From an uncultured Croceitalea sp. (lineage in GTDB: Bacteria > Bacteroidota > Bacteroidia > Flavobacteriales > Flavobacteriaceae), in assembly GCA_947495075.1 (NCBI GenBank), contig CANLXH010000003.1, forward strand, positions 62,001 through 126,000: 64,000 bases of DNA, given 5' to 3'. The notes below the pieces were generated by a model that worked only from the letters and a program-made list of their open reading frames with translations, made no database searches and was not told the DNA's origin. How positions within the stretch are numbered: position 1 is the stretch's first letter; the number at the start of each line of letters is the position of its first letter. This document shows positions 1-64,000 of the stretch, piece after piece. Both the position numbers and the translations under genes were made by a program.

Positions 1-1
1 A

Positions 2-394
2 AGTCTAGCTACTGGTTCCAATCTTCATTTAGTAAAACCCTTCGGTTTCAAAATTGAAGATAAACGCTTAAAAAGAGCCGGATTAGACTACTGGCAGCAT
101 CTTTCTGTGCATACTTACGATAGCATTGATGAATTTATGACTAAACATGCTGGGGAAAATCTAGTTTACTTTACCAGCCATGGAACCAAAAGCCATTGGA
201 ATATTACATTTAAGGACGATATGTTCCTAGTCTTTGGAAAAGAATCTATTGGCCTATCCCCTACTATAACAGAAAATAATAAAGATAAGCTGTATAAAAT
301 ACCCATGTATAGTGAACACATCCGCAGTTTAAATCTAGCAAATGCGGTAGGCATTATCGTCTATGAAGGATTAAGGCAGCTAGATAGCATATAG
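2..394 (+). CDS. trmL: tRNA 2'-O-methyltransferase TrmL, 3' part
   Basis: The reading frame is open from the window edge, so the 5' end of the gene is missing and about 130 C-terminal codons remain. The visible part is the SpoU/SPOUT knot of TrmL, which methylates the ribose of nucleotide 34 in tRNA-Leu anticodons. Supporting motifs are LKRAGLDYW near the start, LVFGKESIGLS (SPOUT motif 2) and SLNLANAVGIIVYE (motif 3), which builds the AdoMet-binding knot. The stop is a TAG. A related SpoU methyltransferase is possible, but the LDYW segment favours TrmL. Confidence 0.88.
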   Translation, partial: SLATGSNLHLVKPFGFKIEDKRLKRAGLDYWQHLSVHTYDSIDEFMTKHAGENLVYFTSHGTKSHWNITFKDDMFLVFGKESIGLSPTITENNKDKLYKIPMYSEHIRSLNLANAVGIIVYEGLRQLDSI

Positions 395-474
395 CTTTTA
401 AGGGTTATTTTGTTAAAGTTTTAATCTGCTAAGGCTTAAAATTACTTTTACTCGTAAATAATTAGTAATGTTTA

Positions 475-503
475 TTTGTAAAGTGAACATATCACTTTAC
501 AAA
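475..503. promoter_or_regulatory. Perfect 12-bp inverted repeat before the metallopeptidase gene
   Basis: TTTGTAAAGTGA (475-486) and TCACTTTACAAA (492-503) form a perfect 12-bp dyad around a 5-base spacer. It ends 23 bases before the ATG at 527. It could be an operator for the downstream gene or a terminator hairpin for trmL. It lacks an uninterrupted T-run on the 3' side, which weakens the terminator reading. Confidence 0.5.
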
Positions 504-526
504 ATTTAATTTTAAATCGAGTAATT

Positions 527-1309
527 ATGAGCTTCACAATTGAAATTCGATTTTTAGGAGGACTAACTCCAAGTCAAGAAACAGTATTTGCAGAGGCCAG
601 TACTAGATGGTCAGAACTAATTGTCGGGGACTTACCTAGGGTTCAATTGGCGAATGGAGAAATCATAGAAAATGTACGCATTGATGCTCAAGCAGTTAAC
701 ATCGATGGTGTTTTAGGTATTTTAGGTCAAGCCGGGCCAACCCAACTCAGAGCAGAAAGTTTTTTACCCGCTACTGGAATCATGCAATTTGACATTTCAG
801 ATTTAGCACGATTAGAAGCAGAAAACAGTTTAAAGGATGTTATTATTCATGAAATGGGGCATGTTTTAGGTTTTGGTACGCTCTGGTCATCTCAATTTTT
901 GAATCTAATTTCAGGTTCGGGTTCCGAAAATCCAATTTTTACCGGAACAAATAGCATACGTGAATATCAATTACTAACCAATGACGAAAGTGTAAAAAGC
1001 GTTCCGTTAGCGAATACTGGTGGAGAAGGCACACGTGATGGACATTGGAGAGAATTAACTTTTGCAAATGAATTAATGACCGGTTTTATAGATAACGGTA
1101 TTAATCCCATAAGTCGCCTTTCAATAGCTGCTTTTGAGGATATGGGTTATATAGTAGATTACACTAAAGCAAACGAATATAGCTTACCAAAACCTTCAAC
1201 ATTAAAAGGAATAAGAGAATTGAATGAAAATAACCAATGTAAAATGTGCAGTAGTAGGATATTGCGATGCGACCCTATCGTTCTTCCTAAATCCGCATTT
1301 ATAGATTAA
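527..1309 (+). CDS. Leishmanolysin-like (M8 family) zinc metallopeptidase
   Basis: This is a 260-residue zincin. HEMGHVLGFG at residues 108-117 is the HExxHxxGxG zinc site, with E109 as catalytic base. As in leishmanolysins, the third ligand is distant: GTRDGHWRE places a candidate His at 173, and NELM at 181-184 fits the Met-turn. The N-terminal FTIEIRFLGGLTPSQ segment is typical of bacterial leishmanolysin-like proteins. No signal peptide or lipobox is visible, so export, if any, is unexplained. The tail has three Cys residues (C-x-x-C plus one). It is a single gene between trmL and rpe. The substrate cannot be inferred. Confidence 0.8.
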   Translation: MSFTIEIRFLGGLTPSQETVFAEASTRWSELIVGDLPRVQLANGEIIENVRIDAQAVNIDGVLGILGQAGPTQLRAESFLPATGIMQFDISDLARLEAENSLKDVIIHEMGHVLGFGTLWSSQFLNLISGSGSENPIFTGTNSIREYQLLTNDESVKSVPLANTGGEGTRDGHWRELTFANELMTGFIDNGINPISRLSIAAFEDMGYIVDYTKANEYSLPKPSTLKGIRELNENNQCKMCSSRILRCDPIVLPKSAFID

Positions 1310-1342
1310 TAAAATTGGTAAACGAGCCAAAATCCATTTCCT

Positions 1343-1350
1343 TATTTTTG
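1343..1350 (+). promoter_or_regulatory. Bacteroidota-type -7 box for rpe
   Basis: TATTTTTG matches the TAnnTTTG -7 element used by the primary sigma factor of Bacteroidota. It implies a start site near 1354 and a leader of about 14 bases before the rpe ATG. A possible -33 TTG lies at 1315-1317, with somewhat long spacing. Confidence 0.55.
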
Positions 1351-1367
1351 TAGTATACAAAGCACTA

Positions 1368-2024
1368 ATGAGTAAAAAAATAGCACCTTCCTTACTAGCT
1401 GCGGATTTTGGAAATTTGCAGAAAGATGTTGAAATGGTTAATAATAGTGATGCTGACTGGCACCATATTGATGTTATGGATGGCGTTTTTGTACCGAATA
1501 TATCATACGGTATGCCTGTGGTTAAATCTATCGCTAAACATGCAACAAAACCTTTGGACGTACATTTAATGATTATAGACCCTGATCGCTATATTAAAAC
1601 TTTTGCTGAATTAGGTGCAAGCGTGCTTTCTGTACATTACGAAGCTTGCACGCATCTACATAGAACTTTACAAGCTATAAAGACAGAGGGTATGAAAGCA
1701 GGTGTAGCTTTAAACCCGCATACATCTATTACTTTATTAGAAGATACCATTCAAGATATAGATGTAGTGTGTTTAATGAGTGTTAATCCAGGTTTTGGCG
1801 GGCAATCTTTTATTGAAAACACCTATCAGAAAATTACTGACCTAAAACAGCTTATCAAAAAGAAAAATACAAATACTCTTATTGAAATAGATGGTGGTGT
1901 AAATTCTAGCAATGCTAAAAAGTTAGTAGATACCGGAGCTGATGTACTAGTTGCTGGAAGTTTTGTTTTTAAAAGTGAAAATCCTACAGCTACAATTAAA
2001 GACTTAAAGCAAACTATTAATTAA
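1368..2024 (+). CDS. rpe: Ribulose-phosphate 3-epimerase
   Basis: This cytosolic TIM-barrel enzyme interconverts ribulose 5-phosphate and xylulose 5-phosphate in the pentose phosphate pathway. The 218 residues match the family length. Visible signatures are the N-terminal IAPSLLAADFGNL, the metal/catalytic stretch HHIDVMDGVFVPN, LDVHLMI, the SVNPGFGGQSF phosphate loop and EIDGGVN near the C-terminus. Its TAA stop overlaps the next start codon by one base (TAATG), so rpe and the reductase gene are probably co-translated. A TAnnTTTG box sits just upstream. Confidence 0.95.
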   Translation: MSKKIAPSLLAADFGNLQKDVEMVNNSDADWHHIDVMDGVFVPNISYGMPVVKSIAKHATKPLDVHLMIIDPDRYIKTFAELGASVLSVHYEACTHLHRTLQAIKTEGMKAGVALNPHTSITLLEDTIQDIDVVCLMSVNPGFGGQSFIENTYQKITDLKQLIKKKNTNTLIEIDGGVNSSNAKKLVDTGADVLVAGSFVFKSENPTATIKDLKQTIN

Positions 2025-2995
2025 TGCAAAGCTTTGATATAATTATCATTGGTGGCGGACCAATAGGAATTGCTTGTGGACTTGAAGCAAAAAGAGTAGG
2101 TCTTTCTTATTTAATTATTGAAAAAGGAACTATTGTAAACTCACTCTTTAACTATCCAATAAACATGCAGTTTTTCTCGTCTTCAGAAAAATTAGAAATA
2201 GATGAGATTCCGTTTATCAGTAAAGAGGCAAAACCAAAGCGTAATGAAGCGTTGGAGTACTACCGTAGAATAGTAACATCAAACAAATTAGCAATTCAAC
2301 TTTTTGAAAAAGTTGAAAAAGTTGAAAAACAAAATGACGTTTTCACTGTAGAAACTTCAAAATCAACTTACAAATCATCAAACATAATCGTTGCCACAGG
2401 CTTTTATGACCTGCCCAACAAAATTAAGGTGCCTGGGGAAGACTTGCCAAAGGTTTCTCATTATTACAAAGACCCTCATTTTTATGCTAGTCAAAAACTT
2501 GCTATTGTTGGTGCTAGTAATTCAGCTATTGATGCTGCCCTAGAATGCTATAGAAAAGGAGCTGAAGTTACGTTAATAATTCGTGGACCTGAGGTTGGAA
2601 AACGTGTAAAATATTGGGTTAGACCAGATATCATTAATCGTATTGAAGAAGGCTCGATTAAAGCCTACTACAATTCATCTATTACAGAAATAAAAGAAAA
2701 AGAAATTATAGTTAACACTCCTAAGGGTAAAATTAAATTAGAGAATAATTTTGTTCTTGCACTTACTGGTTATATGCCGAATTTTGAATTTCTTGAAAGA
2801 TTAGGCATTCAACTTTCTAATGACGAAAAGTTATTACCAATATATAATCCAGATACCATGGAATCTAATATCAAAAATCTTTATTTAGCTGGGGTTATTT
2901 GTGGTGGTATGGAAACTCATAAATGGTTTATTGAGAACTCAAGAGTTCATGCTCCTATGATTATTAAAAATATTATTTCACACAGTAACAAGTAG
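2024..2995 (+). CDS. ypdA: YpdA-family FAD/NAD(P)H disulfide reductase
   Basis: This 323-residue flavoprotein has two Rossmann folds: IIIGGGPIGIACG (residues 6-18) for FAD and a mid-protein VGASNSAIDAALE for NAD(P)H. The N-terminal signature around NYPINMQFFSSSEKLEI is characteristic of the YpdA group, proposed or shown to reduce bacillithiol disulfide in Firmicutes. It lacks the CxxC active site of thioredoxin reductase. Whether this organism makes bacillithiol cannot be seen here. The gene is coupled to rpe through a TAATG overlap. Confidence 0.82.
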   Translation: MQSFDIIIIGGGPIGIACGLEAKRVGLSYLIIEKGTIVNSLFNYPINMQFFSSSEKLEIDEIPFISKEAKPKRNEALEYYRRIVTSNKLAIQLFEKVEKVEKQNDVFTVETSKSTYKSSNIIVATGFYDLPNKIKVPGEDLPKVSHYYKDPHFYASQKLAIVGASNSAIDAALECYRKGAEVTLIIRGPEVGKRVKYWVRPDIINRIEEGSIKAYYNSSITEIKEKEIIVNTPKGKIKLENNFVLALTGYMPNFEFLERLGIQLSNDEKLLPIYNPDTMESNIKNLYLAGVICGGMETHKWFIENSRVHAPMIIKNIISHSNK

Positions 2996-3067
2996 ACTCC
3001 TGTTTACTACTTATTTTATTACTTAAAGCTAAATTTATTAAACGAGATAAATTCCATAAATTAGTGT

Positions 3068-3820
3068 ATGGATACTGCATCACAAATACATCTGGCTTCT
3101 CAATATCTGGCAATGGCTGGCAAAAGTTTTTTAGAACCAAAAAATGATGATAGCCATACCAACGTAGGCTTTTTTATCGAAGACAATACTTTGAGAACAT
3201 GGGAATTAGATAATTCTGGCACTTATTTAGCTTTTAGATTTAATGATTTTTCTTTGCAATGGGGTATTTCTGATAGTAAAATTGTTTTTGGGTTAGATGG
3301 TAAAAACCATAATGAAATTATTAGCTGGATTTCAAAAATGGCAGCAGCATCTAAATTTAAGAATGCTTATAACTACGATTTACATTATAAACTTCCTTAT
3401 TCACAACTAGGTAATTTTAAATTTGGATTATCTGATACTTCAGAATTAAATCAGTTATTGGAGCTACGTATTTTGGCTCAAAATGTATTAAAAGAGTTTT
3501 TAAATAGTAAAAAAATAGAGTCAGATATTCGTATTTGGCCTCACCATTTTGATACGGGTGCTTTTTTTCAATTGAATGACGGTTCCGAAAAATCTATTGG
3601 TCTAGGGATGGCGATTCCAGATTCAGTATGTGATAAACACTATTTTTATATAAGTGGTTATACTGGACATGATGCTATCGATACAACGGGCTTTAAAGGA
3701 CTTACTTATGGTGAGTGGAGAAATAACGGTTTTAATGGTGCTATTTTAAATGCTTCTGCTATAAACAAGGAAGATGCCATCAATTTTTTTACGGAAGCTT
3801 TAAAAGTTTATAAAGAATAA
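3068..3820 (+). CDS. Conserved protein of unknown function
   Basis: This is a 250-residue soluble protein without signal peptide or membrane segment. The most distinctive stretch is IWPHHFDTGAFF (residues 156-167), recalling the WPHHFD signature of DUF5996-type proteins; that link is tentative. The rest is mixed alpha/beta with several aromatic pairs. It follows ypdA after about 70 bases and converges with the next gene, whose stop lies three bases past its own. No enzymatic role can be assigned. Confidence 0.7.
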   Translation: MDTASQIHLASQYLAMAGKSFLEPKNDDSHTNVGFFIEDNTLRTWELDNSGTYLAFRFNDFSLQWGISDSKIVFGLDGKNHNEIISWISKMAAASKFKNAYNYDLHYKLPYSQLGNFKFGLSDTSELNQLLELRILAQNVLKEFLNSKKIESDIRIWPHHFDTGAFFQLNDGSEKSIGLGMAIPDSVCDKHYFYISGYTGHDAIDTTGFKGLTYGEWRNNGFNGAILNASAINKEDAINFFTEALKVYKE

Positions 3821-3822
3821 AC

Positions 3823-4527
3823 TTAATCTAAGAGAGGTTTATAGATACTCCTTTCTTTTATATATCTAATAATAGTTATAGGATTCATATAACGCTGGTT
3901 TACCTGTAGTTCATTACCATTTGCCAAATCTTTTGTCGCGCCTTTCCACTCCAAGATATTAAGGGTATTCCTAACATAAGAACTCCAATCTAGTAATTGG
4001 TAGCCCAGACCGTGTTCAATGGCTATTTTATCCGTATTCCATTCAAATTTATCGACAAACTTGGAGTTTAAAATACTAAAAGATAAGCCTAAAATTTGAA
4101 ATGTGTTTTTTGAATTGTATTCGGTAATATGTCCCAACTCGTGTCCCAAAACCCCTATTTGGGCATTATAAGGTAGCCTATCAAAGAGAATAGGGCTTAA
4201 TTGTTCTGTTGTTTCTGAACTTATGGTAATCACATAGCATCTATTCTTTTTCCTTCTAAACACACTCAAAATCCTAGGTCTGGAAGTTAAAGGAGTTTTT
4301 CTTTTCTTGATTCGAAAAATAATTTTTACATTACTCAACTCGGGATAAAAAGAAAGTGCCGTTAATACCTGTGAAGCTATTTCTTTGGGAAATTTCTTTT
4401 TTGGTGCAAATTGCAAATAGAATTCAGAATCATATTGCGAGCTATCAAATTTTCTAACAGGAGATTGACCAAAAATGAAACTAAGTGGAACGGCAAAGAA
4501 AACTAAATGAAAAATCCTCTTTGTCAC
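3823..4527 (-). CDS. Secreted zincin-like peptidase
   Basis: The 234-residue product begins with a signal peptide (residues 1 to about 20, ending FIFGQ). A zinc motif HELGH lies at residues 129-133 within GVLGHELGHITEY. About 30 residues later EWNTDKIAIEHG resembles the E-x-x-x-D-x-x-A third-ligand helix of M48-like gluzincins. The protein is therefore probably periplasmic or surface-attached. It is the last gene of the long minus-strand run, 5 bases after the outer-membrane protein gene. Family assignment beyond zincin is uncertain. Confidence 0.65.
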   Translation of the reverse strand: MTKRIFHLVFFAVPLSFIFGQSPVRKFDSSQYDSEFYLQFAPKKKFPKEIASQVLTALSFYPELSNVKIIFRIKKRKTPLTSRPRILSVFRRKKNRCYVITISSETTEQLSPILFDRLPYNAQIGVLGHELGHITEYNSKNTFQILGLSFSILNSKFVDKFEWNTDKIAIEHGLGYQLLDWSSYVRNTLNILEWKGATKDLANGNELQVNQRYMNPITIIRYIKERSIYKPLLD

Positions 4528-4532
4528 TTATA

Positions 4533-5096
4533 CTATAATTGAAATGTATATTGTAGTAAAATACTCGCAATAAAACCCTGTTCTACTTCATTCCCACTTG
4601 TTATTGCATTTATTTCCCGTCCAAAGCCCAGCGTTAGGCCAATTTGTGATTTTGTGTTTTTAATTGGCAAAAAATACCCTCCTTCTAACCATGGCTGTAT
4701 TACTAAAGTGTATGTACTTCCAGAAATAAGGCCGTCAGCAGGACCAACATCTGTCCAGTCAATAGTTAAACTCCAAACATCCAGATTTAAACCTGCTATA
4801 AACTTTCCTTTACCAGACGGAAAGTGCTTTCTGTATCCAATAGAGCCGCCATAACCAGTACCTTCTTCCGTTTCATTAAAATCACTAAAATCTTGCCTGT
4901 CTACAATATTTAAACCCGCACGTATCAATAAGGATGATTTTTCATTAAAGTAATGTTCCACATTTACAGTTGGAATAACCCCTGCCGGGTACACTTGTAC
5001 CGACAAACCTAAATCAGTTCTTTTGTCAGGGTTATCTTGTGCCGTCAACGAAACTAAACTCAATAGTATCACTAGAAACGTTATTCTAATTTTCAT
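4533..5096 (-). CDS. Small outer-membrane beta-barrel protein
   Basis: The 187-residue protein has a signal peptide (residues 1-19, ending LTAQ) followed by alternating amphipathic strands. Recognisable strand pieces are GLSVQVYPAG, SSLLIRAGLNI, GYGGSIGYRKHF, KFIAGLNLDVWSLTI, GLTLGFGREI and a terminal LLQYTFQL ending in an aromatic-rich strand, as OmpA/OmpW-like barrels do. An 8-strand barrel is likely. It abuts the ATP-grasp gene without a gap, suggesting co-transcription. Ligand unknown. Confidence 0.72.
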   Translation of the reverse strand: MKIRITFLVILLSLVSLTAQDNPDKRTDLGLSVQVYPAGVIPTVNVEHYFNEKSSLLIRAGLNIVDRQDFSDFNETEEGTGYGGSIGYRKHFPSGKGKFIAGLNLDVWSLTIDWTDVGPADGLISGSTYTLVIQPWLEGGYFLPIKNTKSQIGLTLGFGREINAITSGNEVEQGFIASILLQYTFQL

Positions 5097-6143
5097 TTAT
5101 ACCAATTTTAATTGTTCTTCTAATAAACTGTTTGCCCTTAACATAGCACGGCCATCTTTAAAGCTCAAATACGGATATCCTCTTTTATGGTTTATGGCAC
5201 TTACCTTATAAAGGTAATTCCAATGCTTGCTAATTTCTCTCCAAGCGTAGAATAAAGAATGACCAGAGTCATAGATATGCGTAGGTTCACCCCCAGCACC
5301 ATTAATTTCTATAATCTTAAAATGTTCTCCTTTAGAAAGTTCATCAAAACTACTATACAGAACATCCAATCTGCCATAATAGAACTCAGGTATTTGCTGA
5401 CAAATAGTATCTATTAATTGTTCCAATTCGTCATTAATAGCACTGCTCTTATCTATAAATCTAGCTCCTCTTGTATGGCTACCGTAAGGTACTAAAATAA
5501 ATTGCTCCCCTTTTTCCAGTACTTCGTTAAGTTTATCTCCAAACTTTTCGGTGAGTGCTTTTAACTGTATATGGCTTCTTGGGTTTGCTTTTATCATTTG
5601 CAATATGCTACTTGTACCATCTCCCATGACCGAAAGAAATTCTTTGCCTACAATACCAGTTATTCTTCCTTTTTCTTCACCGGGAATTCGAACATAAAAA
5701 ATTCCTACTTCATTTGGATAAGGGATAAGCTCTTGAATCAGAAAATCTTCAGGCGTACGACTCACATAAGCCTGTAAATCTTTGTTATTGTATATCTTAT
5801 CAACTCCAAAAGCCTTCATTCCAATATCTGGTTTTGCTATTAAGGGATATGTGATGGCTTTGTTCATCAACTGCTTCTCAATTCTATTAATATCAGCAGT
5901 TTCTTTATTGATTAAGATTGTTTTAGGTATATATTCGTCTGGGATAATATTATAGATATCATTTTTTGATTCCATTGCCATTCCTCCATTTTCCATAGAA
6001 GGGTTTGCGGCATTAAAGAAGAAAAAGGAACGCGCTTTAATGGATAAAAAAAACCAAACAGGAAATAACGGGTAATAGATAAGCCAAAATGGCCAATACT
6101 CCCAATGGGTAAGCTTATGCCATTTTAATCTAAAACTACTCAT
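5097..6143 (-). CDS. Membrane-anchored ATP-grasp protein
   Basis: The 348-residue protein has a hydrophobic N-terminal segment (about residues 14-38, aromatic-rich) and then an ATP-grasp fold. YPLIAKPDIGMKAFGV carries the nucleotide-binding Lys, FLIQELIPYPNEVGIFYVR forms the second beta-strand pair, and FKIIEINGAGGEPTHIYD holds the Glu/Asn magnesium ligands. The layout resembles D-Ala-D-Ala ligase or carbamoyl-phosphate-type ATP-grasp domains, but the substrate is not evident. It lies 5 bases after the TANGO2-like gene in the same run. Confidence 0.72.
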   Translation of the reverse strand: MSSFRLKWHKLTHWEYWPFWLIYYPLFPVWFFLSIKARSFFFFNAANPSMENGGMAMESKNDIYNIIPDEYIPKTILINKETADINRIEKQLMNKAITYPLIAKPDIGMKAFGVDKIYNNKDLQAYVSRTPEDFLIQELIPYPNEVGIFYVRIPGEEKGRITGIVGKEFLSVMGDGTSSILQMIKANPRSHIQLKALTEKFGDKLNEVLEKGEQFILVPYGSHTRGARFIDKSSAINDELEQLIDTICQQIPEFYYGRLDVLYSSFDELSKGEHFKIIEINGAGGEPTHIYDSGHSLFYAWREISKHWNYLYKVSAINHKRGYPYLSFKDGRAMLRANSLLEEQLKLV

Positions 6144-6148
6144 TTGAA

Positions 6149-6871
6149 TTAATTAATCAATTGACCAGTACTGGTACAAACTTCAACATCATGGGTCTTT
6201 TTCTCGAGTAAATCAATATGTTTTAATGTGATTTTCTCATTTTCCCAAACAGCTTGGGTAACACTAAATGTCTTTAAACCAGTTTCCCTGTCTATTATAA
6301 AACCGTTTTCCAAGTCTTGATGATTATTTGAATGAAAATCTATAATCGAAGTTGTAGTTAGTTCTTCTTTGTCTAAAAAATCCAAGAATAATACTTCTCG
6401 ATTTTTAATTACTTCTTTCTGATAAAGTGTCGCTGAGGACCAAATATGACTTTTTGAGTGGTCCTTTCTTTCAATAAACTTTTTTTCACCATCCCATCTC
6501 AATTCCACCAACTTGTGCTCATTAAAAACCAATATGGTAAAAGGTTCAATATTTAAAAGGTTTATCTTATCCAGATAACCATGTGGGTTATCATTACTAA
6601 CAATATCTAGAACGACCAACCCTCTACTCTTGGCATAGTTTCCCTTAGGGATGTGTTTTTCAAAAGCACCATTCAACAAAACGGCAATTACACCACTTTC
6701 GCTAACGGCAAACCAAGTACCTCCAGCTTGTGGATCTTTAGGGAAAACTATTTTTTTATTATTTATAACTTCTTCTTTTGGAACAAAGGCAGATGGTCTA
6801 GTACTATGTTCGTCCCTATTGGAAGTAAAAACAAAAGACTTTTCAACTGGTATAAAACTTACTGTACACAT
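6149..6871 (-). CDS. NRDE/TANGO2-family protein
   Basis: The 240-residue protein starts MCTVSF and contains FTSNRDEHSTRPSAF, the N-R-D-E signature of the TANGO2 family, followed by PKDPQAGGTWFAVSESG. Cys2 would be exposed after Met removal and could serve as an N-terminal nucleophile as in Ntn hydrolases; that is inference. TANGO2 homologues have been linked to haem or acyl-CoA handling in other organisms. Its start overlaps the DinB-like gene by 13 bases, indicating coupling. Confidence 0.8.
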   Translation of the reverse strand: MCTVSFIPVEKSFVFTSNRDEHSTRPSAFVPKEEVINNKKIVFPKDPQAGGTWFAVSESGVIAVLLNGAFEKHIPKGNYAKSRGLVVLDIVSNDNPHGYLDKINLLNIEPFTILVFNEHKLVELRWDGEKKFIERKDHSKSHIWSSATLYQKEVIKNREVLFLDFLDKEELTTTSIIDFHSNNHQDLENGFIIDRETGLKTFSVTQAVWENEKITLKHIDLLEKKTHDVEVCTSTGQLIN

Positions 6872-7344
6872 ACCTTTCTATACTGCATTGTGGACGGGGC
6901 AACTCCAAAAGAATCTGGCAACTCCATATTCGTCATTGTCTTAATACCAACTTTTATAAGTGCATGATGATGTATGGCGTGTTCTAAATTATACATTACT
7001 TCCCTATAGTAATTGGACTCTAGACAAACTTCTTGCTCACCCAATTCATAACTGACCTTAATGTCTTTGTTAGGTTTTTCAAGTTCTCTTTGTATGGTCT
7101 CTAACTGTGCTATAGCATATGTTACTTCCTTTTCAATTTTTGTGTTCCGCTCACGTTTATCATAGCAAACATCAGAAGAACCATACCCAGCTATTAAGCA
7201 TTGATATAATTCTATAATATGTCTTGTATGTTGCCCTATAGTTGCATTTGAAAGCGGACCACACGGTGTTATGTAAGAATCTTGAGGGAGCTGTGACAAT
7301 ATTTCCTTAAATTGCTCAATTGTCTGGATTGAGGAGTTGAACAT
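6859..7344 (-). CDS. DinB-like four-helix-bundle protein
   Basis: The 161-residue helical protein has conserved His clusters expected of DinB/YfiT metal sites: TIGQHTRHIIELYQ (H39, H42) and EHAIHHHALI (H122, H125-127). Such proteins bind a divalent metal, and some act as thiol-dependent S-transferases; the substrate here is unknown. It follows the LysE-type gene after 4 bases and overlaps the next gene, so it belongs to the same transcript. Confidence 0.75.
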   Translation of the reverse strand: MFNSSIQTIEQFKEILSQLPQDSYITPCGPLSNATIGQHTRHIIELYQCLIAGYGSSDVCYDKRERNTKIEKEVTYAIAQLETIQRELEKPNKDIKVSYELGEQEVCLESNYYREVMYNLEHAIHHHALIKVGIKTMTNMELPDSFGVAPSTMQYRKVCVQ

Positions 7345-7348
7345 AAGC

Positions 7349-8002
7349 TTATTGAATTTTTAACCGATGGTGTTTTTTGTATAATATAACTATGAGATAA
7401 AAAGAAAAACCTAGGTAGAGCAAACCTAATACTAAATTACTAATTTGGGTATACTTAGTGTAATTATCTACAATTAGTTTCCCTGCAAAAATAAATACCA
7501 ACAACCCCATTAAGGTTCCCATACCGATTCCGAACATATAACTTATTAATGATTGGGTTTTATGTTCAAGTATTTTTTTTGATTCTAAAACCTTATTCCA
7601 AGTTAGCCAAAAAGGTACTTGTAATGGATTCAATGCACTTAACAACAACCCTAAAAGTATTGGAGACGTAATCTTCGGCAATACGGATTTAGTTGAATTT
7701 AATTCATTGATGTGTATTGCCACAATAAGACTCGAAAATGCTAAATAAAGCAACAGTACAATTGCAAGCGGTAGCGCAATATATATCCATTTACCTTCTA
7801 AGGTTACTTTTTTACTTCCCCAAAGGGTAAAACGCACATAGATTAACTCTACAAATATCGCTGCAAATGAAAAAAGGAGTGCATTTTGTGTGCTTTGCGA
7901 AGCAGAAATGTCGAATGCAGTAATGTTTAGGCTCCCTAAGGGCAACGCACCTATAAAACTAATTAACAATCCTGCAATACAAACCTTTAAAGTTTTAAAC
8001 AT
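7349..8002 (-). CDS. LysE-type transporter
   Basis: The 217-residue polytopic protein has about six membrane segments. Its first helix carries GALPLGSLNITAFDIS, a variant of the Gly/Pro-rich signature after helix 1 in LysE/RhtB exporters of amino acids and related compounds. The loop NPLQVPFWLTWNKVL also fits this superfamily. It starts 25 bases after the YHS-domain gene. Substrate unknown. Confidence 0.75.
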   Translation of the reverse strand: MFKTLKVCIAGLLISFIGALPLGSLNITAFDISASQSTQNALLFSFAAIFVELIYVRFTLWGSKKVTLEGKWIYIALPLAIVLLLYLAFSSLIVAIHINELNSTKSVLPKITSPILLGLLLSALNPLQVPFWLTWNKVLESKKILEHKTQSLISYMFGIGMGTLMGLLVFIFAGKLIVDNYTKYTQISNLVLGLLYLGFSFYLIVILYKKHHRLKIQ

Positions 8003-8027
8003 AAACTATCTAAAATCTGGAGGAAAG

Positions 8028-8474
8028 TTACTTATTCTTTATTTTTTTCCAATTTTTATCTGCCTTGACTTTTAGTTCTTCCGGAGACTCATTTTTCCAA
8101 AGTTCTAAAGTATTTGTTTTCCCAGAGTTATAAAATAAAAGTAATTCTCCATCTCTTATTTCAAAAGTTTCAGGGTTTATAGCTACTTTTTTACTAGAAA
8201 CGGCCACTGCATATGCACAATACCCACCGTACTTAGGGACATACTTTGATGGATTGTCTATAAATTTTTTTAGATTTTCTTGACTTGAAAACTTAAATTT
8301 TACCCCATCATAAGTTGTCTCATATGCTTTATCTCCAGGAATCGCTTTATTATCAAAATAAGCAACCACATCATAACCTTCGGCAACATATCCTTTTTTC
8401 GTATTGTAATCTATGGATTGAGCAAAACTATTAAACCCAATTAAAAAAGCTACTATAACAACTATTCTACTCAT
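8028..8474 (-). CDS. Secreted YHS-domain protein
   Basis: The 148-residue protein has a signal peptide (residues 1-18, ending SFAQ) and a YHS-like domain: GYDVVAYFDNKAIPGDKAYE, then YDGVKFKFSSQENLKKFI and YGGYCAYAVA. The domain is found in periplasmic proteins associated with metals or redox partners, although the direct ligand is rarely known. It follows the Cys/His-motif membrane gene by one base and is the last gene of the redox half of the run. Confidence 0.78.
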   Translation of the reverse strand: MSRIVVIVAFLIGFNSFAQSIDYNTKKGYVAEGYDVVAYFDNKAIPGDKAYETTYDGVKFKFSSQENLKKFIDNPSKYVPKYGGYCAYAVAVSSKKVAINPETFEIRDGELLLFYNSGKTNTLELWKNESPEELKVKADKNWKKIKNK

Positions 8475-8475
8475 C

Positions 8476-9261
8476 TTAATAAATTAAAGATTCTTTATTT
8501 AATTTTTCAATTTGGTCAACATTTATTCGCATTACCTTCCAATCGCCAATTTCACTTACTTCACCTAAAACCTTTGATGGCTGTCCTATGTATGGTAATA
8601 TATCTTTATGCATTGGATTTCCTTCCAAATCAGTCAATAAAAAATAGTCTTCAGTTCCATTCTCATCCCTTGAGACCAATACCGGTGGCACCCCTCCAGA
8701 AATACAAAGAGCAGCACAACTTCTATGGATTTTACCAAAACCAGGTTTCATTACCCCAAAATAGCATTTTGGATCTATAATCTCTCCTTCAATTTTTAAC
8801 TGCCCTAGTGATTTAGGTAAGAGTTTTATGTTACTGTTATTATTTCCTAAACTTACTTTTTGGCTATCATCAATTTCCAATAAGGTTTTACCATTATAGT
8901 AAATTAATTGCCCTTCTATATTTAGTCGTTTTCCGTTTAAGTTACTTTCTTTTTCACGAATCTCTTTTAAATAAGCATTGGGTCCAAACTTACCTACACC
9001 TAATAATACAAGGTCTTTAAATTCATTATCAGAAAAAGAAACGCGGAGCATTGGATAAGGTGATTCATGATAAATACCTGTGACTTTGGTAGGGTTGCCA
9101 AAATCAAAAGAGCTATTGACTGCAGGTTTTTGAAAAAATCCAAACAACAATGCTCCAATCACTAGAATCACCAAGGATGCAATAACAAATCTTTTTAATG
9201 ATTTTTTGGTTTTAGAACCAACCTCATCTACATATCCTATATAAAATTCATCATTCTTCAT
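8476..9261 (-). CDS. Membrane-anchored protein with Cys/His motif, redox operon
   Basis: The 261-residue protein has one membrane helix (about residues 24-43) and a large, presumably periplasmic, domain. Its hallmark is DPKCYFGVMKPGFGK followed by IHRSCAALCISGGVPP, giving C166, H179, C182 and C186: a possible metal or haem site, though no CxxCH is present. The ATG at 9261 is preferred; an in-frame TTG lies at 9270 but overlaps the stop of the upstream gene. I recall this motif next to Rieske proteins elsewhere but cannot name a family. One base separates it from the YHS gene. Confidence 0.7.
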   Translation of the reverse strand: MKNDEFYIGYVDEVGSKTKKSLKRFVIASLVILVIGALLFGFFQKPAVNSSFDFGNPTKVTGIYHESPYPMLRVSFSDNEFKDLVLLGVGKFGPNAYLKEIREKESNLNGKRLNIEGQLIYYNGKTLLEIDDSQKVSLGNNNSNIKLLPKSLGQLKIEGEIIDPKCYFGVMKPGFGKIHRSCAALCISGGVPPVLVSRDENGTEDYFLLTDLEGNPMHKDILPYIGQPSKVLGEVSEIGDWKVMRINVDQIEKLNKESLIY

Positions 9262-9263
9262 AG

Positions 9264-10292
9264 TTAACAAGAAATTGGGGTTACTTCCGAACCTTCGGCA
9301 AATGCTTCTGGATTAATGTAAACCATATCATTCATAACTTTTAGTTCATAGGTTTTCACCTTTTCTGTAAATGGTGGAGGAGATTGCCCATTATGAGCTA
9401 AGTATTGGTATCCATGCCATGGGCATGTAATACAACCATCTACAATTTTACCTTCCCCTAACGGTCCTCCTTGATGTTTACAAACATTATGAATTGCTGA
9501 AAGTTTTCCTTTATTTTTAAATATAGCAACTCGTTCATTTTCAACAGTAAAAATCTTAGCCCTACTTTCTTCTATCTCATTAGGGTGGCAAACTTCTAAC
9601 CAACCATCTTCTTGAATAGCAATAAAACTATCTGTTTTTGATTCTTTAAAGGCTGCCATAAGGTGGAGTGTGCAAATCGTAACAAAACCAATCAGTAACA
9701 TTCCAATAGTAAAAAGTGACATCTCTTGTTGAAAGGTTCCTAAAAACACATGCATGATTACTAATGCATAGGCTAAATAAACCATCATATGCAAACGTTT
9801 CCAGATTTTTGTCGATAGATTGTGTAAAAAGAAATCATGGCTTGTAGATGCCATAGCAAATAAAATCAATAGCGCTAAAAAACCTAGTACTTGAAATGGA
9901 AAGTTGGTTAACGACCCATAATCCATATTCGAAGTAAAAATGGAATAAATAGGATTTACATTGCCTAGAACATGAAACTGAATTGTCGCAAATACACCGT
10001 GTATTAAGGTAGCTAAAAACATGCTAACTCCCAAATGCCTACGATTATAAAGCAATGGCATAAACCTAGAATTAATTCTTGTTAGTGGGCCAATAGCTAA
10101 AATAATATGTAACATAACAATTGCTAAAGATCCAAAAGCTCTAATTATAATAGTTTCGGCAATCATCTCGGGGTTCGTCACAAAACTTAATACGAAAAAT
10201 ATTGCCAAATACAAGACCATTGCTATGGCAATCCATTTATCATAAATTCTCTTATGCTTATTCCAAAACACTAATTTATAATCGAGTCCCAT
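9264..10292 (-). CDS. Ferric-reductase-like membrane domain fused to a Rieske domain
   Basis: The 342-residue protein has about six membrane helices (residues 20-215) with His residues at H62, H86, H98, H168 and H181, several placed to ligate haem b as in ferric-reductase/MsrQ-type proteins. From about residue 225 comes a Rieske domain: CKH (C271, H273) in a VCKHQGGPLGEG stretch, then CPWH (C290, H293). The expected role is electron transfer across the membrane between haem and a [2Fe-2S] centre. The Rieske part closely resembles that of the ThDP enzyme gene upstream. The start shares one base with the stop of the preceding gene. Confidence 0.85.
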   Translation of the reverse strand: MGLDYKLVFWNKHKRIYDKWIAIAMVLYLAIFFVLSFVTNPEMIAETIIIRAFGSLAIVMLHIILAIGPLTRINSRFMPLLYNRRHLGVSMFLATLIHGVFATIQFHVLGNVNPIYSIFTSNMDYGSLTNFPFQVLGFLALLILFAMASTSHDFFLHNLSTKIWKRLHMMVYLAYALVIMHVFLGTFQQEMSLFTIGMLLIGFVTICTLHLMAAFKESKTDSFIAIQEDGWLEVCHPNEIEESRAKIFTVENERVAIFKNKGKLSAIHNVCKHQGGPLGEGKIVDGCITCPWHGYQYLAHNGQSPPPFTEKVKTYELKVMNDMVYINPEAFAEGSEVTPISC

Positions 10293-10648
10293 TAAAATTC
10301 GATTTTAAAAAGTTCTTCTTTTTTGATTGCGTCCATAACTACTATACCATTTACAGCTTTAGAAGCTGAGAATTTATACTTTCCTATTCCTTTTAATTGC
10401 CCTAGAATCTTTCCTGAACGTCCTTTATCATCCAATTCATAAACCACAGGTGAAGGACTTTGAAACGGCTGGTTTAGTTCTATTTGAACGATATTACCTT
10501 TTAAAGAGACCGTAAGTTTTTCCATCTTAACACTATTAGATTCTGAAGAAAAACTCAAATCATTTAGTGTCATAACTAGAAGTATTGGCATTACAATGGT
10601 AATGACCAGCCAAATATATTTATGGGACTTTCTTTGACTTGAAATCAT
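10292..10648 (-). CDS. Small membrane-anchored protein of the redox operon
   Basis: This 118-residue protein has one N-terminal membrane helix (about residues 11-28), then a roughly 85-residue extracytoplasmic domain predicted to be beta-rich (KLTVSLKGNIVQIELNQPF, VVYELDDKGRSGKILG, KYKFSASKAVNGIVVMD). No cofactor motif is present. It overlaps the gene before and the gene after by 1-4 bases, so it is translated with them and probably belongs to the same complex. Function unknown. Confidence 0.65.
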   Translation of the reverse strand: MISSQRKSHKYIWLVITIVMPILLVMTLNDLSFSSESNSVKMEKLTVSLKGNIVQIELNQPFQSPSPVVYELDDKGRSGKILGQLKGIGKYKFSASKAVNGIVVMDAIKKEELFKIEF

Positions 10649-10857
10649 AGCTTTTTTGATTTAAAAAGTTTTCCCACTAAAAAAGGCCACGTCGCTATTA
10701 TTCCAGGAAATACTAATATCCGAACTCTCCTTTTGCTTTCCTTTAGTAATGGGTCAATTTTAACCGCTCCAACAAAAACAAAATATAGCCCGAAAACCAA
10801 TCCAATTCCGAAATAAATAGCTAATACAGCTAAAAAAATAGAAATAATTATTTGCAT
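10645..10857 (-). CDS. Small two-helix membrane protein of the redox operon
   Basis: This 70-residue protein has a hydrophobic helix at residues 2-35 and a second near 46-60, joined by a basic loop (LKESKRRVR), and a lysine-rich end. It lies one base after the ThDP enzyme gene and overlaps the next gene by 4 bases. Its size and position suggest an accessory subunit of a membrane complex; nothing more specific can be said. Confidence 0.65.
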   Translation of the reverse strand: MQIIISIFLAVLAIYFGIGLVFGLYFVFVGAVKIDPLLKESKRRVRILVFPGIIATWPFLVGKLFKSKKL

Positions 10858-10858
10858 C

Positions 10859-12811
10859 TTAAATTAAGTTTACGTCGGTCATAATTTCTAATACAGCTGG
10901 ACCATCTTGTTCAAACATATTCTTCATTTCTTTTTGTAAAGAATTTTGCTCTTCTACTCGTTTACCCCAAGCGCCACATGAATTTGCAAATTCTGCGAAA
11001 TTTGGATTAGAAAGTGATGTTTTCCAAACATCAAACTCACCTGCACGTTGTTCTTTAGAAATTTTGCCAAGTTCATGATTATTAAGTACAATTAACTTCA
11101 CAGGCATACCATATTTAACAAGAGTCGTTATTTCTGCAAGATACTGACATAAACCTCCATCACCCGCAACTGCAACAACAGGTCTTTTGTTGCCAACCGC
11201 TGTCCAAGCACCAATCGCTGCTGGTAATGCAAAACCTATAGATCCTAGATAACCAGACATTAAAAAATCTTGATTTTTAGATTCAAAATATCGTCCAAAT
11301 GAATACGCATTATTGCCAACATCTACGCACATAACTGCATCTTCAGGCGTTAATTTATTCATTGTTTCAAAAACAACAATTGAACCAATTCCATTCTCTG
11401 AAGTTTCTAAAAGACGCTTGGCTTTTTCTTCTTTCCATATCTTCCACCTTGCCGCAATTTCTTTAGTTTGATTCTGTGTATTTATTTTTCCTTTAAGCTT
11501 ATTATTAAAAATATCGAGAGTTCTTGAAATTTCACCCCAAACGGCTACCTCAACTTTATGAAATTTACTCAACGCCATCGGGTCAAAATCAATTTGAATT
11601 ATCGGTTTCTTAGGAGTTATCCCAGTATGATTTGAAAAAGAGGCTCCAAATACCAAGAGTAAATCAGCTTCGTTCATAAACCAAGAAGCAATTGGGGTTC
11701 CACTACGTCCTAAAACACCTCCTCCTAAAGGGTGGTTATCTGCAATAAGTCCTTTTCCTTTAAAAGTAGTAACCACGGCTGCGTTTAAACTTTCAGCAAA
11801 CTTTACAACAGCTTTTTTGTGAGCCCTAGCGCCATGACCCATAATGATAACAGGGCGTTTTGATTTTTTAATTAATTCAATGGCATCATTAACCGCTTCT
11901 TTTGGAGGTGCAATCTCCATTTGGGTAATTCTCTTATCTGGTGTTTGTGCAACAGCATTGGGTTTGGCTAATTTCTCCTGTATTTCATCAGGAAAAGTTA
12001 AATGCGAAACATCTCGTTTTAAAATAGCACTTTTAACCGCCAAAGACATTAATTCTGCATGCTTACTATCACCTTGCACACGTTGGTTAAATTCAGCCAC
12101 AGTATTAAAACCTCTAACCAAATCTACTTCTTGAAAATTACCTGTTCCTACTACTTGCGTAGCTACCTGGCCAGTAAGTGCCAAAAGTGGTGCCCTATCA
12201 ACCTTTGCATCCCACATACCTGTATACATGTTGGTAGCTCCAGGACCAGCAATTGAAAAACAAGCTGCAGGTTTACCAGTTAACTTACCATAAGCAGAAG
12301 CTGCAAATGCAGCCGCACCTTCGTGGCGAATGCCATAAAAGTTTAAATTTCCTTTTTGTTCTTGGCGCTTCATAGCATCTGCAAAACCCAAATTAGAATG
12401 CCCTACCATCCCAAATACTTTGGTTACTTCCCAATTTATCATAGTTTCAACCATAATATCAGAAATCGTTGTTTTATGGGGTGCTTCCTCTTCTAACCCA
12501 ACATAAATTGCATTACCTTCTTCTTTTACTTTAAAAGTCGCTATACCATCATCAAAGCCTCCCGGCGAATTACCTGTGCATGGGTGATAATCCCATCCAT
12601 GCCAAGGACATCGTAGCATTCCATTTTCAATAGAACCTTCTCCTAAAGGACCACCTTGGTGCGGACATTTATTGTCTAAAGCAGAAAATTTACCCTCAAA
12701 GTGAGTTAAACAAATACCTTTATGTGCTGCAGTAACCGTTTTAACACGCCCTTCTGGAAGTTCACTCTTATTATTTAATACTTTGTGCCAAATTATTTTT
12801 TTATCCTGCAT
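10859..12811 (-). CDS. Rieske domain fused to a thiamine-diphosphate enzyme
   Basis: The 650-residue fusion begins with a Rieske domain (residues 1 to about 105; C49, H51, C68, H71 in NKCPHQGGPLGEG and RCPWHGWDY). A full ThDP-dependent enzyme of the acetolactate synthase/pyruvate oxidase type follows. RHEGAAAFAASAYGKLTG holds the cofactor-activating Glu (E164). The central domain has RPVIIMGHGA, and the ThDP/Mg motif runs from AGDGG (549-553) to NN (577-578). An attached [2Fe-2S] centre suggests electrons are passed on after 2-oxoacid decarboxylation instead of to oxygen; that is inference. It sits between two other Rieske-fusion genes. Confidence 0.85.
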   Translation of the reverse strand: MQDKKIIWHKVLNNKSELPEGRVKTVTAAHKGICLTHFEGKFSALDNKCPHQGGPLGEGSIENGMLRCPWHGWDYHPCTGNSPGGFDDGIATFKVKEEGNAIYVGLEEEAPHKTTISDIMVETMINWEVTKVFGMVGHSNLGFADAMKRQEQKGNLNFYGIRHEGAAAFAASAYGKLTGKPAACFSIAGPGATNMYTGMWDAKVDRAPLLALTGQVATQVVGTGNFQEVDLVRGFNTVAEFNQRVQGDSKHAELMSLAVKSAILKRDVSHLTFPDEIQEKLAKPNAVAQTPDKRITQMEIAPPKEAVNDAIELIKKSKRPVIIMGHGARAHKKAVVKFAESLNAAVVTTFKGKGLIADNHPLGGGVLGRSGTPIASWFMNEADLLLVFGASFSNHTGITPKKPIIQIDFDPMALSKFHKVEVAVWGEISRTLDIFNNKLKGKINTQNQTKEIAARWKIWKEEKAKRLLETSENGIGSIVVFETMNKLTPEDAVMCVDVGNNAYSFGRYFESKNQDFLMSGYLGSIGFALPAAIGAWTAVGNKRPVVAVAGDGGLCQYLAEITTLVKYGMPVKLIVLNNHELGKISKEQRAGEFDVWKTSLSNPNFAEFANSCGAWGKRVEEQNSLQKEMKNMFEQDGPAVLEIMTDVNLI

Positions 12812-12857
12812 ACGATTAATTCTTATTACTATTTATGCTGTTTTGATTCACCTTTTT

Positions 12858-13028
12858 TTAGAAGGATACCTCACAATCTTTGTTAGGTTTTCTGAAATAA
12901 GAAATTTCAGGACCAAAACAATAATTATAATCTAAACCATAATATACTCTAACATTTATTCCTAAAGCTTCTAAATTCCTTGAATAAGTGGCTATAATTC
13001 CTGGTAAAAGGAACGGAGGCTCCATTTG
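12858..13028 (-). CDS. Short open frame in the gap between two Rieske-fusion genes
   Basis: The 263-base gap between the two large enzyme genes holds a frame of about 57 codons from ATG 13028 (MQMEPPFLLPG...), ending in CEVSF. The frame is also open further upstream into the end of the neighbouring gene (to 13094). The composition (VRVYYGLDYNYCFGPEI) looks protein-like, but I recognise no family. It may be a small gene, a remnant of a larger one, or chance. No clear ribosome-binding site is visible. Confidence 0.3.
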   Translation of the reverse strand, partial: QMEPPFLLPGIIATYSRNLEALGINVRVYYGLDYNYCFGPEISYFRKPNKDCEVSF

Positions 13029-13074
13029 CATTCTCAAAGATGTTAACGAAGAACAAATTAGTATAATTCTTATT

Positions 13075-14691
13075 CTAAAGTTCAACACCTGCATAGTTAA
13101 TCCCTGTTAAATAGTGTATACCCCTATTAAAAGTTGATAAATCGTTAGGATTAAATTTTGATACATTATCATAACCACAAGAACGTGCTACTACTTTTAT
13201 TAAATCGTTTGTAGCACTAAAAAAATTATACAGCTGTTTTGCAGAGGAATCAATAATTAGTCTATTACGCAACGATTCTTTTTGGGTAGCAATGCCCACC
13301 GGACAATTATTAGAACCGCAAGCCCTCATTCCTAAACATCCTATTGCTTGTATAGCAGAATTGGCAACTGCTATAGCATCGGCACCCATCATCATAGCTT
13401 TTGCAAAATCTTCTGCTATTCGTAAACCACCAGTGATGACCAGAGTCACATCTGTTGCACCAACTTTATCTAAATACTTTCTTGCTCTTGCTAATGCAGG
13501 AATGGTTGGTACATTTATGTTGTCTCTAAGAATGGTAGGTGCAGAACCTGTACCTCCACCTCTACCGTCTAATATAATATAGTCAACTCCAACATCTAAA
13601 GCAAATTGAATATCTTTTTCAATATGACTAGCTGCTATTTTAAAACCTACAGGAATTCCACCAGTACGTTCTCTTACTTTTTTAGCAAAATCCTTAAAGT
13701 CTTGCACTCCATGAAAATTTGGAAAAGTCGCAGGACTTATAGCCGTTTCTCCTTCCTTTAATCCACGAACTTTTGCAATCTCTTTACTTACTTTATTCCC
13801 AGGCAAATGACCTCCTGTGCCCGTTTTGGCGCCTTGCCCTCCTTTAAAATGAAAGGCTTGAACCTTATCTAATTTATCCCAGCTAAAGCCAAATTGAGCT
13901 GATGCTAATTCATAGAAGTATTTAGAATTGTTTTTTTGCTCATCAGGAAGTATACCACCTTCACCAGAGCAAATACCAGTACCTGCCATCTCTGCACCTT
14001 TAGACAATGCAATTTTTGCCTCTCTTGAGAGTGCTCCAAAACTCATATCGCTTACAAAAAGTGGAATATCTAAAACCAAAGGTCTTTTAGCTTTAGGACC
14101 AATAATTACCTTGGTGATTACTTCTTCATGGTCTATTAACGGACGTGAAGCTAATTGAGCTGGAAGAAATTGAATATCATTCCATTTTGGTAGTGTATTT
14201 CTATCAACTCCCATTGAAGCAGAAAAACCATGATGCCCTAAATTCTTTAGACCATTTACAGCTAGTTCTTTTATATATTCTGTATAAGGCTCTGTATCTT
14301 CTGGGTGAGTGTCTGCGTAGGCACCTAAATACGATTCTCTATCAAAAGGCTGCGGATGTGCCGTTTCAAAATCAGCTATTTCATTTTCATCGATTTGAAG
14401 TGAATCTCCTTCTATGTATTCTTGAAATTTATGAAGTTGCTCATCATTATTATATTCACTTATACCTGTGTCATAACGATAGTCCCATCCATGAACACCA
14501 CAAATTAAGTTTTGACCATCTATGTGACCATCTGCTAATAAAGCGCCTCTATGATGGCATCTTCCAAACAAAACTGAAATACCAGATTCGTGCTTGATAA
14601 TAACTAAATCAGTGTTTTTGACTAATGCGTAAGCAGGTTGTTTTTCATGAAGTTCTGAAATCTTAGCAATTTCAATTCGTTTTTGAACCAT
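13075..14691 (-). CDS. Rieske domain fused to FMN glutamate-synthase-like protein
   Basis: The 538-residue protein starts with a Rieske domain: CHH (C45, H47) and CGVH (C64, H67). From about residue 145 comes the FMN-binding, GltB-like synthase barrel, with AGTGICSGEGGILPDEQ, FHFKGGQGAKTGTGGHLPG, DGRGGGTGSAPTILRDN and the [3Fe-4S] motif CLGMRACGSNNC. The glutaminase domain of classical GltB is absent, as in the short archaeal-type enzymes. It may therefore act as a different flavin/iron-sulfur dehydrogenase rather than as GOGAT. It is the first gene of the run and so probably nearest the promoter. Confidence 0.85.
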   Translation of the reverse strand: MVQKRIEIAKISELHEKQPAYALVKNTDLVIIKHESGISVLFGRCHHRGALLADGHIDGQNLICGVHGWDYRYDTGISEYNNDEQLHKFQEYIEGDSLQIDENEIADFETAHPQPFDRESYLGAYADTHPEDTEPYTEYIKELAVNGLKNLGHHGFSASMGVDRNTLPKWNDIQFLPAQLASRPLIDHEEVITKVIIGPKAKRPLVLDIPLFVSDMSFGALSREAKIALSKGAEMAGTGICSGEGGILPDEQKNNSKYFYELASAQFGFSWDKLDKVQAFHFKGGQGAKTGTGGHLPGNKVSKEIAKVRGLKEGETAISPATFPNFHGVQDFKDFAKKVRERTGGIPVGFKIAASHIEKDIQFALDVGVDYIILDGRGGGTGSAPTILRDNINVPTIPALARARKYLDKVGATDVTLVITGGLRIAEDFAKAMMMGADAIAVANSAIQAIGCLGMRACGSNNCPVGIATQKESLRNRLIIDSSAKQLYNFFSATNDLIKVVARSCGYDNVSKFNPNDLSTFNRGIHYLTGINYAGVEL

Positions 14692-14801
14692 AGGATGGAT
14701 TGCGATTTTAATCGTTAGATTTAAAAATTGGTTTAGCTTCTTAAGTTACACTATAATTATAATAAGAGCCCTATTTAACTAAAAAGTGATGTTTTAAAAG
14801 G

Positions 14802-15938
14802 TTAATTTTCTTTCTTGAAGAGTAGCTTAGCAAAATAATTAGCCGCTTGCTCTAAGTTTTTTGAAGTATCCTTATAAGCAATATTGATATCAGTAATACC
14901 ATCAGATACTCCAACAGCATATAAAATACCAGTGTTCTGAAGTTCTTTCTTTGGAATATCTAAAAGACCACATAAAGCTGCCACAGGAATATCTTTCTTT
15001 TTTGCCGATGCAACTATCCCCGCTATAGTTTTTCCTGATAAAGTTTGTAAATCTAGTTTACCTTCTCCTGTAATAATCCAATCGGCATCTTTAATCTTAT
15101 TATCAAAATCTGCAATTTCTTTAATTAACTCAATACCAGATTTTAATGTCGCATTTAAAAAAACTACAGCTCCACCCCCTAAACCTCCTGCCGCTCCAGA
15201 ACCTTTAATTTGCTGTAAGTTAATATCAAAATCTTCTAGAATAATCTTGGAAAAATTTTTAAGTCCTTCATCTAAAATTTCAATCTCACTTTTTGAGGCT
15301 CCCTTTTGTGGACCATAAATATGTGCCGCTCCATTGGGTCCATAAAAAGGATTGGAAACATCAGAAGCTACTTTTACTTTAACAGCTGCTATTCTTCTAT
15401 GAATTGAATCTTTTTTAATCTTAGCTACTTTACCAAGGTTTTTACCTACTGGGCTTAAAGTATTTCCATCACTATCTAAAAACTCAAAACCTAAGGCTGA
15501 TGCCATTCCCATTCCTCCATCATTAGTTGCACTGCCTCCAATACCTAAAATAATTTCTTGTGCTCCTTTATTTAAGGCATCTTCTATTAATTCACCAGTT
15601 CCAAATGTTGTAGTCTCAGATGCATTTAGCTCATTTTTTTGAAGCAATTTAAACCCTGAGGCTTCAGACATCTCAATAAAAGCCGTTTTTTTATCACTGG
15701 AAAGTAAATAACTAGATACTACTGAGCGAAACAAAGGGTCAGCGACCTTCAATTTAATTAAATCTGCATTCAAATAGTTTTTAACTACCTCAATAGTACC
15801 GTCTCCACCATCGGCTAATGGCAACTTAACAATAGCCGCTTTAGGAAAGACCTTTTTTATTCCTTTTTCAACAGCATTACAAAACTCTTGACCAGTTAGA
15901 GAACCTTTATATTTATCTGGAGCTAGTACAAACTTCAT
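14802..15938 (-). CDS. Glycerate kinase
   Basis: The 378-residue protein belongs to the GarK/GlxK-type glycerate kinase family, which phosphorylates D-glycerate (usually to 2-phosphoglycerate). Signatures are the N-terminal FVLAPDKYKGSLTGQEF, LPLADGGDGTIE, the glycine-rich GIGGSATNDGGMGMASALG and WIITGEGKLDLQTLSGK. Length is typical. It stands alone, about 110 bases from the Rieske run and transcribed in the same direction. It borders the accessory region on its 5' side. Confidence 0.93.
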   Translation of the reverse strand: MKFVLAPDKYKGSLTGQEFCNAVEKGIKKVFPKAAIVKLPLADGGDGTIEVVKNYLNADLIKLKVADPLFRSVVSSYLLSSDKKTAFIEMSEASGFKLLQKNELNASETTTFGTGELIEDALNKGAQEIILGIGGSATNDGGMGMASALGFEFLDSDGNTLSPVGKNLGKVAKIKKDSIHRRIAAVKVKVASDVSNPFYGPNGAAHIYGPQKGASKSEIEILDEGLKNFSKIILEDFDINLQQIKGSGAAGGLGGGAVVFLNATLKSGIELIKEIADFDNKIKDADWIITGEGKLDLQTLSGKTIAGIVASAKKKDIPVAALCGLLDIPKKELQNTGILYAVGVSDGITDINIAYKDTSKNLEQAANYFAKLLFKKEN

Positions 15939-15970
15939 AAATGTATAAATTAAAAAACTATTATAAGTAA

Positions 15971-16491
15971 ATCAAAAACAATCTTCTAAAAGGAAAATTC
16001 AAGTTAATTCCTTTTCACTATGCAGCTTTTCATTTTGATTATGACCTAGTAATAGACTGGGCCCTGGAACTTCTAAAGAACAATATTGAGTCAGAAGATA
16101 TCTTAAGCCTCATACAGTAAACCTACAAATTTAATACAGCTCTCCCCTTATTTAGACTATGTATTGAAATCAATTAAACTTAACCGTAGAAAATAATGAA
16201 GAAGCAACAAAAGGCTATATCAAATACTACATTGATTGCATTATAAACAATGATGATATAGAAGATAGTCTCTACCAATTAAATAAACTACAATTACAAC
16301 TGAGCGACAAATACCATTATGATGATGAATTTCGAATAAACATTTTCTCTTTAATTTACAACAGTTTAGAAATTAAGATTCAAAGTAGGCACAATAATAT
16401 AACCGAAACAAAAAGATATAGTAAATTGATTGATAGTGCTATAGAAGCAGCAAAAAAATGGAATGAATGGCATGAAATTGAAAAAATTTGA
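15971..16491 (+). pseudogene. Decayed gene, possibly immunity-like
   Basis: Two coding-looking pieces in different frames join into one protein-like sequence. The first (from 15971) reads KLIPFHYAAFHFDYDLVID, then WALELLKNNIESEDILSLI; it meets a TAA at 16118-16120 and continues as YKFNTALPLFRLCIEIN. A frameshift at about 16165-16185 leads to NLTVENNEEATKGYIKYYID and on to a TGA at 16489-16491. No start codon is present. A start loss, an in-frame stop and a frameshift all point to inactivation. The style recalls small immunity proteins, but no family is named. Its end overlaps the start of the next gene. Confidence 0.6.
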
Positions 16492-16978
16492 AATAAAGCA
16501 ATTAGAAAAAGTACATTCTTATCTGGATAGCATCTCTGAACTTCTTATTACAGAAATTCAGCAAATAACAGCAAAAAACGAATATGGATTGTATGATACA
16601 TATTCCCTAAGTGATATAGAATACGGTGAATTTAACTTCTTTATACCTACCTATAGAATTGATTTTTATCCTATGAGTGCTAACCATTCTCAACTAGGAG
16701 TGAAAAAAATATTAAAAGATGTTCCAAACGGATTTATGGAGGATATGAAATTAGACATAGATATCGATAATTATAATCTTGATAATGGTGATTTAGAATC
16801 TCTTAACAATTATCATAGTCAACTTAATAAAAAAATCTTTAATTGGTTTATTCAGTGTTGGTCAAAAGCTAATGAAAGAATAAAAATTATAGGTAATTAT
16901 CGGGTTTGTGAACAACATTCAAATATCACATTCGATTTAGAAAATCAACGTTGGATATTAAAAAACGAAACATTATAA
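16472..16978 (+). CDS. Small soluble protein, possibly an orphan immunity protein
   Basis: The product (168 residues from the ATG at 16472; another ATG at 16463 would add three) is acidic, soluble and rich in Tyr, Asn and Asp, with no signal peptide. Stretches such as NEYGLYDTYSLSDIEYGEF and VCEQHSNITFDLENQRWIL have the look of polymorphic-toxin immunity proteins, which often sit as orphans in accessory regions. No toxin gene is nearby. It overlaps the 3' end of the decayed gene. Function unproven. Confidence 0.55.
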   Translation: MKLKKFEIKQLEKVHSYLDSISELLITEIQQITAKNEYGLYDTYSLSDIEYGEFNFFIPTYRIDFYPMSANHSQLGVKKILKDVPNGFMEDMKLDIDIDNYNLDNGDLESLNNYHSQLNKKIFNWFIQCWSKANERIKIIGNYRVCEQHSNITFDLENQRWILKNETL

Positions 16979-17263
16979 AACGAAAGCTGATAACATCAGC
17001 TAAAATAAATTTCTCTGTGCTTTCTGGTAAGTCCAATGGATAATAAATATTTTGAGATGGTTAAGTAATAGCGTGGTAAACTCACTTTATCTAGTCGATA
17101 GCAATATCATGGCTCCTTTTCAGGCATCGCCTCAATCGCCATACACAAAACCCATTATGTACAAGCTAAAAAACGCACTTGTATGAAAAAAAATATTTAA
17201 AACTGTAACATTATGCTATACAAGGTATCTTATAATAAATAGAACCTAAAATCATCAATCAAA
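16979..17263. other. Spacer with hairpin and one copy of a 50-bp repeat
   Basis: A 17-base palindrome (AGCTGAT-AAC-ATCAGCT, 16985-17001) just after the preceding stop may act as a terminator. The 50 bases at 17101-17150 recur almost exactly at 19209-19258, again upstream of a gene. The rest is AT-rich and without a recognisable gene. Confidence 0.5.
17101..17150 (+). repeat. 50-bp direct repeat, copy A
   Basis: GCAATATCATGGCTCC... through TTTTCAGGCATCGCCTCAAT and on to ACAAAAC matches 19209-19258 with only about four differences. Each copy lies upstream of a gene (about 115 and 45 bases from the next ATG). Confidence 0.8.
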
Positions 17264-18931
17264 ATGAAAATTAAATCAAAAAATATATTATTTACAATTA
17301 CAGTATTAAGCTTAGGGTTTCAGAATGGGATGTATGCCCAAAATCAAAAAAACAATACAACTTTTATCGATATAAGGGATGGTAAAGTATACCAAACTGT
17401 GGAAATAGGAACGCAAGTATGGTTCGCAGAAAATTTTGCTTATTTACCAGAAGTTGACACTCTTAATATTTCTGTTTATGGTTATAAAGGTAATTCCATT
17501 AAAAAAGCAAAAAAAACTAAAGCCTACAAGGAGCACGGGGCACTTTATTCTTGGGAAAAGGCAAATCAGTTGGCGCCAAAAGGATGGAGATTGCCAACCG
17601 ATGCAGATTGGATACAACTGGAAACTCAAATAGGAATGCAAAAAGAACTTGCTGTAAAGCAAGGATGGAGAGGAGATAATGCACCTTCTCTTAAGGAAAA
17701 TGGCGATTCTGGGTTTAAGGTAAAATTCTCTGGATGGAGAACGGACTACGGAGACTTTAGATTTCAAGATGAACACGCTAATTTCTGGCTAGCAGATGCG
17801 CACGACAAGGAAAGGGCGTACGAAAGGCTCATTGGTATAAACAATAAAAAAATTGGCAGAGAATATGGAAACAAAGGTTGCGGATTTAGTGTAAGATATG
17901 TACGAGATATTCCTTCTGAAAAATATATAATATATCCTGAAAATGAATGGGAAATGATGCAAAACATATCAGACTTTGGTTGGAGTCAGGATAAAATAAA
18001 TAAGTTATATCGTTACGCTATTGATAGTACAAATGCTACAGGGATAATTGTTATTCAAAGTGGTAAAATGATATATGATTATGGAGATACCCACGAAATA
18101 AGTTACATAGCATCGGTAAGAAAGAGTTTATTGTCTATGCTTTATGGTAAATACGTGGATAATGGCACCATAAATCTAAACAAAACGCTGCGTGAATTGA
18201 AAATCGATGATAATGGTAGACTATTGAACATAGAAAAAGAAGCAACAATTTTGGATATTCTTAAGTCTAAATCTGGAGTATTTCATCCTGCGAGTAATCC
18301 AGGTGGTAACGAATGGCTATTTCCTGAGCGTGGAAGTAAAAAGCCAGGAACTTTTTTTATATACAATAATTGGGATTTTAATGTAGCAGGTCACATTTTT
18401 GAACAAGAAACAGGCAAAGATATCTACGATGCATTTGAGAACGATATTGCAAATAAAATAGGATTTCAACAATGGAACAGAAGTAAACAAAAGAAATCTG
18501 GAGACACTAGAAAATCTAAATTCAAAGCATATCATTTCGAAATATCTACAAGGGATATGGCCAGAGTGGGTTATTTGATGTTACGAAATGGAAAGTGGAA
18601 TAATGAACAAGTAATTCCAGCATCTTGGATAAAAAGGTCGACATCTATTACAACAAGTTATACAGATATGTATAAAGTTGACCCACGACTTAAAGACTGG
18701 CCGTGGTGGAAATGGGGACAAGGACTTATGTGGAGAATATGGGACAGTCCAAACCTTTCACCAGAATTTAAAGGTGCTTACACAGCTACTGGTAACGCAG
18801 GTCAATATATTACTATCATTCCATCAATGGATATTGTTATCGCTTTAAAAACAAAAGCCGTTTATGGAAGAAGAACCAACAAGGAAATCTATGAAAACTT
18901 TTTAATGAAATTATTTGATACTAAAAAATAA
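17264..18931 (+). CDS. FISUMP domain fused to a class C beta-lactamase-type serine hydrolase
   Basis: The 555-residue protein has a signal peptide (1-26, ending MYAQ) and then a FISUMP domain (about 32-215), recognisable from FIDIRDGKVYQTVEIGTQVW, ALYSWEKANQLAPKGWRLPT and GFSVRYVRD. A serine hydrolase of the beta-lactamase/PBP-4* superfamily follows (about 235-550). SVRK at 284-287 is the SxxK nucleophile motif, and the Tyr motif is probably in FIYNNWDFN. It should be periplasmic or on the surface. It is the first intact large gene of the accessory region, and its stop is followed within 40 bases by the shared cassette-end motif. Confidence 0.8.
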   Translation: MKIKSKNILFTITVLSLGFQNGMYAQNQKNNTTFIDIRDGKVYQTVEIGTQVWFAENFAYLPEVDTLNISVYGYKGNSIKKAKKTKAYKEHGALYSWEKANQLAPKGWRLPTDADWIQLETQIGMQKELAVKQGWRGDNAPSLKENGDSGFKVKFSGWRTDYGDFRFQDEHANFWLADAHDKERAYERLIGINNKKIGREYGNKGCGFSVRYVRDIPSEKYIIYPENEWEMMQNISDFGWSQDKINKLYRYAIDSTNATGIIVIQSGKMIYDYGDTHEISYIASVRKSLLSMLYGKYVDNGTINLNKTLRELKIDDNGRLLNIEKEATILDILKSKSGVFHPASNPGGNEWLFPERGSKKPGTFFIYNNWDFNVAGHIFEQETGKDIYDAFENDIANKIGFQQWNRSKQKKSGDTRKSKFKAYHFEISTRDMARVGYLMLRNGKWNNEQVIPASWIKRSTSITTSYTDMYKVDPRLKDWPWWKWGQGLMWRIWDSPNLSPEFKGAYTATGNAGQYITIIPSMDIVIALKTKAVYGRRTNKEIYENFLMKLFDTKK

Positions 18932-19301
18932 TATATTGATTAATAATAGTCTGAAAAAGCCTGCACGTAACAACGTATATAATTCACATCTTATTAGTTA
19001 CCTAACCTAAATTAAGGCATATTTAAGAGTCCGTCGATGGTAATATTCCTTCGGGTAGGCAAAACCACGCATCCAGTCCGCTCTTCTTTTGCTCATTGCC
19101 ATCGATGGGCCTTGTAGATATATACTTATTAATATAACAGGTTTTTGCTACCTTAGGTAAGGCTTTGGCACAAAAGTACAGCCATCGACAATGTCTATAA
19201 CCAATGAGGCAATATCATGGTCCCTTTTCAGGCATCGCCTCAATCGCAATATACAAAACCAATAGATAACATTTTAAAAACCAATAGTTCTGGATTGAAA
19301 T
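18932..19301. other. 370-base spacer: cassette-end motif, dyads and repeat
   Basis: No gene is seen. In order it holds the motif GTAACAACGTATATAATTCA (18967-18986), a 14-bp imperfect dyad (CCGTCGATGGTAAT at 19031-19044 with ATTGCCATCGATGG at 19095-19108), a further partial copy of that arm near 19182, and copy B of the 50-bp repeat. Confidence 0.55.
19209..19258 (+). repeat. 50-bp direct repeat, copy B
   Basis: Near-identical to 17101-17150. It ends about 43 bases before the ATG at 19302. Confidence 0.8.
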
Positions 19302-19535
19302 ATGAGAATTTTTGACCTTTTTAAAAGAAAACCAAAATCTGCTAAATTTAAATGCTCGACTTGCGGAGAGATACACGATGAATTACCAGCCCTCGGGTTT
19401 ATCTCACCATTTTATTACGATATCTTAAATAAAAAAGACAAAAAAGAAATTGCCGAATTATCCAGTGATTTTTGTGTCATAACTCACGAAGACCAAACGG
19501 ATAGATTTATAAGAACAACTTTAGAGGTAATTTAA
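19302..19535 (+). CDS. Truncated DUF2199-domain protein
   Basis: The 77 residues match the first half of DUF2199 proteins: FKCSTCGEIHDELPALGF, then SPFYYDILNKKDK and DFCVITHEDQTDRFIRTTLE. Known members are about twice as long, continuing with a Trp/Leu-rich second half that is absent here: the frame stops two codons after the TLE. The CxxC of CSTC may bind metal. The stop lies 3 bases before the next ATG. It is probably a truncated, perhaps non-functional, gene whose 3' half was replaced. Confidence 0.65.
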   Translation: MRIFDLFKRKPKSAKFKCSTCGEIHDELPALGFISPFYYDILNKKDKKEIAELSSDFCVITHEDQTDRFIRTTLEVI

Positions 19536-19538
19536 AGA

Positions 19539-20555
19539 ATGACGAAGAAGAAGAAAACAAAGTATAATAAGCTCAATATTCTGTTAATATTGGGCGGAAT
19601 ATTTATTGCTGCAATTTTTGGATATATAATCTTTTGTACACACCAAAGCCAGAAAAATCTGCTGTCATTTACGACAATACCATTAATATTGGGGATTATC
19701 TTTGAAAATAGAAGATTATCAACAGATTGGAAAACTATATTAATAAAAGTGGTTATTTCGCTTGTATTAAGTTTTTTTGCTTTTTTGCCAGCAAGAGGAG
19801 AACGTAATTACAGTCTCGAAATCCACATCGAAATGTGGCCTTATTTTTTCATCGTTTTTTTTGTTATTGCATCTGTAATACATCACGATAAGAAAATAAT
19901 TCCCCAACTAACAGAAGGAATTACTCTCTTGCAATCAATATCCATTATTTATTGGATTATAGATATTGGCTTTTTAAACTTTAAAAATATTTTTGCGTAT
20001 ACACTAATCGTAGTTGGGCTAATTTTCTGTGTTATATCATTTATACATGCATTTTCCTATATTAAACTAACCCGAAATTCAAGATTATTCTTAAGTGTTT
20101 GGAGTTCCATAATAATGATAGTCTTTGCGGTGGATCATATTTATAGAGTTTATAATTTTGATTATTTTGTTGATTATAAAATACTTAATGACGGACTTAA
20201 TATTTTACAATATTTTCTTCTTGGAGTTTCCCTAATTTATATTTTTCAAAATGCTTTTATGTTGTTTACATATTTACCTGACAGAAGTAGCTTTTATGGA
20301 AAATCAAAAATGAACGACATTAGAAAAATGAACGAAACCCATATTAAAAGATACGCTGTGAGTCAAACAAAAATAACTGATTCGTTACTGGCTTTAATAT
20401 TCACAGCAGGAATTTATTTCTGGAATTATAAATATCAAATAATGCCGAGACACACATTGATTTGGTTAATCTTTTGGTTTTTCCCATTTGTGATTTGGCT
20501 AAAAAAAATCATACTCGAAAAAAGAAAAACTACCTCCAGCACCACCTTACCTTAA
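19539..20555 (+). CDS. Polytopic membrane protein of unknown function
   Basis: The 338-residue protein has about nine hydrophobic helices (first at about 13-32, last at about 308-327), a basic start (MTKKKKTKYNK) and a Lys/Arg-rich end. No transporter signature or catalytic motif was recognised. It starts 3 bases after the truncated DUF2199 frame, so the pair would be read as one transcript. It is part of the all-plus-strand accessory block. Confidence 0.6.
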   Translation: MTKKKKTKYNKLNILLILGGIFIAAIFGYIIFCTHQSQKNLLSFTTIPLILGIIFENRRLSTDWKTILIKVVISLVLSFFAFLPARGERNYSLEIHIEMWPYFFIVFFVIASVIHHDKKIIPQLTEGITLLQSISIIYWIIDIGFLNFKNIFAYTLIVVGLIFCVISFIHAFSYIKLTRNSRLFLSVWSSIIMIVFAVDHIYRVYNFDYFVDYKILNDGLNILQYFLLGVSLIYIFQNAFMLFTYLPDRSSFYGKSKMNDIRKMNETHIKRYAVSQTKITDSLLALIFTAGIYFWNYKYQIMPRHTLIWLIFWFFPFVIWLKKIILEKRKTTSSTTLP

Positions 20556-20607
20556 AATCACCTACTGATGGGTATAGATTCAAAGTTCTCAAGAACAACA
20601 TTCAAAA

Positions 20608-20813
20608 GTAATTTATACTCCCAATACAGCAAAACCTAGCAAGGAAACGATTACTACGCGTACTCCCCGACTAACTATTGAGTGAATTAATATGGATGTC
20701 TAGCTTCCGTGCAATAGTTAAAAGATTTTGCTATATTTTAGTAGAAATCAGTCGCTAGTGCTGCAGCCCGCACACTACTTTGTAACTATATCGTTTAGCA
20801 CTGTAGTTATGCC
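20608..20813 (+). repeat. Hairpin-rich repeat, copy 1
   Basis: This is the most diverged of three copies (others at 21563-21785 and 24412-24630). It starts GTAATTTATACTCCCAATAC, passes through GATTTTGCTATATTTT and ends AGCACTGTAGTTATGCC, 17 bases before the ATG at 20831. The inner hairpin is degenerate (GATTACTACGCGTACTCC). There is no coding capacity. Confidence 0.7.
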
Positions 20814-20830
20814 CCATTTAAAATCGAAAA

Positions 20831-21349
20831 ATGAAAAACAAAGTACTAACAATTACCGCAGCATCAATTTATCTACTTATAGTAGGATGTAAAGAAATCG
20901 ATTCAACTCAAATCGACAAAGAAATAAATCCTGAAATCAGTATTGAACAAGAAGAAAAAGCTATTCTAGAAACACTTAATACTGAAACCGAAGCTGCGTT
21001 TCAGAGAGACTATGATAGTTGGAAAGATAAATGGGTACATGATTCGGACATTACGAAGGTCTATATTGACTTTGTGGACAACACTTTTTCTGAATCGATA
21101 GGTTGGAATGAAATAAGTCAATTTGTCAAAACATTTATTGAAGAACATCCAGAACCTGAACCCGTACCCAAATTGCTGGAGAAGATTGATGTCCGGTTAT
21201 ATGGTAATGGAGCCTGGGTCACCTACGAACAACAAGATTCACTACGTGGATTAAAACGGGAAACAAGACTTATGGAAAAAGTAAATGGGGAATGGAAAAT
21301 AGCAGGAATGCAAACGACCATTTACGGGTTTGATGAAAATAAAAACTAA
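20831..21349 (+). CDS. NTF2-like (SnoaL/DUF4440) lipoprotein
   Basis: The 172-residue product has a lipoprotein signal (LLIVGC, Cys20) and a cystatin-like NTF2 fold: EEKAILETLNTETEAAFQRD, DYDSWKDKWVHD, a beta-hairpin DVRLYGNGAWVTYEQ and the terminal VNGEWKIAGMQTT. Members bind small ligands or act as non-enzymatic stress proteins; the ligand here is unknown. It should be membrane-anchored in the periplasm. Its start lies 17 bases after a hairpin-rich repeat. Confidence 0.78.
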   Translation: MKNKVLTITAASIYLLIVGCKEIDSTQIDKEINPEISIEQEEKAILETLNTETEAAFQRDYDSWKDKWVHDSDITKVYIDFVDNTFSESIGWNEISQFVKTFIEEHPEPEPVPKLLEKIDVRLYGNGAWVTYEQQDSLRGLKRETRLMEKVNGEWKIAGMQTTIYGFDENKN

Positions 21350-21562
21350 CCAAAGAGGGTAGTTTTATATGATATCAAAAGATATTCGTTAAAATGAAAA
21401 AGTTAATTGACCACAGAGGATTGACTTCATCTTTCCCTACAAAACTCTGTTTTGAAAATAGAAAAGCCCCACTTACAAATTCAAGCAGAACATTGATTGC
21501 ACCCTATAAATCACCTTTAGATGGGCATTGAGCCAAAACTCACCAGAATGGCTGTTAAATCT
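21350..21562. other. Non-coding spacer with fragments shared inside the island
   Basis: No gene is seen. CACTTACAAATTCAAGCA (about 21470) recurs as GACTTACAAATTCAAGCA near 25787, and AAATCACCTTTAGATGGGCA (about 21508) resembles a stretch just after 20555. These are shared spacer modules rather than coding remnants. Confidence 0.45.
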
Positions 21563-21785
21563 GTTACTTGTTATTTAACGGGTGTTTATCGGTCGCTGTG
21601 CTCAGTAGAACTGTAATTTATACTCCCAATACCGCAAAACCCGGCAAGGGAACGTCCGCTACGCGGACTCCTTGGCCAACCATAGTGCGAATCTATACTG
21701 ATGTCAAATATCCGCACAATAGTTAAAGGATTTTGCTATATTTTCGTAAAATTCACCGAACTTCACATAGTGCGGTGTAGGCAAA
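21563..21785 (+). repeat. Hairpin-rich repeat, copy 2
   Basis: This is closely related to 24412-24630. Recognisable parts are GTTACTTGTTATTTAACGGG, CTGTAATTTATAC (21611-21623), a perfect small hairpin GTCCGC-TAC-GCGGAC (21654-21668), the second dyad ATAGTGCG (21682-21689) with CGCACAAT (21713-21720), and an end at GTGCGGTGTAGGC, 16 bases before the ATG at 21802. No coding capacity. Confidence 0.78.
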
Positions 21786-21801
21786 CATTTAGCAAGACCT
21801 C

Positions 21802-22239
21802 ATGAAAAAAAGAAAGACAATTGCATTATTACTTTTGATTATCGGAATTACTCTAAGTATTGCCTTTATAATGAAGATTGAATTTCCCCAAGGTTTCGAG
21901 GCATATTTTAAAAGAGAATATTATAACCAATTTGGTCCTTTAGCAATAAGTGTTGAACTATTAATTGCAAGTTATTACTTATTTATTGGACATAAAAAGA
22001 CAAATTTCACTTTGGCTCTTTTTGGTTTTACTGCTTTGTTAGATCCTTTTTTTAATCAGATAGGACTTTTCAAAAGCATCGTGCCTTTATATGGAACTAT
22101 AATTTTAGCAATTTGTGCTCTGTTATGTCTATGGTTGGCATTTGCAAACACATATAAATTAAAACGCTTATCTAATTTAGCGGCCTTCTTTAGTGTTGTC
22201 CTTGGCGTGATTGTAGAATTATTCTTCAATTACCTATAA
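21802..22239 (+). CDS. Small four-helix membrane protein
   Basis: The 145-residue protein has four hydrophobic segments (about 7-25, 47-65, 68-88 and 95-140, the last probably two helices) and no known motif. It is a single gene directly preceded by a hairpin-rich repeat and followed 10 bases after its stop by the shared cassette-end motif. Function unknown. Confidence 0.58.
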   Translation: MKKRKTIALLLLIIGITLSIAFIMKIEFPQGFEAYFKREYYNQFGPLAISVELLIASYYLFIGHKKTNFTLALFGFTALLDPFFNQIGLFKSIVPLYGTIILAICALLCLWLAFANTYKLKRLSNLAAFFSVVLGVIVELFFNYL

Positions 22240-22248
22240 TAAACGTTA

Positions 22249-22269
22249 GCCAACACCGTGTATAATTAA
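22249..22269 (+). repeat. Cassette-end motif after the 21802 gene
   Basis: GCCAACACCGTGTATAATTA is one of five related motifs with core ACAACAnnGnTATAATTnA lying 5-36 bases past stop codons (18967, 22249, 23467, 24258, 25522). Confidence 0.6.
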
Positions 22270-22358
22270 TTCCTTAACCACGCAACAAACCATACTCGAA
22301 CTACTGCAACTTTAATTGTAACAAATTTTTTATTCTGTCGTCTTGAAATAAAAAAGTA

Positions 22359-23462
22359 ATGAATAAGGTAGTTCCGATATTTTTTCTTCTAATTAGCACT
22401 TTATGTTTTTCACAAAAAATTGATGAAACAAAAACTAATTACATAAATCCAGAATTCGAAACTGAAATTAAAGAAGCTAAAACTTTAATAACAGAATTGA
22501 TGAATGAAAAATCTATTCCTGGTCTGTCAATTACTGTCGCTAATAAGAATAAAATACTCTGGTCTGAAGGATTTGGATTTGCAGATTTAGAAAATAAAAC
22601 CTCAGTTAAAATAAATTCAAAATTCCGAATAGGAAGTATATCCAAGTCGCTCACGTCAATAGCATTAGGTAAATTGATAGAAGAAGGAAAGATTAATTTG
22701 AGTGATACGGTTGAGGAATTAGTTCCCTATTTCCCGAAGAAAAAATATCCAATTACTATTCAAGAACTTGCATCTCACACTTCCGGAATACGAAACTACA
22801 ATTACAAAAACGGAGAATATTTTAGTGATACTCATTATAAAACTATAAAAGAAAGCCTCGATATATTCAAAGGGGACTCATTACTGTTCGAACCAAAAAC
22901 TAAATACGGTTATTCAACATATGGTTATGTTTTGTTGAGTGCCGCGATTGAAGAAGTAACAGGACAGAACTTTCTTGATTATATGCAAAATAACGTTTTT
23001 GAACCTATGGAAATGCACAATACAGTTCCAGACCTAAATCATAAAATTATTGACAAAAGAGTGGAATTTTATCAACTTCGAGATAGTACTATTATAAATG
23101 CAAGCTATATTGATAATTCTAATAAATGGGCAGGAGGCGGATTTCTTTCATCTTCATTAGATTTAGCAAAAATGTCTCAACACCTAATAAGAAAGGATAA
23201 GCTCAAAAAAGAGACTGTTAAACTCATATGGACACCTACAACTTTAGCAAACGGAGAAAAAATTAACTATTGTTTAGGCTGGCACAGAGACACGACTGAC
23301 TCGGAAAACACTTATATACATCATGGAGGGAGTTCTATTGGAGGACGTTCATTTTTGCTTATTTATCCAGAGGAGGAAATTATTATATCTATTACTTGTA
23401 ACTTATTTACAAGATTTAATGAATTATTTGTATTAAAAGTGGTTGATAAATTCAAAAAATAA
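22359..23462 (+). CDS. Secreted class C beta-lactamase-type serine hydrolase
   Basis: The 367-residue protein has a signal peptide (1-19, ending LCFSQ) and one beta-lactamase/transpeptidase-like domain. GSISKSLTSIALGKL carries the SxxK motif (S93 to K96), YGYSTYGYVLLSAAIEEVTG fits the Tyr-motif region, and IHHGGSSIGGRSF supplies the H-x-G motif. Such enzymes include esterases, D-aminopeptidases and PBP-like proteins; a true beta-lactamase role is not implied. It is the second enzyme of this superfamily in the island and is not close in sequence to the FISUMP fusion. Confidence 0.83.
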   Translation: MNKVVPIFFLLISTLCFSQKIDETKTNYINPEFETEIKEAKTLITELMNEKSIPGLSITVANKNKILWSEGFGFADLENKTSVKINSKFRIGSISKSLTSIALGKLIEEGKINLSDTVEELVPYFPKKKYPITIQELASHTSGIRNYNYKNGEYFSDTHYKTIKESLDIFKGDSLLFEPKTKYGYSTYGYVLLSAAIEEVTGQNFLDYMQNNVFEPMEMHNTVPDLNHKIIDKRVEFYQLRDSTIINASYIDNSNKWAGGGFLSSSLDLAKMSQHLIRKDKLKKETVKLIWTPTTLANGEKINYCLGWHRDTTDSENTYIHHGGSSIGGRSFLLIYPEEEIIISITCNLFTRFNELFVLKVVDKFKK

Positions 23463-23466
23463 CTAC

Positions 23467-23609
23467 CCACAACACGGTATATAAAAAATAGCGATTTAAG
23501 AGCTTCACTTAAAGTTGGTTTCGTAAATTTAACTTTACTAATAAACTGAAAAGTTAGTACATTAAAATCCGTTACTTTTCATTTACAAACACGTTCGAAT
23601 CAATTCACC
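23467..23609 (+). repeat. Spacer module bounded by two shared motifs (a)
   Basis: It begins with CCACAACACGGTATATAA (23467-23484), 5 bases past a stop, and ends with CGTTCGAATCAATTCACC (23592-23609). The two motifs are 125 bases apart. The same pair occurs at 24258/24394 and 25522/25648 with nearly the same spacing. Confidence 0.6.
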
Positions 23610-23701
23610 TACGGTGAACTTTAATCTGCGCAACTACCTTGCAATGCATCTTAAAGTGAATCGACTCAAACTATAGCGCTTTAGTTGTAAAACATTGAAA
23701 A

Positions 23702-24250
23702 ATGAGACTTTTAAAATTTATTTTAATATTAATTCCACTAAGCATTTTTGTATGCTCTAATTCTAACACAAAAGATTCCAAGAAGGTCAATAATCATAAG
23801 AGCACCGAAGTAAATTCGGAATCTAGTACTCTATCAATAAATCCAACTGTTGATTTATCAAGCATCCGTTTAACAATTGAACGTGGAGCGTTTCATTATG
23901 ATAAATTTATACTTAAAGACACCATAATTACCTTTTATCCATCTTCAGAAAATTTGAGCGAAGAAAATGACAACTACAACCAAGTTTCTAAACAAGTAAT
24001 TAGTAAACAAACACGAAATAAATTTATAGAAAAAATCATCGGAGGTGGGTTTTTCAAACTAAAGAATTCATATTCAAGCAATACAAGTTGCAATAGTCAT
24101 TTAACAGTTACTTTTAAGTTTAACAATCAAACGAAAAAAATAGTTTCCGAAGATTTTGAAAGTGGATGTCCAGAAATTTTGAAATTTATTGAACAAGAAA
24201 TAATTCGAATGCATAATAAAAATTTAAAACGGATTTTATTGCCTGGATAA
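23702..24250 (+). CDS. Probable lipoprotein of unknown function
   Basis: The 182-residue protein starts with a hydrophobic signal (LKFILILIPLSIFVCSN) whose Cys18 may be lipidated, although the lipobox is imperfect. A Ser/Asn/Lys-rich linker (about 20-50) leads to a domain with two Cys residues (SNTSCNSHLTVTFKF and FESGCPEILKFIEQEI) that could form a disulfide. No family recognised. The start lies 21 bases after a GTTGTA core ending the upstream spacer (AGCGCTTTAGTTGTAAAAC). Confidence 0.58.
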   Translation: MRLLKFILILIPLSIFVCSNSNTKDSKKVNNHKSTEVNSESSTLSINPTVDLSSIRLTIERGAFHYDKFILKDTIITFYPSSENLSEENDNYNQVSKQVISKQTRNKFIEKIIGGGFFKLKNSYSSNTSCNSHLTVTFKFNNQTKKIVSEDFESGCPEILKFIEQEIIRMHNKNLKRILLPG

Positions 24251-24257
24251 AACCGTT

Positions 24258-24411
24258 TTACAATAATGGCTATAATTAATGCGAGCGCAGGCTCTAGCCT
24301 AAATGTTGGCAGATTTGCACTATCGCAAAAGCTTTTACTTATGCTGGCTTAAAATTCACTGAATTTCTGCACCACACTAATCATAGCCGAGACCGTTCGA
24401 GTCAATTCACC
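24258..24411 (+). repeat. Spacer module bounded by two shared motifs (b)
   Basis: It begins ACAATAATGGCTATAATTAA, 8 bases past a stop, and ends CGTTCGAGTCAATTCACC (24394-24411). The inner end ACTAATCATAGCC pairs with GGCTATAATTAATG, so the module is an imperfect palindrome of about 150 bases. Confidence 0.65.
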
Positions 24412-24630
24412 GTTACTTGTTATTTAATGGGTGTTCATCGGTCGCTGTGCTCGGTGGAACTGTAATTTATACCCCCACACAAAACCCAGCAAGGGAACGT
24501 CAGCTACGCAGATTCCTTAGCGAATCATTGTGCGAATCTATACGGAGGTCAAATATCCGCACAATAGTTAGAGGATTTTGCTATATTTCCGTATAAATCA
24601 CAGCACTACGTTTAGTGCTGTAGTTGTACC
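24412..24630 (+). repeat. Hairpin-rich repeat, copy 3
   Basis: This copy is related to 21563-21785. The outer arms CTGTAATTTATAC (24460-24472) and GTATAAATCACAG (24591-24603) pair with one mismatch. Inside are the hairpins GTCAGC-TAC-GCAGAT and ATTGTGCG/CGCACAAT. It ends AGTGCTGTAGTTGTACC, 12 bases before the ATG at 24643. Total intergenic length is 392 bases, with no gene. Confidence 0.78.
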
Positions 24631-24642
24631 ACATATAAGAAA

Positions 24643-25515
24643 ATGACAGGTAACTTTATTGACACTTATCGCTATCAATTCAAAAAGGTTAAAAATAACT
24701 GGAAGGAGAGTATCTCTCTAATTACAACTGAATTTGGTCAAATTAGAATGTTAGATACTTTGGGTGAAAAGCCTGTTATTCTAAACGTACCTGATGGACC
24801 GAATGTTATTGAACATCATCAAGAGTTAATTACAAAATTATCTAAAAGATTCAGAGTTATTTGCTTTGAATTTCCTGGGATTGGATTTTCATACCCAAAT
24901 TCAAATTATGATTACTCATTTCCTAATGCTTCAAAGTTGATAATTAACTTAATGGATATATTGAAAATTGAAAAAGCAGCACTTGCTTTTTCTTGTTCTA
25001 ACGGATTTTACGCGATTAAGGCAGCTGAATTATTTCCACTAAGAATTAATAGACTATTTCTTTCTCAAACATCTTCATTAAATTCAATGAGTAAATGGAC
25101 AGAAAATGCAATTCCTAAAATATTAAAATTTCCTGTTATAGGGCAAATTGCAAATATATTCTCTGAAAAAAAGTTTGCAAAAATTTGGTATAAATATGCC
25201 CTTCCCAAACATGCGGACACATCAAAATACCAAAATGAAGCTCTAAATGCTTTGAATAATGGAGGGTGTTTTTGTTTATCTAGTTTGGTACAAGGATTAT
25301 CAAAAGAAGTAAATTCAACACTTAAAGTTTTAGAAATTCCTGCAACACTTATATGGGGAAGTAAAGACTTTACTCATAAAAACACAGATAAGCAGTCCAT
25401 AATGCAACATCTTCCAAATTGTGAAATAATTGAATTCGATAATTGTGGACATTTCCCTGAACTAGAAGATACGGATAAATATGTAAGTTTAATAAATGAA
25501 AGAATGGAATTATAA
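24643..25515 (+). CDS. Alpha/beta hydrolase with altered nucleophile elbow
   Basis: The 290-residue protein has an alpha/beta-hydrolase fold: the oxyanion-side strand VILNVPDGP, FRVICFEFPGIGFS, a nucleophile elbow FSCSNGF (S119; first Gly of GxSxG replaced by Ser117), the acid loop ATLIWGSKDFTH and the catalytic His in CGHFPELED. No signal peptide, so probably cytoplasmic. Substrate unknown. It is a single-gene unit between a hairpin-rich repeat and the cassette-end motif, the last gene before tRNA-Arg. Confidence 0.8.
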   Translation: MTGNFIDTYRYQFKKVKNNWKESISLITTEFGQIRMLDTLGEKPVILNVPDGPNVIEHHQELITKLSKRFRVICFEFPGIGFSYPNSNYDYSFPNASKLIINLMDILKIEKAALAFSCSNGFYAIKAAELFPLRINRLFLSQTSSLNSMSKWTENAIPKILKFPVIGQIANIFSEKKFAKIWYKYALPKHADTSKYQNEALNALNNGGCFCLSSLVQGLSKEVNSTLKVLEIPATLIWGSKDFTHKNTDKQSIMQHLPNCEIIEFDNCGHFPELEDTDKYVSLINERMEL

Positions 25516-25838
25516 ATACGTGCTACAACAAAAGCTATAATTCATTGTGGAGGATTTTCCTACGGAAAATCACTACTTTTAAATTATCATTTAGTTCTCT
25601 TAGAATAGTCTCCGCGGACAATTCAGTAAGGAAATCATGGTCTTTACCGTTCGAGTCAATTCATCTTCAATAAACTTTAACTACTCCATTTTCAGTTTTC
25701 AAAAACACATCGACTTCTTCTATTCATTAAATTTCTATTAAAAGAACTCCTTTCTGATAGTTAAAATCTAGGTACTTGTCACTCTGACTTACAAATTCAA
25801 GCAAGCTCGATTTAACGTGAAGCTTTTCTATTTATTCG
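25516..25838. other. 323-base spacer between the island and tRNA-Arg
   Basis: No gene is seen. It holds the cassette-end motif GCTACAACAAAAGCTATAAT (from 25522), a perfect hairpin GATTTTCC-TAC-GGAAAATC, the shared CGTTCGAGTCAATTCA (25648-25663; 126 bases after the first motif) and a copy of ACTTACAAATTCAAGCA. The module therefore matches the spacers further left. Confidence 0.55.
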
Positions 25839-25912
25839 TGACCACGGAGGGATTCAAACCCCCGACCGTTGGAGCCGAAATCCAATGCTCTATTCAGCTG
25901 AGCTACGTGGCC
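25839..25912 (-). tRNA. tRNA-Arg (anticodon TCG)
   Basis: On the minus strand the acceptor arm GGCCACG (25912-25906) pairs with CGTGGTC (25846-25840), with A as discriminator at 25839. The D-arm TAGCTCAGCTGAATAGAGCA, the anticodon arm TTGGA-TTTCGGC-TCCAA with anticodon TCG, and the T-arm GGGGGTTTGAATCCCTC are all present. The length is 74 nt and the 3' CCA is not encoded. The accessory region abuts the 3' end, the usual side for island insertion. Confidence 0.95.
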
Positions 25913-25959
25913 TTATTTCCTACAAAAGTAGGAATCTCTTTCTCTTAAATAAAGAGTTA

Positions 25960-26412
25960 TTAATTACTTAATTTACTTTTTACCATTGTAGAAATCGTTT
26001 TTCCATCAGCTTGCCCGGCTAATTCTTTGGATACGATTCCCATTACTTTCCCCATATCTTTCATCCCAGATGCTCCAATATCATCTATGGTTTGTACAAC
26101 AACCTTTTCAATCTCCTCTTCGGTTAATTGTTCCGGTAGAAATTTCTCTATAATTGCAACTTGAGCCAACTCTGGCTCTGCCAAATCTGCTCGTCCTTGT
26201 TCTGCGAAAATTGTTGCACTGTCTTTGCGTTGCTTAACTAATTTTTGAACTAACTTAACTTCATCCTCCTCAGAAAGTGTTCCTCCTGCCCCTTTATCTG
26301 TTTGGGCTAATAAAATTGCAGATTTAATTGCCCGCAATGATTCTAAAGCTACAGTATTCTTAGCTTTCATAGCAGCTTTCATCTCTGTCATTACTTTTTC
26401 TTGCAAACTCAT
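25960..26412 (-). CDS. GatB/YqeY-domain protein
   Basis: The 150-residue protein begins MSLQEKVMTEMKAAMKAKN and ends in a helical YqeY tail (DDIGASGMKDMGKVMGIVSK). The domain resembles the C-terminal tRNA-binding part of the GatB amidotransferase subunit, but stand-alone YqeY proteins have no settled role. It lies downstream of ftsZ on the same strand but is separated from it by a terminator-like hairpin, so expression may be independent. Confidence 0.92.
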   Translation of the reverse strand: MSLQEKVMTEMKAAMKAKNTVALESLRAIKSAILLAQTDKGAGGTLSEEDEVKLVQKLVKQRKDSATIFAEQGRADLAEPELAQVAIIEKFLPEQLTEEEIEKVVVQTIDDIGASGMKDMGKVMGIVSKELAGQADGKTISTMVKSKLSN

Positions 26413-26446
26413 TATTATCTTATTTAGGGCTGCGAAGATAAAAAAT

Positions 26447-26478
26447 AAACCCGAAAGTATATTTCATCTTTCGGGTTT
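26447..26478 (-). terminator. Terminator after ftsZ
   Basis: AAACCCGAAAG (26447-26457) and CTTTCGGGTTT (26468-26478) form a perfect 11-bp stem with a 10-base loop. On the minus strand it is followed by TATTTTTTATC, a T-rich tail. It closes the dcw cluster. Confidence 0.85.
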
Positions 26479-26514
26479 AAGCATTCCATTTCCATGGAAG
26501 TAAACTAAACACTA

Positions 26515-28473
26515 CTAATCAACATTATCATGCAAAAATGAGTTATTAGAACGTAATTGAACTTCATCATTACTATCTTCTCCTAAACTCATTCTTGATA
26601 TTTTTTGTTCTTTAGGGGCATCATCTAAATCTACACCTTGGCGCTTGTATGCCGGTTGCTTTTCAATTTCATCAATACTATTCCTATTATTCTGAAATTT
26701 ATAATTAAAATTCTTCAACTTCTTTCTTCTTTCATCAGCTCTATCTTTTAATAAATCATTTATAGAGCTATTAAAAGGATCTACTTGCTTTGATGGGTCA
26801 CTTTCAGCAGAAGCTTCCGTTTTTATAGTTTTCTTCTCAAAAACAAGCTCATCTTCTACTAATTTAGGCTCATGGGTTTCTGCAACTGACCTTGCTCCGG
26901 TAAGCTGCGTTTCTAACTCCATATATTCTTCTAAGTTGTAGCGTGTCTCTCCTTCCTTGTTATAATCGATAACGGGGCTAACCTCAACATACTCATTTAC
27001 GTCTATATCTTTTACTTCCTCACCTAAATCAAAAGTGATAGTGTTTTCCTTTTCATCATCTTCTACACTATTAATAGGCATATCAAATGTTAAGGCAAAT
27101 TGATCTTCTTCTTTTGCAGAAACAACTTCTGGATCAACTACATCAATATCATTTAAAACGTTTTTAGCTTCTATTATGATAAAATCTTCATCATGGTTCT
27201 CAGCTATAACTTCTTTAACTTCGGATTTAATTACAACCTCTTCATAAAAGACGTTAAAATTTCTAATGTAATTAGTGGTTTCAATTAAATCAGATTCAGG
27301 TGTTTTAATTTCCGGTTCTTCAATATCATCATCTTCTAGTTGATGCTTAATAACTGGTTCATCTAAAGGAACATTAATATCAAAACTAGGTACAGGTTTT
27401 TCAGCACTTAAATCGTGAACTGCTTTCTGTTCATCTTCTAAGGTATGAATGATTCGTTTAGATTCTGTATTTACAATATCGTCTTGTTGATCGCTGGCAA
27501 AACCAGTAGCTATAATTGTAACTGCGATAGCATCACCTAATTCTTCATCTTCACCAATACCCATAATAATGTTTGCTCCATGGCCAGCTTCCAATTGAAT
27601 AAAATCGTTGATTTCACCAATCTCATCAATGGTAATTTCTTGGCTACCAGAAACGATAAGCAACAATACGTTCTTTGCACCAGTAATCTTATTATCATTT
27701 AACAATGGAGAATCTAAAGCTTTTGAGATGGCCTCATTGGCACGAGCAGAACCAGAAGCATTTGCAGAACCCATAATTGCTGTACCACTGTTAGATAAAA
27801 CAGTTTTAGCATCTCTAAGGTCAATATTTTGAGTGTAATGATGTGTAATTACCTCCGCAATACCTTTTGCAGCAGTAGAAAGTACTTCATCAGCTTTGGA
27901 AAAACCTGCTTTGTATCCTAAATTTCCATAAATATCTCTAAGCTTATTATTATTTATGACTATTAAAGAATCAACATTATCTCGCAATCGCTCTATACCT
28001 GTTTGTGCTTGTTTGCAACGTGGCATACCTTCAAACTGAAATGGAGTTGTAACAATACCTACAGTAAGAACTCCCATCTCTTTAGCAGCTTTGGCAATTA
28101 TTGGAGCTGCACCAGTACCAGTACCCCCACCCATACCAGCAGTAATAAAAACCATCTTGGTAGTGTGCTCAAGCATAGTTTTAATCTCTTCCATACTTTC
28201 CATAGCGGCTTGTTCGCCAACTTCTGGATTTGCACCTGCACCTAAGCCTTCAGTTAGGGAAACTCCTAATTGAATTTTATTGGGCACTGGACTATTTTCT
28301 AAAGCTTGTGCATCTGTATTGCAGATTATAAAATCTACGCCATTGATTCCTGATTGGAACATGTGATTGATAGCGTTGCTACCACCTCCACCAACTCCAA
28401 TAACTTTAATTACGTTGCTTTTATTTTTAGGTAAATCAAAAGCGATATTATCAAATTCGTTGCTCTTACTCAT
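26515..28473 (-). CDS. ftsZ: Cell division GTPase FtsZ
   Basis: The 652-residue tubulin homologue forms the division ring. The GTPase core (about 15-330) has VIGVGGGGSNA, the tubulin signature GGGTGTG at 115-121 and a NTDAQALENS loop. It then carries a tail of about 300 residues, very acidic in the middle (many Glu/Asp and Val), ending with basic and Asn/Ser-rich segments. This is much longer than the roughly 380-residue enterobacterial protein but usual for Flavobacteriia. It is the last gene of the dcw cluster, with a terminator behind it. Confidence 0.97.
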   Translation of the reverse strand: MSKSNEFDNIAFDLPKNKSNVIKVIGVGGGGSNAINHMFQSGINGVDFIICNTDAQALENSPVPNKIQLGVSLTEGLGAGANPEVGEQAAMESMEEIKTMLEHTTKMVFITAGMGGGTGTGAAPIIAKAAKEMGVLTVGIVTTPFQFEGMPRCKQAQTGIERLRDNVDSLIVINNNKLRDIYGNLGYKAGFSKADEVLSTAAKGIAEVITHHYTQNIDLRDAKTVLSNSGTAIMGSANASGSARANEAISKALDSPLLNDNKITGAKNVLLLIVSGSQEITIDEIGEINDFIQLEAGHGANIIMGIGEDEELGDAIAVTIIATGFASDQQDDIVNTESKRIIHTLEDEQKAVHDLSAEKPVPSFDINVPLDEPVIKHQLEDDDIEEPEIKTPESDLIETTNYIRNFNVFYEEVVIKSEVKEVIAENHDEDFIIIEAKNVLNDIDVVDPEVVSAKEEDQFALTFDMPINSVEDDEKENTITFDLGEEVKDIDVNEYVEVSPVIDYNKEGETRYNLEEYMELETQLTGARSVAETHEPKLVEDELVFEKKTIKTEASAESDPSKQVDPFNSSINDLLKDRADERRKKLKNFNYKFQNNRNSIDEIEKQPAYKRQGVDLDDAPKEQKISRMSLGEDSNDEVQLRSNNSFLHDNVD

Positions 28474-28498
28474 GGGTGCTCTATTTATTGATGATGTT

Positions 28499-29848
28499 TT
28501 ATTCTGCGTTATCTAAAAAATCTTTCAGTTTTTCTGACCATTTGTCAAAGATGGACTTACGTTCTTTTTGAACAGCATTCGCTGTTTTCACGGTAGCTTG
28601 GGCATGTTCTTGACCTACTAAAACCTCTTCAAGTTCTTCTCCATGCTGGCTTGCTTCTGCTTCAATCTCTGGTATTGTATTTTTAGCACTAGTCTCTAGT
28701 GCGTTCATTAATAGCCCAACTGCAGTTGCATACAATGGACTAGCAATTTCCTCATCAGAATCTCCAGCTAAATGCTCGTTAGGATAACCTATTCTAGTAT
28801 CCATCCCAGTAATATATTCAACTAATTGCTTTAAATGCTTTAATTGGCTTCCACCTCCTGTAAGGACTATACCAGCTATAAGTTTTTTCTTTTGTTCCTC
28901 ATGTCCGTAGTTTTTAATTTCTACATACACTTGCTCTACAATCTCTACTACTCTAGCATGAATAATCTTAGAAAGATTCTTAAGAGTAATTTCTTTAGGT
29001 TCACGTCCTCTTAATCCAGGAATTGAAACAATCTCATTATCCTTGTTTTCTCCTGGCCATGCAGAACCAAACTTCATTTTTAAAAGCTCTGCTTGCTTTT
29101 CTATTATTGAGCAACCTTCTTTTATGTCTTCTGTAATAACATTACCGCCAAAAGGAATAACCGAAGTGTGACGAATAATACCATCTTTAAAAATGGCAAG
29201 ATCCGTAGTTCCACCACCTATATCTATTAAAGCTACACCTGCTTCTTTTTCTTCTTGACTAAGAACCGCCTCTGCAGATGCCAAGGGCTCAAGAGTAATA
29301 TTTGCAAGGTCTAATCCGGCGCTCTTGATACATCGTCCTATATTTTTTATGGAAGATACTTGACCAACAACTACATGGAAATTGGCTTCTAAACGACCTC
29401 CATACATTCCAATAGGTTGCTTTATTTCGCATTGACCATCAACTTTATATTCTTGTGGTAATACATGGATGATTTCTTCTCCAGGTAGCATTACCAACTT
29501 ATAAACCTGATTACATAGTTTATCTAAATCTTCGTCATTAATAACATCCTCTGCATTAGGTCTTGTGATATAATCGCTATGTTGCAAACTTCTAATATGT
29601 TGTCCAGCGATACCAACAACCACGGAACCGATTTTTAATCCTGAATTAACTTCTGCCTGTTCAACCGCTTGTTGAATAGAAGAAATAGTTTGTGTAATAT
29701 TATTTACTACACCACGGTGTACACCTAAACTTTTAGATCTACCAGTACCCAAAATTTCGATTTTACCGTACTCGTTTTCTTTTCCTATAATGGCTACAAT
29801 TTTAGTTGTACCAATATCTAATCCAACTGAATAATTCCCTTGTTCCAT
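28499..29848 (-). CDS. ftsA: Cell division protein FtsA
   Basis: The 449-residue actin-like ATPase tethers FtsZ filaments to the membrane. Phosphate-binding motifs are YSVGLDIGTTKIVAIIG at the N-terminus and ALIDIGGGTTDLAIF in the second half; the adenosine loop is AGIVLTGGGSQLKHL. The end FDKWSEKLKDFLDNAE is an amphipathic helix suited to membrane binding. It lies 25 bases before ftsZ and 3 bases after ftsQ. Confidence 0.96.
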   Translation of the reverse strand: MEQGNYSVGLDIGTTKIVAIIGKENEYGKIEILGTGRSKSLGVHRGVVNNITQTISSIQQAVEQAEVNSGLKIGSVVVGIAGQHIRSLQHSDYITRPNAEDVINDEDLDKLCNQVYKLVMLPGEEIIHVLPQEYKVDGQCEIKQPIGMYGGRLEANFHVVVGQVSSIKNIGRCIKSAGLDLANITLEPLASAEAVLSQEEKEAGVALIDIGGGTTDLAIFKDGIIRHTSVIPFGGNVITEDIKEGCSIIEKQAELLKMKFGSAWPGENKDNEIVSIPGLRGREPKEITLKNLSKIIHARVVEIVEQVYVEIKNYGHEEQKKKLIAGIVLTGGGSQLKHLKQLVEYITGMDTRIGYPNEHLAGDSDEEIASPLYATAVGLLMNALETSAKNTIPEIEAEASQHGEELEEVLVGQEHAQATVKTANAVQKERKSIFDKWSEKLKDFLDNAE

Positions 29849-29851
29849 AAT

Positions 29852-30571
29852 TTATATTTTGGTGCAAACCACTTGGTTTTTGAATTCTAAACTTACTACT
29901 GCGTATTTTTCTAATGTCTTGTCTTTTGCGGCTTTTACATAGAAGGCCATAAATTTTTTAAACTTTTCATCAAGGTTTTCGACGCCACCTAAATTCACCA
30001 CAAAATCTTCTACCCTTAACTTTAACTGGTATTTTCCTTCATCCTCAATATGAATACCAATCACATTTTTTCTAAGAAAATCATCTTCATTTATAAATTC
30101 CAAAATGACATAAGCATCCTCTAGGCTTTTCCCAGTTATTTTACCTGTGATGATAGGCACTCTTGCCGAATGATGCCTTGATAATGGCATGCGGTTTCCT
30201 GTATCATCCAAATAGAATTTAGAGATTCCCTCAACCCTTCCAATAGGTTTACGCTGAACAATTTTAGAAATAAGCTCCCCCTCAACCGAGAGATAGACTT
30301 GGGCACTTTTCACCATAGGATTAGACTTTATAACAGTCTCTATGGAATTCAAAACTACTTGTTCTTTTGCCCTATTTTTTATGCTTCCATAATTTTGTAT
30401 TAACAATTTATTAACCGAATCTTCGGTTAGGTATAAATTGTTGTCTCCTAAAAACTTAATAGAGATACCATCTATTCTTTTAGACCTGCTTCTATGGTCT
30501 GCAAAACCAAAAAGCCCCCCAATAGCAAGGAGCAAGCATATTATTTTTATGTAATTCCAATTAACTCGCAT
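29852..30571 (-). CDS. ftsQ: Cell division protein FtsQ
   Basis: The 239-residue bitopic protein has a short cytoplasmic N-terminus, one membrane helix (about 7-24) and a periplasmic part with a POTRA-like region followed by a beta domain. It links early and late division proteins. Sequence conservation of FtsQ is low, so the call rests on topology and position between murC and ftsA. Its start overlaps the murC end by 11 bases. Confidence 0.9.
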   Translation of the reverse strand: MRVNWNYIKIICLLLAIGGLFGFADHRSRSKRIDGISIKFLGDNNLYLTEDSVNKLLIQNYGSIKNRAKEQVVLNSIETVIKSNPMVKSAQVYLSVEGELISKIVQRKPIGRVEGISKFYLDDTGNRMPLSRHHSARVPIITGKITGKSLEDAYVILEFINEDDFLRKNVIGIHIEDEGKYQLKLRVEDFVVNLGGVENLDEKFKKFMAFYVKAAKDKTLEKYAVVSLEFKNQVVCTKI

Positions 30572-31913
30572 AAGCCAATTCTTTTTTTAATCTAGAAACC
30601 TCAAGTCCAATATCCCCAGCCCCCATTGTTACTAAAACATCTGGGTTAGAACTTTTTATTGTGGTTACTAAATCTGATTTTTCTACTAATTTTTTATTTG
30701 AATTTTCAATTTTATCAAGCAGCCAAGATGATGTTACACCAACTATAGGCTCTTCTCTTGCAGGATAAATTTCAAGTAATAGCACACAGTCAAATTTTGC
30801 CAAACTCGAAGCGAATCCTTCTACAAAATCTTGTGTTCTTGAATATAGATGTGGTTGAAAAACAACAGTGGTCTTCTTATTAGGATGCATTTCCGAAATA
30901 GCCTGATATACAGCTTCTATTTCTGTAGGATGATGAGCATAATCATCAATAAAAACAAAGTCATCTTCTTTAACTTGATATGAAAACCTCCTTTGCACTC
31001 CTTTAAAAGTACCTAATGCCTCAGCGAGGCGGCGTGGCTGGGGAACAGCTTGCGCCGCCATTGCAAAAGCTGCTAATCCATTAAGCAAATTGTGTTTACC
31101 CGGTTTATTGAAACAAACCTTCTCTAATGTTTCTTCCGGAGTTTTCAAATCAAATATGTAGGTGCCATGTTCAATTACTATATTGGTGATACAATAGTCA
31201 GATGCATCATCTATGCCATACGTAATACCATTCATAGGTAATCCATTACGTATCAAAAGCTTTCCACTAGGTTTTAGTTTTTGAGCAAATTCTCTAAAAG
31301 ATTTTTTTATTTCTTCATCAGACCCATAAATATCTAGGTGGTCTGCATCCATAGAGGTAACACAAGCAACGTTTGGCGAGAGCTGTAAAAAAGAACGATC
31401 GTATTCATCTGCTTCCACAACAGAATAGTCATTCCCTTCTAACACAAAATTACTATTAAAGTCTTCTGATATACCTCCTAAAAATGCTACCAGTGGCGTA
31501 TTGGTTTCCTTTAATAGGTGTGCCAAAATACTTGAGGTTGTAGTTTTACCATGCGTACCAGCCACAGCGAAACAAAATGTATCCTTGGTAATAATTCCTA
31601 GAACTTCTGAACGCTTTTTTACCTGAAAACCATTAGCTACAAAAAAGTGTAATTCTTTATGTGCATTAGGTACCGCAGGAGTATATATTACCAGTGTGTT
31701 TTCCAAGGATTTATAGTCCTCATGAATCAGATTGATATTGTCTTCAAAATGAATAGCTATTCCTAACGCTACCAACTCATCGGTTAAAGGTGTTTGGGTT
31801 TTATCATATCCCGCTACATTCTTATCTATAAATTTGAAATAACGAGCCAAAGCAGACATACCAATCCCACCTATACCAATAAAGTAGACGTTATGTATGT
31901 CTTTCAAATCCAT
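30561..31913 (-). CDS. murC: UDP-N-acetylmuramate--L-alanine ligase
   Basis: The 450-residue Mur ligase adds the first residue, L-Ala, of the peptidoglycan stem peptide. It has the N-terminal UDP-binding GIGGIGMSALA, the ATP P-loop AVAGTHGKTTTSS, VVEADEYDRSF, and FIDDYAHHPTEI in the C-terminal domain. Length is normal. It lies between murG and ftsQ in the dcw cluster, about 43 bases after murG. Confidence 0.97.
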   Translation of the reverse strand: MDLKDIHNVYFIGIGGIGMSALARYFKFIDKNVAGYDKTQTPLTDELVALGIAIHFEDNINLIHEDYKSLENTLVIYTPAVPNAHKELHFFVANGFQVKKRSEVLGIITKDTFCFAVAGTHGKTTTSSILAHLLKETNTPLVAFLGGISEDFNSNFVLEGNDYSVVEADEYDRSFLQLSPNVACVTSMDADHLDIYGSDEEIKKSFREFAQKLKPSGKLLIRNGLPMNGITYGIDDASDYCITNIVIEHGTYIFDLKTPEETLEKVCFNKPGKHNLLNGLAAFAMAAQAVPQPRRLAEALGTFKGVQRRFSYQVKEDDFVFIDDYAHHPTEIEAVYQAISEMHPNKKTTVVFQPHLYSRTQDFVEGFASSLAKFDCVLLLEIYPAREEPIVGVTSSWLLDKIENSNKKLVEKSDLVTTIKSSNPDVLVTMGAGDIGLEVSRLKKELAYAS

Positions 31914-31956
31914 TCTTAATCTTCTATACTATTTCAAAAAAGTTCAAAAGTTAGAA

Positions 31957-33114
31957 TCAAAACTTCCATTTAGACTTAGGCAAGTGACTTACTTCTTCTC
32001 TTTTTTTATTACTCCTTTCATACATTTTCATAATGCCTTCAATTAAATCTGCTATATCATTCGTAGCTCTTGGCAAAGCCAGTTTACTAATATTAACTGC
32101 TAAGTTTTTTTGCTCTTCTTTTGATGTAATTAACCTTTTAAAAACCATTTCAAAATCAGCATCTAAATCTTTCTCCTCTATTAATAATGCTGCATCATCT
32201 TTTACTAAGGCTTCTGCATTTTTTGTTTGATGGTCTTCTGCTACATTAGGCGAAGGAATAAATACAGTCGGTTTACCTACTAGGCACAATTCTGATACAG
32301 AACCTGCGCCTGCTCTAGAAATTATAGAATCAGCCGCAGTGTACGCAAAATCCATTTTATTTAAAAAGGCTTTCACTTTTACAGTATTGGAATCGTATTT
32401 CTTATATTCCTCATAGTAGAGTTTACCGCATTGCCATAATACTTGAATCCCTAGTTCTTTAAAGAAACTGAGCTCTTTTTCTATTAACTGGTTAATGCGT
32501 CTTGCGCCTAAACTACCACCTAAAACCAATAAAATTGGTTGGTTGGTGTGAAGCCCAAAAAAAGTAGCTGCTTCTTCTTTACCTACTTTAATGTCTATTA
32601 AATCTGAACGTACTGGATTCCCTGTTTTTGCTACTACTGTTCCATTTGAAAAAAAACGTTCCATGTTGTCATAAGCAACACAAATAACTTTAGCGTTTTT
32701 AGCCAATAACTTATTTGTAATCCCTGCAAATGAGTTTTGCTCTTGCAGCACATAAGGCACATTTTTACTAGCAGCCATTTTTAATAATGGACCACTAGCA
32801 AACCCCCCTGTACCTATGGCAACATGAGGTTTAAACTGTTTTACTATTTTGCGTGCTCTTAACAAACTACTTATCAACTTTATAGGAAACAGTAAATTCT
32901 TTACTGTTAATTTCCGTTGTAATCCACTTATCCAAAGTCCTTCTATCTGATACCCAGCCTGAGGAACTTTTTCCATTTCCATTTTATCTTTAGCTCCAAC
33001 AAATAAGAACTCTGCATCTTTATATCTGCGTTTCAACTCATTTGCTATTGCTATAGCAGGGTATATATGCCCTCCTGTACCACCTCCAGATAGTATGAAC
33101 CTATAATTGCCCAC
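31957..33114 (-). CDS. murG: UDP-GlcNAc transferase MurG
   Basis: This peripheral membrane GT-B enzyme makes lipid II from lipid I. The N-terminal loop [23 protein letters not shown] and the UDP-GlcNAc site [20 protein letters not shown] are visible; [15 protein letters not shown] is also typical. The 385 residues include a slightly extended basic C-terminus. Its start lies inside the ftsW 3' end (14-base overlap), so the two are coupled. Confidence 0.97.
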
Positions 33115-34303
33115 TTAATACTTCTAAAGGGTTTGTATCATCAATTTCTGAGGAAACTAATTCCTCTTGCTTTTTATCACTTGCGCTTAGCACTATACCA
33201 ATTGCTAAGCAGGTCATCCAAATAGAGGTACCTCCCATGCTTATTAATGGTAATGGTTGCCCTGTAGTTGGAAACAATTGTACCACTACTGCCATATTTA
33301 TAAACGCTTGAAATACTATTGGCAATCCCACACCTATGACCAATAACTTTGCAAAAACTGTTTTTGCTGAATTAGCTACCACCACTATTCTAAAAAGTAG
33401 CAACAAATAGAAAAATAAAAGTCCCAAGCCACCTATTAAACCATATTCTTCTATTATGATGGCAAATATGAAATCAGATTCACTCTGGGAGAGGCTATTT
33501 TTCATAACGCTTTTCCCTGCACCTTTTCCAAAAAGTCCACCTTGAGCTACAGCCATTTTTGCATCATTCGCTTGCCGCATTGCATCTGCGCTTGCATTTT
33601 CTGGATGCATAAAAGTTTCTATTCTATTTTTCCATGTGCCTGCTCTATCTGGTAATACCTCTGTCGCGTTAAAAAGCATAAATAAAAATATGCTCACTAT
33701 CACTATTCCTGTACCTACAATCGCAGAAAGGTATTTTAATGGGTATCCGCCTAAAAAACAAAGAATTAAAACCAATATCCCAACAATTACAGCCGTAGAA
33801 AAATTTGCCGGTAGTATTAGGCCTACTACCAGACATGCTGGCAACCATAAAGGAAGAACACTTTCTGTAAAAGTTATTTTAGTATCTCTTATTTTACTTA
33901 AGTATCTCGCAATCCATATCATTAATCCAACAGTTGCTAATGTAGATGTCTGAAATTTTACACCAACAAAGGGAATTGGTATCCAACGGTTTGCTTTTAC
34001 TCCACCAATATTAGTCTCAACAGTTAGTGTATATGCCAACAATACCAGAATAATTGGCATAGCAATTAAAACTAATCCCTTAAAATAATGCGTTGGTATG
34101 CGGTGGACCGCATAAATTATCATAAAACCTAAAAACAGTAATACGCCATGTTTAACTAAATGGCTTATGGTAGTTCCCGTATCCTTTACATAAACAAGGT
34201 TTGTGCTAGCGCTATAAACTGGCAAGAATGAAAACAAAGCCAAAAGAGCAACAATTGCCCAAATAGCTTTATCTCCCCTTAAGTTCTTTAGTTGTGCTAA
34301 CAT
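33101..34303 (-). CDS. ftsW: SEDS-family division glycosyltransferase FtsW
   Basis: The 400-residue protein with about ten membrane helices belongs to the SEDS group that polymerises lipid II at the septum with its cognate PBP. Visible marks are [13 protein letters not shown], a large loop after mid-protein with [28 protein letters not shown] and the closing [11 protein letters not shown]. It sits 6 bases after murD and overlaps murG. Position in the dcw cluster favours FtsW over RodA. Confidence 0.95.
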
Positions 34304-34309
34304 TAGTAT

Positions 34310-35644
34310 TTATAACTTTTTTATTGCTGCTTTAAATTGATTTCCTCTGTCCTCATAATTTTCAAACAAATCGAAGCTTGCGCATGCCGGTGATAACAGT
34401 ACTGCATCTCCTCTTTCTGCAACTTTATAAGCAACTTTAATAGCTTCTTCCATTGAAAAAGTTTCAACTAAAGGCTCCACTACGTTTCCAAAAGCTTCTA
34501 TCAGCTTAGAATTGTCTGCTCCTAAGCAAATAATAGCTTTTACTTTTTCCCTGACCAAAGGCATTAGTTCATTGTAATCATTACCCTTATCAACACCACC
34601 AACAATCCAAACAATAGGTTTTTTAATCCCTTCTAAAGCAAAATAAGTAGCATTGATATTTGTTGCCTTAGAATCGTTTACATATTCTACATGGTTAATT
34701 TTTAAAACCTTCTCCAACCTATGTGGAGCACCCTGAAATGACTGAATACTTTGGGATATTGTCTCTTTGCGAACATTCACCAAAAGTGAAGCAAGACTCG
34801 CCGCCATGGCGTTTTTTACGTTATGTTGCCCTTCTAAGGCTAAAAAATCTGTACTCATTTTCAAAGTTTTAGGTTCTATGTTTATTCTAATTATATTTTT
34901 ATCTAACCAAGCTCCCCATTTCTGTTCTCGTTTAAGTGAAAAGGGTACTAATTTGGATTGGACGGGATGTTCTTTTAACCAGTTAATTATTACTTCATCA
35001 TCTGCATCATAAATCAAGTAATCATTCTTATCCTGATTCATTACTATTCTGAATTTAGAAGCGATATAATTTTCAAATTGATACTCATATCTATCTAAAT
35101 GATCAGGAGTAATATTTGTAATAATGGCAATCTTTGGTTTAAAGTCTCGAATTCCATCTAACTGAAAACTACTAATCTCTAATACGTATTCACTAAAATC
35201 ATTTTCAGCAACCATCTTAGCATAGCTATCTCCAATATTCCCAGCCATGCCAACATGTAAACCATCTTCTTTTAACAAATGATTAGTTAACATTGTCGTA
35301 GTAGTCTTCCCATTACTTCCTGTAATTCCAATTAGCGTAGCATCTGTATATTTTGATGCAAATTCAATTTCAGAAATAACAGGAATACCATTCTCTAGTA
35401 AATTCTTTACTAAAGGAACACTATCCGGTATTCCAGGGCTTTTCATTACCAAATTGGCGTTTAGGATTTTAGCTTCTGTATGTTGCTTTTCCTCCCATTC
35501 AATCTCAAAATGTTCAAGAACTTTTTTGTATTCTTCTTTTATTTCTCCTTTATCAGAAACAAAAACTTCATATCCTTTTTGTTTCCCTAATATTCCCGTT
35601 CCTACGCCACTTTCTCCTCCACCTAGAACTACCAACCGTTCCAT
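34310..35644 (-). CDS. murD: UDP-MurNAc-L-alanine--D-glutamate ligase
   Basis: The 444-residue Mur ligase adds D-Glu to UDP-MurNAc-L-Ala. It shows VVLGGGESGVGTGIL for the nucleotide-sugar domain, the P-loop GITGSNGKTTTTM, YVNDSKATN and WIVGGVDKGNDY, all typical of MurD. One base separates it from mraY, and 6 from ftsW. Confidence 0.97.
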   Translation of the reverse strand: MERLVVLGGGESGVGTGILGKQKGYEVFVSDKGEIKEEYKKVLEHFEIEWEEKQHTEAKILNANLVMKSPGIPDSVPLVKNLLENGIPVISEIEFASKYTDATLIGITGSNGKTTTTMLTNHLLKEDGLHVGMAGNIGDSYAKMVAENDFSEYVLEISSFQLDGIRDFKPKIAIITNITPDHLDRYEYQFENYIASKFRIVMNQDKNDYLIYDADDEVIINWLKEHPVQSKLVPFSLKREQKWGAWLDKNIIRINIEPKTLKMSTDFLALEGQHNVKNAMAASLASLLVNVRKETISQSIQSFQGAPHRLEKVLKINHVEYVNDSKATNINATYFALEGIKKPIVWIVGGVDKGNDYNELMPLVREKVKAIICLGADNSKLIEAFGNVVEPLVETFSMEEAIKVAYKVAERGDAVLLSPACASFDLFENYEDRGNQFKAAIKKL

Positions 35645-35645
35645 C

Positions 35646-36866
35646 TTATCGTATTTTCAATGTGACAATACTTACTATAGCCAGCATGATTCCAATAATC
35701 CAGAACCGGGTTACTATCTTACTTTCGTGATAAGATTTCTTTTGATAATGATGATGTAATGGCGCCATTAAGAATATCCGCTTGCCTTCACCATACTTTT
35801 TCTTGGTATGTTTAAAATATCCCACTTGCAACATCACTGAAATAGATTCTGCAAAGAAGATTCCGCATAACAGTGGGATTAATAATTCTTTCCGGACTAT
35901 AATGGCAATTACCGCAATTACCCCACCTATTGTTAAACTTCCTGTATCGCCCATAAAAACTTGAGCTGGATAAGCGTTGTACCATAAGAATCCAACCAAA
36001 GCCCCAACAAATGCCGCTATAAAAACCAACAACTCACCAACTCTTGGTATGTAAAAAATATCCAGATAACTTGAGAATTCTATATTACCAGAGACCAAAG
36101 CAAAAATCCCTAATGTGAGTACTATAATTGCGGAGGAGCCAGCTGCCAAACCATCTATGCCGTCCGTAAGATTAGCTCCATTAGAAACAGCGGTTACTAT
36201 TAAAATCACAACAGGAATAAAAATGAGCCATGCATATTTCTCCATTCCTTCTCCTGTCCACGAAATAAAGTCCGCATAATCCAACTCATTACCTTTAAAA
36301 AAAGGAACATTAGTTTTAGTAGATTTCTTTTCTTTACCAACGACCTTTTCCACTTTAAAATCTTGGGTAATCATGGTTCCATCTTTCTCTTTCATGGTAA
36401 CCTGGGGATGAAAATAAAGGGTTGCTCCTACGATTAAGCCAAGAACTACTTGTCCCATAACTTTAAATCTTCCTTTTAAGCCTTTTTTGTCTTTTTTAAA
36501 GATTTTAATATAGTCATCTATAAACCCTATAATCCCCATCCAAACTATGGTGGTAATCAAAAGGATAATGTATATGTTCATGATATCGGCAAATAATAGT
36601 ACAGGAATTAACGTAGCCATAATAATGATTAGCCCTCCCATTGTAGGTGTACCCGCTTTTTCTTTTTGACCTTCCAAACCTAAGTCACGTACACTTTCTC
36701 CAATTTGTTTCGCCTGTAAAAAGACAATAATACGTTTACCATAAATCATGGCAATCAATAGCGAAAATAGCACAGCCATACCTGCCCTAAATGTTTGGAA
36801 CTGGAATAGTGAAGCTCCAGGCAATTGGTATTGTTGTTCTAAAAATTCAAAAAGGTAGTACAGCAT
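35646..36866 (-). CDS. mraY: Phospho-MurNAc-pentapeptide transferase MraY
   Basis: This polytopic enzyme (about ten helices) makes lipid I from undecaprenyl phosphate. Active-site motifs are [19 protein letters not shown] and FMGDTGSL, with MAPLHHHYQ near the end. At 406 residues it exceeds the E. coli length because of an extra loop (about residues 150-200, with [20 protein letters not shown]), which is usual for Bacteroidota. Confidence 0.97.
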
Positions 36867-36873
36867 TACTACA

Positions 36874-38337
36874 TTATTTATTTAAACTATTTAGCGCTTC
36901 TTTGACTTCTTTAAAGTCATCAAAATCAATTCGCTTTCCATTGGTTTCTTGGTAATTTTCATGACCTTTCCCAGCCACGAGTATGATATCGTTAGCCGAA
37001 GCCAACATGCAAGCCGTTTTAATTGCCTGTTTCCTATTTTCAATAGCCAAAATCTTTTTTACATTCTGTGGTTCGACCCCAGCTTCCATTTCTTTAATAA
37101 TCATCTCTGGAGCTTCTGTTCTAGGGTTATCTGACGTAAAAATGGCTTGATTACTCATTTCTGAAGCGATATGACCCATAACCGGACGCTTAGACTTATC
37201 ACGGTCACCACCACACCCCACTACGGTGATGACGTTTTCATTTCCAGTCCTCAATGAATTGATTGTAATCAAAACATTTTTAAGCGCATCCGGCGTATGG
37301 GCATAATCAACTATAGCCGTAATTTTCTCTTTTGATATAAAATATTGGAATCTTCCATCCACATTTTCTAATTCACTAATCAATCGAAGTATTTCTAGTT
37401 TTTCTAGGCCTAGGATATCAGCAGTAGCATAAATCGCCAATAGATTATAGGCATTAAAATCACCTATCAATTTTGACCAAAGCTCATTATCGTCAATCTT
37501 TAACAACTGACCATTTAATTGATTTTCTAATATTTGACCTCGATAATCAGCAAATGACTTTAAAGCATAAGTATATTTCCTAGCTTTGGTGTTTTGCAAC
37601 ATTACCATACCATTCTTATCATCAAAATTAGTAAGTGCAAAAGCTGTCTTAGGAAGCCCATCGAATAGCTGTTTCTTGGTGTTTCTATATTCAGCAAAAG
37701 TTTTATGATAATCTAAATGATCATGGGATAAGTTGGTAAATATTGCACCTTCAAAATGCAAACCCTCTGCTCTTTTCTGATGAATTCCATGAGAACTTAC
37801 TTCCATAAAGCAAAACTCCACTCCTTCTTCACTCATTAAGTGTAAATGACTATTAATAGTCATCGCATCTGGAGTAGTATGTGAAGTATTATACACTTGC
37901 TCATCGACCATTATTTTAATGGTAGAAATTAATCCTACTTTATACCCGGCTTTTTTAAACAAACTATACAGTAAAGAACTTACAGTAGTCTTCCCATTTG
38001 TTCCCGTAACACCAACTAGTTTTAGGTTTTTAGAAGGATTGTCATAAAAATTAGAAGCCATAATAGCCAAAGCCTTGTTACCACTATCAACTTCAACATA
38101 TGTTACCCCATTCACTATTAATTCTGGGAGCTGTTCACATACAATTGCTTTTGCTCCTTGGTTAATTGCTGTTTGGATGTATTTATGACCATCAGTAATC
38201 AATCCCTTAATAGCAACAAATACATCATCCATTTCAACTTTTCTAGAGTCAAAATACAAGTGATTTATCATGACATTAGTATCTCCATTTACTGCAGTAA
38301 GACCAACCCCATATAATATGTCTTTCAATAACTTCAT
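36874..38337 (-). CDS. murE: UDP-MurNAc-tripeptide ligase MurE
   Basis: The 487-residue Mur ligase adds the third stem residue. P-loop [28 protein letters not shown] and the specificity motif DNPRTEAP are present; DNPR marks meso-diaminopimelate rather than lysine enzymes, so the peptidoglycan should be DAP-type. Its start overlaps the PBP gene by 4 bases, and mraY follows after 7 bases. Confidence 0.97.
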
Positions 38338-40343
38338 GATAATTGCAGCACTACTTTTTCGACTTCATTTATGGCTGTTCCTTCAGAAACAGATTGTGCT
38401 TTTACTTTTCCATTTCCTGTTACTTCCACTTTTAACCCAAGGTTTTCAAGAATTGCCACAGCATCCATTCCACACATACCTTTTAAGTTGGGTACTTTTT
38501 GATACTCTTTTTGTGCATGGGCATAAAACTTATCATATGCTTTGTCCAGTTGTTTATACGCTATATCTACTGGAACTACTTTATCTGCAACTGGAGAAAT
38601 GGTATGTATTTTTTGCGCCATATCTTTAAAAACTGGGCCCGCTACATCTGCACCATAAATACCAACTTCTCTATCTGGTTCATGGATTATTACAATACAA
38701 GAATACTTTGGATTGTCCGCAGGGAAGTATCCTACAAACGATGATATATATTGTAGTTTATCTGGGTCTTTTGTTACATAGTTCTTTTGTGCAGTACCCG
38801 TTTTACCTGCCATTGAAAAGTTCTTTGAATACAGACCATTACCAGTTCCGTAGTCTTCCTCAACTACATCCTTTAATAGTTGCCTTACTTTTCTAACAGT
38901 TTCTTTTGAACAGATTGAAGGATTAATCACTTCTTTATCAAATTCTTTGAGTACCTTATTACCTACGCGGGCTTCTTTAATAAACCTAGGTCGTACCAAT
39001 TCTCCATCATTAGCAATGGCATTATAAAACGCTAGTGTTTGCATAGGAGTCATAGCAACTTCGTAACCGTGAGACATCCATGCAAGTGAAATTCCTGACC
39101 AACCTTTATCTCCAGGGTATCTAATTACGGGCTGCCCTTCCCCAACTATAGGAAGGTCTAAATCTTTGTGAAGCCCCATATTCATAAGACGATTTACATA
39201 ATCTTCTGGACGCTCTTTATAATTTTCATGAATCATTTTTGCAAAAGCAGTGTTTGAAGACAATGCAAAAGCTTTTGCCATTGTAATTTTACCGTAGCCA
39301 CCCCATTTAGAATCACGAACAGTGCGATCATAAATTCTCCATCTTCCTTTTTCAGTATCTACAACAGTATTGGTATCAACTACCTTATCTTCTAAAGCAG
39401 CTACCATAGACATTAACTTAAAAGTAGAACCGGGCTCGTGAGATTCTCCTACAGCATAGTTAAGACGTTCATAATATTTACCTTCTTTTGTTCTTCCTAA
39501 GTTGGAAATCGCTTTTACTTCACCAGTTTTGGTTTCCATAACAACTACACAACCATGATCCGCTTTATAATGCTCTAACTGTTTAAGCAAAGCGTGATGT
39601 GCAATGTCTTGAATATTTGTATTGATAGTTGTAACAATATCACGACCATCTTGCGGTTCTATGATATTATCAAAGCCAACTGGTTTCCACTGGCTACCAG
39701 CACTTTTTTGCTTTAATCGTTTTCCTTCATTTCCACGTAAAAAATCCTTGCCAAATGCACCATCTAAACCAACTCTAGTAAAATGTCCCTGATCATCAAT
39801 ACGTTCGTAGCCAATACTACGTGAAGCCATTCCGCCTAAAGGGTATTCTCTAACTACGCGATGCGACTCAATAAAACCTCCTCTATTTGGACCATGCTTA
39901 AATAACGGAAACTTTCTCATGCGAGCATAATCTAAATACTCTACATTTCTAGCTATTAGTTTATATCCATTTTTATTTGCTCTAGCTTTTCTTAGCAGTT
40001 GGCGGTAGTAAGATGAAGGCTTATCAAACAAAACACCTAGAGAATCACACAATGGACCAATATTTTTTGTCCAATCTTTTTCTTTTACCGTATTAGCATC
40101 GAAACGAATTTCATACTTAGCAATTGAAGCGGCTAATAAACTTCCGTCATCAGCATATATATTACCACGGTTTGGTTGAATGGTAAACATCTTTTCAGTT
40201 TTAGCCATTGCCATTTCCTTGTAGGTTTGACCTTGGACCATTTGTATATCTACCAGTTTTACCACAACGGCAATTGCAAAGAGAAGTAGACCACCTGCAA
40301 TTAGGTAGAGTCTATTCATAATATTTTTCTCTTTTATTGCCAC
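38334..40343 (-). CDS. ftsI: Division transpeptidase (FtsI/PBP3-like) with PASTA domain
   Basis: The 669-residue class B penicillin-binding protein has an N-terminal membrane helix (about 11-31), a dimerisation domain, a transpeptidase domain and a PASTA domain at the C-terminus (from about 608, KVPNLKGMCGMDAVAILENL). Catalytic motifs are STFK (306-309), SSN in ALSSNTAFAK and KTG in SMAGKTGTAQ. It cross-links septal peptidoglycan with FtsW. The PASTA domain is absent in E. coli FtsI but common here. It follows the ftsL-like gene without a gap. Confidence 0.95.
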   Translation of the reverse strand: MAIKEKNIMNRLYLIAGGLLLFAIAVVVKLVDIQMVQGQTYKEMAMAKTEKMFTIQPNRGNIYADDGSLLAASIAKYEIRFDANTVKEKDWTKNIGPLCDSLGVLFDKPSSYYRQLLRKARANKNGYKLIARNVEYLDYARMRKFPLFKHGPNRGGFIESHRVVREYPLGGMASRSIGYERIDDQGHFTRVGLDGAFGKDFLRGNEGKRLKQKSAGSQWKPVGFDNIIEPQDGRDIVTTINTNIQDIAHHALLKQLEHYKADHGCVVVMETKTGEVKAISNLGRTKEGKYYERLNYAVGESHEPGSTFKLMSMVAALEDKVVDTNTVVDTEKGRWRIYDRTVRDSKWGGYGKITMAKAFALSSNTAFAKMIHENYKERPEDYVNRLMNMGLHKDLDLPIVGEGQPVIRYPGDKGWSGISLAWMSHGYEVAMTPMQTLAFYNAIANDGELVRPRFIKEARVGNKVLKEFDKEVINPSICSKETVRKVRQLLKDVVEEDYGTGNGLYSKNFSMAGKTGTAQKNYVTKDPDKLQYISSFVGYFPADNPKYSCIVIIHEPDREVGIYGADVAGPVFKDMAQKIHTISPVADKVVPVDIAYKQLDKAYDKFYAHAQKEYQKVPNLKGMCGMDAVAILENLGLKVEVTGNGKVKAQSVSEGTAINEVEKVVLQLS

Positions 40344-40664
40344 TTATTCTTCTGTTTTTACAATTATTTTTTGGGGAGGGTTTGCTGAAGGTTTTAAGCC
40401 TTTCGTAACAACTTCATCTTTTAAAGAAGATTCTAATTTTAATTGTTGTAAATCCCTTCTGTTTTTAACAAACTCACTACGAAGTCCTCGAACTTCTTCG
40501 TTCAACTGAGATATTTCGTGTACTTTTTTATCAGCTTGATGACTACTTGAAATCATCATGGCTGCTAAAAATGAAGCAAAGAGTAAAAAAAGCCAGTTTT
40601 TTGGAGCAGCATCCGCCCCTACCAAAAACTTCCCTTTTAATATGTCTAATAATCCTTTTTTCAT
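40344..40664 (-). CDS. ftsL: FtsL-like division membrane protein
   Basis: The 106-residue protein has a cytoplasmic N-terminus, one membrane helix (about 23-41) and a following coiled coil (HEISQLNEEVRGLRSEFVKN). This topology and the place between rsmH and the PBP gene match FtsL, a scaffold for the septal synthase. Sequence similarity to characterised FtsL is too weak to rely on. The tail is Pro/Lys-rich. Confidence 0.8.
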   Translation of the reverse strand: MKKGLLDILKGKFLVGADAAPKNWLFLLFASFLAAMMISSSHQADKKVHEISQLNEEVRGLRSEFVKNRRDLQQLKLESSLKDEVVTKGLKPSANPPQKIIVKTEE

Positions 40665-40696
40665 TTTAAGCTGAATTTATTTCAGTATATGCTCTC

Positions 40697-41605
40697 TTAT
40701 TTTCTTTCAGCAATTCGAAGCTTTGCGCTTCTTGCCCTATTATTTTTTGCTATTTCTATAGCCGATGGAACAATTAAACCTCCTACCTTTTTTAGAGGAA
40801 CATTGATATTTCCATAAAAATCTTTTTCTGCCTCGCCCTCAAACTTTCCATCCCTAATAAACCGTTTCACTAATCTGTCCTCCAAAGAGTGGTAGCTAAT
40901 TAAACTTAATCTACCTCTCACCTTGAGTATATCTGGTGTTTGCAACAAAAATTCCTTAAGCACCTCAATCTCTTGATTCACTTCAATCCTAATTGCTTGG
41001 TAGATTTGAGCCAAAATCTTATTCTCTTTCATTTTTGGCAAAAACCGTTGCAAAACAAGCTTTAAATCGTCGCTAGTTTTAATTGGTTTCTCAACTCTTG
41101 AATCCACAATAGCACTTGCAATAGCTTTAGCATTACGCAACTCGCCATACTCAAACAAAACTTTAGTTAAATTTTCCTGAGAATACTTATTCACTACCTC
41201 ATAAGCAGAAAGGGTATTGTTTTTATTCATTCGCATATCTAAATCAGCATTAAAACGGATTGAAAATCCGCGTTCAGCTTCATCAAATTGATGCGAAGAC
41301 ACGCCAAAATCTGCTAAGATTCCATCAACTTTTAGAATGCCATAGAACTTTAAAAACTGTTTGAGAAACCTAAAATTCTCATTAATCAAAGTGAAGCGCT
41401 CATCTTTTATTGTATTAGCTAATGCATCTTCATCTTGATCAAAAGCGAACAATTTACCTTTATCTCCTAGTCTTTTTAAAATCTCTTTGGAGTGTCCTCC
41501 ACCTCCAAAAGTGACATCCACATAAACTCCATTTTCTTTAATATTTAGTCCATCTACTGAGTCTATCAGCAGCACTGGATTATGATATTCATCATTCGTC
41601 AGCAT
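40697..41605 (-). CDS. rsmH: 16S rRNA (cytosine-1402-N4)-methyltransferase RsmH
   Basis: This AdoMet-dependent enzyme methylates C1402 of 16S rRNA. Motifs are NPVLLIDSVDGL at the start, YVDVTFGGGGHSKEIL (AdoMet loop), ILADFGVSSHQFDEAERGFS and SYHSLEDRLVKRF. I chose ATG 41605 (MLTNDEYHNPVLL), giving 302 residues. The frame is open a further 21 codons upstream, but that stretch lies within mraZ and has no conserved look. The chosen start overlaps the mraZ stop by 14 bases. Confidence 0.95.
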   Translation of the reverse strand: MLTNDEYHNPVLLIDSVDGLNIKENGVYVDVTFGGGGHSKEILKRLGDKGKLFAFDQDEDALANTIKDERFTLINENFRFLKQFLKFYGILKVDGILADFGVSSHQFDEAERGFSIRFNADLDMRMNKNNTLSAYEVVNKYSQENLTKVLFEYGELRNAKAIASAIVDSRVEKPIKTSDDLKLVLQRFLPKMKENKILAQIYQAIRIEVNQEIEVLKEFLLQTPDILKVRGRLSLISYHSLEDRLVKRFIRDGKFEGEAEKDFYGNINVPLKKVGGLIVPSAIEIAKNNRARSAKLRIAERK

Positions 41606-42050
41606 CAAAAAGATTTTCTGCCATTGCTTCGTAATCCTCATCTGACATAGAGTCAAGAGCAGCTTCATATTTAGCCTTATCCCAAATCTCTATTTTATCA
41701 TGTGAAGCGTTTAAAACCACTTCTTTTCCTATACCAGCGTATTCAACTAAATTTTTAGGAATTTGCACTCTACCCGTATCTTCATCAACAGGTACTTCTT
41801 TTAAGCCAGCAGTAAATCGCATTAAAAACAATTCAAATTGTTTTCCGCGACCACCTTTTTTCATCACTTTCTGCATCACTTCATCAAATTTTATTTTAGG
41901 ATGAAGCTCTAAACAAGTCTTAAATACAGCGCGCTTTATCACAAACTCATCCTTGATAAAAGGAAAAAGCTTGTTTTTCAACGAAGTAGGTAGGTTTATC
42001 CTTCCCTTCGCATCAGCTTTACATTCGTATTGTCCGACGATTGAAGTCAA
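41592..42050 (-). CDS. mraZ: Transcriptional regulator MraZ
   Basis: The 152-residue protein has two AbrB-like MraZ repeats: GQYECKADAKGRINLPTSLK near the N-terminus and VPVDEDTGRVQIPKNLVEYA in the second half, each with the D-x-x-G-R-[IV]-x-[IL]-P core. MraZ binds DNA upstream of its own operon. It is the first gene of the dcw cluster, with a TAnnTTTG box 31 bases upstream of the start. Confidence 0.95.
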   Translation of the reverse strand: MTSIVGQYECKADAKGRINLPTSLKNKLFPFIKDEFVIKRAVFKTCLELHPKIKFDEVMQKVMKKGGRGKQFELFLMRFTAGLKEVPVDEDTGRVQIPKNLVEYAGIGKEVVLNASHDKIEIWDKAKYEAALDSMSDEDYEAMAENLFDADE

Positions 42051-42080
42051 TTAAAAATGTGTTAATTACAATTAATAACT

Positions 42081-42088
42081 CAAATATA
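42081..42088 (-). promoter_or_regulatory. Promoter -7 box for mraZ and the dcw cluster
   Basis: CAAATATA on the plus strand is TATATTTG on the minus strand, a perfect TAnnTTTG element. The inferred start near 42077 gives a leader of about 27 bases. It is probably the main promoter of mraZ to ftsZ. Confidence 0.65.
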
Positions 42089-42254
42089 TAGATTTTATTT
42101 GCAGTTATTTCCACAAAAACCCACTTTGTTAATAAATTTTCCACTTTAAAATATCTTAAATTCCTCTTTTTCCCTAAAAACACCACTCTTAAAAAATTAA
42201 GACCTTTACTCCGCTGAGTTCAAAAACCAAAGATTTTGAATGATATGAAATGCC

Positions 42255-42262
42255 TATATTTG
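42255..42262 (+). promoter_or_regulatory. Promoter -7 box for the 42286 hydrolase
   Basis: TATATTTG fits TAnnTTTG. An implied start site near 42266 rules out the in-frame ATG at 42250 and supports ATG 42286. Confidence 0.6.
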
Positions 42263-42285
42263 CCGTTCTTGACCAACTAATTTTG

Positions 42286-43050
42286 ATGGAAGACGAAATA
42301 ATTTCTGAAGGCAAATACAGATATATAGAATTTGGTGAAGGCACTCCTATTATTATTCTACACGGATTAATGGGAGGTTTAAGTAATTTTCAAGGTGTAA
42401 CTGATTATTTTCCAAAAAAAGGATATAAAGTTTTAGTTCCTGAGCTACCTATCTATGATATGCCAATGCTTAAGACTACCGTCAAGAATTTTGCTAAATT
42501 CTTAGAAGGTTTTATTGAATTTAAAGGACTAAAAGATGTTATTCTTTTAGGGAATTCTCTTGGAGGACATATTGGACTGCTCCATACTAAAATGTTTCCA
42601 GAAATGGTTAAAGCTTTAGTTATAACAGGAAGTTCTGGCTTGTATGAAAGTGCTATGGGAGATGGCTACCCAAAAAGAGGAGATTACGAATTCATTAAAA
42701 AGAAAGCTCAAGATGTTTTCTACGACCCAGAAGTAGCCACCAAAGAAATTGTAGACGAAGTTTTTGCAACGGTTAATAATCGCATAAAACTAGTTAAAAC
42801 ACTAGCAATTGCTAAAAGTGCCATTCGTCATAATATGTCTAAAGACTTACCAAGCATGAAAACCCCAACTTGTATAATTTGGGGAGAAAATGATAATGTT
42901 ACACCACCAAAGGTAGCGAAGGAATTTCATGAATTACTTCCTGATTCTGACCTTTTTTGGATTAAGAAATGTGGACATGCTCCGATGATGGAACATCCTG
43001 AAGAGTTCAACTCTATATTGGATGCTTGGTTGACCAAGCGTAACTTCTAA
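42286..43050 (+). CDS. Alpha/beta hydrolase upstream of engB
   Basis: The 254-residue cytoplasmic protein has a textbook alpha/beta-hydrolase pattern: IIILHGLMGG (oxyanion strand), the nucleophile elbow LLGNSLGGHIG, CIIWGENDNVTPP with the acid, and CGHAPMMEHPEEF with the His. ATG 42286 is preferred over an in-frame ATG at 42250, which overlaps a good promoter box. The gene ends 4 bases before engB, so the two are likely co-transcribed. Substrate unknown. Confidence 0.88.
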   Translation: MEDEIISEGKYRYIEFGEGTPIIILHGLMGGLSNFQGVTDYFPKKGYKVLVPELPIYDMPMLKTTVKNFAKFLEGFIEFKGLKDVILLGNSLGGHIGLLHTKMFPEMVKALVITGSSGLYESAMGDGYPKRGDYEFIKKKAQDVFYDPEVATKEIVDEVFATVNNRIKLVKTLAIAKSAIRHNMSKDLPSMKTPTCIIWGENDNVTPPKVAKEFHELLPDSDLFWIKKCGHAPMMEHPEEFNSILDAWLTKRNF

Positions 43051-43054
43051 TTTT

Positions 43055-43669
43055 ATGAAAATAACATCGGCTGAATTTGTAATGAGCAATTCAGATGTGG
43101 CTAAATGTCCTAAGGAGCCCTTACCAGAGTATGCATTTATTGGGCGCTCTAATGTTGGTAAATCTTCACTTATCAACATGTTAGTAGACAGGAAGAGCCT
43201 TGCTAAAACATCAGGTCGACCGGGAAAAACTCAGCTTATAAATCACTTTAAGATTAACCAAAATTGGTTTCTAGTAGATTTACCTGGGTATGGATATGCA
43301 AGAGTTTCCAAAAAAGATAAAAAAATATTTCAAAAATATATCACCGACTATTTTGCAAAACGCGAGCAGCTTGTTTGCTCTTTTGTGCTTGTAGACATAA
43401 GACATAAACCCCAACCCATAGATTTAGAATTTATGGAATGGTTGGGAATTAATGGTATCCCTTTTGCAATAATCTTTACCAAAGCTGATAAATTAAAACC
43501 CGGAGCAATAGAAAAATATGTTACTACTTATTTACAACAGCTTTTAGAGACTGCCTGGGAAGAAGCGCCACCAAATTTTGTAACATCATCTGCTAACCGT
43601 ACTGGAAAAGACGAGTTACTAGCTTATATTGGTGAAATAAATCAAAACTTTTTTGAAAATAAAAATTAA
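43055..43669 (+). CDS. engB: Ribosome-biogenesis GTPase EngB (YihA/YsxC)
   Basis: The 204-residue GTPase has the motifs AFIGRSNVGKSSLINML (G1), RPGKTQLIN (G2), VDLPGYGYARVSK (G3), IFTKADK (G4) and TSSANRTG (G5). It is required for large-subunit assembly in bacteria. It follows the hydrolase gene by 4 bases and converges with the next gene. Confidence 0.96.
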   Translation: MKITSAEFVMSNSDVAKCPKEPLPEYAFIGRSNVGKSSLINMLVDRKSLAKTSGRPGKTQLINHFKINQNWFLVDLPGYGYARVSKKDKKIFQKYITDYFAKREQLVCSFVLVDIRHKPQPIDLEFMEWLGINGIPFAIIFTKADKLKPGAIEKYVTTYLQQLLETAWEEAPPNFVTSSANRTGKDELLAYIGEINQNFFENKN

Positions 43670-44044
43670 TTAGATTCGCTCCTTTAGCAATCTTATTAAT
43701 CCATGTGGAGTTTTTAAACTATTCATTTCTTCTTTAGAAATTAAAACCTCTAATCCATTTTTTCCTTCTAAAAGTGCTATCGGAAACTCAAATTTATATC
43801 CAAACTTACTAGCATACTGCTTAGTAAATTCATCTTTATGAAGAAATATCATTTGATGCTTGCTATTCTGCCTAAACTTTTTCCAAGTCCAATTTTCAGA
43901 AACCACACCAAAAGTAATATCGCATAACTTACAATCATAAGTGCTAGAACTGAACACTTTGTGCATACTATCCATCACAGCATTACGAGTACCAGAATTG
44001 GCATTATAAACAAAAACTATTTTTTGAACTTCTTTCTTTTTCAT
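43670..44044 (-). CDS. Conserved small protein of unknown function
   Basis: The 124-residue protein is basic and soluble. It has an N-terminal strand IVFVYNANSGTRNA and CKLCDITFG, a CxxC placed after the first helix much as in thioredoxin-like folds, but without the usual Trp and Pro context. A redox role is only a guess. It stands alone, convergent to engB. Confidence 0.6.
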   Translation of the reverse strand: MKKKEVQKIVFVYNANSGTRNAVMDSMHKVFSSSTYDCKLCDITFGVVSENWTWKKFRQNSKHQMIFLHKDEFTKQYASKFGYKFEFPIALLEGKNGLEVLISKEEMNSLKTPHGLIRLLKERI

Positions 44045-44138
44045 ACGATAAAAATACAGCGATTTATACTAAAAATAAGCTTGTAAAATTGTAATTTACA
44101 TGTACATATAAGTATGGGGCAACTTCAAAAATTTAGCA

Positions 44139-45152
44139 ATGAATAACATGATAAACTTCCAAAAAAGACTTTTGACATTTGGTATACCGCTTGTGTCAAT
44201 TGCATTAATTATAATGATTTCTAAATCGACCACTTTTGCCTCCTACCCCAGTAAACTATCTATTGGTATAACTTTAGATTTATTATTAACTATTCCTTTA
44301 TTTTATTTTTTACTGATAAGAAAAACTTCAATTCCAAAAATTACTGTAGTCCCTTGTTTAATTTTAGGACTAGTAATTTGTTCATTAATACTTCCTGCTG
44401 AAAATCAATTTTACCTTAATCTCTTTAAAAAATGGGCGTTGCCTTTCGTAGAGTTTTCAGTATTTTCTTATGTCTGCTACAGTGTTTTAAAAGCAATTAA
44501 AAGTTACAAAGCAAAAAAGCATTTATCTTTTGATTTTTTCACAACGCTAAAGAAAACCTGCTATGAAATACTTCCAAAAATTGCGGTAATACCAGTTGCA
44601 ACAGAAATTGCTGTTATTTACTACGGTTTTATCTATTGGAAAAAAATAAAACTAAAAGAGAATGAATTTTCTTATCACAAAAATAGCGGTACCCTATCTT
44701 TATTAATTGCAATCATATTTATAATTGGAATTGAAACCGTGGTTCTTCATATCTTAATTGCAAAATGGAGTACTGTAGTTGCTTGGATTTTAAGTTGTTT
44801 GAGTATTTACTCCGGAATTCAATTATTTGGATTCTTAAAATCAATGACAAAAAGACCTATTTTACTTGAAAAAAACCAATTATTACTTCGCTACGGTATC
44901 ATGAATGAGGCTACTATCAATTTAAAAACAATTGAATCTGTAGAGCAATTTACCAAGGATATAGAATTGGATAAGACAACCCGAAAGTTATCATTTTTAG
45001 GAAATCTGGAAGGTCATAATATTTTAATTAGACTTAAAGAAGAACAGACCTTAGTTGGATTATATGGAACAAAGAAAAAGTTTAAAGTTTTAGTATTACA
45101 TGTTGATGATAGGATTAAGTTTATTAATCAAATTGAGAATAAAACAAATTAA
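44139..45152 (+). CDS. Polytopic membrane protein of unknown function
   Basis: The 337-residue protein has about seven hydrophobic helices (first about 10-27; a cluster at 45-100; two more at about 180-240). A C-terminal soluble region (from about 245) with LLLRYGIMNEATINLKTIES resembles a PH-like membrane-associated domain. No family recognised. Its stop overlaps the next start by one base (TAATG). Confidence 0.6.
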   Translation: MNNMINFQKRLLTFGIPLVSIALIIMISKSTTFASYPSKLSIGITLDLLLTIPLFYFLLIRKTSIPKITVVPCLILGLVICSLILPAENQFYLNLFKKWALPFVEFSVFSYVCYSVLKAIKSYKAKKHLSFDFFTTLKKTCYEILPKIAVIPVATEIAVIYYGFIYWKKIKLKENEFSYHKNSGTLSLLIAIIFIIGIETVVLHILIAKWSTVVAWILSCLSIYSGIQLFGFLKSMTKRPILLEKNQLLLRYGIMNEATINLKTIESVEQFTKDIELDKTTRKLSFLGNLEGHNILIRLKEEQTLVGLYGTKKKFKVLVLHVDDRIKFINQIENKTN

Positions 45153-45529
45153 TGACCGTTGAAGAAAATAAAAAGAACGCAATAGCATTCTATAAAACAG
45201 CTTATGAGGGAAATCCAAAATTAGCTATAGAAAAATATGTTGGCAATAAATACATTCAACATAATCCTGATGTAGCTGATGGTTTACAAGGTTTTATAGA
45301 CTATTTTGAGCGTATGCAAAAAGAGTATCCAAATAAGTCTATTGAATTTGTTCGCTGTATTGCTCAAGACAAATTAGTTGCTTTACACACCCATCAAATT
45401 TGGCCAGGCAATGACCAATATGTAACTATGGATTTTTTTAGGTTTGATGAAAAAGGAAAAATCTGTGAACACTGGGATGCTATACAGCAAATTCCTAAGC
45501 TATCTGCAAATTCAAATACAATGTATTAA
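45152..45529 (+). CDS. SnoaL-like polyketide-cyclase fold protein
   Basis: The 125-residue NTF2-like protein has AIAFYKTAYEGNPKLAIEKY, YIQHNPDVADGLQGFIDYF, VRCIAQDKLVALHTHQ and the closing DEKGKICEHWDAIQ, a layout shared by SnoaL-like proteins annotated as nuclear transport factor 2 family. The true substrate or ligand is unknown. It is coupled by a one-base overlap to the membrane protein gene before it. Confidence 0.82.
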   Translation: MTVEENKKNAIAFYKTAYEGNPKLAIEKYVGNKYIQHNPDVADGLQGFIDYFERMQKEYPNKSIEFVRCIAQDKLVALHTHQIWPGNDQYVTMDFFRFDEKGKICEHWDAIQQIPKLSANSNTMY

Positions 45530-45540
45530 TCCTAAAGAAC

Positions 45541-46017
45541 ATGACAAGTACTCCAAAAAACTTTTTAAAAATATTAACCATTATTCATTATGCTCTTGTT
45601 GCTGGCCCACTGTTAATAGGGGTTATATTTTACTTAAACACAGAGTTAAATACCAATGGCACCGTTGATGATATCTTTATTTATATTTTTCCATTAATTG
45701 CTCTTGTGGGGGTATTCTCAGGAAATTTTATTTTTAAAAAGTTACTTTCTAATATTAAGAAAAGTGAAAGTTTACAACATAAATTAACTGGCTACCAAAC
45801 AGCATCTCTGGTAAAGTTTGCGCTTTTAGAGGGTCCAGCATTTTTAAATATTGTGTGGTTTAGTCTAACTGGAAATCTACTTTATTTAACCATAGGTATG
45901 GTACTTGTACTTTTCCTATTTATGCAGCGTCCTACTAAAATTAAAGTTGAAAACGATTTAGAGTTAATAGGAGAGCATAAAAGACAGTTTAATAAGCTTG
46001 ATGACCCTATACCCTAA
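45541..46017 (+). CDS. Small four-helix membrane protein
   Basis: The 158-residue protein has about four membrane helices (about 10-32, 42-60, 86-108 and 110-128) with a charged tail. Similar small proteins with a LLEGPAFLNIVWFSLTGN-like third helix are common in flavobacteria but uncharacterised. It lies 11 bases after the SnoaL-like gene and one base before the DUF1287 start. Confidence 0.6.
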   Translation: MTSTPKNFLKILTIIHYALVAGPLLIGVIFYLNTELNTNGTVDDIFIYIFPLIALVGVFSGNFIFKKLLSNIKKSESLQHKLTGYQTASLVKFALLEGPAFLNIVWFSLTGNLLYLTIGMVLVLFLFMQRPTKIKVENDLELIGEHKRQFNKLDDPIP

Positions 46018-46018
46018 A

Positions 46019-46603
46019 ATGCATAGAAACTTAAAACTCGTTTTTGTTTTCTTTCTTCTAAGTAATATTGTTAATGCCCAGGAGAAGTTTTATACAAAAT
46101 TGGCAGATGCTGCATATACACTTACAAAGGATAACGTAAAGTATGATCCTAGTTATTTTTCAATCTCCTATCCAAACGGAGATGTGCCAAAAGAAAAAGG
46201 AGTTTGTACAGATGTAATAATTAGAGCTTATCGCAAACTAAATATAGACCTACAAAAAGAAGTACATGAAGATATGCGCTCTAACTTTAGTAAATATCCT
46301 AAAATTTGGGGTTTACAAAGGACAGATAAAAACATTGACCATAGAAGAGTACCTAATCTTATGGTCTTTTTTGAACGGTTTGGAGAAACTAAGCCCATCT
46401 CAAATAAATCTGAAGATTACAAACCTGGAGATATTGTTTGCTGGAACTTAGGAGGCGCAATAACTCACATAGGTATTGTAAGCAATAAAAAGTCTAGTGA
46501 TGGAAAAAGACACTTAATCGTACATAATATAGGTGCAGGACAAGTATTGCAAGACTGTTTGTTTGATTATAAGGTTATTGGACATTATCGCTATACCAAA
46601 TAA
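46019..46603 (+). CDS. Secreted DUF1287 protein
   Basis: The 194-residue product (from ATG 46019) begins with a signal peptide ending VNAQ. DUF1287 is an NlpC/P60-like cysteine-peptidase fold: KGVCTDVIIRAYR carries the candidate nucleophile Cys, DIVCWNLGGAITHIGIV the candidate His, and IVHNIGAGQVLQDCL the polar third position. Other in-frame starts (46001, TTG 45998) overlap the preceding gene and would bury the signal. It is probably periplasmic; its action on cell-wall peptides is inferred from the fold only. Confidence 0.85.
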   Translation: MHRNLKLVFVFFLLSNIVNAQEKFYTKLADAAYTLTKDNVKYDPSYFSISYPNGDVPKEKGVCTDVIIRAYRKLNIDLQKEVHEDMRSNFSKYPKIWGLQRTDKNIDHRRVPNLMVFFERFGETKPISNKSEDYKPGDIVCWNLGGAITHIGIVSNKKSSDGKRHLIVHNIGAGQVLQDCLFDYKVIGHYRYTK

Positions 46604-46604
46604 G

Positions 46605-46940
46605 TTAGCTTTTTAACTCTAATTTCTCAGCAAAATAATCGCAGAAATCTTTCATGGTAGCAGTCATCTTTTCATCTTGAGTTGCTTTCATAAAAGTATC
46701 TGCCATGGTAACTAGAGTTTGATGAAAAAAGGTTTTCATCTCATCAACTGGCATATCCTTTGTCCACAAGTCTATTTTTAACGACTCTTGATTTTTACTA
46801 TCCCAAACAGAAAGCATCATAGCTTTTGCAGCTTCATTATCAATACCTCCATCTTCTGCTGACCAGTTAAGTTCTTCTGGAACTCGGTTTTCATCAAGCC
46901 CTACTTTTAATCTTATTTCTGAAGTATGTGCAACTGCCAT
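46605..46940 (-). CDS. gldC: Gliding motility protein GldC
   Basis: The 111-residue protein matches GldC: SEIRLKVGLDENRVPEELNW, a middle KAMMLSVWDSKNQESLKIDLW, and a helical C-terminus. GldC is a small cytosolic protein associated with the gliding/type IX secretion genes of Flavobacteriia; its precise function is not settled. It overlaps gldB by one base. Confidence 0.93.
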   Translation of the reverse strand: MAVAHTSEIRLKVGLDENRVPEELNWSAEDGGIDNEAAKAMMLSVWDSKNQESLKIDLWTKDMPVDEMKTFFHQTLVTMADTFMKATQDEKMTATMKDFCDYFAEKLELKS

Positions 46941-47911
46941 TATTTTCTTGGTTTGTAATTTGATTCTTTTAAAATATCATCTGCAGGCAAACTAAGTAAC
47001 TGCTTAGGTGTAATGTTTTGGTTTTTATCCATAAAAGCTCGCACTATTTGCCAACCTATATACCTACCCAATCTTCCTGGTGACTCACTGTCTAACTCTA
47101 ATCCAAATTTGGAAAATGGAGCTGGGTCCAAAAATCTTTGATTCAATTTTGGATTTGTGCTATATAACAACTCTTGCTCAATAAAATGGCGCCAAATTTG
47201 TTCCTCGTTTGTTAAAGCCCAGTTCATCTCTTCTTGGGTATAACTTATTTTTTGGTAGTTTTTATTATTTGGTAAAAATTTATCTATTAGATACAATTCT
47301 TTTCCATAATAAACCATCCTAGATAAAAAAGTACGGTTTCTTGGATATCTATTTATTTTCTTAGAAATAGCACTTGCCATATTAGAGGTTAAATAAGACT
47401 TATCTAATCCTTTAGCAACATAGTTGGGCAATCCTGCATAAAAGTGATGCTCACTACCAAGGTAATTATCCAGACCTAGTAGTAGTAAAGAATCAGCTAA
47501 AATTACTCGGTCGTTATAATTAACCTCAGAAATTAATGTAATGACTTTAGGTGCTGTAAAATTTGGAAAATAATATTTAATATGCCTAAACAAAGATTCT
47601 ATCTCCTCTGATTCTTTATCAAAACTTTTAAAAACCTTATCCACCTCATCTTCTAATTCTACTTGTAAGGTGTCTGTCAACTTAGCGATCCATGTACTAT
47701 CAGTATACTGTTCAGGAAATAAATAAGGATAAGCGGTCTTTAATTGAGGAACATCGGCTGCAGAAGCTTCAGCAAAAAGTCTATCAAAACGTACTAAATC
47801 AAAATCTATTTCTACTTTATTTATTGCTGCTACGTCCTTATCTTCCTTTTTACAAGAAAAAAATAGACCTAAACAGCTAATAATGAGAAAGTATTTCAGT
47901 AACAACTTCAT
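46940..47911 (-). CDS. gldB: Gliding motility lipoprotein GldB
   Basis: The 323-residue lipoprotein (Cys20 in LGLFFSCKKED) has the GldB features VEIDFDLVRFDRLFAEA, AYPYLFPEQYTDSTWI, and the C-terminal SPGRLGRYIGWQIVRAFM. GldB is needed for gliding in Flavobacterium and is attached to the envelope. It is followed by gldC. A TACCTTTG promoter box lies 34-41 bases upstream of the ATG. Confidence 0.93.
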   Translation of the reverse strand: MKLLLKYFLIISCLGLFFSCKKEDKDVAAINKVEIDFDLVRFDRLFAEASAADVPQLKTAYPYLFPEQYTDSTWIAKLTDTLQVELEDEVDKVFKSFDKESEEIESLFRHIKYYFPNFTAPKVITLISEVNYNDRVILADSLLLLGLDNYLGSEHHFYAGLPNYVAKGLDKSYLTSNMASAISKKINRYPRNRTFLSRMVYYGKELYLIDKFLPNNKNYQKISYTQEEMNWALTNEEQIWRHFIEQELLYSTNPKLNQRFLDPAPFSKFGLELDSESPGRLGRYIGWQIVRAFMDKNQNITPKQLLSLPADDILKESNYKPRK

Positions 47912-47944
47912 TTTTTAAAGTTCAGCGTTTAATTTTACCAGGCA

Positions 47945-47952
47945 CAAAGGTA
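47945..47952 (-). promoter_or_regulatory. Promoter -7 box for gldB
   Basis: CAAAGGTA on the plus strand reads TACCTTTG on the minus strand, a perfect TAnnTTTG box, giving an inferred leader of about 30 bases for gldB-gldC. Confidence 0.6.
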
Positions 47953-47976
47953 AATTTTTGACTTTAAAAGAGAACT

Positions 47977-48765
47977 ATGCAAACAGAAAAGGTAATAGAA
48001 CATATTGTTAACTGGTTAAAAGAATATGCAATAAATGCAAAATGCAAAGGCTTTGTAATAGGAATTTCTGGTGGTATAGACTCTGCTGTAACATCAACCC
48101 TCTGTGCCAAAACTGGGCTTGATCTTTTATGCTTAGAAATGCCAATTCATCAAGGTAAAAATCAAGTAACCCGCGCTAATAGGCATATTGAATGGTTAAT
48201 GAGTAATTTTAATGCTGTTCAGAGGCAAAAGGTTGAACTCACTCCTGTATTTGATAGTTTAGTCGCCGCTTTTCCTAAAGTTGAAAATGAAGAAGATAGA
48301 TTTTTGTCTCTTGCCAATACAAGAGCAAGATTACGTATGACTTCCTTATATTATTTTGCTGCGCTTAAAGGGTATTTGGTAGCTGGAACTGGTAATAAAG
48401 TAGAAGATTTCGGCGTTGGATTTTATACAAAATATGGTGATGGCGGTGTTGATTTAAGCCCTATTGCCGATCTAATGAAGTCCGAAGTTTATGCAATTGC
48501 AAATGCCTTAGGAGTAAATCAAGAAATAATAAATGCTGCACCAACTGATGGGCTATGGGGCGATAGTAGAACTGATGAAGATCAAATTGGTGCAAGTTAT
48601 CCAGAATTAGAGTGGGCAATGCAAATGGATAATGAAGGAAAAACTACAGAAGACTTTTCTGATAGGAAAAAAATAGTCTTTAATATCTATAAAAAATTAA
48701 ATTCTACCAACCAGCATAAGATGATTCCTATACCTGTCTGCGAGATTCCAAAAGTGTTAAAATAA
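47977..48765 (+). CDS. nadE: NAD(+) synthase, NadE
   Basis: The 262-residue ATP pyrophosphatase converts nicotinic-acid adenine dinucleotide to NAD. The P-loop is GISGGIDSA (29-37). Further signatures are LANTRARLRMTSLYYFAA, VAGTGNKVEDFGVGFYTKYG and DLSPIADLMKSEVYAIA. There is no glutamine-amidotransferase domain, so ammonia would be the nitrogen source. It is divergent from gldB, with about 65 bases between the starts. Confidence 0.95.
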   Translation: MQTEKVIEHIVNWLKEYAINAKCKGFVIGISGGIDSAVTSTLCAKTGLDLLCLEMPIHQGKNQVTRANRHIEWLMSNFNAVQRQKVELTPVFDSLVAAFPKVENEEDRFLSLANTRARLRMTSLYYFAALKGYLVAGTGNKVEDFGVGFYTKYGDGGVDLSPIADLMKSEVYAIANALGVNQEIINAAPTDGLWGDSRTDEDQIGASYPELEWAMQMDNEGKTTEDFSDRKKIVFNIYKKLNSTNQHKMIPIPVCEIPKVLK

Positions 48766-48800
48766 CCACTCAACTATAAATCAACGTAGTAAGACGAATA

Positions 48801-48824
48801 AAAACCATAAAATTTTATGGTTTT
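48801..48824 (+). terminator. Probable terminator after nadE
   Basis: AAAACCATAAAA-TTTTATGGTTTT is a perfect 24-base palindrome 36 bases after the nadE stop, with TTTT as the last stem bases. It is AT-rich and therefore weak. Confidence 0.5.
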
Positions 48825-48932
48825 AATAAAAAAAAAGCATATTTGTTCAACTATTTTGGTTATATTGCCTTTCCCTAATTGTAGGGATTTGATTACTAAT
48901 ATTTTATTTCGAAAAATTAAAAACCTATTATA

Positions 48933-49562
48933 ATGATTAAAGTTTTAATTGCAGACAGTCATCCAGTTGTAAGGCTAGGAATAAAGCAAGTTTTAGATAC
49001 TGCTTCTGGTTTTGAAGTAGTTGCTGACGTGTCTTCAACATCTGAACTTTTTGAAACTTTGGAAAAAGTCTCTCCCGATGTTGTAATGCTAGAAATGGAT
49101 ATACCAGACATAAATGGTATTGCTACATTACGAAAAATGAAACAAGAATTCCCAGAAGCTAAAGTATTAATGTTCAGCGGACAATCCGAAGATGTATATG
49201 CTTTAAGCAGTATCAGAGCTGGTGCGTTTGGCTATTTATCCAAAGCAGCAGATTTAGAATATATTCTTTCTGCTATTAAAAAAGTAAGTGAAGGAAATAT
49301 GTTTATTACTAATGAATTGGCACAACGCTTAGCCTTTGATGAAGGTTCACAAAAGCCTAGAAGATTCTTTAGAAAACTATCTACCAGAGAAATTGAAGTA
49401 TTAAAACTTCTTGCTAGCGGAAAAAGAAATAAAGAAGTCGCCGAAGGACTAAACCTTAATGAGAAGACGGTTAGTACATATAAAGCAAGGTTAATGCGTA
49501 AACTAAATGTTGATAACCTAGTTGATTTATTACAACAAGCCAAGGCATTAGAATTGTACTAA
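48933..49562 (+). CDS. LuxR-type response regulator with non-standard receiver
   Basis: The 209-residue protein has a receiver domain (1 to about 120) and a NarL/LuxR helix-turn-helix (about 145-205: LSTREIEVLKLLASGKRNKEV, then KTVSTYKARLMRKL). The receiver keeps D8, S82 and K104. The phosphorylated Asp, however, is replaced by Glu54 (VMLEMDIPDING aligned to LLDLNMPGMNG), and the second acidic-pocket residue is S9. It probably works without phosphorylation. No histidine kinase is nearby. A bidirectional terminator follows. Confidence 0.88.
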   Translation: MIKVLIADSHPVVRLGIKQVLDTASGFEVVADVSSTSELFETLEKVSPDVVMLEMDIPDINGIATLRKMKQEFPEAKVLMFSGQSEDVYALSSIRAGAFGYLSKAADLEYILSAIKKVSEGNMFITNELAQRLAFDEGSQKPRRFFRKLSTREIEVLKLLASGKRNKEVAEGLNLNEKTVSTYKARLMRKLNVDNLVDLLQQAKALELY

Positions 49563-49583
49563 AAAACATCATTTAATAAATAT

Positions 49584-49609
49584 AAAAACCCCAAATTAAT
49601 GGGGTTTTT
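49584..49609. terminator. Bidirectional terminator between the regulator gene and dnaG
   Basis: AAAAACCCC and GGGGTTTTT form a 9-bp stem with an 8-base loop, followed by CTTTTTT on the plus strand. It lies between convergent genes and has A/T tracts on both sides. Confidence 0.85.
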
Positions 49610-49615
49610 CTTTTT

Positions 49616-51592
49616 TCAGGAAAGTACTCTATTTAGTTTAGCATTCAGTAGTTTATTTAATTGTAGGTAATTCATTATTTCTTCAACTACTTCCTTATGC
49701 TCCTCGTTTCTATTTTCTTCCGTATCTTTTTGAAGATGAGCTATTCGATTTTTAATAAGATTACATCTTAAGGTAAGGATAGTTTCACCCACTAATTGAG
49801 CTATTCCATTCTTCTTATCCTTAGGATAAATATCTTTTCGATGCCAATCATGCAGAACATAACGTTCTTCTTCCATTAAAATAGAGGAAACTTCACGAAC
49901 AATATCTTGATTGAGTTCTGCTAAAAATGTATTGATAGAAAAATCTTCGTTCTCATTTAAGCCTTCAATCAATTTGTAATAAACTGTCCTAAAACTATCA
50001 TTAGTAAGTTCAATTTCGTCTTCTTGAAGATCAAGATATACTTTTTCATACACCTTAGATTCTGTTATTTCTGGAGATAAAATTAAATTTCCTTCTTCAT
50101 TCTCTTTCAATACTAAATCTTCAAACTCCTGCTTTTGATTACCATAGAGCAATAATAACTCAATAATCTTACGTTCTAACTCATACTGAACATCAACCTT
50201 TTCAACTACTTTATCATTCTTTACTATCTGAAAAGCCTTTTGCTCCTGCTTTAATTTTTTGTTAGCATCAGCCGCGTCTTTTTTTCCAATCTGTGCCAAA
50301 GTATTGTATAATACTTCTTCTGAAATTTGCATAATCTTTGCACATTCTTGGATATAAATTTCTTTTTGAATTTGATCAGGTATCTTAGAAATACTATTGA
50401 CGATATCACGAACCGTGTCTGCTCTTTTTATAGGGTCATTAGCAGCTTCCTTTGCCAGCAGCGATGTTTTAAATTGAATAAAATCTTTGGCATTCTCTTC
50501 TAAATAGAGCGCCACATCTTCATAGGCATTATTCTTTGCAAAGCTATCTGGGTCTTCACCTTCTGGGAATGAACATACCTTTACGTTCATACCCTGCTCT
50601 AAAATTAAATCTATACCACGTAGTGAAGCCCTAAGTCCAGCCGCATCTCCATCAAACAATACAGTGATATTTTTAGTTAACCTATTAATTAGACGAATCT
50701 GTTCAGGAGTTAACGCAGTTCCGCTTGAAGAAACTACATTTTCTATTCCTCGCTGATGCATTTGAATAACGTCTGTATATCCTTCAACCAGAAAACAATT
50801 ATCTTCTTTAGCTATTGCCTGTTTTGCATAATAAATCCCATAAAGCACTTTACTCTTATGGTAGATATCACTTTCAGGGGAATTCAGATATTTAGCAGCC
50901 TTTTTATCGTTGGTAAGTATTCTTCCTCCAAAACCAAGAACTCGACCGCTCATTGAGTGAATAGGAAACATTACTCTACCTTTAAAACGATCAAATTTCT
51001 TTATCTCTCCTCCTTGTTGTTCTTTTACTATAGTTAGTCCTGTTTTTTGTAAAAATTCTAGTTGATAGCTATTTTCAAGAGCATTCTTTGTAAAAGCCTC
51101 CCACTCGTTTGGATTAAATCCTAGACCAAACTTTTTTATAGTCTCATCTGTAAAACCTCTTTCTTTAAAGTAAGTTAGACCAATTGCCTTTCCGGGTTCT
51201 GTTTCCCATAAAGTTTTAATAAAGTACTTACTTGCGTATTCAGAAACCAAGAACATACTTTCTCGCTCATTAGCTTGCTCCTTTTGTTCATTAGTTTGTT
51301 CCGTTTCTTCTATTTCAATATTGTATTTTTTAGCTAAATATTTAATTGCCTCAGGGTAAGTAAAATGCTCATGTTCCATTAAAAAGGCAACAACATTTCC
51401 TCCTTTTCCACTACTAAAATCTTTCCAAATTTGTTTTACGGGCGACACCATAAAACTTGGCGTACGTTCATCGGAAAAAGGGCTTAAACCTTTAAAATTT
51501 GAGCCTGATTTTTTAAGCTGTACAAAATCACCAATAACCTCTTCTAAGCGAGCGGTCTCGTATACTTGATCTATGGTGGTCTTTGAAATCAT
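49616..51592 (-). CDS. dnaG: DNA primase DnaG
   Basis: The 658-residue protein makes RNA primers for replication. The catalytic core shows RVMFPIHSMSGRVLGFGGRI, the Toprim EGYTDVIQMHQ and LFDGDAAGLRA with the metal-binding acids. The N-terminal domain aligns with the CHC2 zinc-binding domain (FKGLSPFSDERTPSF, WKDFSSGKGGN), but all four ligands are changed: S37, S40, D58 and S61 replace Cys, His, Cys, Cys. The enzyme is thus probably zinc-free. The C-terminal region is long and helical. A terminator closes the gene. Confidence 0.95.
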   Translation of the reverse strand: MISKTTIDQVYETARLEEVIGDFVQLKKSGSNFKGLSPFSDERTPSFMVSPVKQIWKDFSSGKGGNVVAFLMEHEHFTYPEAIKYLAKKYNIEIEETEQTNEQKEQANERESMFLVSEYASKYFIKTLWETEPGKAIGLTYFKERGFTDETIKKFGLGFNPNEWEAFTKNALENSYQLEFLQKTGLTIVKEQQGGEIKKFDRFKGRVMFPIHSMSGRVLGFGGRILTNDKKAAKYLNSPESDIYHKSKVLYGIYYAKQAIAKEDNCFLVEGYTDVIQMHQRGIENVVSSSGTALTPEQIRLINRLTKNITVLFDGDAAGLRASLRGIDLILEQGMNVKVCSFPEGEDPDSFAKNNAYEDVALYLEENAKDFIQFKTSLLAKEAANDPIKRADTVRDIVNSISKIPDQIQKEIYIQECAKIMQISEEVLYNTLAQIGKKDAADANKKLKQEQKAFQIVKNDKVVEKVDVQYELERKIIELLLLYGNQKQEFEDLVLKENEEGNLILSPEITESKVYEKVYLDLQEDEIELTNDSFRTVYYKLIEGLNENEDFSINTFLAELNQDIVREVSSILMEEERYVLHDWHRKDIYPKDKKNGIAQLVGETILTLRCNLIKNRIAHLQKDTEENRNEEHKEVVEEIMNYLQLNKLLNAKLNRVLS

Positions 51593-51660
51593 TATACCTT
51601 AATCTAGCTATTTCAGAAAATAATTTAGTCTTGCAAAATACAAGCTTAAATCTATTAATA

Positions 51661-51697
51661 AAAATGAGTATCCTTAAATTAAAGGACACCCATTTTT
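51661..51697 (-). terminator. Terminator after the outer-membrane barrel gene
   Basis: AAAATGAGTATCCTT and AAGGACACCCATTTT pair over 15 positions with two mismatches around AAATTA. On the minus strand the tail is TTTTTATTAATAG. It lies 26 bases after the stop at 51723. Confidence 0.65.
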
Positions 51698-51722
51698 AGA
51701 AAGTTATTTTACTAGAAGTATA

Positions 51723-52805
51723 CTAAAGGTCAAATCTTAGACCTAGAGAAATATTTCTTTGCTCTACAGCAGCATCTTTAAATATTGGATTTAAATCATA
51801 CTTAACATAAAGCAATGTTCCACCAACTCCAGTATAAGCACTTAAACCGTAAATTAAATCGCTAGTATTATAATCTCTCTTAAATTTATCTTTAACCCGC
51901 TCTCCATTGAACACATATTTTAATTTTTGGCGTGTACCAATATTGAATCCACCATATCCTCCAATACCAAATCTAAATTTTCTATGTAAAGAATAACGAA
52001 TGGTTTTTTCAGTTTCACGATACTTGGACGGGCCAAACTCAAAATGAACAGGAAATACCAAATTATCCATTCTTAGCTTAGATTTATTTAATTCAAATTC
52101 AAATTCTTGTAGCTCAGTCTGGTTTCCATTTTCCACAAAAAATTGATTATCATTAGGCTTTAAACCATTAAACTGAAATGAAAAACCATAATTTAAACGC
52201 ATAAAGTTAGAGTTTCTAAAAACCCGAGTACGCCATTGCACTCCCATCTCAAAGAAACGGCTACCTCCAATTTTGTATGGAGAATCATTTAAAGATTGTC
52301 CATCAATCAATGCATTGTTCAATCCAATGGCAATAACTAAATCGGAATATGTCCTTCTATCATATTTTATCACTCTCTTTCTCTCTCCGTTTGCATACCT
52401 AACACCAAAAAGTCTGTTCCCTAAATCATCTTCATCTCCCCAACTAACTTCAATAAAGGAAGTCTCATCTTTTAAATCAGCAACCATTACTTCATCCTTA
52501 TTTCTTTCTAACAACGCTAACTTATTATCTATAATAGCTAATCTATTTTCAATATTCAACGCTCTCTTCTTGGCAGCTTCCGTTTTTAAAGTTTCTGCTT
52601 CAGAACTAGAAATTGAACCACGCTCAACACGTTTATTAATCTCCTCTATTTCTATTTTCAATGCATTCTTTTCTTGCTTTGTAATTTTGTCCTTTTGTTC
52701 TTTTAAAGCTTCTATTTTCTTTTTATAGTCTTCTTCTTGCGCTGTTATATTTTGAACTAAAAACAATAGAACTAGTCCCACTAAAAACCTTGTAATTTTT
52801 GTCAT
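51723..52805 (-). CDS. Outer-membrane beta-barrel protein with periplasmic coiled coil
   Basis: The 360-residue product has a signal peptide (ending NITAQ), a long coiled coil (about residues 24-110, rich in Lys, Glu, Leu: KIEALKEQKDKITKQEKNAL) and then a beta-barrel of about 230 residues with strands such as RLNYGFSFQFNGL, FRFGIGGYGGFNIG and a final NISLGLRFDL. I chose ATG 52805 (MTKITRFLVG), because the frame's nine extra upstream codons precede the signal. It is the last gene of a sigma/anti-sigma operon, so it may be a target or sensor; that is inference. Confidence 0.7.
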   Translation of the reverse strand: MTKITRFLVGLVLLFLVQNITAQEEDYKKKIEALKEQKDKITKQEKNALKIEIEEINKRVERGSISSSEAETLKTEAAKKRALNIENRLAIIDNKLALLERNKDEVMVADLKDETSFIEVSWGDEDDLGNRLFGVRYANGERKRVIKYDRRTYSDLVIAIGLNNALIDGQSLNDSPYKIGGSRFFEMGVQWRTRVFRNSNFMRLNYGFSFQFNGLKPNDNQFFVENGNQTELQEFEFELNKSKLRMDNLVFPVHFEFGPSKYRETEKTIRYSLHRKFRFGIGGYGGFNIGTRQKLKYVFNGERVKDKFKRDYNTSDLIYGLSAYTGVGGTLLYVKYDLNPIFKDAAVEQRNISLGLRFDL

Positions 52806-52836
52806 GATAATTTTGATTTTTACAACCTTCACCCAG

Positions 52837-52856
52837 CCCCTTCCAACAAGAAGGGG
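52837..52856 (-). other. Intercistronic hairpin
   Basis: CCCCTTC-CAACAA-GAAGGGG is a perfect 7-bp GC-rich stem in the gap between the putative anti-sigma gene and the barrel gene. No T-run follows on the minus strand, so it may moderate read-through or protect an mRNA end rather than terminate. Confidence 0.45.
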
Positions 52857-52886
52857 TCAAGATCAAGTATGTTGATTGATGAATAT

Positions 52887-53630
52887 TTAGTTATTTCTGT
52901 CTGCTACCGCTGTGCGAGCTTTAAACAAACCTTCTTTTAATTTTGTAAATATTTTGTCTCTAAAAGACTGGTCTAGCTCATCTTCAACTTCAGATAGCAA
53001 TGCCATAGCATCTACTTTGCCATTATCTTGAAACACTTTTTCTCTTAGAATATCAAACTGAGCAACTCTTAGTAAAGAATCTACTTCAGCATCTGAAACT
53101 TGTATAGCTTCGCTTTCTAAATTAATTACAGTTGCTAAGATTTCATTTATTTTTTCATCGATTAATAAATCTTGTGTATTCGCATTTACAAAACCATCAT
53201 TAATAGGATTTTGTTCTTTTTTCACCTCTTCAATAACTGCTATTTCAGAAGGTTTTTGAATGAAACTTTCCTTATCAGAATTAGTATTCCTAGTACTTAT
53301 CTCTACTTCTTGTTGCAATTGCTCTGCAGTTTCATCATTAGTATTAGCAACTTCAGTTTTATTTAGATTATCAATTTCCATTATAACTGGTTCTTTTTCC
53401 ACCTCTACAACTTCAATTGATTGCTCATTCGTATTTAGAGAATTAAGATACACTACAGATATAATTAAAAGCCCTATAGCACTAGCAGCTATTGCATACC
53501 AATATTTGTTATTAGTACTAGTTTTAACTTCTGAACCTAAAGAAGATGCTATACTCTCCCACGCTTTTGAGCTAGGTGAAAGTTTTCGCCCTTCCAGTTT
53601 TTCTTTTATATGTTTTTCTAACTTTTCCAT
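52887..53630 (-). CDS. Single-pass membrane protein, probable anti-sigma partner
   Basis: The 247-residue protein has a cytoplasmic N-terminus (MEKLEKHIKEKLEGRKLSPS), one membrane helix (about 44-64) and a long acidic periplasmic part rich in Glu, Asn and Val. ATG 53630 is chosen; a TTG at 53642 overlaps the sigma gene. The place directly after an ECF sigma gene and the topology fit an anti-sigma factor, though no classical zinc anti-sigma motif is present. It is followed by the outer-membrane barrel gene. Confidence 0.6.
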   Translation of the reverse strand: MEKLEKHIKEKLEGRKLSPSSKAWESIASSLGSEVKTSTNNKYWYAIAASAIGLLIISVVYLNSLNTNEQSIEVVEVEKEPVIMEIDNLNKTEVANTNDETAEQLQQEVEISTRNTNSDKESFIQKPSEIAVIEEVKKEQNPINDGFVNANTQDLLIDEKINEILATVINLESEAIQVSDAEVDSLLRVAQFDILREKVFQDNGKVDAMALLSEVEDELDQSFRDKIFTKLKEGLFKARTAVADRNN

Positions 53631-53638
53631 TGCTTTAA

Positions 53639-54211
53639 TCAATTACTTTTAGATTTCAACCATGATGAAATCCCTTTTAGTTTTAAATTCTCTTGTAGCA
53701 TCTTCCGCGCTTTAAAAAGTTGTGACTTAGAAGTCCCTTCAGAGATTTCTAACATTTTAGCTATCTCATGGTGTTTATATCCTTCTACAGCATAAAGCAC
53801 AAAAACCATTTTATAGCCTTCAGGCAAAGCATCTATCAATAGTTGTACGTCTTCAACATCTATTAGAGAAGTGGCTTCCTCATTAAATCGTTCTTTCTTT
53901 TCAACTATATCGTCATCAAAAACTACAAATTGTTGTTTTCTTAGATATGAAATGCTTTCTCTCACCATTATTTTACGAACCCAACCTTCAAAACTTCCAC
54001 GGTGTTCAAAAGAGTTCAAACTTTTAAAAACTTTTACAAATCCGTTTACCATTACATCTTCAGCAAAGTGAATGTCTTTGATATACTGGCGACAAACGCT
54101 TAACATCTTTGGTGAAAATTTCTCATAGATAGTTCGCTGCGCATCTCTACTACCTGCTATTGCTTTTTTAAGCAATTGTTTTTCATTACTATAAAATGAA
54201 ATAATTTTCAA
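53639..54211 (-). CDS. ECF-type RNA polymerase sigma factor
   Basis: The 190-residue sigma factor has region 2 (AQRTIYEKFSPKMLSVCRQY, DIHFAEDVMVNGFVKVFKSL, GSFEGWVRKIMVRESISYLR) and region 4 (LIDALPEGYKMVFVLYAVEG, HHEIAKMLEISEGTSKSQLF). Length and the lack of regions 1 and 3 place it in the ECF class. It is likely the head of an operon with the putative anti-sigma gene and the barrel gene. A 6-bp dyad GAGTTC/GAACTC at 54232-54250 lies upstream. Confidence 0.9.
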   Translation of the reverse strand: MKIISFYSNEKQLLKKAIAGSRDAQRTIYEKFSPKMLSVCRQYIKDIHFAEDVMVNGFVKVFKSLNSFEHRGSFEGWVRKIMVRESISYLRKQQFVVFDDDIVEKKERFNEEATSLIDVEDVQLLIDALPEGYKMVFVLYAVEGYKHHEIAKMLEISEGTSKSQLFKARKMLQENLKLKGISSWLKSKSN

Positions 54212-54298
54212 TGGTTCTCGGTTTGTTATATGAGTTCATTAAAAGAACTCTTCTATAAATATAGACGAGGGTAAAATTAAAAAGGTTGCCTACGGAAA

Positions 54299-55276
54299 TT
54301 ATTTTTTCCTATCTACTACGTAATTAACCATTAATATAAGTGCAGATTTGTACTCGGAATCTTCATAAGAATCAAGTAAGGACAATGCTTCATCTTTAAA
54401 TTCGAGCATTTTTGTTACTGCATAGTCTAAGCCTCCTTTTTCTTTGACATAAGCGATAACTTCTTTAACCCTCTTCTTATCTTTATTATGATTTTTGATA
54501 GAATTAATAAGCCAGTGTTTTTTATCTTTTGGACTGTTGTTTAAAACATAAATAAGAGGAAGCGTCATTTTTTGCTCTTTAATATCTATCCCTGTAGGCT
54601 TGCCAATTTGTTCGCTCCCATAATCGAAGAGGTCATCTTTTATTTGAAAAGCCATCCCGCATAATTGTCCAAATTTTCTAAAAATGGCTACTTCCTCAGA
54701 TTCCGGTCTCACAGAAGCGGCACCCATACTGCAGCATGCAGCTATGAGCGTGGCAGTTTTTTGACGAATAATATCGTAGTAGACTTCCTCAGTGATATCA
54801 AGGCGTCTCGCTTTTTCAATCTGTAGCAGTTCGCCTTCACTCATTTCTTTTACCGAATTAGAAATGATTTGTAGTAAATCGTAATCTCTTTTTTCCAAGG
54901 CAACCAACAATCCTTTAGAAAAAAGATAATCTCCAACCAAAACGGCAATCTTATTTTTCCATAAAGCATTTACAGAGAAGAAACCACGACGCTTATTACT
55001 ATCGTCGACTACATCGTCATGAACTAAACTAGCAGTATGTATTAACTCAATAATCGAAGCACCTGTATACGTTCTTTCTTCAACTTTTCCTTTATTTAAA
55101 AGTTTAGCCGTCAAAAAAACAAACATAGGGCGCATTTGCTTGCCCTTCCTATTTACTATGTAATATGTGATTCTATTAAAAAGTGCAACTTTAGAAGACA
55201 TTGAGCTACGGAACTTCTCTTCAAAAAGCACCATTTCTTCCTCAATAGGCTCACGTATTTGCGCTACAATTTTCAA
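54299..55276 (-). CDS. Polyprenyl diphosphate synthase
   Basis: The 325-residue all-helical enzyme extends allylic diphosphates with isopentenyl diphosphate. The first Asp-rich motif is LVHDDVVDD (D87, D88, D91), the second IKDDLFDYG. RKGKQMRPMFVF and KTATLIAACCSMGA are also typical of trans-long-chain synthases, probably making the menaquinone side chain (octaprenyl/heptaprenyl type). Chain length cannot be set from sequence by eye. It stands alone between the sigma gene and rlmN. Confidence 0.9.
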   Translation of the reverse strand: MKIVAQIREPIEEEMVLFEEKFRSSMSSKVALFNRITYYIVNRKGKQMRPMFVFLTAKLLNKGKVEERTYTGASIIELIHTASLVHDDVVDDSNKRRGFFSVNALWKNKIAVLVGDYLFSKGLLVALEKRDYDLLQIISNSVKEMSEGELLQIEKARRLDITEEVYYDIIRQKTATLIAACCSMGAASVRPESEEVAIFRKFGQLCGMAFQIKDDLFDYGSEQIGKPTGIDIKEQKMTLPLIYVLNNSPKDKKHWLINSIKNHNKDKKRVKEVIAYVKEKGGLDYAVTKMLEFKDEALSLLDSYEDSEYKSALILMVNYVVDRKK

Positions 55277-55376
55277 ATAAAGAAATTGATTTTGGACTGG
55301 TTTGATTAATATTATAAAAGTAGGAAAAAAGGTAGAGTTGATAGACTTATCCTAGAGTAAGTTTAAAAAGTTTATT

Positions 55377-56417
55377 CTAAGATTTATTAGCTAATTGTCC
55401 GCAGGCAGCATCAATATCCTTTCCACGAGAACGCCTTACAGTAACCGTGATACCATTAGCTTCTAAAGTTTTTTGATACATTTCTATAGCTGTATTTGAA
55501 GCTTGTTGAAATTCTCCATCATCTATTGGGTTATATTCAATGATATTGACCTTAGAAGGCGCAAAACCACAAAATTGAACCAAAGCATTCGCATCTTTCT
55601 GCGAGTCATTAATACCTTCCCAAACCACATATTCATATGTAATCCTGTTTTTAGTCTTTGCATACCAATACTCTAATGCTTCTCTTAAACCTTTTAAAGG
55701 AAAGTTCTTATTAAATGGCATAATAGAGGTCCTCACCTCATCAATTGCAGAATGTAACGAAACTGCTAGATTAAACTTGACACCATCATCCGCCATTTTT
55801 TTAATCATTTTTGGCACTCCAGATGTAGAAACCGTAATACGCTTAGGGGACATTCCCAAACCTTCTTTGGAGGTTATCTTATCTATCGATTTTAGAACAT
55901 TATTATAGTTCATTAAGGGTTCCCCCATGCCCATAAAAACAATATTACTTAAAGGCTTATCAAAATACAACCTACTTTCATTGTCAATTGCAACCACCTG
56001 ATCATAAATTTCATCAGGATTTAAGTTACGCATGCGTTTTAACCTTGAAGTTGCGCAAAACTTACAATCTAAACTACAACCTACCTGACTCGAAACACAG
56101 GCAGTTGTTCTTGTGGGAGTAGGAATTAAAACTGATTCTACAATTAAGTCATCATGAAGGCGTACAGCATTTTTAATTGTACCATCCGAACTTCGCTGCA
56201 TCTGGTCCACTTGTATATGATTTATAACAAAATTTGCTTCTAGCATATCTCTAGTTTCCTTCGAAATATTTGTCATTATATCAAAAGAATGTGCCGATTT
56301 CTGCCACAACCATTCATATACTTGATTACCTCTAAAGGCCTTATCACCATTAGTAACAAAGAAGTCCCTAAGTTGGTCTTTAGTTAATGCACGTATGTCT
56401 TTTTTTTCTTGTTTCAC
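55377..56417 (-). CDS. rlmN: Dual-specificity RNA methyltransferase RlmN
   Basis: The radical-SAM enzyme makes 2-methyladenosine at 23S rRNA A2503 and at position 37 of some tRNAs. The [4Fe-4S] motif is CSLDCKFC (third to sixth Cys region about residues 114-121). SNIVFMGMGEPLMNYNNVL and RRSRGKDIDAACGQL at the end hold the catalytic Cys. Two GTG codons in a row (56420, 56417) are the only likely starts. A TACCTTTG promoter box ends at 56423, so the transcript may be nearly leaderless. It is separated from queA by a terminator. Confidence 0.94.
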   Translation of the reverse strand: MKQEKKDIRALTKDQLRDFFVTNGDKAFRGNQVYEWLWQKSAHSFDIMTNISKETRDMLEANFVINHIQVDQMQRSSDGTIKNAVRLHDDLIVESVLIPTPTRTTACVSSQVGCSLDCKFCATSRLKRMRNLNPDEIYDQVVAIDNESRLYFDKPLSNIVFMGMGEPLMNYNNVLKSIDKITSKEGLGMSPKRITVSTSGVPKMIKKMADDGVKFNLAVSLHSAIDEVRTSIMPFNKNFPLKGLREALEYWYAKTKNRITYEYVVWEGINDSQKDANALVQFCGFAPSKVNIIEYNPIDDGEFQQASNTAIEMYQKTLEANGITVTVRRSRGKDIDAACGQLANKS

Positions 56418-56422
56418 CACGA

Positions 56423-56430
56423 CAAAGGTA
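56423..56430 (-). promoter_or_regulatory. Promoter -7 box overlapping the rlmN start region
   Basis: CAAAGGTA reads TACCTTTG on the minus strand, a perfect TAnnTTTG. Its distance to the GTG codons is only 3-6 bases, implying little or no 5' untranslated leader. Confidence 0.55.
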
Positions 56431-56437
56431 GGAAATG

Positions 56438-56463
56438 AAAAATCCCGATAGTATCGGGATTTT
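56438..56463 (-). terminator. Terminator after queA
   Basis: AAAATCCCGATA and TATCGGGATTTT form an almost loopless palindrome (effective 7-9-bp GC-containing stem). On the minus strand it ends in TTTTT. It separates queA from the rlmN promoter. Confidence 0.8.
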
Positions 56464-56488
56464 CACTTTATATTTATTTCTAAACAGA

Positions 56489-57538
56489 TTAAATAATTAG
56501 CATTGCATCTCCGTAAGAGTAGAAACGATAATTCTCTAAAATTGCTTGTTTATATGCTTTTTTCATTAAATCATGCCCCATAAATGCTGAAACCATCATT
56601 AACAAAGTAGATTTTGGTAAATGAAAGTTAGTAATCATGCAGTTTGCAATACTAAAGTCATATGGTGGAAAAACAAATTTATTAGTCCATCCCTCAAAAG
56701 TATTTAAAGTATGATCAGAAGACACGGCACTTTCCAAACCACGCATCACAGTAGTACCTACAGCGCACACACGCTTTTTTCTTGTTTTAGCATTATTAAC
56801 TATCTCTGTTGCCTTCTCATCTATCACCAATTCTTCACTATCCATTTTATGCTTGGATAAATCCTCAACTTCAACAGGATTAAAAGTACCAAGACCAACA
56901 TGCAATGTTACCTCGGCAAAATCTAGACCTTTTATCTCTAATCTCTTTAAAAGATGTTTTGAAAAATGCAAACCTGCTGTTGGCGCAGCAACCGCACCTT
57001 CATGCTTTGCATAAATTGTTTGGTAACGTTGCTCATCTTCAGGAGTAACATCTCTTTTAATATATTTAGGCAATGGCGTCTCTCCTAATTGTCTAAGTTT
57101 TCTTCTAAAATCCATATAAGAACCATCATATAAAAAACGAAGTGTTCTTCCTCTAGAAGTTGTATTATCTATAACCTCAGCTACTAGACTTTCATCTTCA
57201 CCAAAGTACAATTTATTACCAATTCTGATTTTACGTGCTGGATCTACTAAAACATCCCAAAGTCTTTGCTCTTCATTAAGCTCACGAAGCAAAAACACCT
57301 CAATACGGGCTCCCGTTTTTTCTTTATTACCATACAATCTCGCAGGAAAAACTTTAGTATTATTCAATACCATCACATCACCTTCATCAAAGTAATCAAT
57401 CATGTCCTTGAACATCTTATGTTCAATTTTTCCAGTTTCGCGATGAATAACCATTAATTTGGATTCATCTCTATTTTCTGCTGGATGTTCAGCTAGTAAT
57501 TCTTTTGGAAGTTCAAAATTGAAGTTTGATAATTTCAT
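56489..57538 (-). CDS. queA: S-adenosylmethionine:tRNA ribosyltransferase-isomerase
   Basis: The 349-residue enzyme transfers and isomerises the AdoMet ribosyl moiety to make epoxyqueuosine at the wobble base of tRNAs. Marks are [68 protein letters not shown] and the end [10 protein letters not shown] perfect TAnnTTTG box lies about 30 bases upstream and a terminator follows, so it is probably monocistronic. Confidence 0.96.
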
Positions 57539-57567
57539 GCAGTATTATTTGATTTTTTCAAAGATGG

Positions 57568-57575
57568 CAAATATA
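57568..57575 (-). promoter_or_regulatory. Promoter -7 box for queA
   Basis: CAAATATA on the plus strand gives TATATTTG on the minus strand. The inferred leader is about 26 bases. Confidence 0.62.
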
Positions 57576-57622
57576 CAATCTGGGGATAGGGGTTGTCAAG
57601 CAATTAGGCAATTAATTCTAAA

Positions 57623-58852
57623 TTAGATTTTATTTACTCCAATACCAATAAGTTTAATGTCCTTCCAAAAATCTGGATATGATTTTGAAACTACCTCTGC
57701 ATCATTAATCATCAAATTGGTCTTAAGAGCAATTGGTGCAAACGCCATTGCCATCCTATGGTCATTATAAGTATCTATAGCAACGCCATTAATTAAATTC
57801 TCACAAATATCCAGCGTTAAACTCTCTTCTGAAATATTTACAGCACCTCCTAATTTTTCTAATTCGGTTTTCATTGCTGCTAATCTGTCTGTCTCCTTAA
57901 TAGGCAATGTATGCAAACCTGTTAAGTGGCAACTTATTCCAAGACCTAAACAAGTTACTGCAATAGTCTGTGCAATATCTGGCGCATTTTCCAATGCGAG
58001 GTTTATTGTTTTTTTTGAAATGTTTTTCACTTTATTTAAAACAATGTGATTGTCCAAAAACTTGGTTTCTACACCAAACTCTTTATAAATTTCACTAAGC
58101 ACACTATCTCCTTGAAGTGAATTCTCTTTGTAAGCCGAAAGTTTAATCTCACTCCCAACATCCGCTAAAGCAATGATACTGTAAAAATAACTAGCCGCAC
58201 TCCAATCAGACTCCACAACGAAAGTTGTATCCTCAATACTTTTTTTTGATTGAACTATAATCTTGTTACCATTAAAACTTGAAGCAATTCCTGCTTCCTC
58301 AAGCAAAGCTAAAGTCATTTTTATATAGGGTACGGAAGTAATTTTGCCTACTAGATTCAATTCAATTCCGTTATCTAAACTTGGTGCGATAAGTAATAAA
58401 GATGAAATGTATTGACTACTTATATCTGCAGGAAGACTTACTGTATTTTTTAAAAACTTTTTACCCTTAATCTTCAAAGGTGGATAACCTTCATTTTTTT
58501 TGTATTGGATATCTGCACCTAAACTCTTTAATGCATCTACAAGTACTTTAATTGGTCTTTCTTGCATTCTTCCTGAACCCGTTAAAATAACTTCTTTTCC
58601 TTCTTGGGATGCAAAATAAGAAGTTAGAAAACGCATTGCAGTTCCCGCATGGTGAATATCAACTTCTCCATTAGAAACTTTTAGACCCTTTGCCATTACT
58701 TGGGCATCATCAGAATTAGAAATATTAGCTAATGCTATGTTTGAAAACAAGGCCTGAAGTAATAACAGTCTGTTTGTTTCGCTTTTAGACCCAGTTATTG
58801 CAATATCAGATTTTAATAATTTATTTGAAGGTGCGGAAAGCTTAAGTCTCAC
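57623..58852 (-). CDS. aroA: 3-phosphoshikimate 1-carboxyvinyltransferase (EPSP synthase)
   Basis: The shikimate-pathway enzyme joins phosphoenolpyruvate and shikimate 3-phosphate. Motifs: ITGSKSETNRLLLLQAL (N-terminal phosphate site), AGTAMRFLTSYFA, VESDWSAASYFY, LPIKETDRLAAM and YNDHRMAMAFAP. I chose GTG 58852 (409 residues); an in-frame TTG at 58888 is itself part of a TATATTTG promoter box and so lies upstream of the likely transcript start. The MazG-like gene ends 44 bases before the chosen start. Confidence 0.93.
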   Translation of the reverse strand: MRLKLSAPSNKLLKSDIAITGSKSETNRLLLLQALFSNIALANISNSDDAQVMAKGLKVSNGEVDIHHAGTAMRFLTSYFASQEGKEVILTGSGRMQERPIKVLVDALKSLGADIQYKKNEGYPPLKIKGKKFLKNTVSLPADISSQYISSLLLIAPSLDNGIELNLVGKITSVPYIKMTLALLEEAGIASSFNGNKIIVQSKKSIEDTTFVVESDWSAASYFYSIIALADVGSEIKLSAYKENSLQGDSVLSEIYKEFGVETKFLDNHIVLNKVKNISKKTINLALENAPDIAQTIAVTCLGLGISCHLTGLHTLPIKETDRLAAMKTELEKLGGAVNISEESLTLDICENLINGVAIDTYNDHRMAMAFAPIALKTNLMINDAEVVSKSYPDFWKDIKLIGIGVNKI

Positions 58853-58885
58853 AATTGCTCGGTTAGATTGGTAAAAATAAAGACT

Positions 58886-58893
58886 CAAATATA
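58886..58893 (-). promoter_or_regulatory. Promoter -7 box for aroA
   Basis: CAAATATA on the plus strand reads TATATTTG on the minus strand, at the 3' end of the MazG-like gene. The inferred leader to GTG 58852 is about 30 bases. Confidence 0.55.
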
Positions 58894-58896
58894 GGT

Positions 58897-59223
58897 TTAT
58901 TTAAGCTTTTTATTATTCTGATGGCGGTCGTGATCACGCTTTGTTTTTAAATCTAACTTTTTATCAAAAGCTTGTTGTAAATCTATCCCTGTTTGGTTCG
59001 CTAAACACAATACCACAAACAAAACATCTGCTAATTCTTCTCCTAAATCCTTATCCTTATCAGATTCTTTTTCGCTTTGTTCTCCATAGCGGCGGGCAAT
59101 GATTCTTGCTACTTCTCCAACCTCCTCAGTCAACTGAGCCATATTGGTTAGTTCATTAAAATAACGAACACCATGTTCTTTAATCCAATCATCTACTGCT
59201 TTTTGAGCTTTTTGTATTTGCAT
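58897..59223 (-). CDS. MazG-like nucleotide pyrophosphohydrolase
   Basis: The 108-residue all-alpha NTP pyrophosphatase has the metal-binding pattern AQLTEEVGEVARI and DLGEELADVLFVVLCLA, as in MazG/dCTPase-type house-cleaning enzymes that hydrolyse non-standard or excess NTPs to NMPs. The tail is His/Lys-rich. Its start overlaps the preceding stop by one base (TAATG), so it is coupled to the DUF3857 gene. Confidence 0.88.
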   Translation of the reverse strand: MQIQKAQKAVDDWIKEHGVRYFNELTNMAQLTEEVGEVARIIARRYGEQSEKESDKDKDLGEELADVLFVVLCLANQTGIDLQQAFDKKLDLKTKRDHDRHQNNKKLK

Positions 59224-61244
59224 TACTTAATTTTAGAAAGCACTATTTGTTCTGTTTGTTTTTCCACTATATTTTTATAAAACTCTTTTAGTGCAAAATA
59301 ATCTGTTGCAGGAAATATGGCTCGATTAATTTTTACATCTGATAACACATGTATTTGATTATTTTTTGCAACCAGTTGGTATGTAAATCTTCCCATTTTA
59401 TCTGGTAAAGCTATATTCATTGTACCAGGAATATAACTAATTTTATAACCCTCAGGAATTGTAATATTTATAACATATCTATTACTTCGTGGAAAAACAA
59501 AATCTACTGGATAATTTCGCTTTTCTAGCTTAAAAGGGTTCTCATCTTCTGCATGGAATAATAAAGGCGACATATAAATTTTGTCACCTATTACATCTGC
59601 CTGGCTTTCTAACTCAAAATCAAAACTTTCAACAATTGGCTTACCTAAAACCTTTTTATTTTTTACGTTATAGTTTGAGATTTCTAAACCTCCATTATTA
59701 TTTTCTTTTTTATCCAGATAGTCATCTTCACTAACACTGTTGTTTTTATTTCTAAAGAGATAAGCATTATAAAACATATACCTTTCTCTCTGTTTACCAC
59801 TGATATCTCCATTTTCAAGAAGGTTTACATTTAAAAATGTTTCTTTTTTAGATAACTTTTCTGGTACTATAGGAATAGATTCAGAAGAGCCATCTTCTTT
59901 TATAATTCTCCCACTCCAATTTAGTGCAGAAGTTGGTAATAAATTAGGCTCTGTATACTTATTACAAGCGTCCATTAAAATATTTTGCCCATTCAATTCT
60001 ACAGATGCTATCACATAATTATAACCTTCTCTAGTAGGAAATAAAGGAACTCCATTATCTCTTGTACTTACTAACACTGGATTAGCTTTTAAGCCAGCTT
60101 CTTTAAGCATTGCAATAAGCATAAGGTTAATATCTGCAACACTACCAGACTGTTTTTTATATGCTTCCTTAACTCCTTCATCTGTATATTTGCCAATGTA
60201 GCTATTAAAATTCATTCTATCCTGCACAAAGGAAAATATAGCGGTTATCTTTTCTTCATCTGTATTTTTATCTAACAACAGTTGTTCTAAATCTTTTTTA
60301 AAGTATTTACGATATCCTATTTGATTTCCAAAATTGGTGCTTTCATAAATGGTTTTTGCAACACTTTCCCAAGTAGTAGCATAACTTTTAGTTGGGTTGT
60401 TTGGAAATTTTACAAACTGTATTTCATAATTAATACTAGCTCTATAATTATCTATATTGTTAGTGTATGGTTCATCTTTTAATGCTGGCATATCCTGCAT
60501 ATCGTATGTATGAATATTTGTAATATAGTCAATTGAACTATTACTAAAAGTCGTTTGACTACCACTTCTTAATCCACTACCAGATGACCTATTTTTAGTG
60601 CTGAAATTTATTTTACCACTTTTTGTAGTCTTTTTAGGAATCATACTTAGATATCCTTTCATATTCGTTTTAAAAGAATAATATTCTGGTATTGAAACCT
60701 TAACTTTTTGTTTTTTAATGGGAATATCATATTGCATTTCTATTTCATCTATTGAATATGAAAATGGAGAAGTTACCTTATATTGATATTCTATTACTGA
60801 ACCTTCTTTAAGATTAGGCATAGTAAATTTTTCCTCATCATAGTACTTGGAAAGTTCTTCTTTGAATATATCAGAGTTTTTTAATTTTGTTTTAATTATT
60901 TCTCCTTCTTCTAAATTATAAGTATATGCTTTTAACGAAGAAAAGGACTCTGAATCACCATTGCCTTGATATAGTTTTTCGGAAATAGTTGCATAATCAA
61001 AACCTTCTTTATTATAAATTTTAACTCTCTCAAAGACTTCTTTAATAACTTCGAAACCACTAGATTGTATATATCTGTATGATACATCAACGTCTCTATA
61101 TAAAACTGATGCTGATGCTGAAGAATCTTTTGTATATATTTTTTCTTTAAGTTCTTCTTTTGATACTTTCCCGAATTTATAGTCTTGAGCGTTAACGTTA
61201 TAAATAAATAGTAAAATGAGAACATAACAGCTTTTTTTAATCAT
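59223..61244 (-). CDS. DUF3857/transglutaminase-like protein, catalytic residues lost
   Basis: The 673-residue exported protein has a signal peptide (1-19, ending NVNAQ), an N-terminal DUF3857 beta domain (about 55-240) and a transglutaminase-like domain (about 290-440). Compared with the neighbouring paralog, the catalytic Cys position holds Val369 (GSVADINLMLIAML) and the His region reads YNYV (408-411); only Asp425 (LMDACN) is kept. It should be inactive as a peptidase or transferase and may bind peptides or sugars instead. The start codon lies in a triplicated 11-base repeat. It is 31 bases after the paralog. Confidence 0.83.
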   Translation of the reverse strand: MIKKSCYVLILLFIYNVNAQDYKFGKVSKEELKEKIYTKDSSASASVLYRDVDVSYRYIQSSGFEVIKEVFERVKIYNKEGFDYATISEKLYQGNGDSESFSSLKAYTYNLEEGEIIKTKLKNSDIFKEELSKYYDEEKFTMPNLKEGSVIEYQYKVTSPFSYSIDEIEMQYDIPIKKQKVKVSIPEYYSFKTNMKGYLSMIPKKTTKSGKINFSTKNRSSGSGLRSGSQTTFSNSSIDYITNIHTYDMQDMPALKDEPYTNNIDNYRASINYEIQFVKFPNNPTKSYATTWESVAKTIYESTNFGNQIGYRKYFKKDLEQLLLDKNTDEEKITAIFSFVQDRMNFNSYIGKYTDEGVKEAYKKQSGSVADINLMLIAMLKEAGLKANPVLVSTRDNGVPLFPTREGYNYVIASVELNGQNILMDACNKYTEPNLLPTSALNWSGRIIKEDGSSESIPIVPEKLSKKETFLNVNLLENGDISGKQRERYMFYNAYLFRNKNNSVSEDDYLDKKENNNGGLEISNYNVKNKKVLGKPIVESFDFELESQADVIGDKIYMSPLLFHAEDENPFKLEKRNYPVDFVFPRSNRYVINITIPEGYKISYIPGTMNIALPDKMGRFTYQLVAKNNQIHVLSDVKINRAIFPATDYFALKEFYKNIVEKQTEQIVLSKIK

Positions 61245-61270
61245 TTTTTAGTCATTTTTTAGTCATTTTA
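61242..61270 (-). repeat. 11-base tandem repeat containing start codons
   Basis: On the minus strand ATGACTAAAAA occurs twice (ATG at 61266 and 61255), followed by the real start ATGATTAAAAA at 61244. The first two copies encode only M-T-K-K and stop at a TGA that overlaps the next ATG (AATGA). Confidence 0.85.
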
Positions 61271-61275
61271 ATTGG

Positions 61276-63177
61276 TTATTTACTTTCTTCTATAAGAACA
61301 ACTTTAGCATTATCATTTTTAGCAATACTTTTTCTAAAACTCCTATAGTTACTATATTTTTCTTTAGAATACCTGCCTGATTTAATAAAAAGTTCTCTGG
61401 AATAAAAAATAATATTCGTACTTGCATCATGTTCATAACTGGCAGAATATTGTCCAAATTCATTTTCTATTTTTATAGTTTGGGGTAAAGCTTCCAATTT
61501 ATAATCTTTAGGTAACTGCACTTTAAATTCATCTTTATCCAAGTAACCTCTTTGAATTTCTAAAGGCATTTTTCTATTACGATATCTATCTGGAACAAAT
61601 GAATTATTATTAAAAGCATTAATCTCAAACAACATTCTATTTCCACTTTTAGAAGCATAATCCGTTGCTTTAATTGAAATATTCTCTTCAAACATTACCT
61701 CTTGAGTATCATTACTAAACTCTATATTTTCTATTTGAAGATTGTTTATATTATCCCAATAGTCTTTATAGTATGTTGTAATATCTTCTTTACTTTTAGT
61801 TTCTATTGAGAAACGATTATCATATTGTATTCCCCCTGTTTGCATTTTAACCTCACCATAAATACTACCATTCTCTTCTATTGAATATTTTGCTGATGTT
61901 TTTTGATAATTTTCTTCATTTAAATAAGCAACAGTTTTAACTAATTTGCCTCCTTCTGGCGTAACAACAAGGGCTAATCTGTCATCTGTAAAATCACCTA
62001 AAAACCCAAAAGGATGTATTTGACTAGTGCAATCTATCCAATAATAATCATCCTTATATGGTATTGCTAAAATTGCATGATTACCCTGTAAGCGAGAAAA
62101 GTCTTTATCAAGATCAACTTTTCTCTTCCCAGCAGAAATAATGGTATAATACGATGGAACATCTACAGCTTTTAATAAAGCATAGGTGTAATTAGACAGT
62201 CCTTTGCAATCACCATACTTAACTTTATCTACTTCAATGGCACTTATAGGTTTCCAGCCTCCTATTCCTATTTGAACACTAATATATCTGGTATTCTCCT
62301 GTACATATTTGTAAACAATTCTTGCTTTTTCCAGATTATCATCAACTCCTACAACCAATTCTTTGACTTGCTTTATAGTTTCTGGTTCTAATATTTCTCT
62401 ATTCTTAAGAAGCGCTTCATTCATCCAAAAACCCATATCTCTCCAATCTTCCACATGAGCTTCTTCACCTTTAAGATTAAATTTTTTCATTCTAAAAGCT
62501 AGCCTAGGAACAATATCTCTAAAAGAAGGTCCCAAGGTTTCAAATCTTATAGGCAATATGTTTTTTGCTTTATAAATAATACTATTTGCATCATCAGATT
62601 TTTCTAATAAAAGATTGTCTAGATTAAATTCTTTAACATCCGGTTTTAAATCTAAGTCTTGATATCTTATCTCTAAATAACTTTTCTCAATACTAGTTAA
62701 ATAATTTGGTATAAAATACCAAGGCGGAAAGAAAGCAGTATCTGTAGTTTCTATAGTATATTTCACGGCAATCGTATAAGGATACGTAATTGGTGTATAT
62801 TTATGATACAACATCCTATTATCTGTATACAGTGAAAAACCATCTGCCGCACTATAATCTTTAAATTCCTTTTTCTTTATCTTTTCTATTTCACCTCCTT
62901 CGGCATTATAAACAAAAACACCTAAATCTCTAATCTTAGTTTCTTTATCATAAGAAACGCTAGTTATACTATTTTCATCTGCTTTTTTATTAAGAACTGT
63001 TACAACCTTACAAATTGTATATGCCAGTCTATCACTAGCTAGAATATTAATTTTCATTTCATCTAGTCTAACAACTGCATTAGTATCATTCAATAATTTT
63101 TCATCAATTGATTTAATGCTAAAATCTAGGTCTTGTGAAATAGAAAAAAAAGGAATTAGTAAATAGAGTAATCGCAT
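61276..63177 (-). CDS. DUF3857/transglutaminase-like protein with intact triad
   Basis: The 633-residue exported protein has a short signal peptide (1-15, ending SISQ), a DUF3857 domain (about 35-240) and a transglutaminase-like domain (about 270-400). The Cys-His-Asp triad is visible: C324 in YGDCKGLSNYTYALL, H367 in QGNHAILAIP and D382 in YWIDCTSQ. It is followed by a C-terminal beta-rich part. Substrate unknown; such pairs are common in Bacteroidota. It is the first of two paralogs in an operon with the MazG-like gene. Confidence 0.87.
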   Translation of the reverse strand: MRLLYLLIPFFSISQDLDFSIKSIDEKLLNDTNAVVRLDEMKINILASDRLAYTICKVVTVLNKKADENSITSVSYDKETKIRDLGVFVYNAEGGEIEKIKKKEFKDYSAADGFSLYTDNRMLYHKYTPITYPYTIAVKYTIETTDTAFFPPWYFIPNYLTSIEKSYLEIRYQDLDLKPDVKEFNLDNLLLEKSDDANSIIYKAKNILPIRFETLGPSFRDIVPRLAFRMKKFNLKGEEAHVEDWRDMGFWMNEALLKNREILEPETIKQVKELVVGVDDNLEKARIVYKYVQENTRYISVQIGIGGWKPISAIEVDKVKYGDCKGLSNYTYALLKAVDVPSYYTIISAGKRKVDLDKDFSRLQGNHAILAIPYKDDYYWIDCTSQIHPFGFLGDFTDDRLALVVTPEGGKLVKTVAYLNEENYQKTSAKYSIEENGSIYGEVKMQTGGIQYDNRFSIETKSKEDITTYYKDYWDNINNLQIENIEFSNDTQEVMFEENISIKATDYASKSGNRMLFEINAFNNNSFVPDRYRNRKMPLEIQRGYLDKDEFKVQLPKDYKLEALPQTIKIENEFGQYSASYEHDASTNIIFYSRELFIKSGRYSKEKYSNYRSFRKSIAKNDNAKVVLIEESK

Positions 63178-63256
63178 GAAGTTATTTGGTCGGTTTATGA
63201 AAACTACGAAAATGATAAAAATCCTACAAATAAAATCTTAAAATCGGCAAAAGGGG

Positions 63257-63709
63257 TCATTCTTTGTTCTTTGTATCAATTATAATAGTCACTGGGCCAT
63301 CATTTAATAAATCAACTTTCATATCAGCACCAAAAATACCAGTACTCACTTTCTTTCCCAAGTCTTGCTCTAGTTGATTTACAAATCTTTCATATCTAGG
63401 TATTGCAACATCTGGCTTTGAAGCTTTTAAATAGGATGGGCGATTTCCTTTTTTTGTTGAAGCATGTAAGGTAAACTGGCTAACTACTATTGCATCACCA
63501 TTAGTTTGTAATAACGAATAATTCATTACACCGCTTTCATCATTAAATATTCTAAGGTTCACTATTTTCTTGGAAAGCCAGATAATATCCTCGGTAGTGT
63601 CTTGGTCTTCGATACCAATTAATAGTAATAATCCGTTATCGATTTTTGAAATTATGTCGCCATCAACAGTAACACTAGCCTTAGAAACTCTTTGTATAAC
63701 CGCTCGCAT
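63257..63709 (-). CDS. dtd: D-aminoacyl-tRNA deacylase
   Basis: The 150-residue homodimeric enzyme removes D-amino acids (and glycine from tRNA-Ala) from mischarged tRNAs. Marks are MRAVIQRVSKASVTVDG at the start, the SQFTLHAS motif and NDGPVTI with the Gly-cisPro-containing GPVT. Length is normal. It starts one base after the rsgA stop, so the two are coupled. Confidence 0.96.
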   Translation of the reverse strand: MRAVIQRVSKASVTVDGDIISKIDNGLLLLIGIEDQDTTEDIIWLSKKIVNLRIFNDESGVMNYSLLQTNGDAIVVSQFTLHASTKKGNRPSYLKASKPDVAIPRYERFVNQLEQDLGKKVSTGIFGADMKVDLLNDGPVTIIIDTKNKE

Positions 63710-63710
63710 A

Positions 63711-63998
63711 TTATTCCTTGTAAATATCTACTCTATAACTCTCATCATCATCAGAAACCATCTGAACATAGCTTTTATATCTACTCCAAGCAATTTTGTC
63801 TCTTTCAAGAGCATCTTTAACTGCACATTTAGGTTCATCTAAATGCATACAGTTGTTAAATTTACATTCAGATTTTAGTTCAAAGAATTCTGGAAAATAA
63901 TCTCCTATCTCTTCTTTTTCCATGTCAACGATTCCGAAACCTCTAATTCCAGGTGTGTCAATAATCTGTGCTTTAAAAGAGAGGTCATACATTTCTGC
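63711..63998 (-). CDS. rsgA: Ribosome small-subunit-dependent GTPase RsgA, 3' part
   Basis: The 5' part of the gene lies beyond the window; about 95 codons remain. IIDTPGIRGFG is the G3 region of this circularly permuted GTPase. CKFNNCMHLDEPKCAV is the C-terminal zinc site (C-x4-C-x-H-x5-C). RsgA acts in 30S maturation. An in-frame ATG at 63992 is internal, as the frame continues to the edge (AEMYDLSF). Confidence 0.94.
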   Translation of the reverse strand, partial: AEMYDLSFKAQIIDTPGIRGFGIVDMEKEEIGDYFPEFFELKSECKFNNCMHLDEPKCAVKDALERDKIAWSRYKSYVQMVSDDDESYRVDIYKE

Positions 63999-64000
63999 AA

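Follow-up and report, generated by a model that had tools for sequence, protein, structure and literature searches.

Why should three different enzymes, encoded close together on one strand, each carry a Rieske domain of its own? This question is raised by a gene cluster in a stretch of 64,000 nucleotides (hereafter the window) from an uncultured Croceitalea species. The reading that we favor, at a probability of roughly 45%, is that the operon constitutes a modular electron-export system built on Rieske-to-Rieske electron transfer. In line with the original prediction, no description of this gene set was found in the literature searched.

The gene cluster and its three Rieske fusions

Domain search of the window's proteins identifies three Rieske fusions, all on the minus strand, and each retains intact ligands (PF00355 above cut-off, C-x-H / C-x2-H), as originally proposed. 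A profile search of the whole genome returns five Rieske matches, three of them within this cluster. The features are as follows:

13075..14691, minus strand: GltS-Rieske, with a Rieske domain (residues 6-76) and an FMN glutamate-synthase domain (193-506)
12858..13094, minus strand: 78-codon ORF, a putative beta-barrel gene remnant by sequence comparison with locus L051
10859..12811, minus strand: ThDP-Rieske, with a Rieske domain (12-81) and a pyruvate-oxidase/PoxB-like ThDP enzyme (113-648)
10645..10857, minus strand: sm70, 70 aa, predicted to span the membrane in two segments, with a PG...WP motif
10292..10648, minus strand: sm118, with one predicted membrane anchor and a small soluble part
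9264..10292, minus strand: FRE-Rieske, with a six-TM MsrQ/ferric-reductase-like haem domain and a C-terminal Rieske domain (231-315)
8476..9261, minus strand: Cys264, with a predicted membrane anchor at the N-terminus and two OB-fold domains
8028..8474, minus strand: protein with a hydrophobic segment at the N-terminus and a YHS domain
7349..8002, minus strand: LysE-type translocator by domain search, accessory
6859..7344, minus strand: 161-aa protein, presumably DinB-like, without a Pfam match, accessory
3068..3820, plus strand: c3, 250 aa, a distant relative of DUF5996

The tight operon that had been predicted holds from the ThDP to the YHS gene, where successive genes are spaced by +1, -4, -1, +2 and +1 bases, but not for GltS and ThDP, which lie 263 bp apart. 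The +2 between FRE and Cys264 assumes the ATG start of Cys264 at 9261 and becomes -7 with the TTG at 9270, where the listed ORF begins. Most of the 78-codon ORF falls within the 263-bp gap. It shares 64% identity with residues 1-78 of a beta-barrel-type protein (180 aa) in the same place in L051, its relative in L065 is an OMP_b-brl match, and by this comparison it is what remains of a beta-barrel gene after truncation. The YHS gene had been thought to be interleaved with the others; it follows the core, just outside positions 8476..14691. Of the two tiny membrane proteins described, the 118-aa one combines a single predicted anchor with a soluble part. The same-strand run extends beyond YHS to LysE and then to genes that we take to be DinB-like and NRDE-like.

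Across the 27 FRE loci read, Cys264 is present in all 27 and sm70, with its conserved PG...WP motif, in 26. Less constant companions are sm118 (17/27), c3 (16/27), YHS (13/27), the DinB-like protein (12/27) and LysE (9/27).

Fusion partners and the Cys3His protein

FRE-Rieske scores 62.6 bits for Rieske and 48.2 bits for Ferric_reduct (PF01794, gathering score 28). In an alignment of 25 sequences including the window, in which gaps in up to one in ten rows are possible, the Rieske ligands C271, H273, C290 and H293 are invariant, as are H86, H98, H152, H168 and H181 of the haem domain. Three of these histidines, H98, H168 and H181, align with H91, H151 and H164 of E. coli MsrQ, and the FRE profile matches MsrQ, as sole target, at E 1.6e-10 (27 bits); the NCBIfam MsrQ model gives FRE 42.2 bits, below its cut-off of 130. 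By these comparisons, FRE is homologous to MsrQ, the electron donor of the periplasmic methionine sulfoxide reductase MsrPQ, with a homologous six-TM haem domain and the three aligned histidines. It differs from MsrQ by its added C-terminal Rieske domain, the added H86 and H152, and the lack of an adjacent MsrP: the operon proteins scanned contain no MsrP molybdoenzyme domain, and the sole PF00174 match of the genome, which lies on another contig (C2, the window being on C3) and adjoins a CxxCH-bearing gene, reads like a sulfite dehydrogenase.

FRE-Rieske also resembles the NOX/FRE ferric-reductase-domain superfamily in combining a Ferric_reduct domain with an extra electron-transfer domain. 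Unlike these enzymes, however, it has no FAD/NADPH (FNR) dehydrogenase module by domain search, the Rieske domain occupying its place, and it is accompanied by Cys264, sm70 and two enzyme fusions. A Rieske-bearing architecture of this type, 'M4', was already listed in 2013 (PMC3591440), with neither function nor operon given and the word 'Rieske' appearing just twice in the accessible part of that source. NOX enzymes follow a rule of four haem histidines, spaced His-x12/14-His in TM3 and TM5 (accessible part of PMC5676040); TM5 of FRE fits this spacing (H168-x12-H181) but TM3 does not (H86-x11-H98), which makes a second, cytosol-side haem unsure. With a mean pLDDT of 59.9, the structure model of FRE is a low-confidence one, and the C-terminal Rieske domain is predicted to lie on the cytosolic side, such topology predictions drawing on hydropathy and charge only.

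In ThDP-Rieske, all three TPP_enzyme domains (N, M and C) are matched, the Rieske domain scores 55.4 bits, and C49, H51, C68 and H71 are invariant in 28 aligned sequences including the window (gaps possible in up to one in ten rows). The nearest solved structure for the ThDP part is PoxB, the quinone-dependent pyruvate dehydrogenase (E 4e-65), with which it shares the three ThDP domains and the catalytic glutamate of the RHE motif (E164, invariant); the GDG motif is also retained. Beyond its extra N-terminal Rieske domain, the protein differs from PoxB at the C-terminus: the alignment stops at PoxB residue 526 of 572, corresponding to residue 644 of 650, six residues before the end, so that judged by alignment the membrane-binding tail is missing. 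Among the 25 NCBIfam models listed, ThDP-Rieske falls below the curated cut-off of every one.

GltS-Rieske scores 43.8 bits for Rieske (cut-off 20.3) and 286.9 bits for Glu_synthase. Its ligands C45, H47, C64 and H67 are invariant in 29 sequences including the window, gaps again being possible in up to one in ten rows, and so is a C-x5-C-x4-C motif (C452, C458, C463) that aligns with the cysteine motif of ferredoxin- or NADPH-dependent glutamate synthase (GOGAT), which supplies the ligands of the [3Fe-4S] cluster in that enzyme. The FMN domain is likewise common to both. In contrast to GOGAT, GltS-Rieske brings its own Rieske domain, has no glutaminase domain (ahead of residue 193, domain search matches Rieske only) and carries the substrate-side loop SPATFPNFHGVQDF where solved GOGATs have SPPPHHDIYSIEDL.

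The constant companion Cys264 has no Pfam or NCBIfam match and generic OB-fold matches only. It contains a Cys3His motif, C-x12-H-x2-C-x3-C (C166, H179, C182, C186), and is probably periplasmic and membrane-anchored. We take CcmE-type proteins, membrane-anchored periplasmic OB-fold proteins with metal/haem-type residues, to be its closest analogue, from which it differs by its two OB folds and the Cys3His motif.

Distribution and ancestry

Co-occurrence was assessed in 199 Flavobacteriaceae genomes (family sample) and 296 Bacteroidota genomes (phylum sample), counting full-length FRE in the latter and using Fisher tests uncorrected for kinship. The gene set proves to be conserved and co-occurring, as had been anticipated. 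In the family sample, genomes with FRE contain ThDP-Rieske in 11/11 cases (p 3e-14) and GltS-Rieske in 9/11 (p 2e-8), one of the two exceptions (G439) holding GltS in pieces below cut-off, and GltS-Rieske is present in 14/17 genomes with ThDP-Rieske (p 2e-13). Corresponding values for the phylum are 9/10 FRE genomes with GltS-Rieske (p 3e-8), 5/10 with ThDP-Rieske (p 7e-7), and 7/8 ThDP-Rieske genomes with GltS-Rieske (p 2e-6).

Fusions lying mostly apart in other genomes had been named as evidence against a system, and this is in part what is seen. FRE is mostly accompanied by one or both enzyme fusions, but two Rhizobium plasmid loci hold FRE and the Cys-protein with neither of them, and GltS-Rieske, found in 37/296 sampled Bacteroidota genomes, occurs without FRE in 28 of these 37 (family sample, 13/22). 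ThDP-Rieske genomes lack FRE in 3/8 cases (phylum) and 6/17 (family; in one of these six, G372, the contig stops directly after sm118). As such, both enzymes must use another electron partner in these genomes. Within the stretch read, 10/27 FRE loci are without GltS and 10/27 without ThDP-Rieske. Four loci (L036, L037, L039, L040) have the minimal order GltS-sm70-FRE-Cys264-c3, and no ThDP fusion was found in their genomes at E 1e-100, which directly links GltS and FRE. On haloarchaeal plasmids, both enzyme fusions share a record in 3/4 records read, 1.4, 4 and 17 kb apart.

Could the genes instead form a loose stress or metabolite-repair neighborhood, in which independent redox enzymes with a common ferredoxin-type partner cluster by co-regulation and no direct chain exists? 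Such a neighborhood would take in a CRP-family regulator, an antiporter, a K+ channel, a YjeF_N epimerase, DUF2721 and the DUF5996-like c3. Every fusion is indeed also found without the other two, and several genes recur beside single fusions: c3 near GltS-Rieske, also where the latter occurs alone; YjeF_N near either enzyme fusion; and a proton antiporter near ThDP-Rieske, at many loci of Flavobacteriaceae and, with 26% identity, in Halorarius. In Mycobacteroides the antiporter is one by annotation only, with no BLAST match. Nevertheless, this explanation appears unlikely, given that FRE-sm70-Cys264 is kept at nearly all loci read, in Bacteroidota mostly with at least one fusion, and that the same plug on three cluster partners is improbable by chance in a genome with five Rieske matches.

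The Rieske tree (123 columns, 98 rows) is weak, with long branches meeting at the join of the ThDP and GltS sides and 7/15 'other' rows short or long-branched (L005, L018, L019, L021, L024, L026, L035). The three Rieske types fall into separate groups, each already spanning phyla (support 98/91 for FRE and 78/97 for ThDP; GltS needs two changes), and a recent duplication of the domain between ThDP and FRE is not supported in the form first suggested. Their described close kinship survives in part: the two are nearer each other than either is to GltS-Rieske, but the fork, at 90/84 and among long branches, is not strong, and they may or may not share a closer ancestor with one another than with Rieske oxygenases.

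Proposed electron flow and its possible purpose

Of the membrane-linked electron chain originally envisaged, the membrane component stands, as an MsrQ-related protein with conserved histidines and a predicted cytosolic Rieske domain, whereas flow direction and substrates are only inferred. In the export system that we favor, the cytosolic ThDP enzyme would oxidize pyruvate or a similar 2-oxoacid, using ThDP and probably also FAD. The GltS protein, likewise cytosolic, would oxidize a glutamate-like substrate via FMN and a [3Fe-4S] cluster. From each enzyme, electrons would move one at a time to the Rieske cluster at its N-terminus and onward to the cytosolic one of FRE, directly or via a small shared carrier. 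The b-haems of FRE would then conduct them through the inner membrane. On its periplasmic side, the Cys3His site of Cys264, perhaps with YHS, would be acceptor or catalyst; sm70 and sm118 would be small subunits. The Rieske domain would thus replace a native electron port in each family, namely the membrane/quinone tail of PoxB, the flavin-NADPH module of NOX and the reductase partner of GOGAT. Through this substitution, electrons from oxidations in the cytosol would reach the haems and be exported to the Cys3His protein. The Rieske domains might instead be regulatory, or take electrons in.

Reverse flow would have FRE draw electrons from the quinol pool or periplasm and deliver them through the Rieske clusters to GltS as a ferredoxin-type, ammonia-using glutamate synthase, with the ThDP enzyme adding electrons. 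Ferredoxin-dependent GOGAT normally runs reductively, GltS-Rieske retains its FMN domain and cysteine motif, and minimal GltS-FRE operons without ThDP occur. The missing glutaminase domain and the altered loop argue against this proposal, however, as does another GltS-family gene in the genome (35% identical); furthermore, Rieske and quinol potentials make weak reductants for the glutamate synthase reaction, so that such a donor would be a poor one. Reverse flow seems improbable.

Poorer still are the prospects of a NOX-like or ferric-reductase machine, in which the Rieske enzymes would supply electrons for FRE to reduce O2, Fe(III) or Cu(II) outside the cell, and Cys264 and YHS, the latter a metal-associated domain, would be metal-binding accessories. 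The Ferric_reduct match above cut-off and the reduction of O2 or Fe(III) by other members of the superfamily, the NOX and FRE enzymes (accessible part of PMC5676040), speak for it, but FRE has no FNR module, the superfamily includes MsrQ, which serves a protein acceptor, and Cys264, present at every locus read, points to a protein as the dedicated partner.

For the export system, the most likely purpose would be to maintain targets in the envelope in a reduced state during stress by oxidants or electrophiles. A second ThDP-Rieske copy in the genome lies within a run of MsrB-OsmC-DUF2721-peroxiredoxin-DUF427-ThDP-MsrA, a setting that hints at oxidant defense. MsrA, peroxiredoxin and OsmC of this run have no match at any of the 27 FRE loci (E 1e-3, 80 residues), so the stress link draws on the ThDP paralogue and the haloarchaeal context.

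A bolder generalization, which we regard as rather doubtful, is that of a 'Rieske bus', in which cytosolic flavin/ThDP oxidases unrelated to one another, together with a transmembrane haem protein, would each have traded their native port for a Rieske domain. Electrons would go from one Rieske cluster to the next, bypassing quinone, NAD(P)H and free ferredoxin, and would leave the cytosol for a periplasmic redox protein of a new kind, one with a Cys3His motif and OB fold. The modules would have spread among Bacteroidota, alphaproteobacterial and haloarchaeal plasmids and an actinobacterial plasmid. If true, this would provide a quinone- and NADPH-independent route joining pyruvate- and glutamate-type oxidation to transmembrane electron export, establish as a general rule that a Rieske domain takes the place of the native electron port, and assign a function to Cys264, sm70, the GltS-Rieske family and the DUF5996-like c3.

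The Rieske fusion operon and its proteins

Three proteins that carry a Rieske domain are encoded in the window on the minus strand, in the order GltS-Rieske, ThDP-Rieske, sm70, sm118, FRE-Rieske (FRE), Cys264 and YHS, followed by a LysE-type gene and, beyond it, by genes that we take to be DinB-like and NRDE-like.

Genes of the operon in window coordinates (Pfam Rieske cut-off, 20.3 bits)
13075-14691, minus: GltS-Rieske, FMN glutamate-synthase-like fusion; Rieske 43.8 bits
10859-12811, minus: ThDP-Rieske, PoxB-like fusion; Rieske 55.4 bits
10645-10857, minus: sm70, small predicted membrane protein
10292-10648, minus: sm118, small predicted membrane protein
9264-10292, minus: FRE-Rieske, MsrQ/ferric-reductase-like fusion; Rieske 62.6 bits
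8476-9261, minus: Cys264, anchored OB-fold protein with a Cys3His motif
8028-8474, minus: YHS protein

The original prediction of three Rieske fusions with intact ligands is borne out, as all three exceed the Pfam cut-off and the four ligands are invariant in each fusion (alignments of n=29, 28 and 25, window included). The whole genome holds five Rieske matches, three in the operon and one in a second ThDP-Rieske protein. Most of a truncated remnant gene (12858-13094) lies in the 263 bp that separate GltS from ThDP. It has 64% identity to the first part of a beta-barrel-type protein of 180 aa, whose gene is intact at the corresponding site of one other locus (L051); relatives occur in L065, L070 and L099. 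Elsewhere in the window, the translation of a 555-aa ORF (17264-18931, plus strand), read by eye, suggests a FISUMP-type domain with a serine beta-lactamase-like domain after it.

GltS-Rieske shares with GOGAT the glutamate-synthase FMN domain and an aligned C-x5-C-x4-C motif, but a domain scan of the protein found no glutaminase domain. The nearest solved structure to ThDP-Rieske is E. coli PoxB (E 4e-65); the RHE glutamate and GDG motif are retained, whereas the C-terminal tail of PoxB is missing, since the protein ends six residues past its alignment to PoxB residue 526 of 572. FRE has six predicted membrane segments, and a low-confidence structure model (mean pLDDT 59.9) likewise has six long helices. 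By our reading of the positive-inside rule, both ends would face the cytosol, and hence the Rieske domain would as well. H98, H168 and H181 align with MsrQ H91, H151 and H164, H86 and H152 are additional invariant histidines, and for YedZ/MsrQ types three of the four superfamily histidines are reported (excerpts of PMC3591440). H86 lies, by manual count, two residues from the canonical TM3 position, which is held by an arginine, so that a second haem is no more than possible. Cys264 is modelled as a single anchor with two OB folds (mean pLDDT 77.0, from six sequences; OB matches at residues about 51-148 and 148-255), and its motif C166, H179, C182 and C186 is retained in 14 aligned sequences and two Rhizobium proteins.

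Duplication of the Rieske domain onto new partners had also been proposed. Recent copying within the operon is unsupported by a 98-row phylogeny, in which the fusion types form their own groups: one branch sets FRE-Rieske apart from all other rows (98/91, 98% of bootstraps), another does so for ThDP-Rieske (78/97, 81% of bootstraps), and GltS-Rieske is nearly one group. Judged from these sequences, each type of fusion probably had a single, ancient origin. The ThDP and FRE domains, suggested to be close kin, group together, separate from GltS, at a 90/84 fork, but their group also takes in Rieske oxygenase-like rows, and the program warned of long branches meeting and of few columns.

Conservation and separation of the modules

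Among 199 Flavobacteriaceae genomes (198 genera), FRE occurs in 11, ThDP-Rieske in 17 and GltS-Rieske in 22, including one (G343) whose match starts only at residue 124, with the Rieske domain unseen; overlaps are 11/11 for FRE with ThDP, 9/11 for FRE with GltS and 14/17 for ThDP with GltS. Among 296 Bacteroidota genomes, the counts are 10 for FRE (with membrane part), 8 for ThDP-Rieske and 37 for GltS-Rieske (full length), with overlaps of 9/10 (FRE and GltS), 5/10 (FRE and ThDP) and 7/8 (ThDP and GltS); looser cut-offs matched 77/296 and 152/296 genomes, the surplus, which consisted of lone Rieske domains or of other glutamate synthases, having been removed before counting. The expected co-occurrence across Bacteroidota is thereby upheld in both samples (Fisher p 2e-6 to 3e-14, genomes treated as independent).

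The 27 FRE loci comprise 25 from Bacteroidota (window included; the closely alike L052 and L054 both kept) and two of five Rhizobium plasmids found. Cys264 is present in all 27 and sm70 in 26, the exception (L043) beginning at a contig end; ThDP-Rieske (excluding two Rhizobium enzymes without Rieske) and GltS (one fragmented) each occur in 17, sm118 in 17, c3 (a 250-aa protein, recurrent beside GltS-Rieske) in 16 and YHS in 13. In the named collection, ThDP, sm70, sm118, FRE and Cys264 are adjacent in 5/5 loci, with GltS within the stretch in 3/5.

Whether the fusions stand mostly apart elsewhere receives a divided answer: the enzyme fusions often occur without FRE, but FRE, by the overlap counts, mostly accompanies ThDP or GltS. 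Four loci show GltS-sm70-FRE-Cys264-c3, with no ThDP fusion found genome-wide. On haloarchaeal plasmids, GltS-Rieske (55-56% identity) and ThDP-Rieske (56-57%) lie 1.4 kb apart in Salinirubellus, 4 kb in Halorarius and 17 kb in Halorubrum; Haloferax larsenii has ThDP-Rieske alone, with no GltS among plasmid-search matches. FRE and Cys264 lie on five Rhizobium plasmids; the two loci examined also have sm70, and the enzyme fusions are absent from the 19 kb examined there. On a Mycobacteroides plasmid, ThDP-Rieske is accompanied by an annotated cation:proton antiporter, and a flavodoxin-family protein about 2 kb away has 55% identity to the FMN_red protein adjoining ThDP in L052. c3, a distant DUF5996 relative (hhalign probability 96%, 14% identity), often adjoins GltS-Rieske where the other fusions are absent, and in L080 a DUF5996 gene proper follows GltS.

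Several further neighbours recur. A PycTM (Pycsar effector-type) membrane protein (L100:7441-8067; BLAST relatives in L070, L079, L093, L099 and L102-L104) appears near GltS-Rieske/c3 or the antiporter. A gene at L055:6492-7412, between antiporter and ThDP, encodes a nucleotide cyclase that carries a Fer2 domain, and several loci have a CRP-family regulator ahead of GltS; a cyclic-nucleotide link is possible. An Ion_trans_2-type channel gene (L097:7250-7900; relatives in L053, L069, L070 and L099) lies in a ThDP/antiporter neighbourhood, and Halorarius (L088) has an annotated potassium channel, without a BLAST match to it, in a similar setting. The ThDP gene of L068:6548-8500 is interrupted by an internal stop and FRE and GltS of L074:8207-14980 are fragmented; these copies are decaying or sequencing-damaged. 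On a Vibrio fortis plasmid (L091), a GltS relative (56% identity over query residues 55-538) is flanked by a GNAT gene and DMT transporters, with LysR regulators close by; the 17 kb examined there matched neither ThDP nor FRE. In both Bacteroidota and haloarchaea, stand-alone YjeF_N genes occur close to GltS-Rieske or ThDP-Rieske.

Stand-alone YjeF_N (NAD(P)HX epimerase-type) genes
L078:8014-8715
L079:11268-11921
L100:10751-11497
L104:10471-11217
L089:4753-5493
L092:11116-11847

A proposed route for electrons

In the proposed mechanism, single electrons would pass between the Rieske clusters of the enzyme fusions and that of FRE, whose haems would then carry them outward to Cys264. PoxB-type oxidation releases electrons, which counts in favour of outward flow. 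So does the outward movement of electrons by the MsrQ and NOX relatives (excerpts of PMC5676040). A single obligatory chain is disfavoured, because both enzyme fusions often occur without FRE.

The purpose of the system is the least certain part of this reading. The second ThDP-Rieske of the same genome (L046:6532-11555, contig C1), a 68% identical paralogue, belongs to a minus-strand run of MsrB-OsmC-DUF2721-peroxiredoxin-DUF427-ThDP-MsrA, upstream of which is a regulator of AraC type. In L094 an OsmC-like gene with 23% identity is found close to ThDP and GltS, and the annotated genes of the haloarchaeal islands include peroxiredoxin, pirin, DsrE and mercuric-reductase-like ones. Queries with MsrA, peroxiredoxin and OsmC matched in 0/27 FRE loci.

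The original prediction knew of no described pathway with this set, and searches of open-licence PMC literature, partly at abstract level, agree in yielding no description of either enzyme fusion, of Cys264 or of the set. An FRD-Rieske architecture by itself was listed in 2013 (excerpts of PMC3591440). Membership of MsrPQ or NOX is rejected, because each fails a defining feature; the set is instead placed, as a variant not described in the papers searched, among systems that transfer electrons across the membrane as MsrQ and NOX do. Its unifying point is that a Rieske domain occupies the place of each parent family's different electron port.
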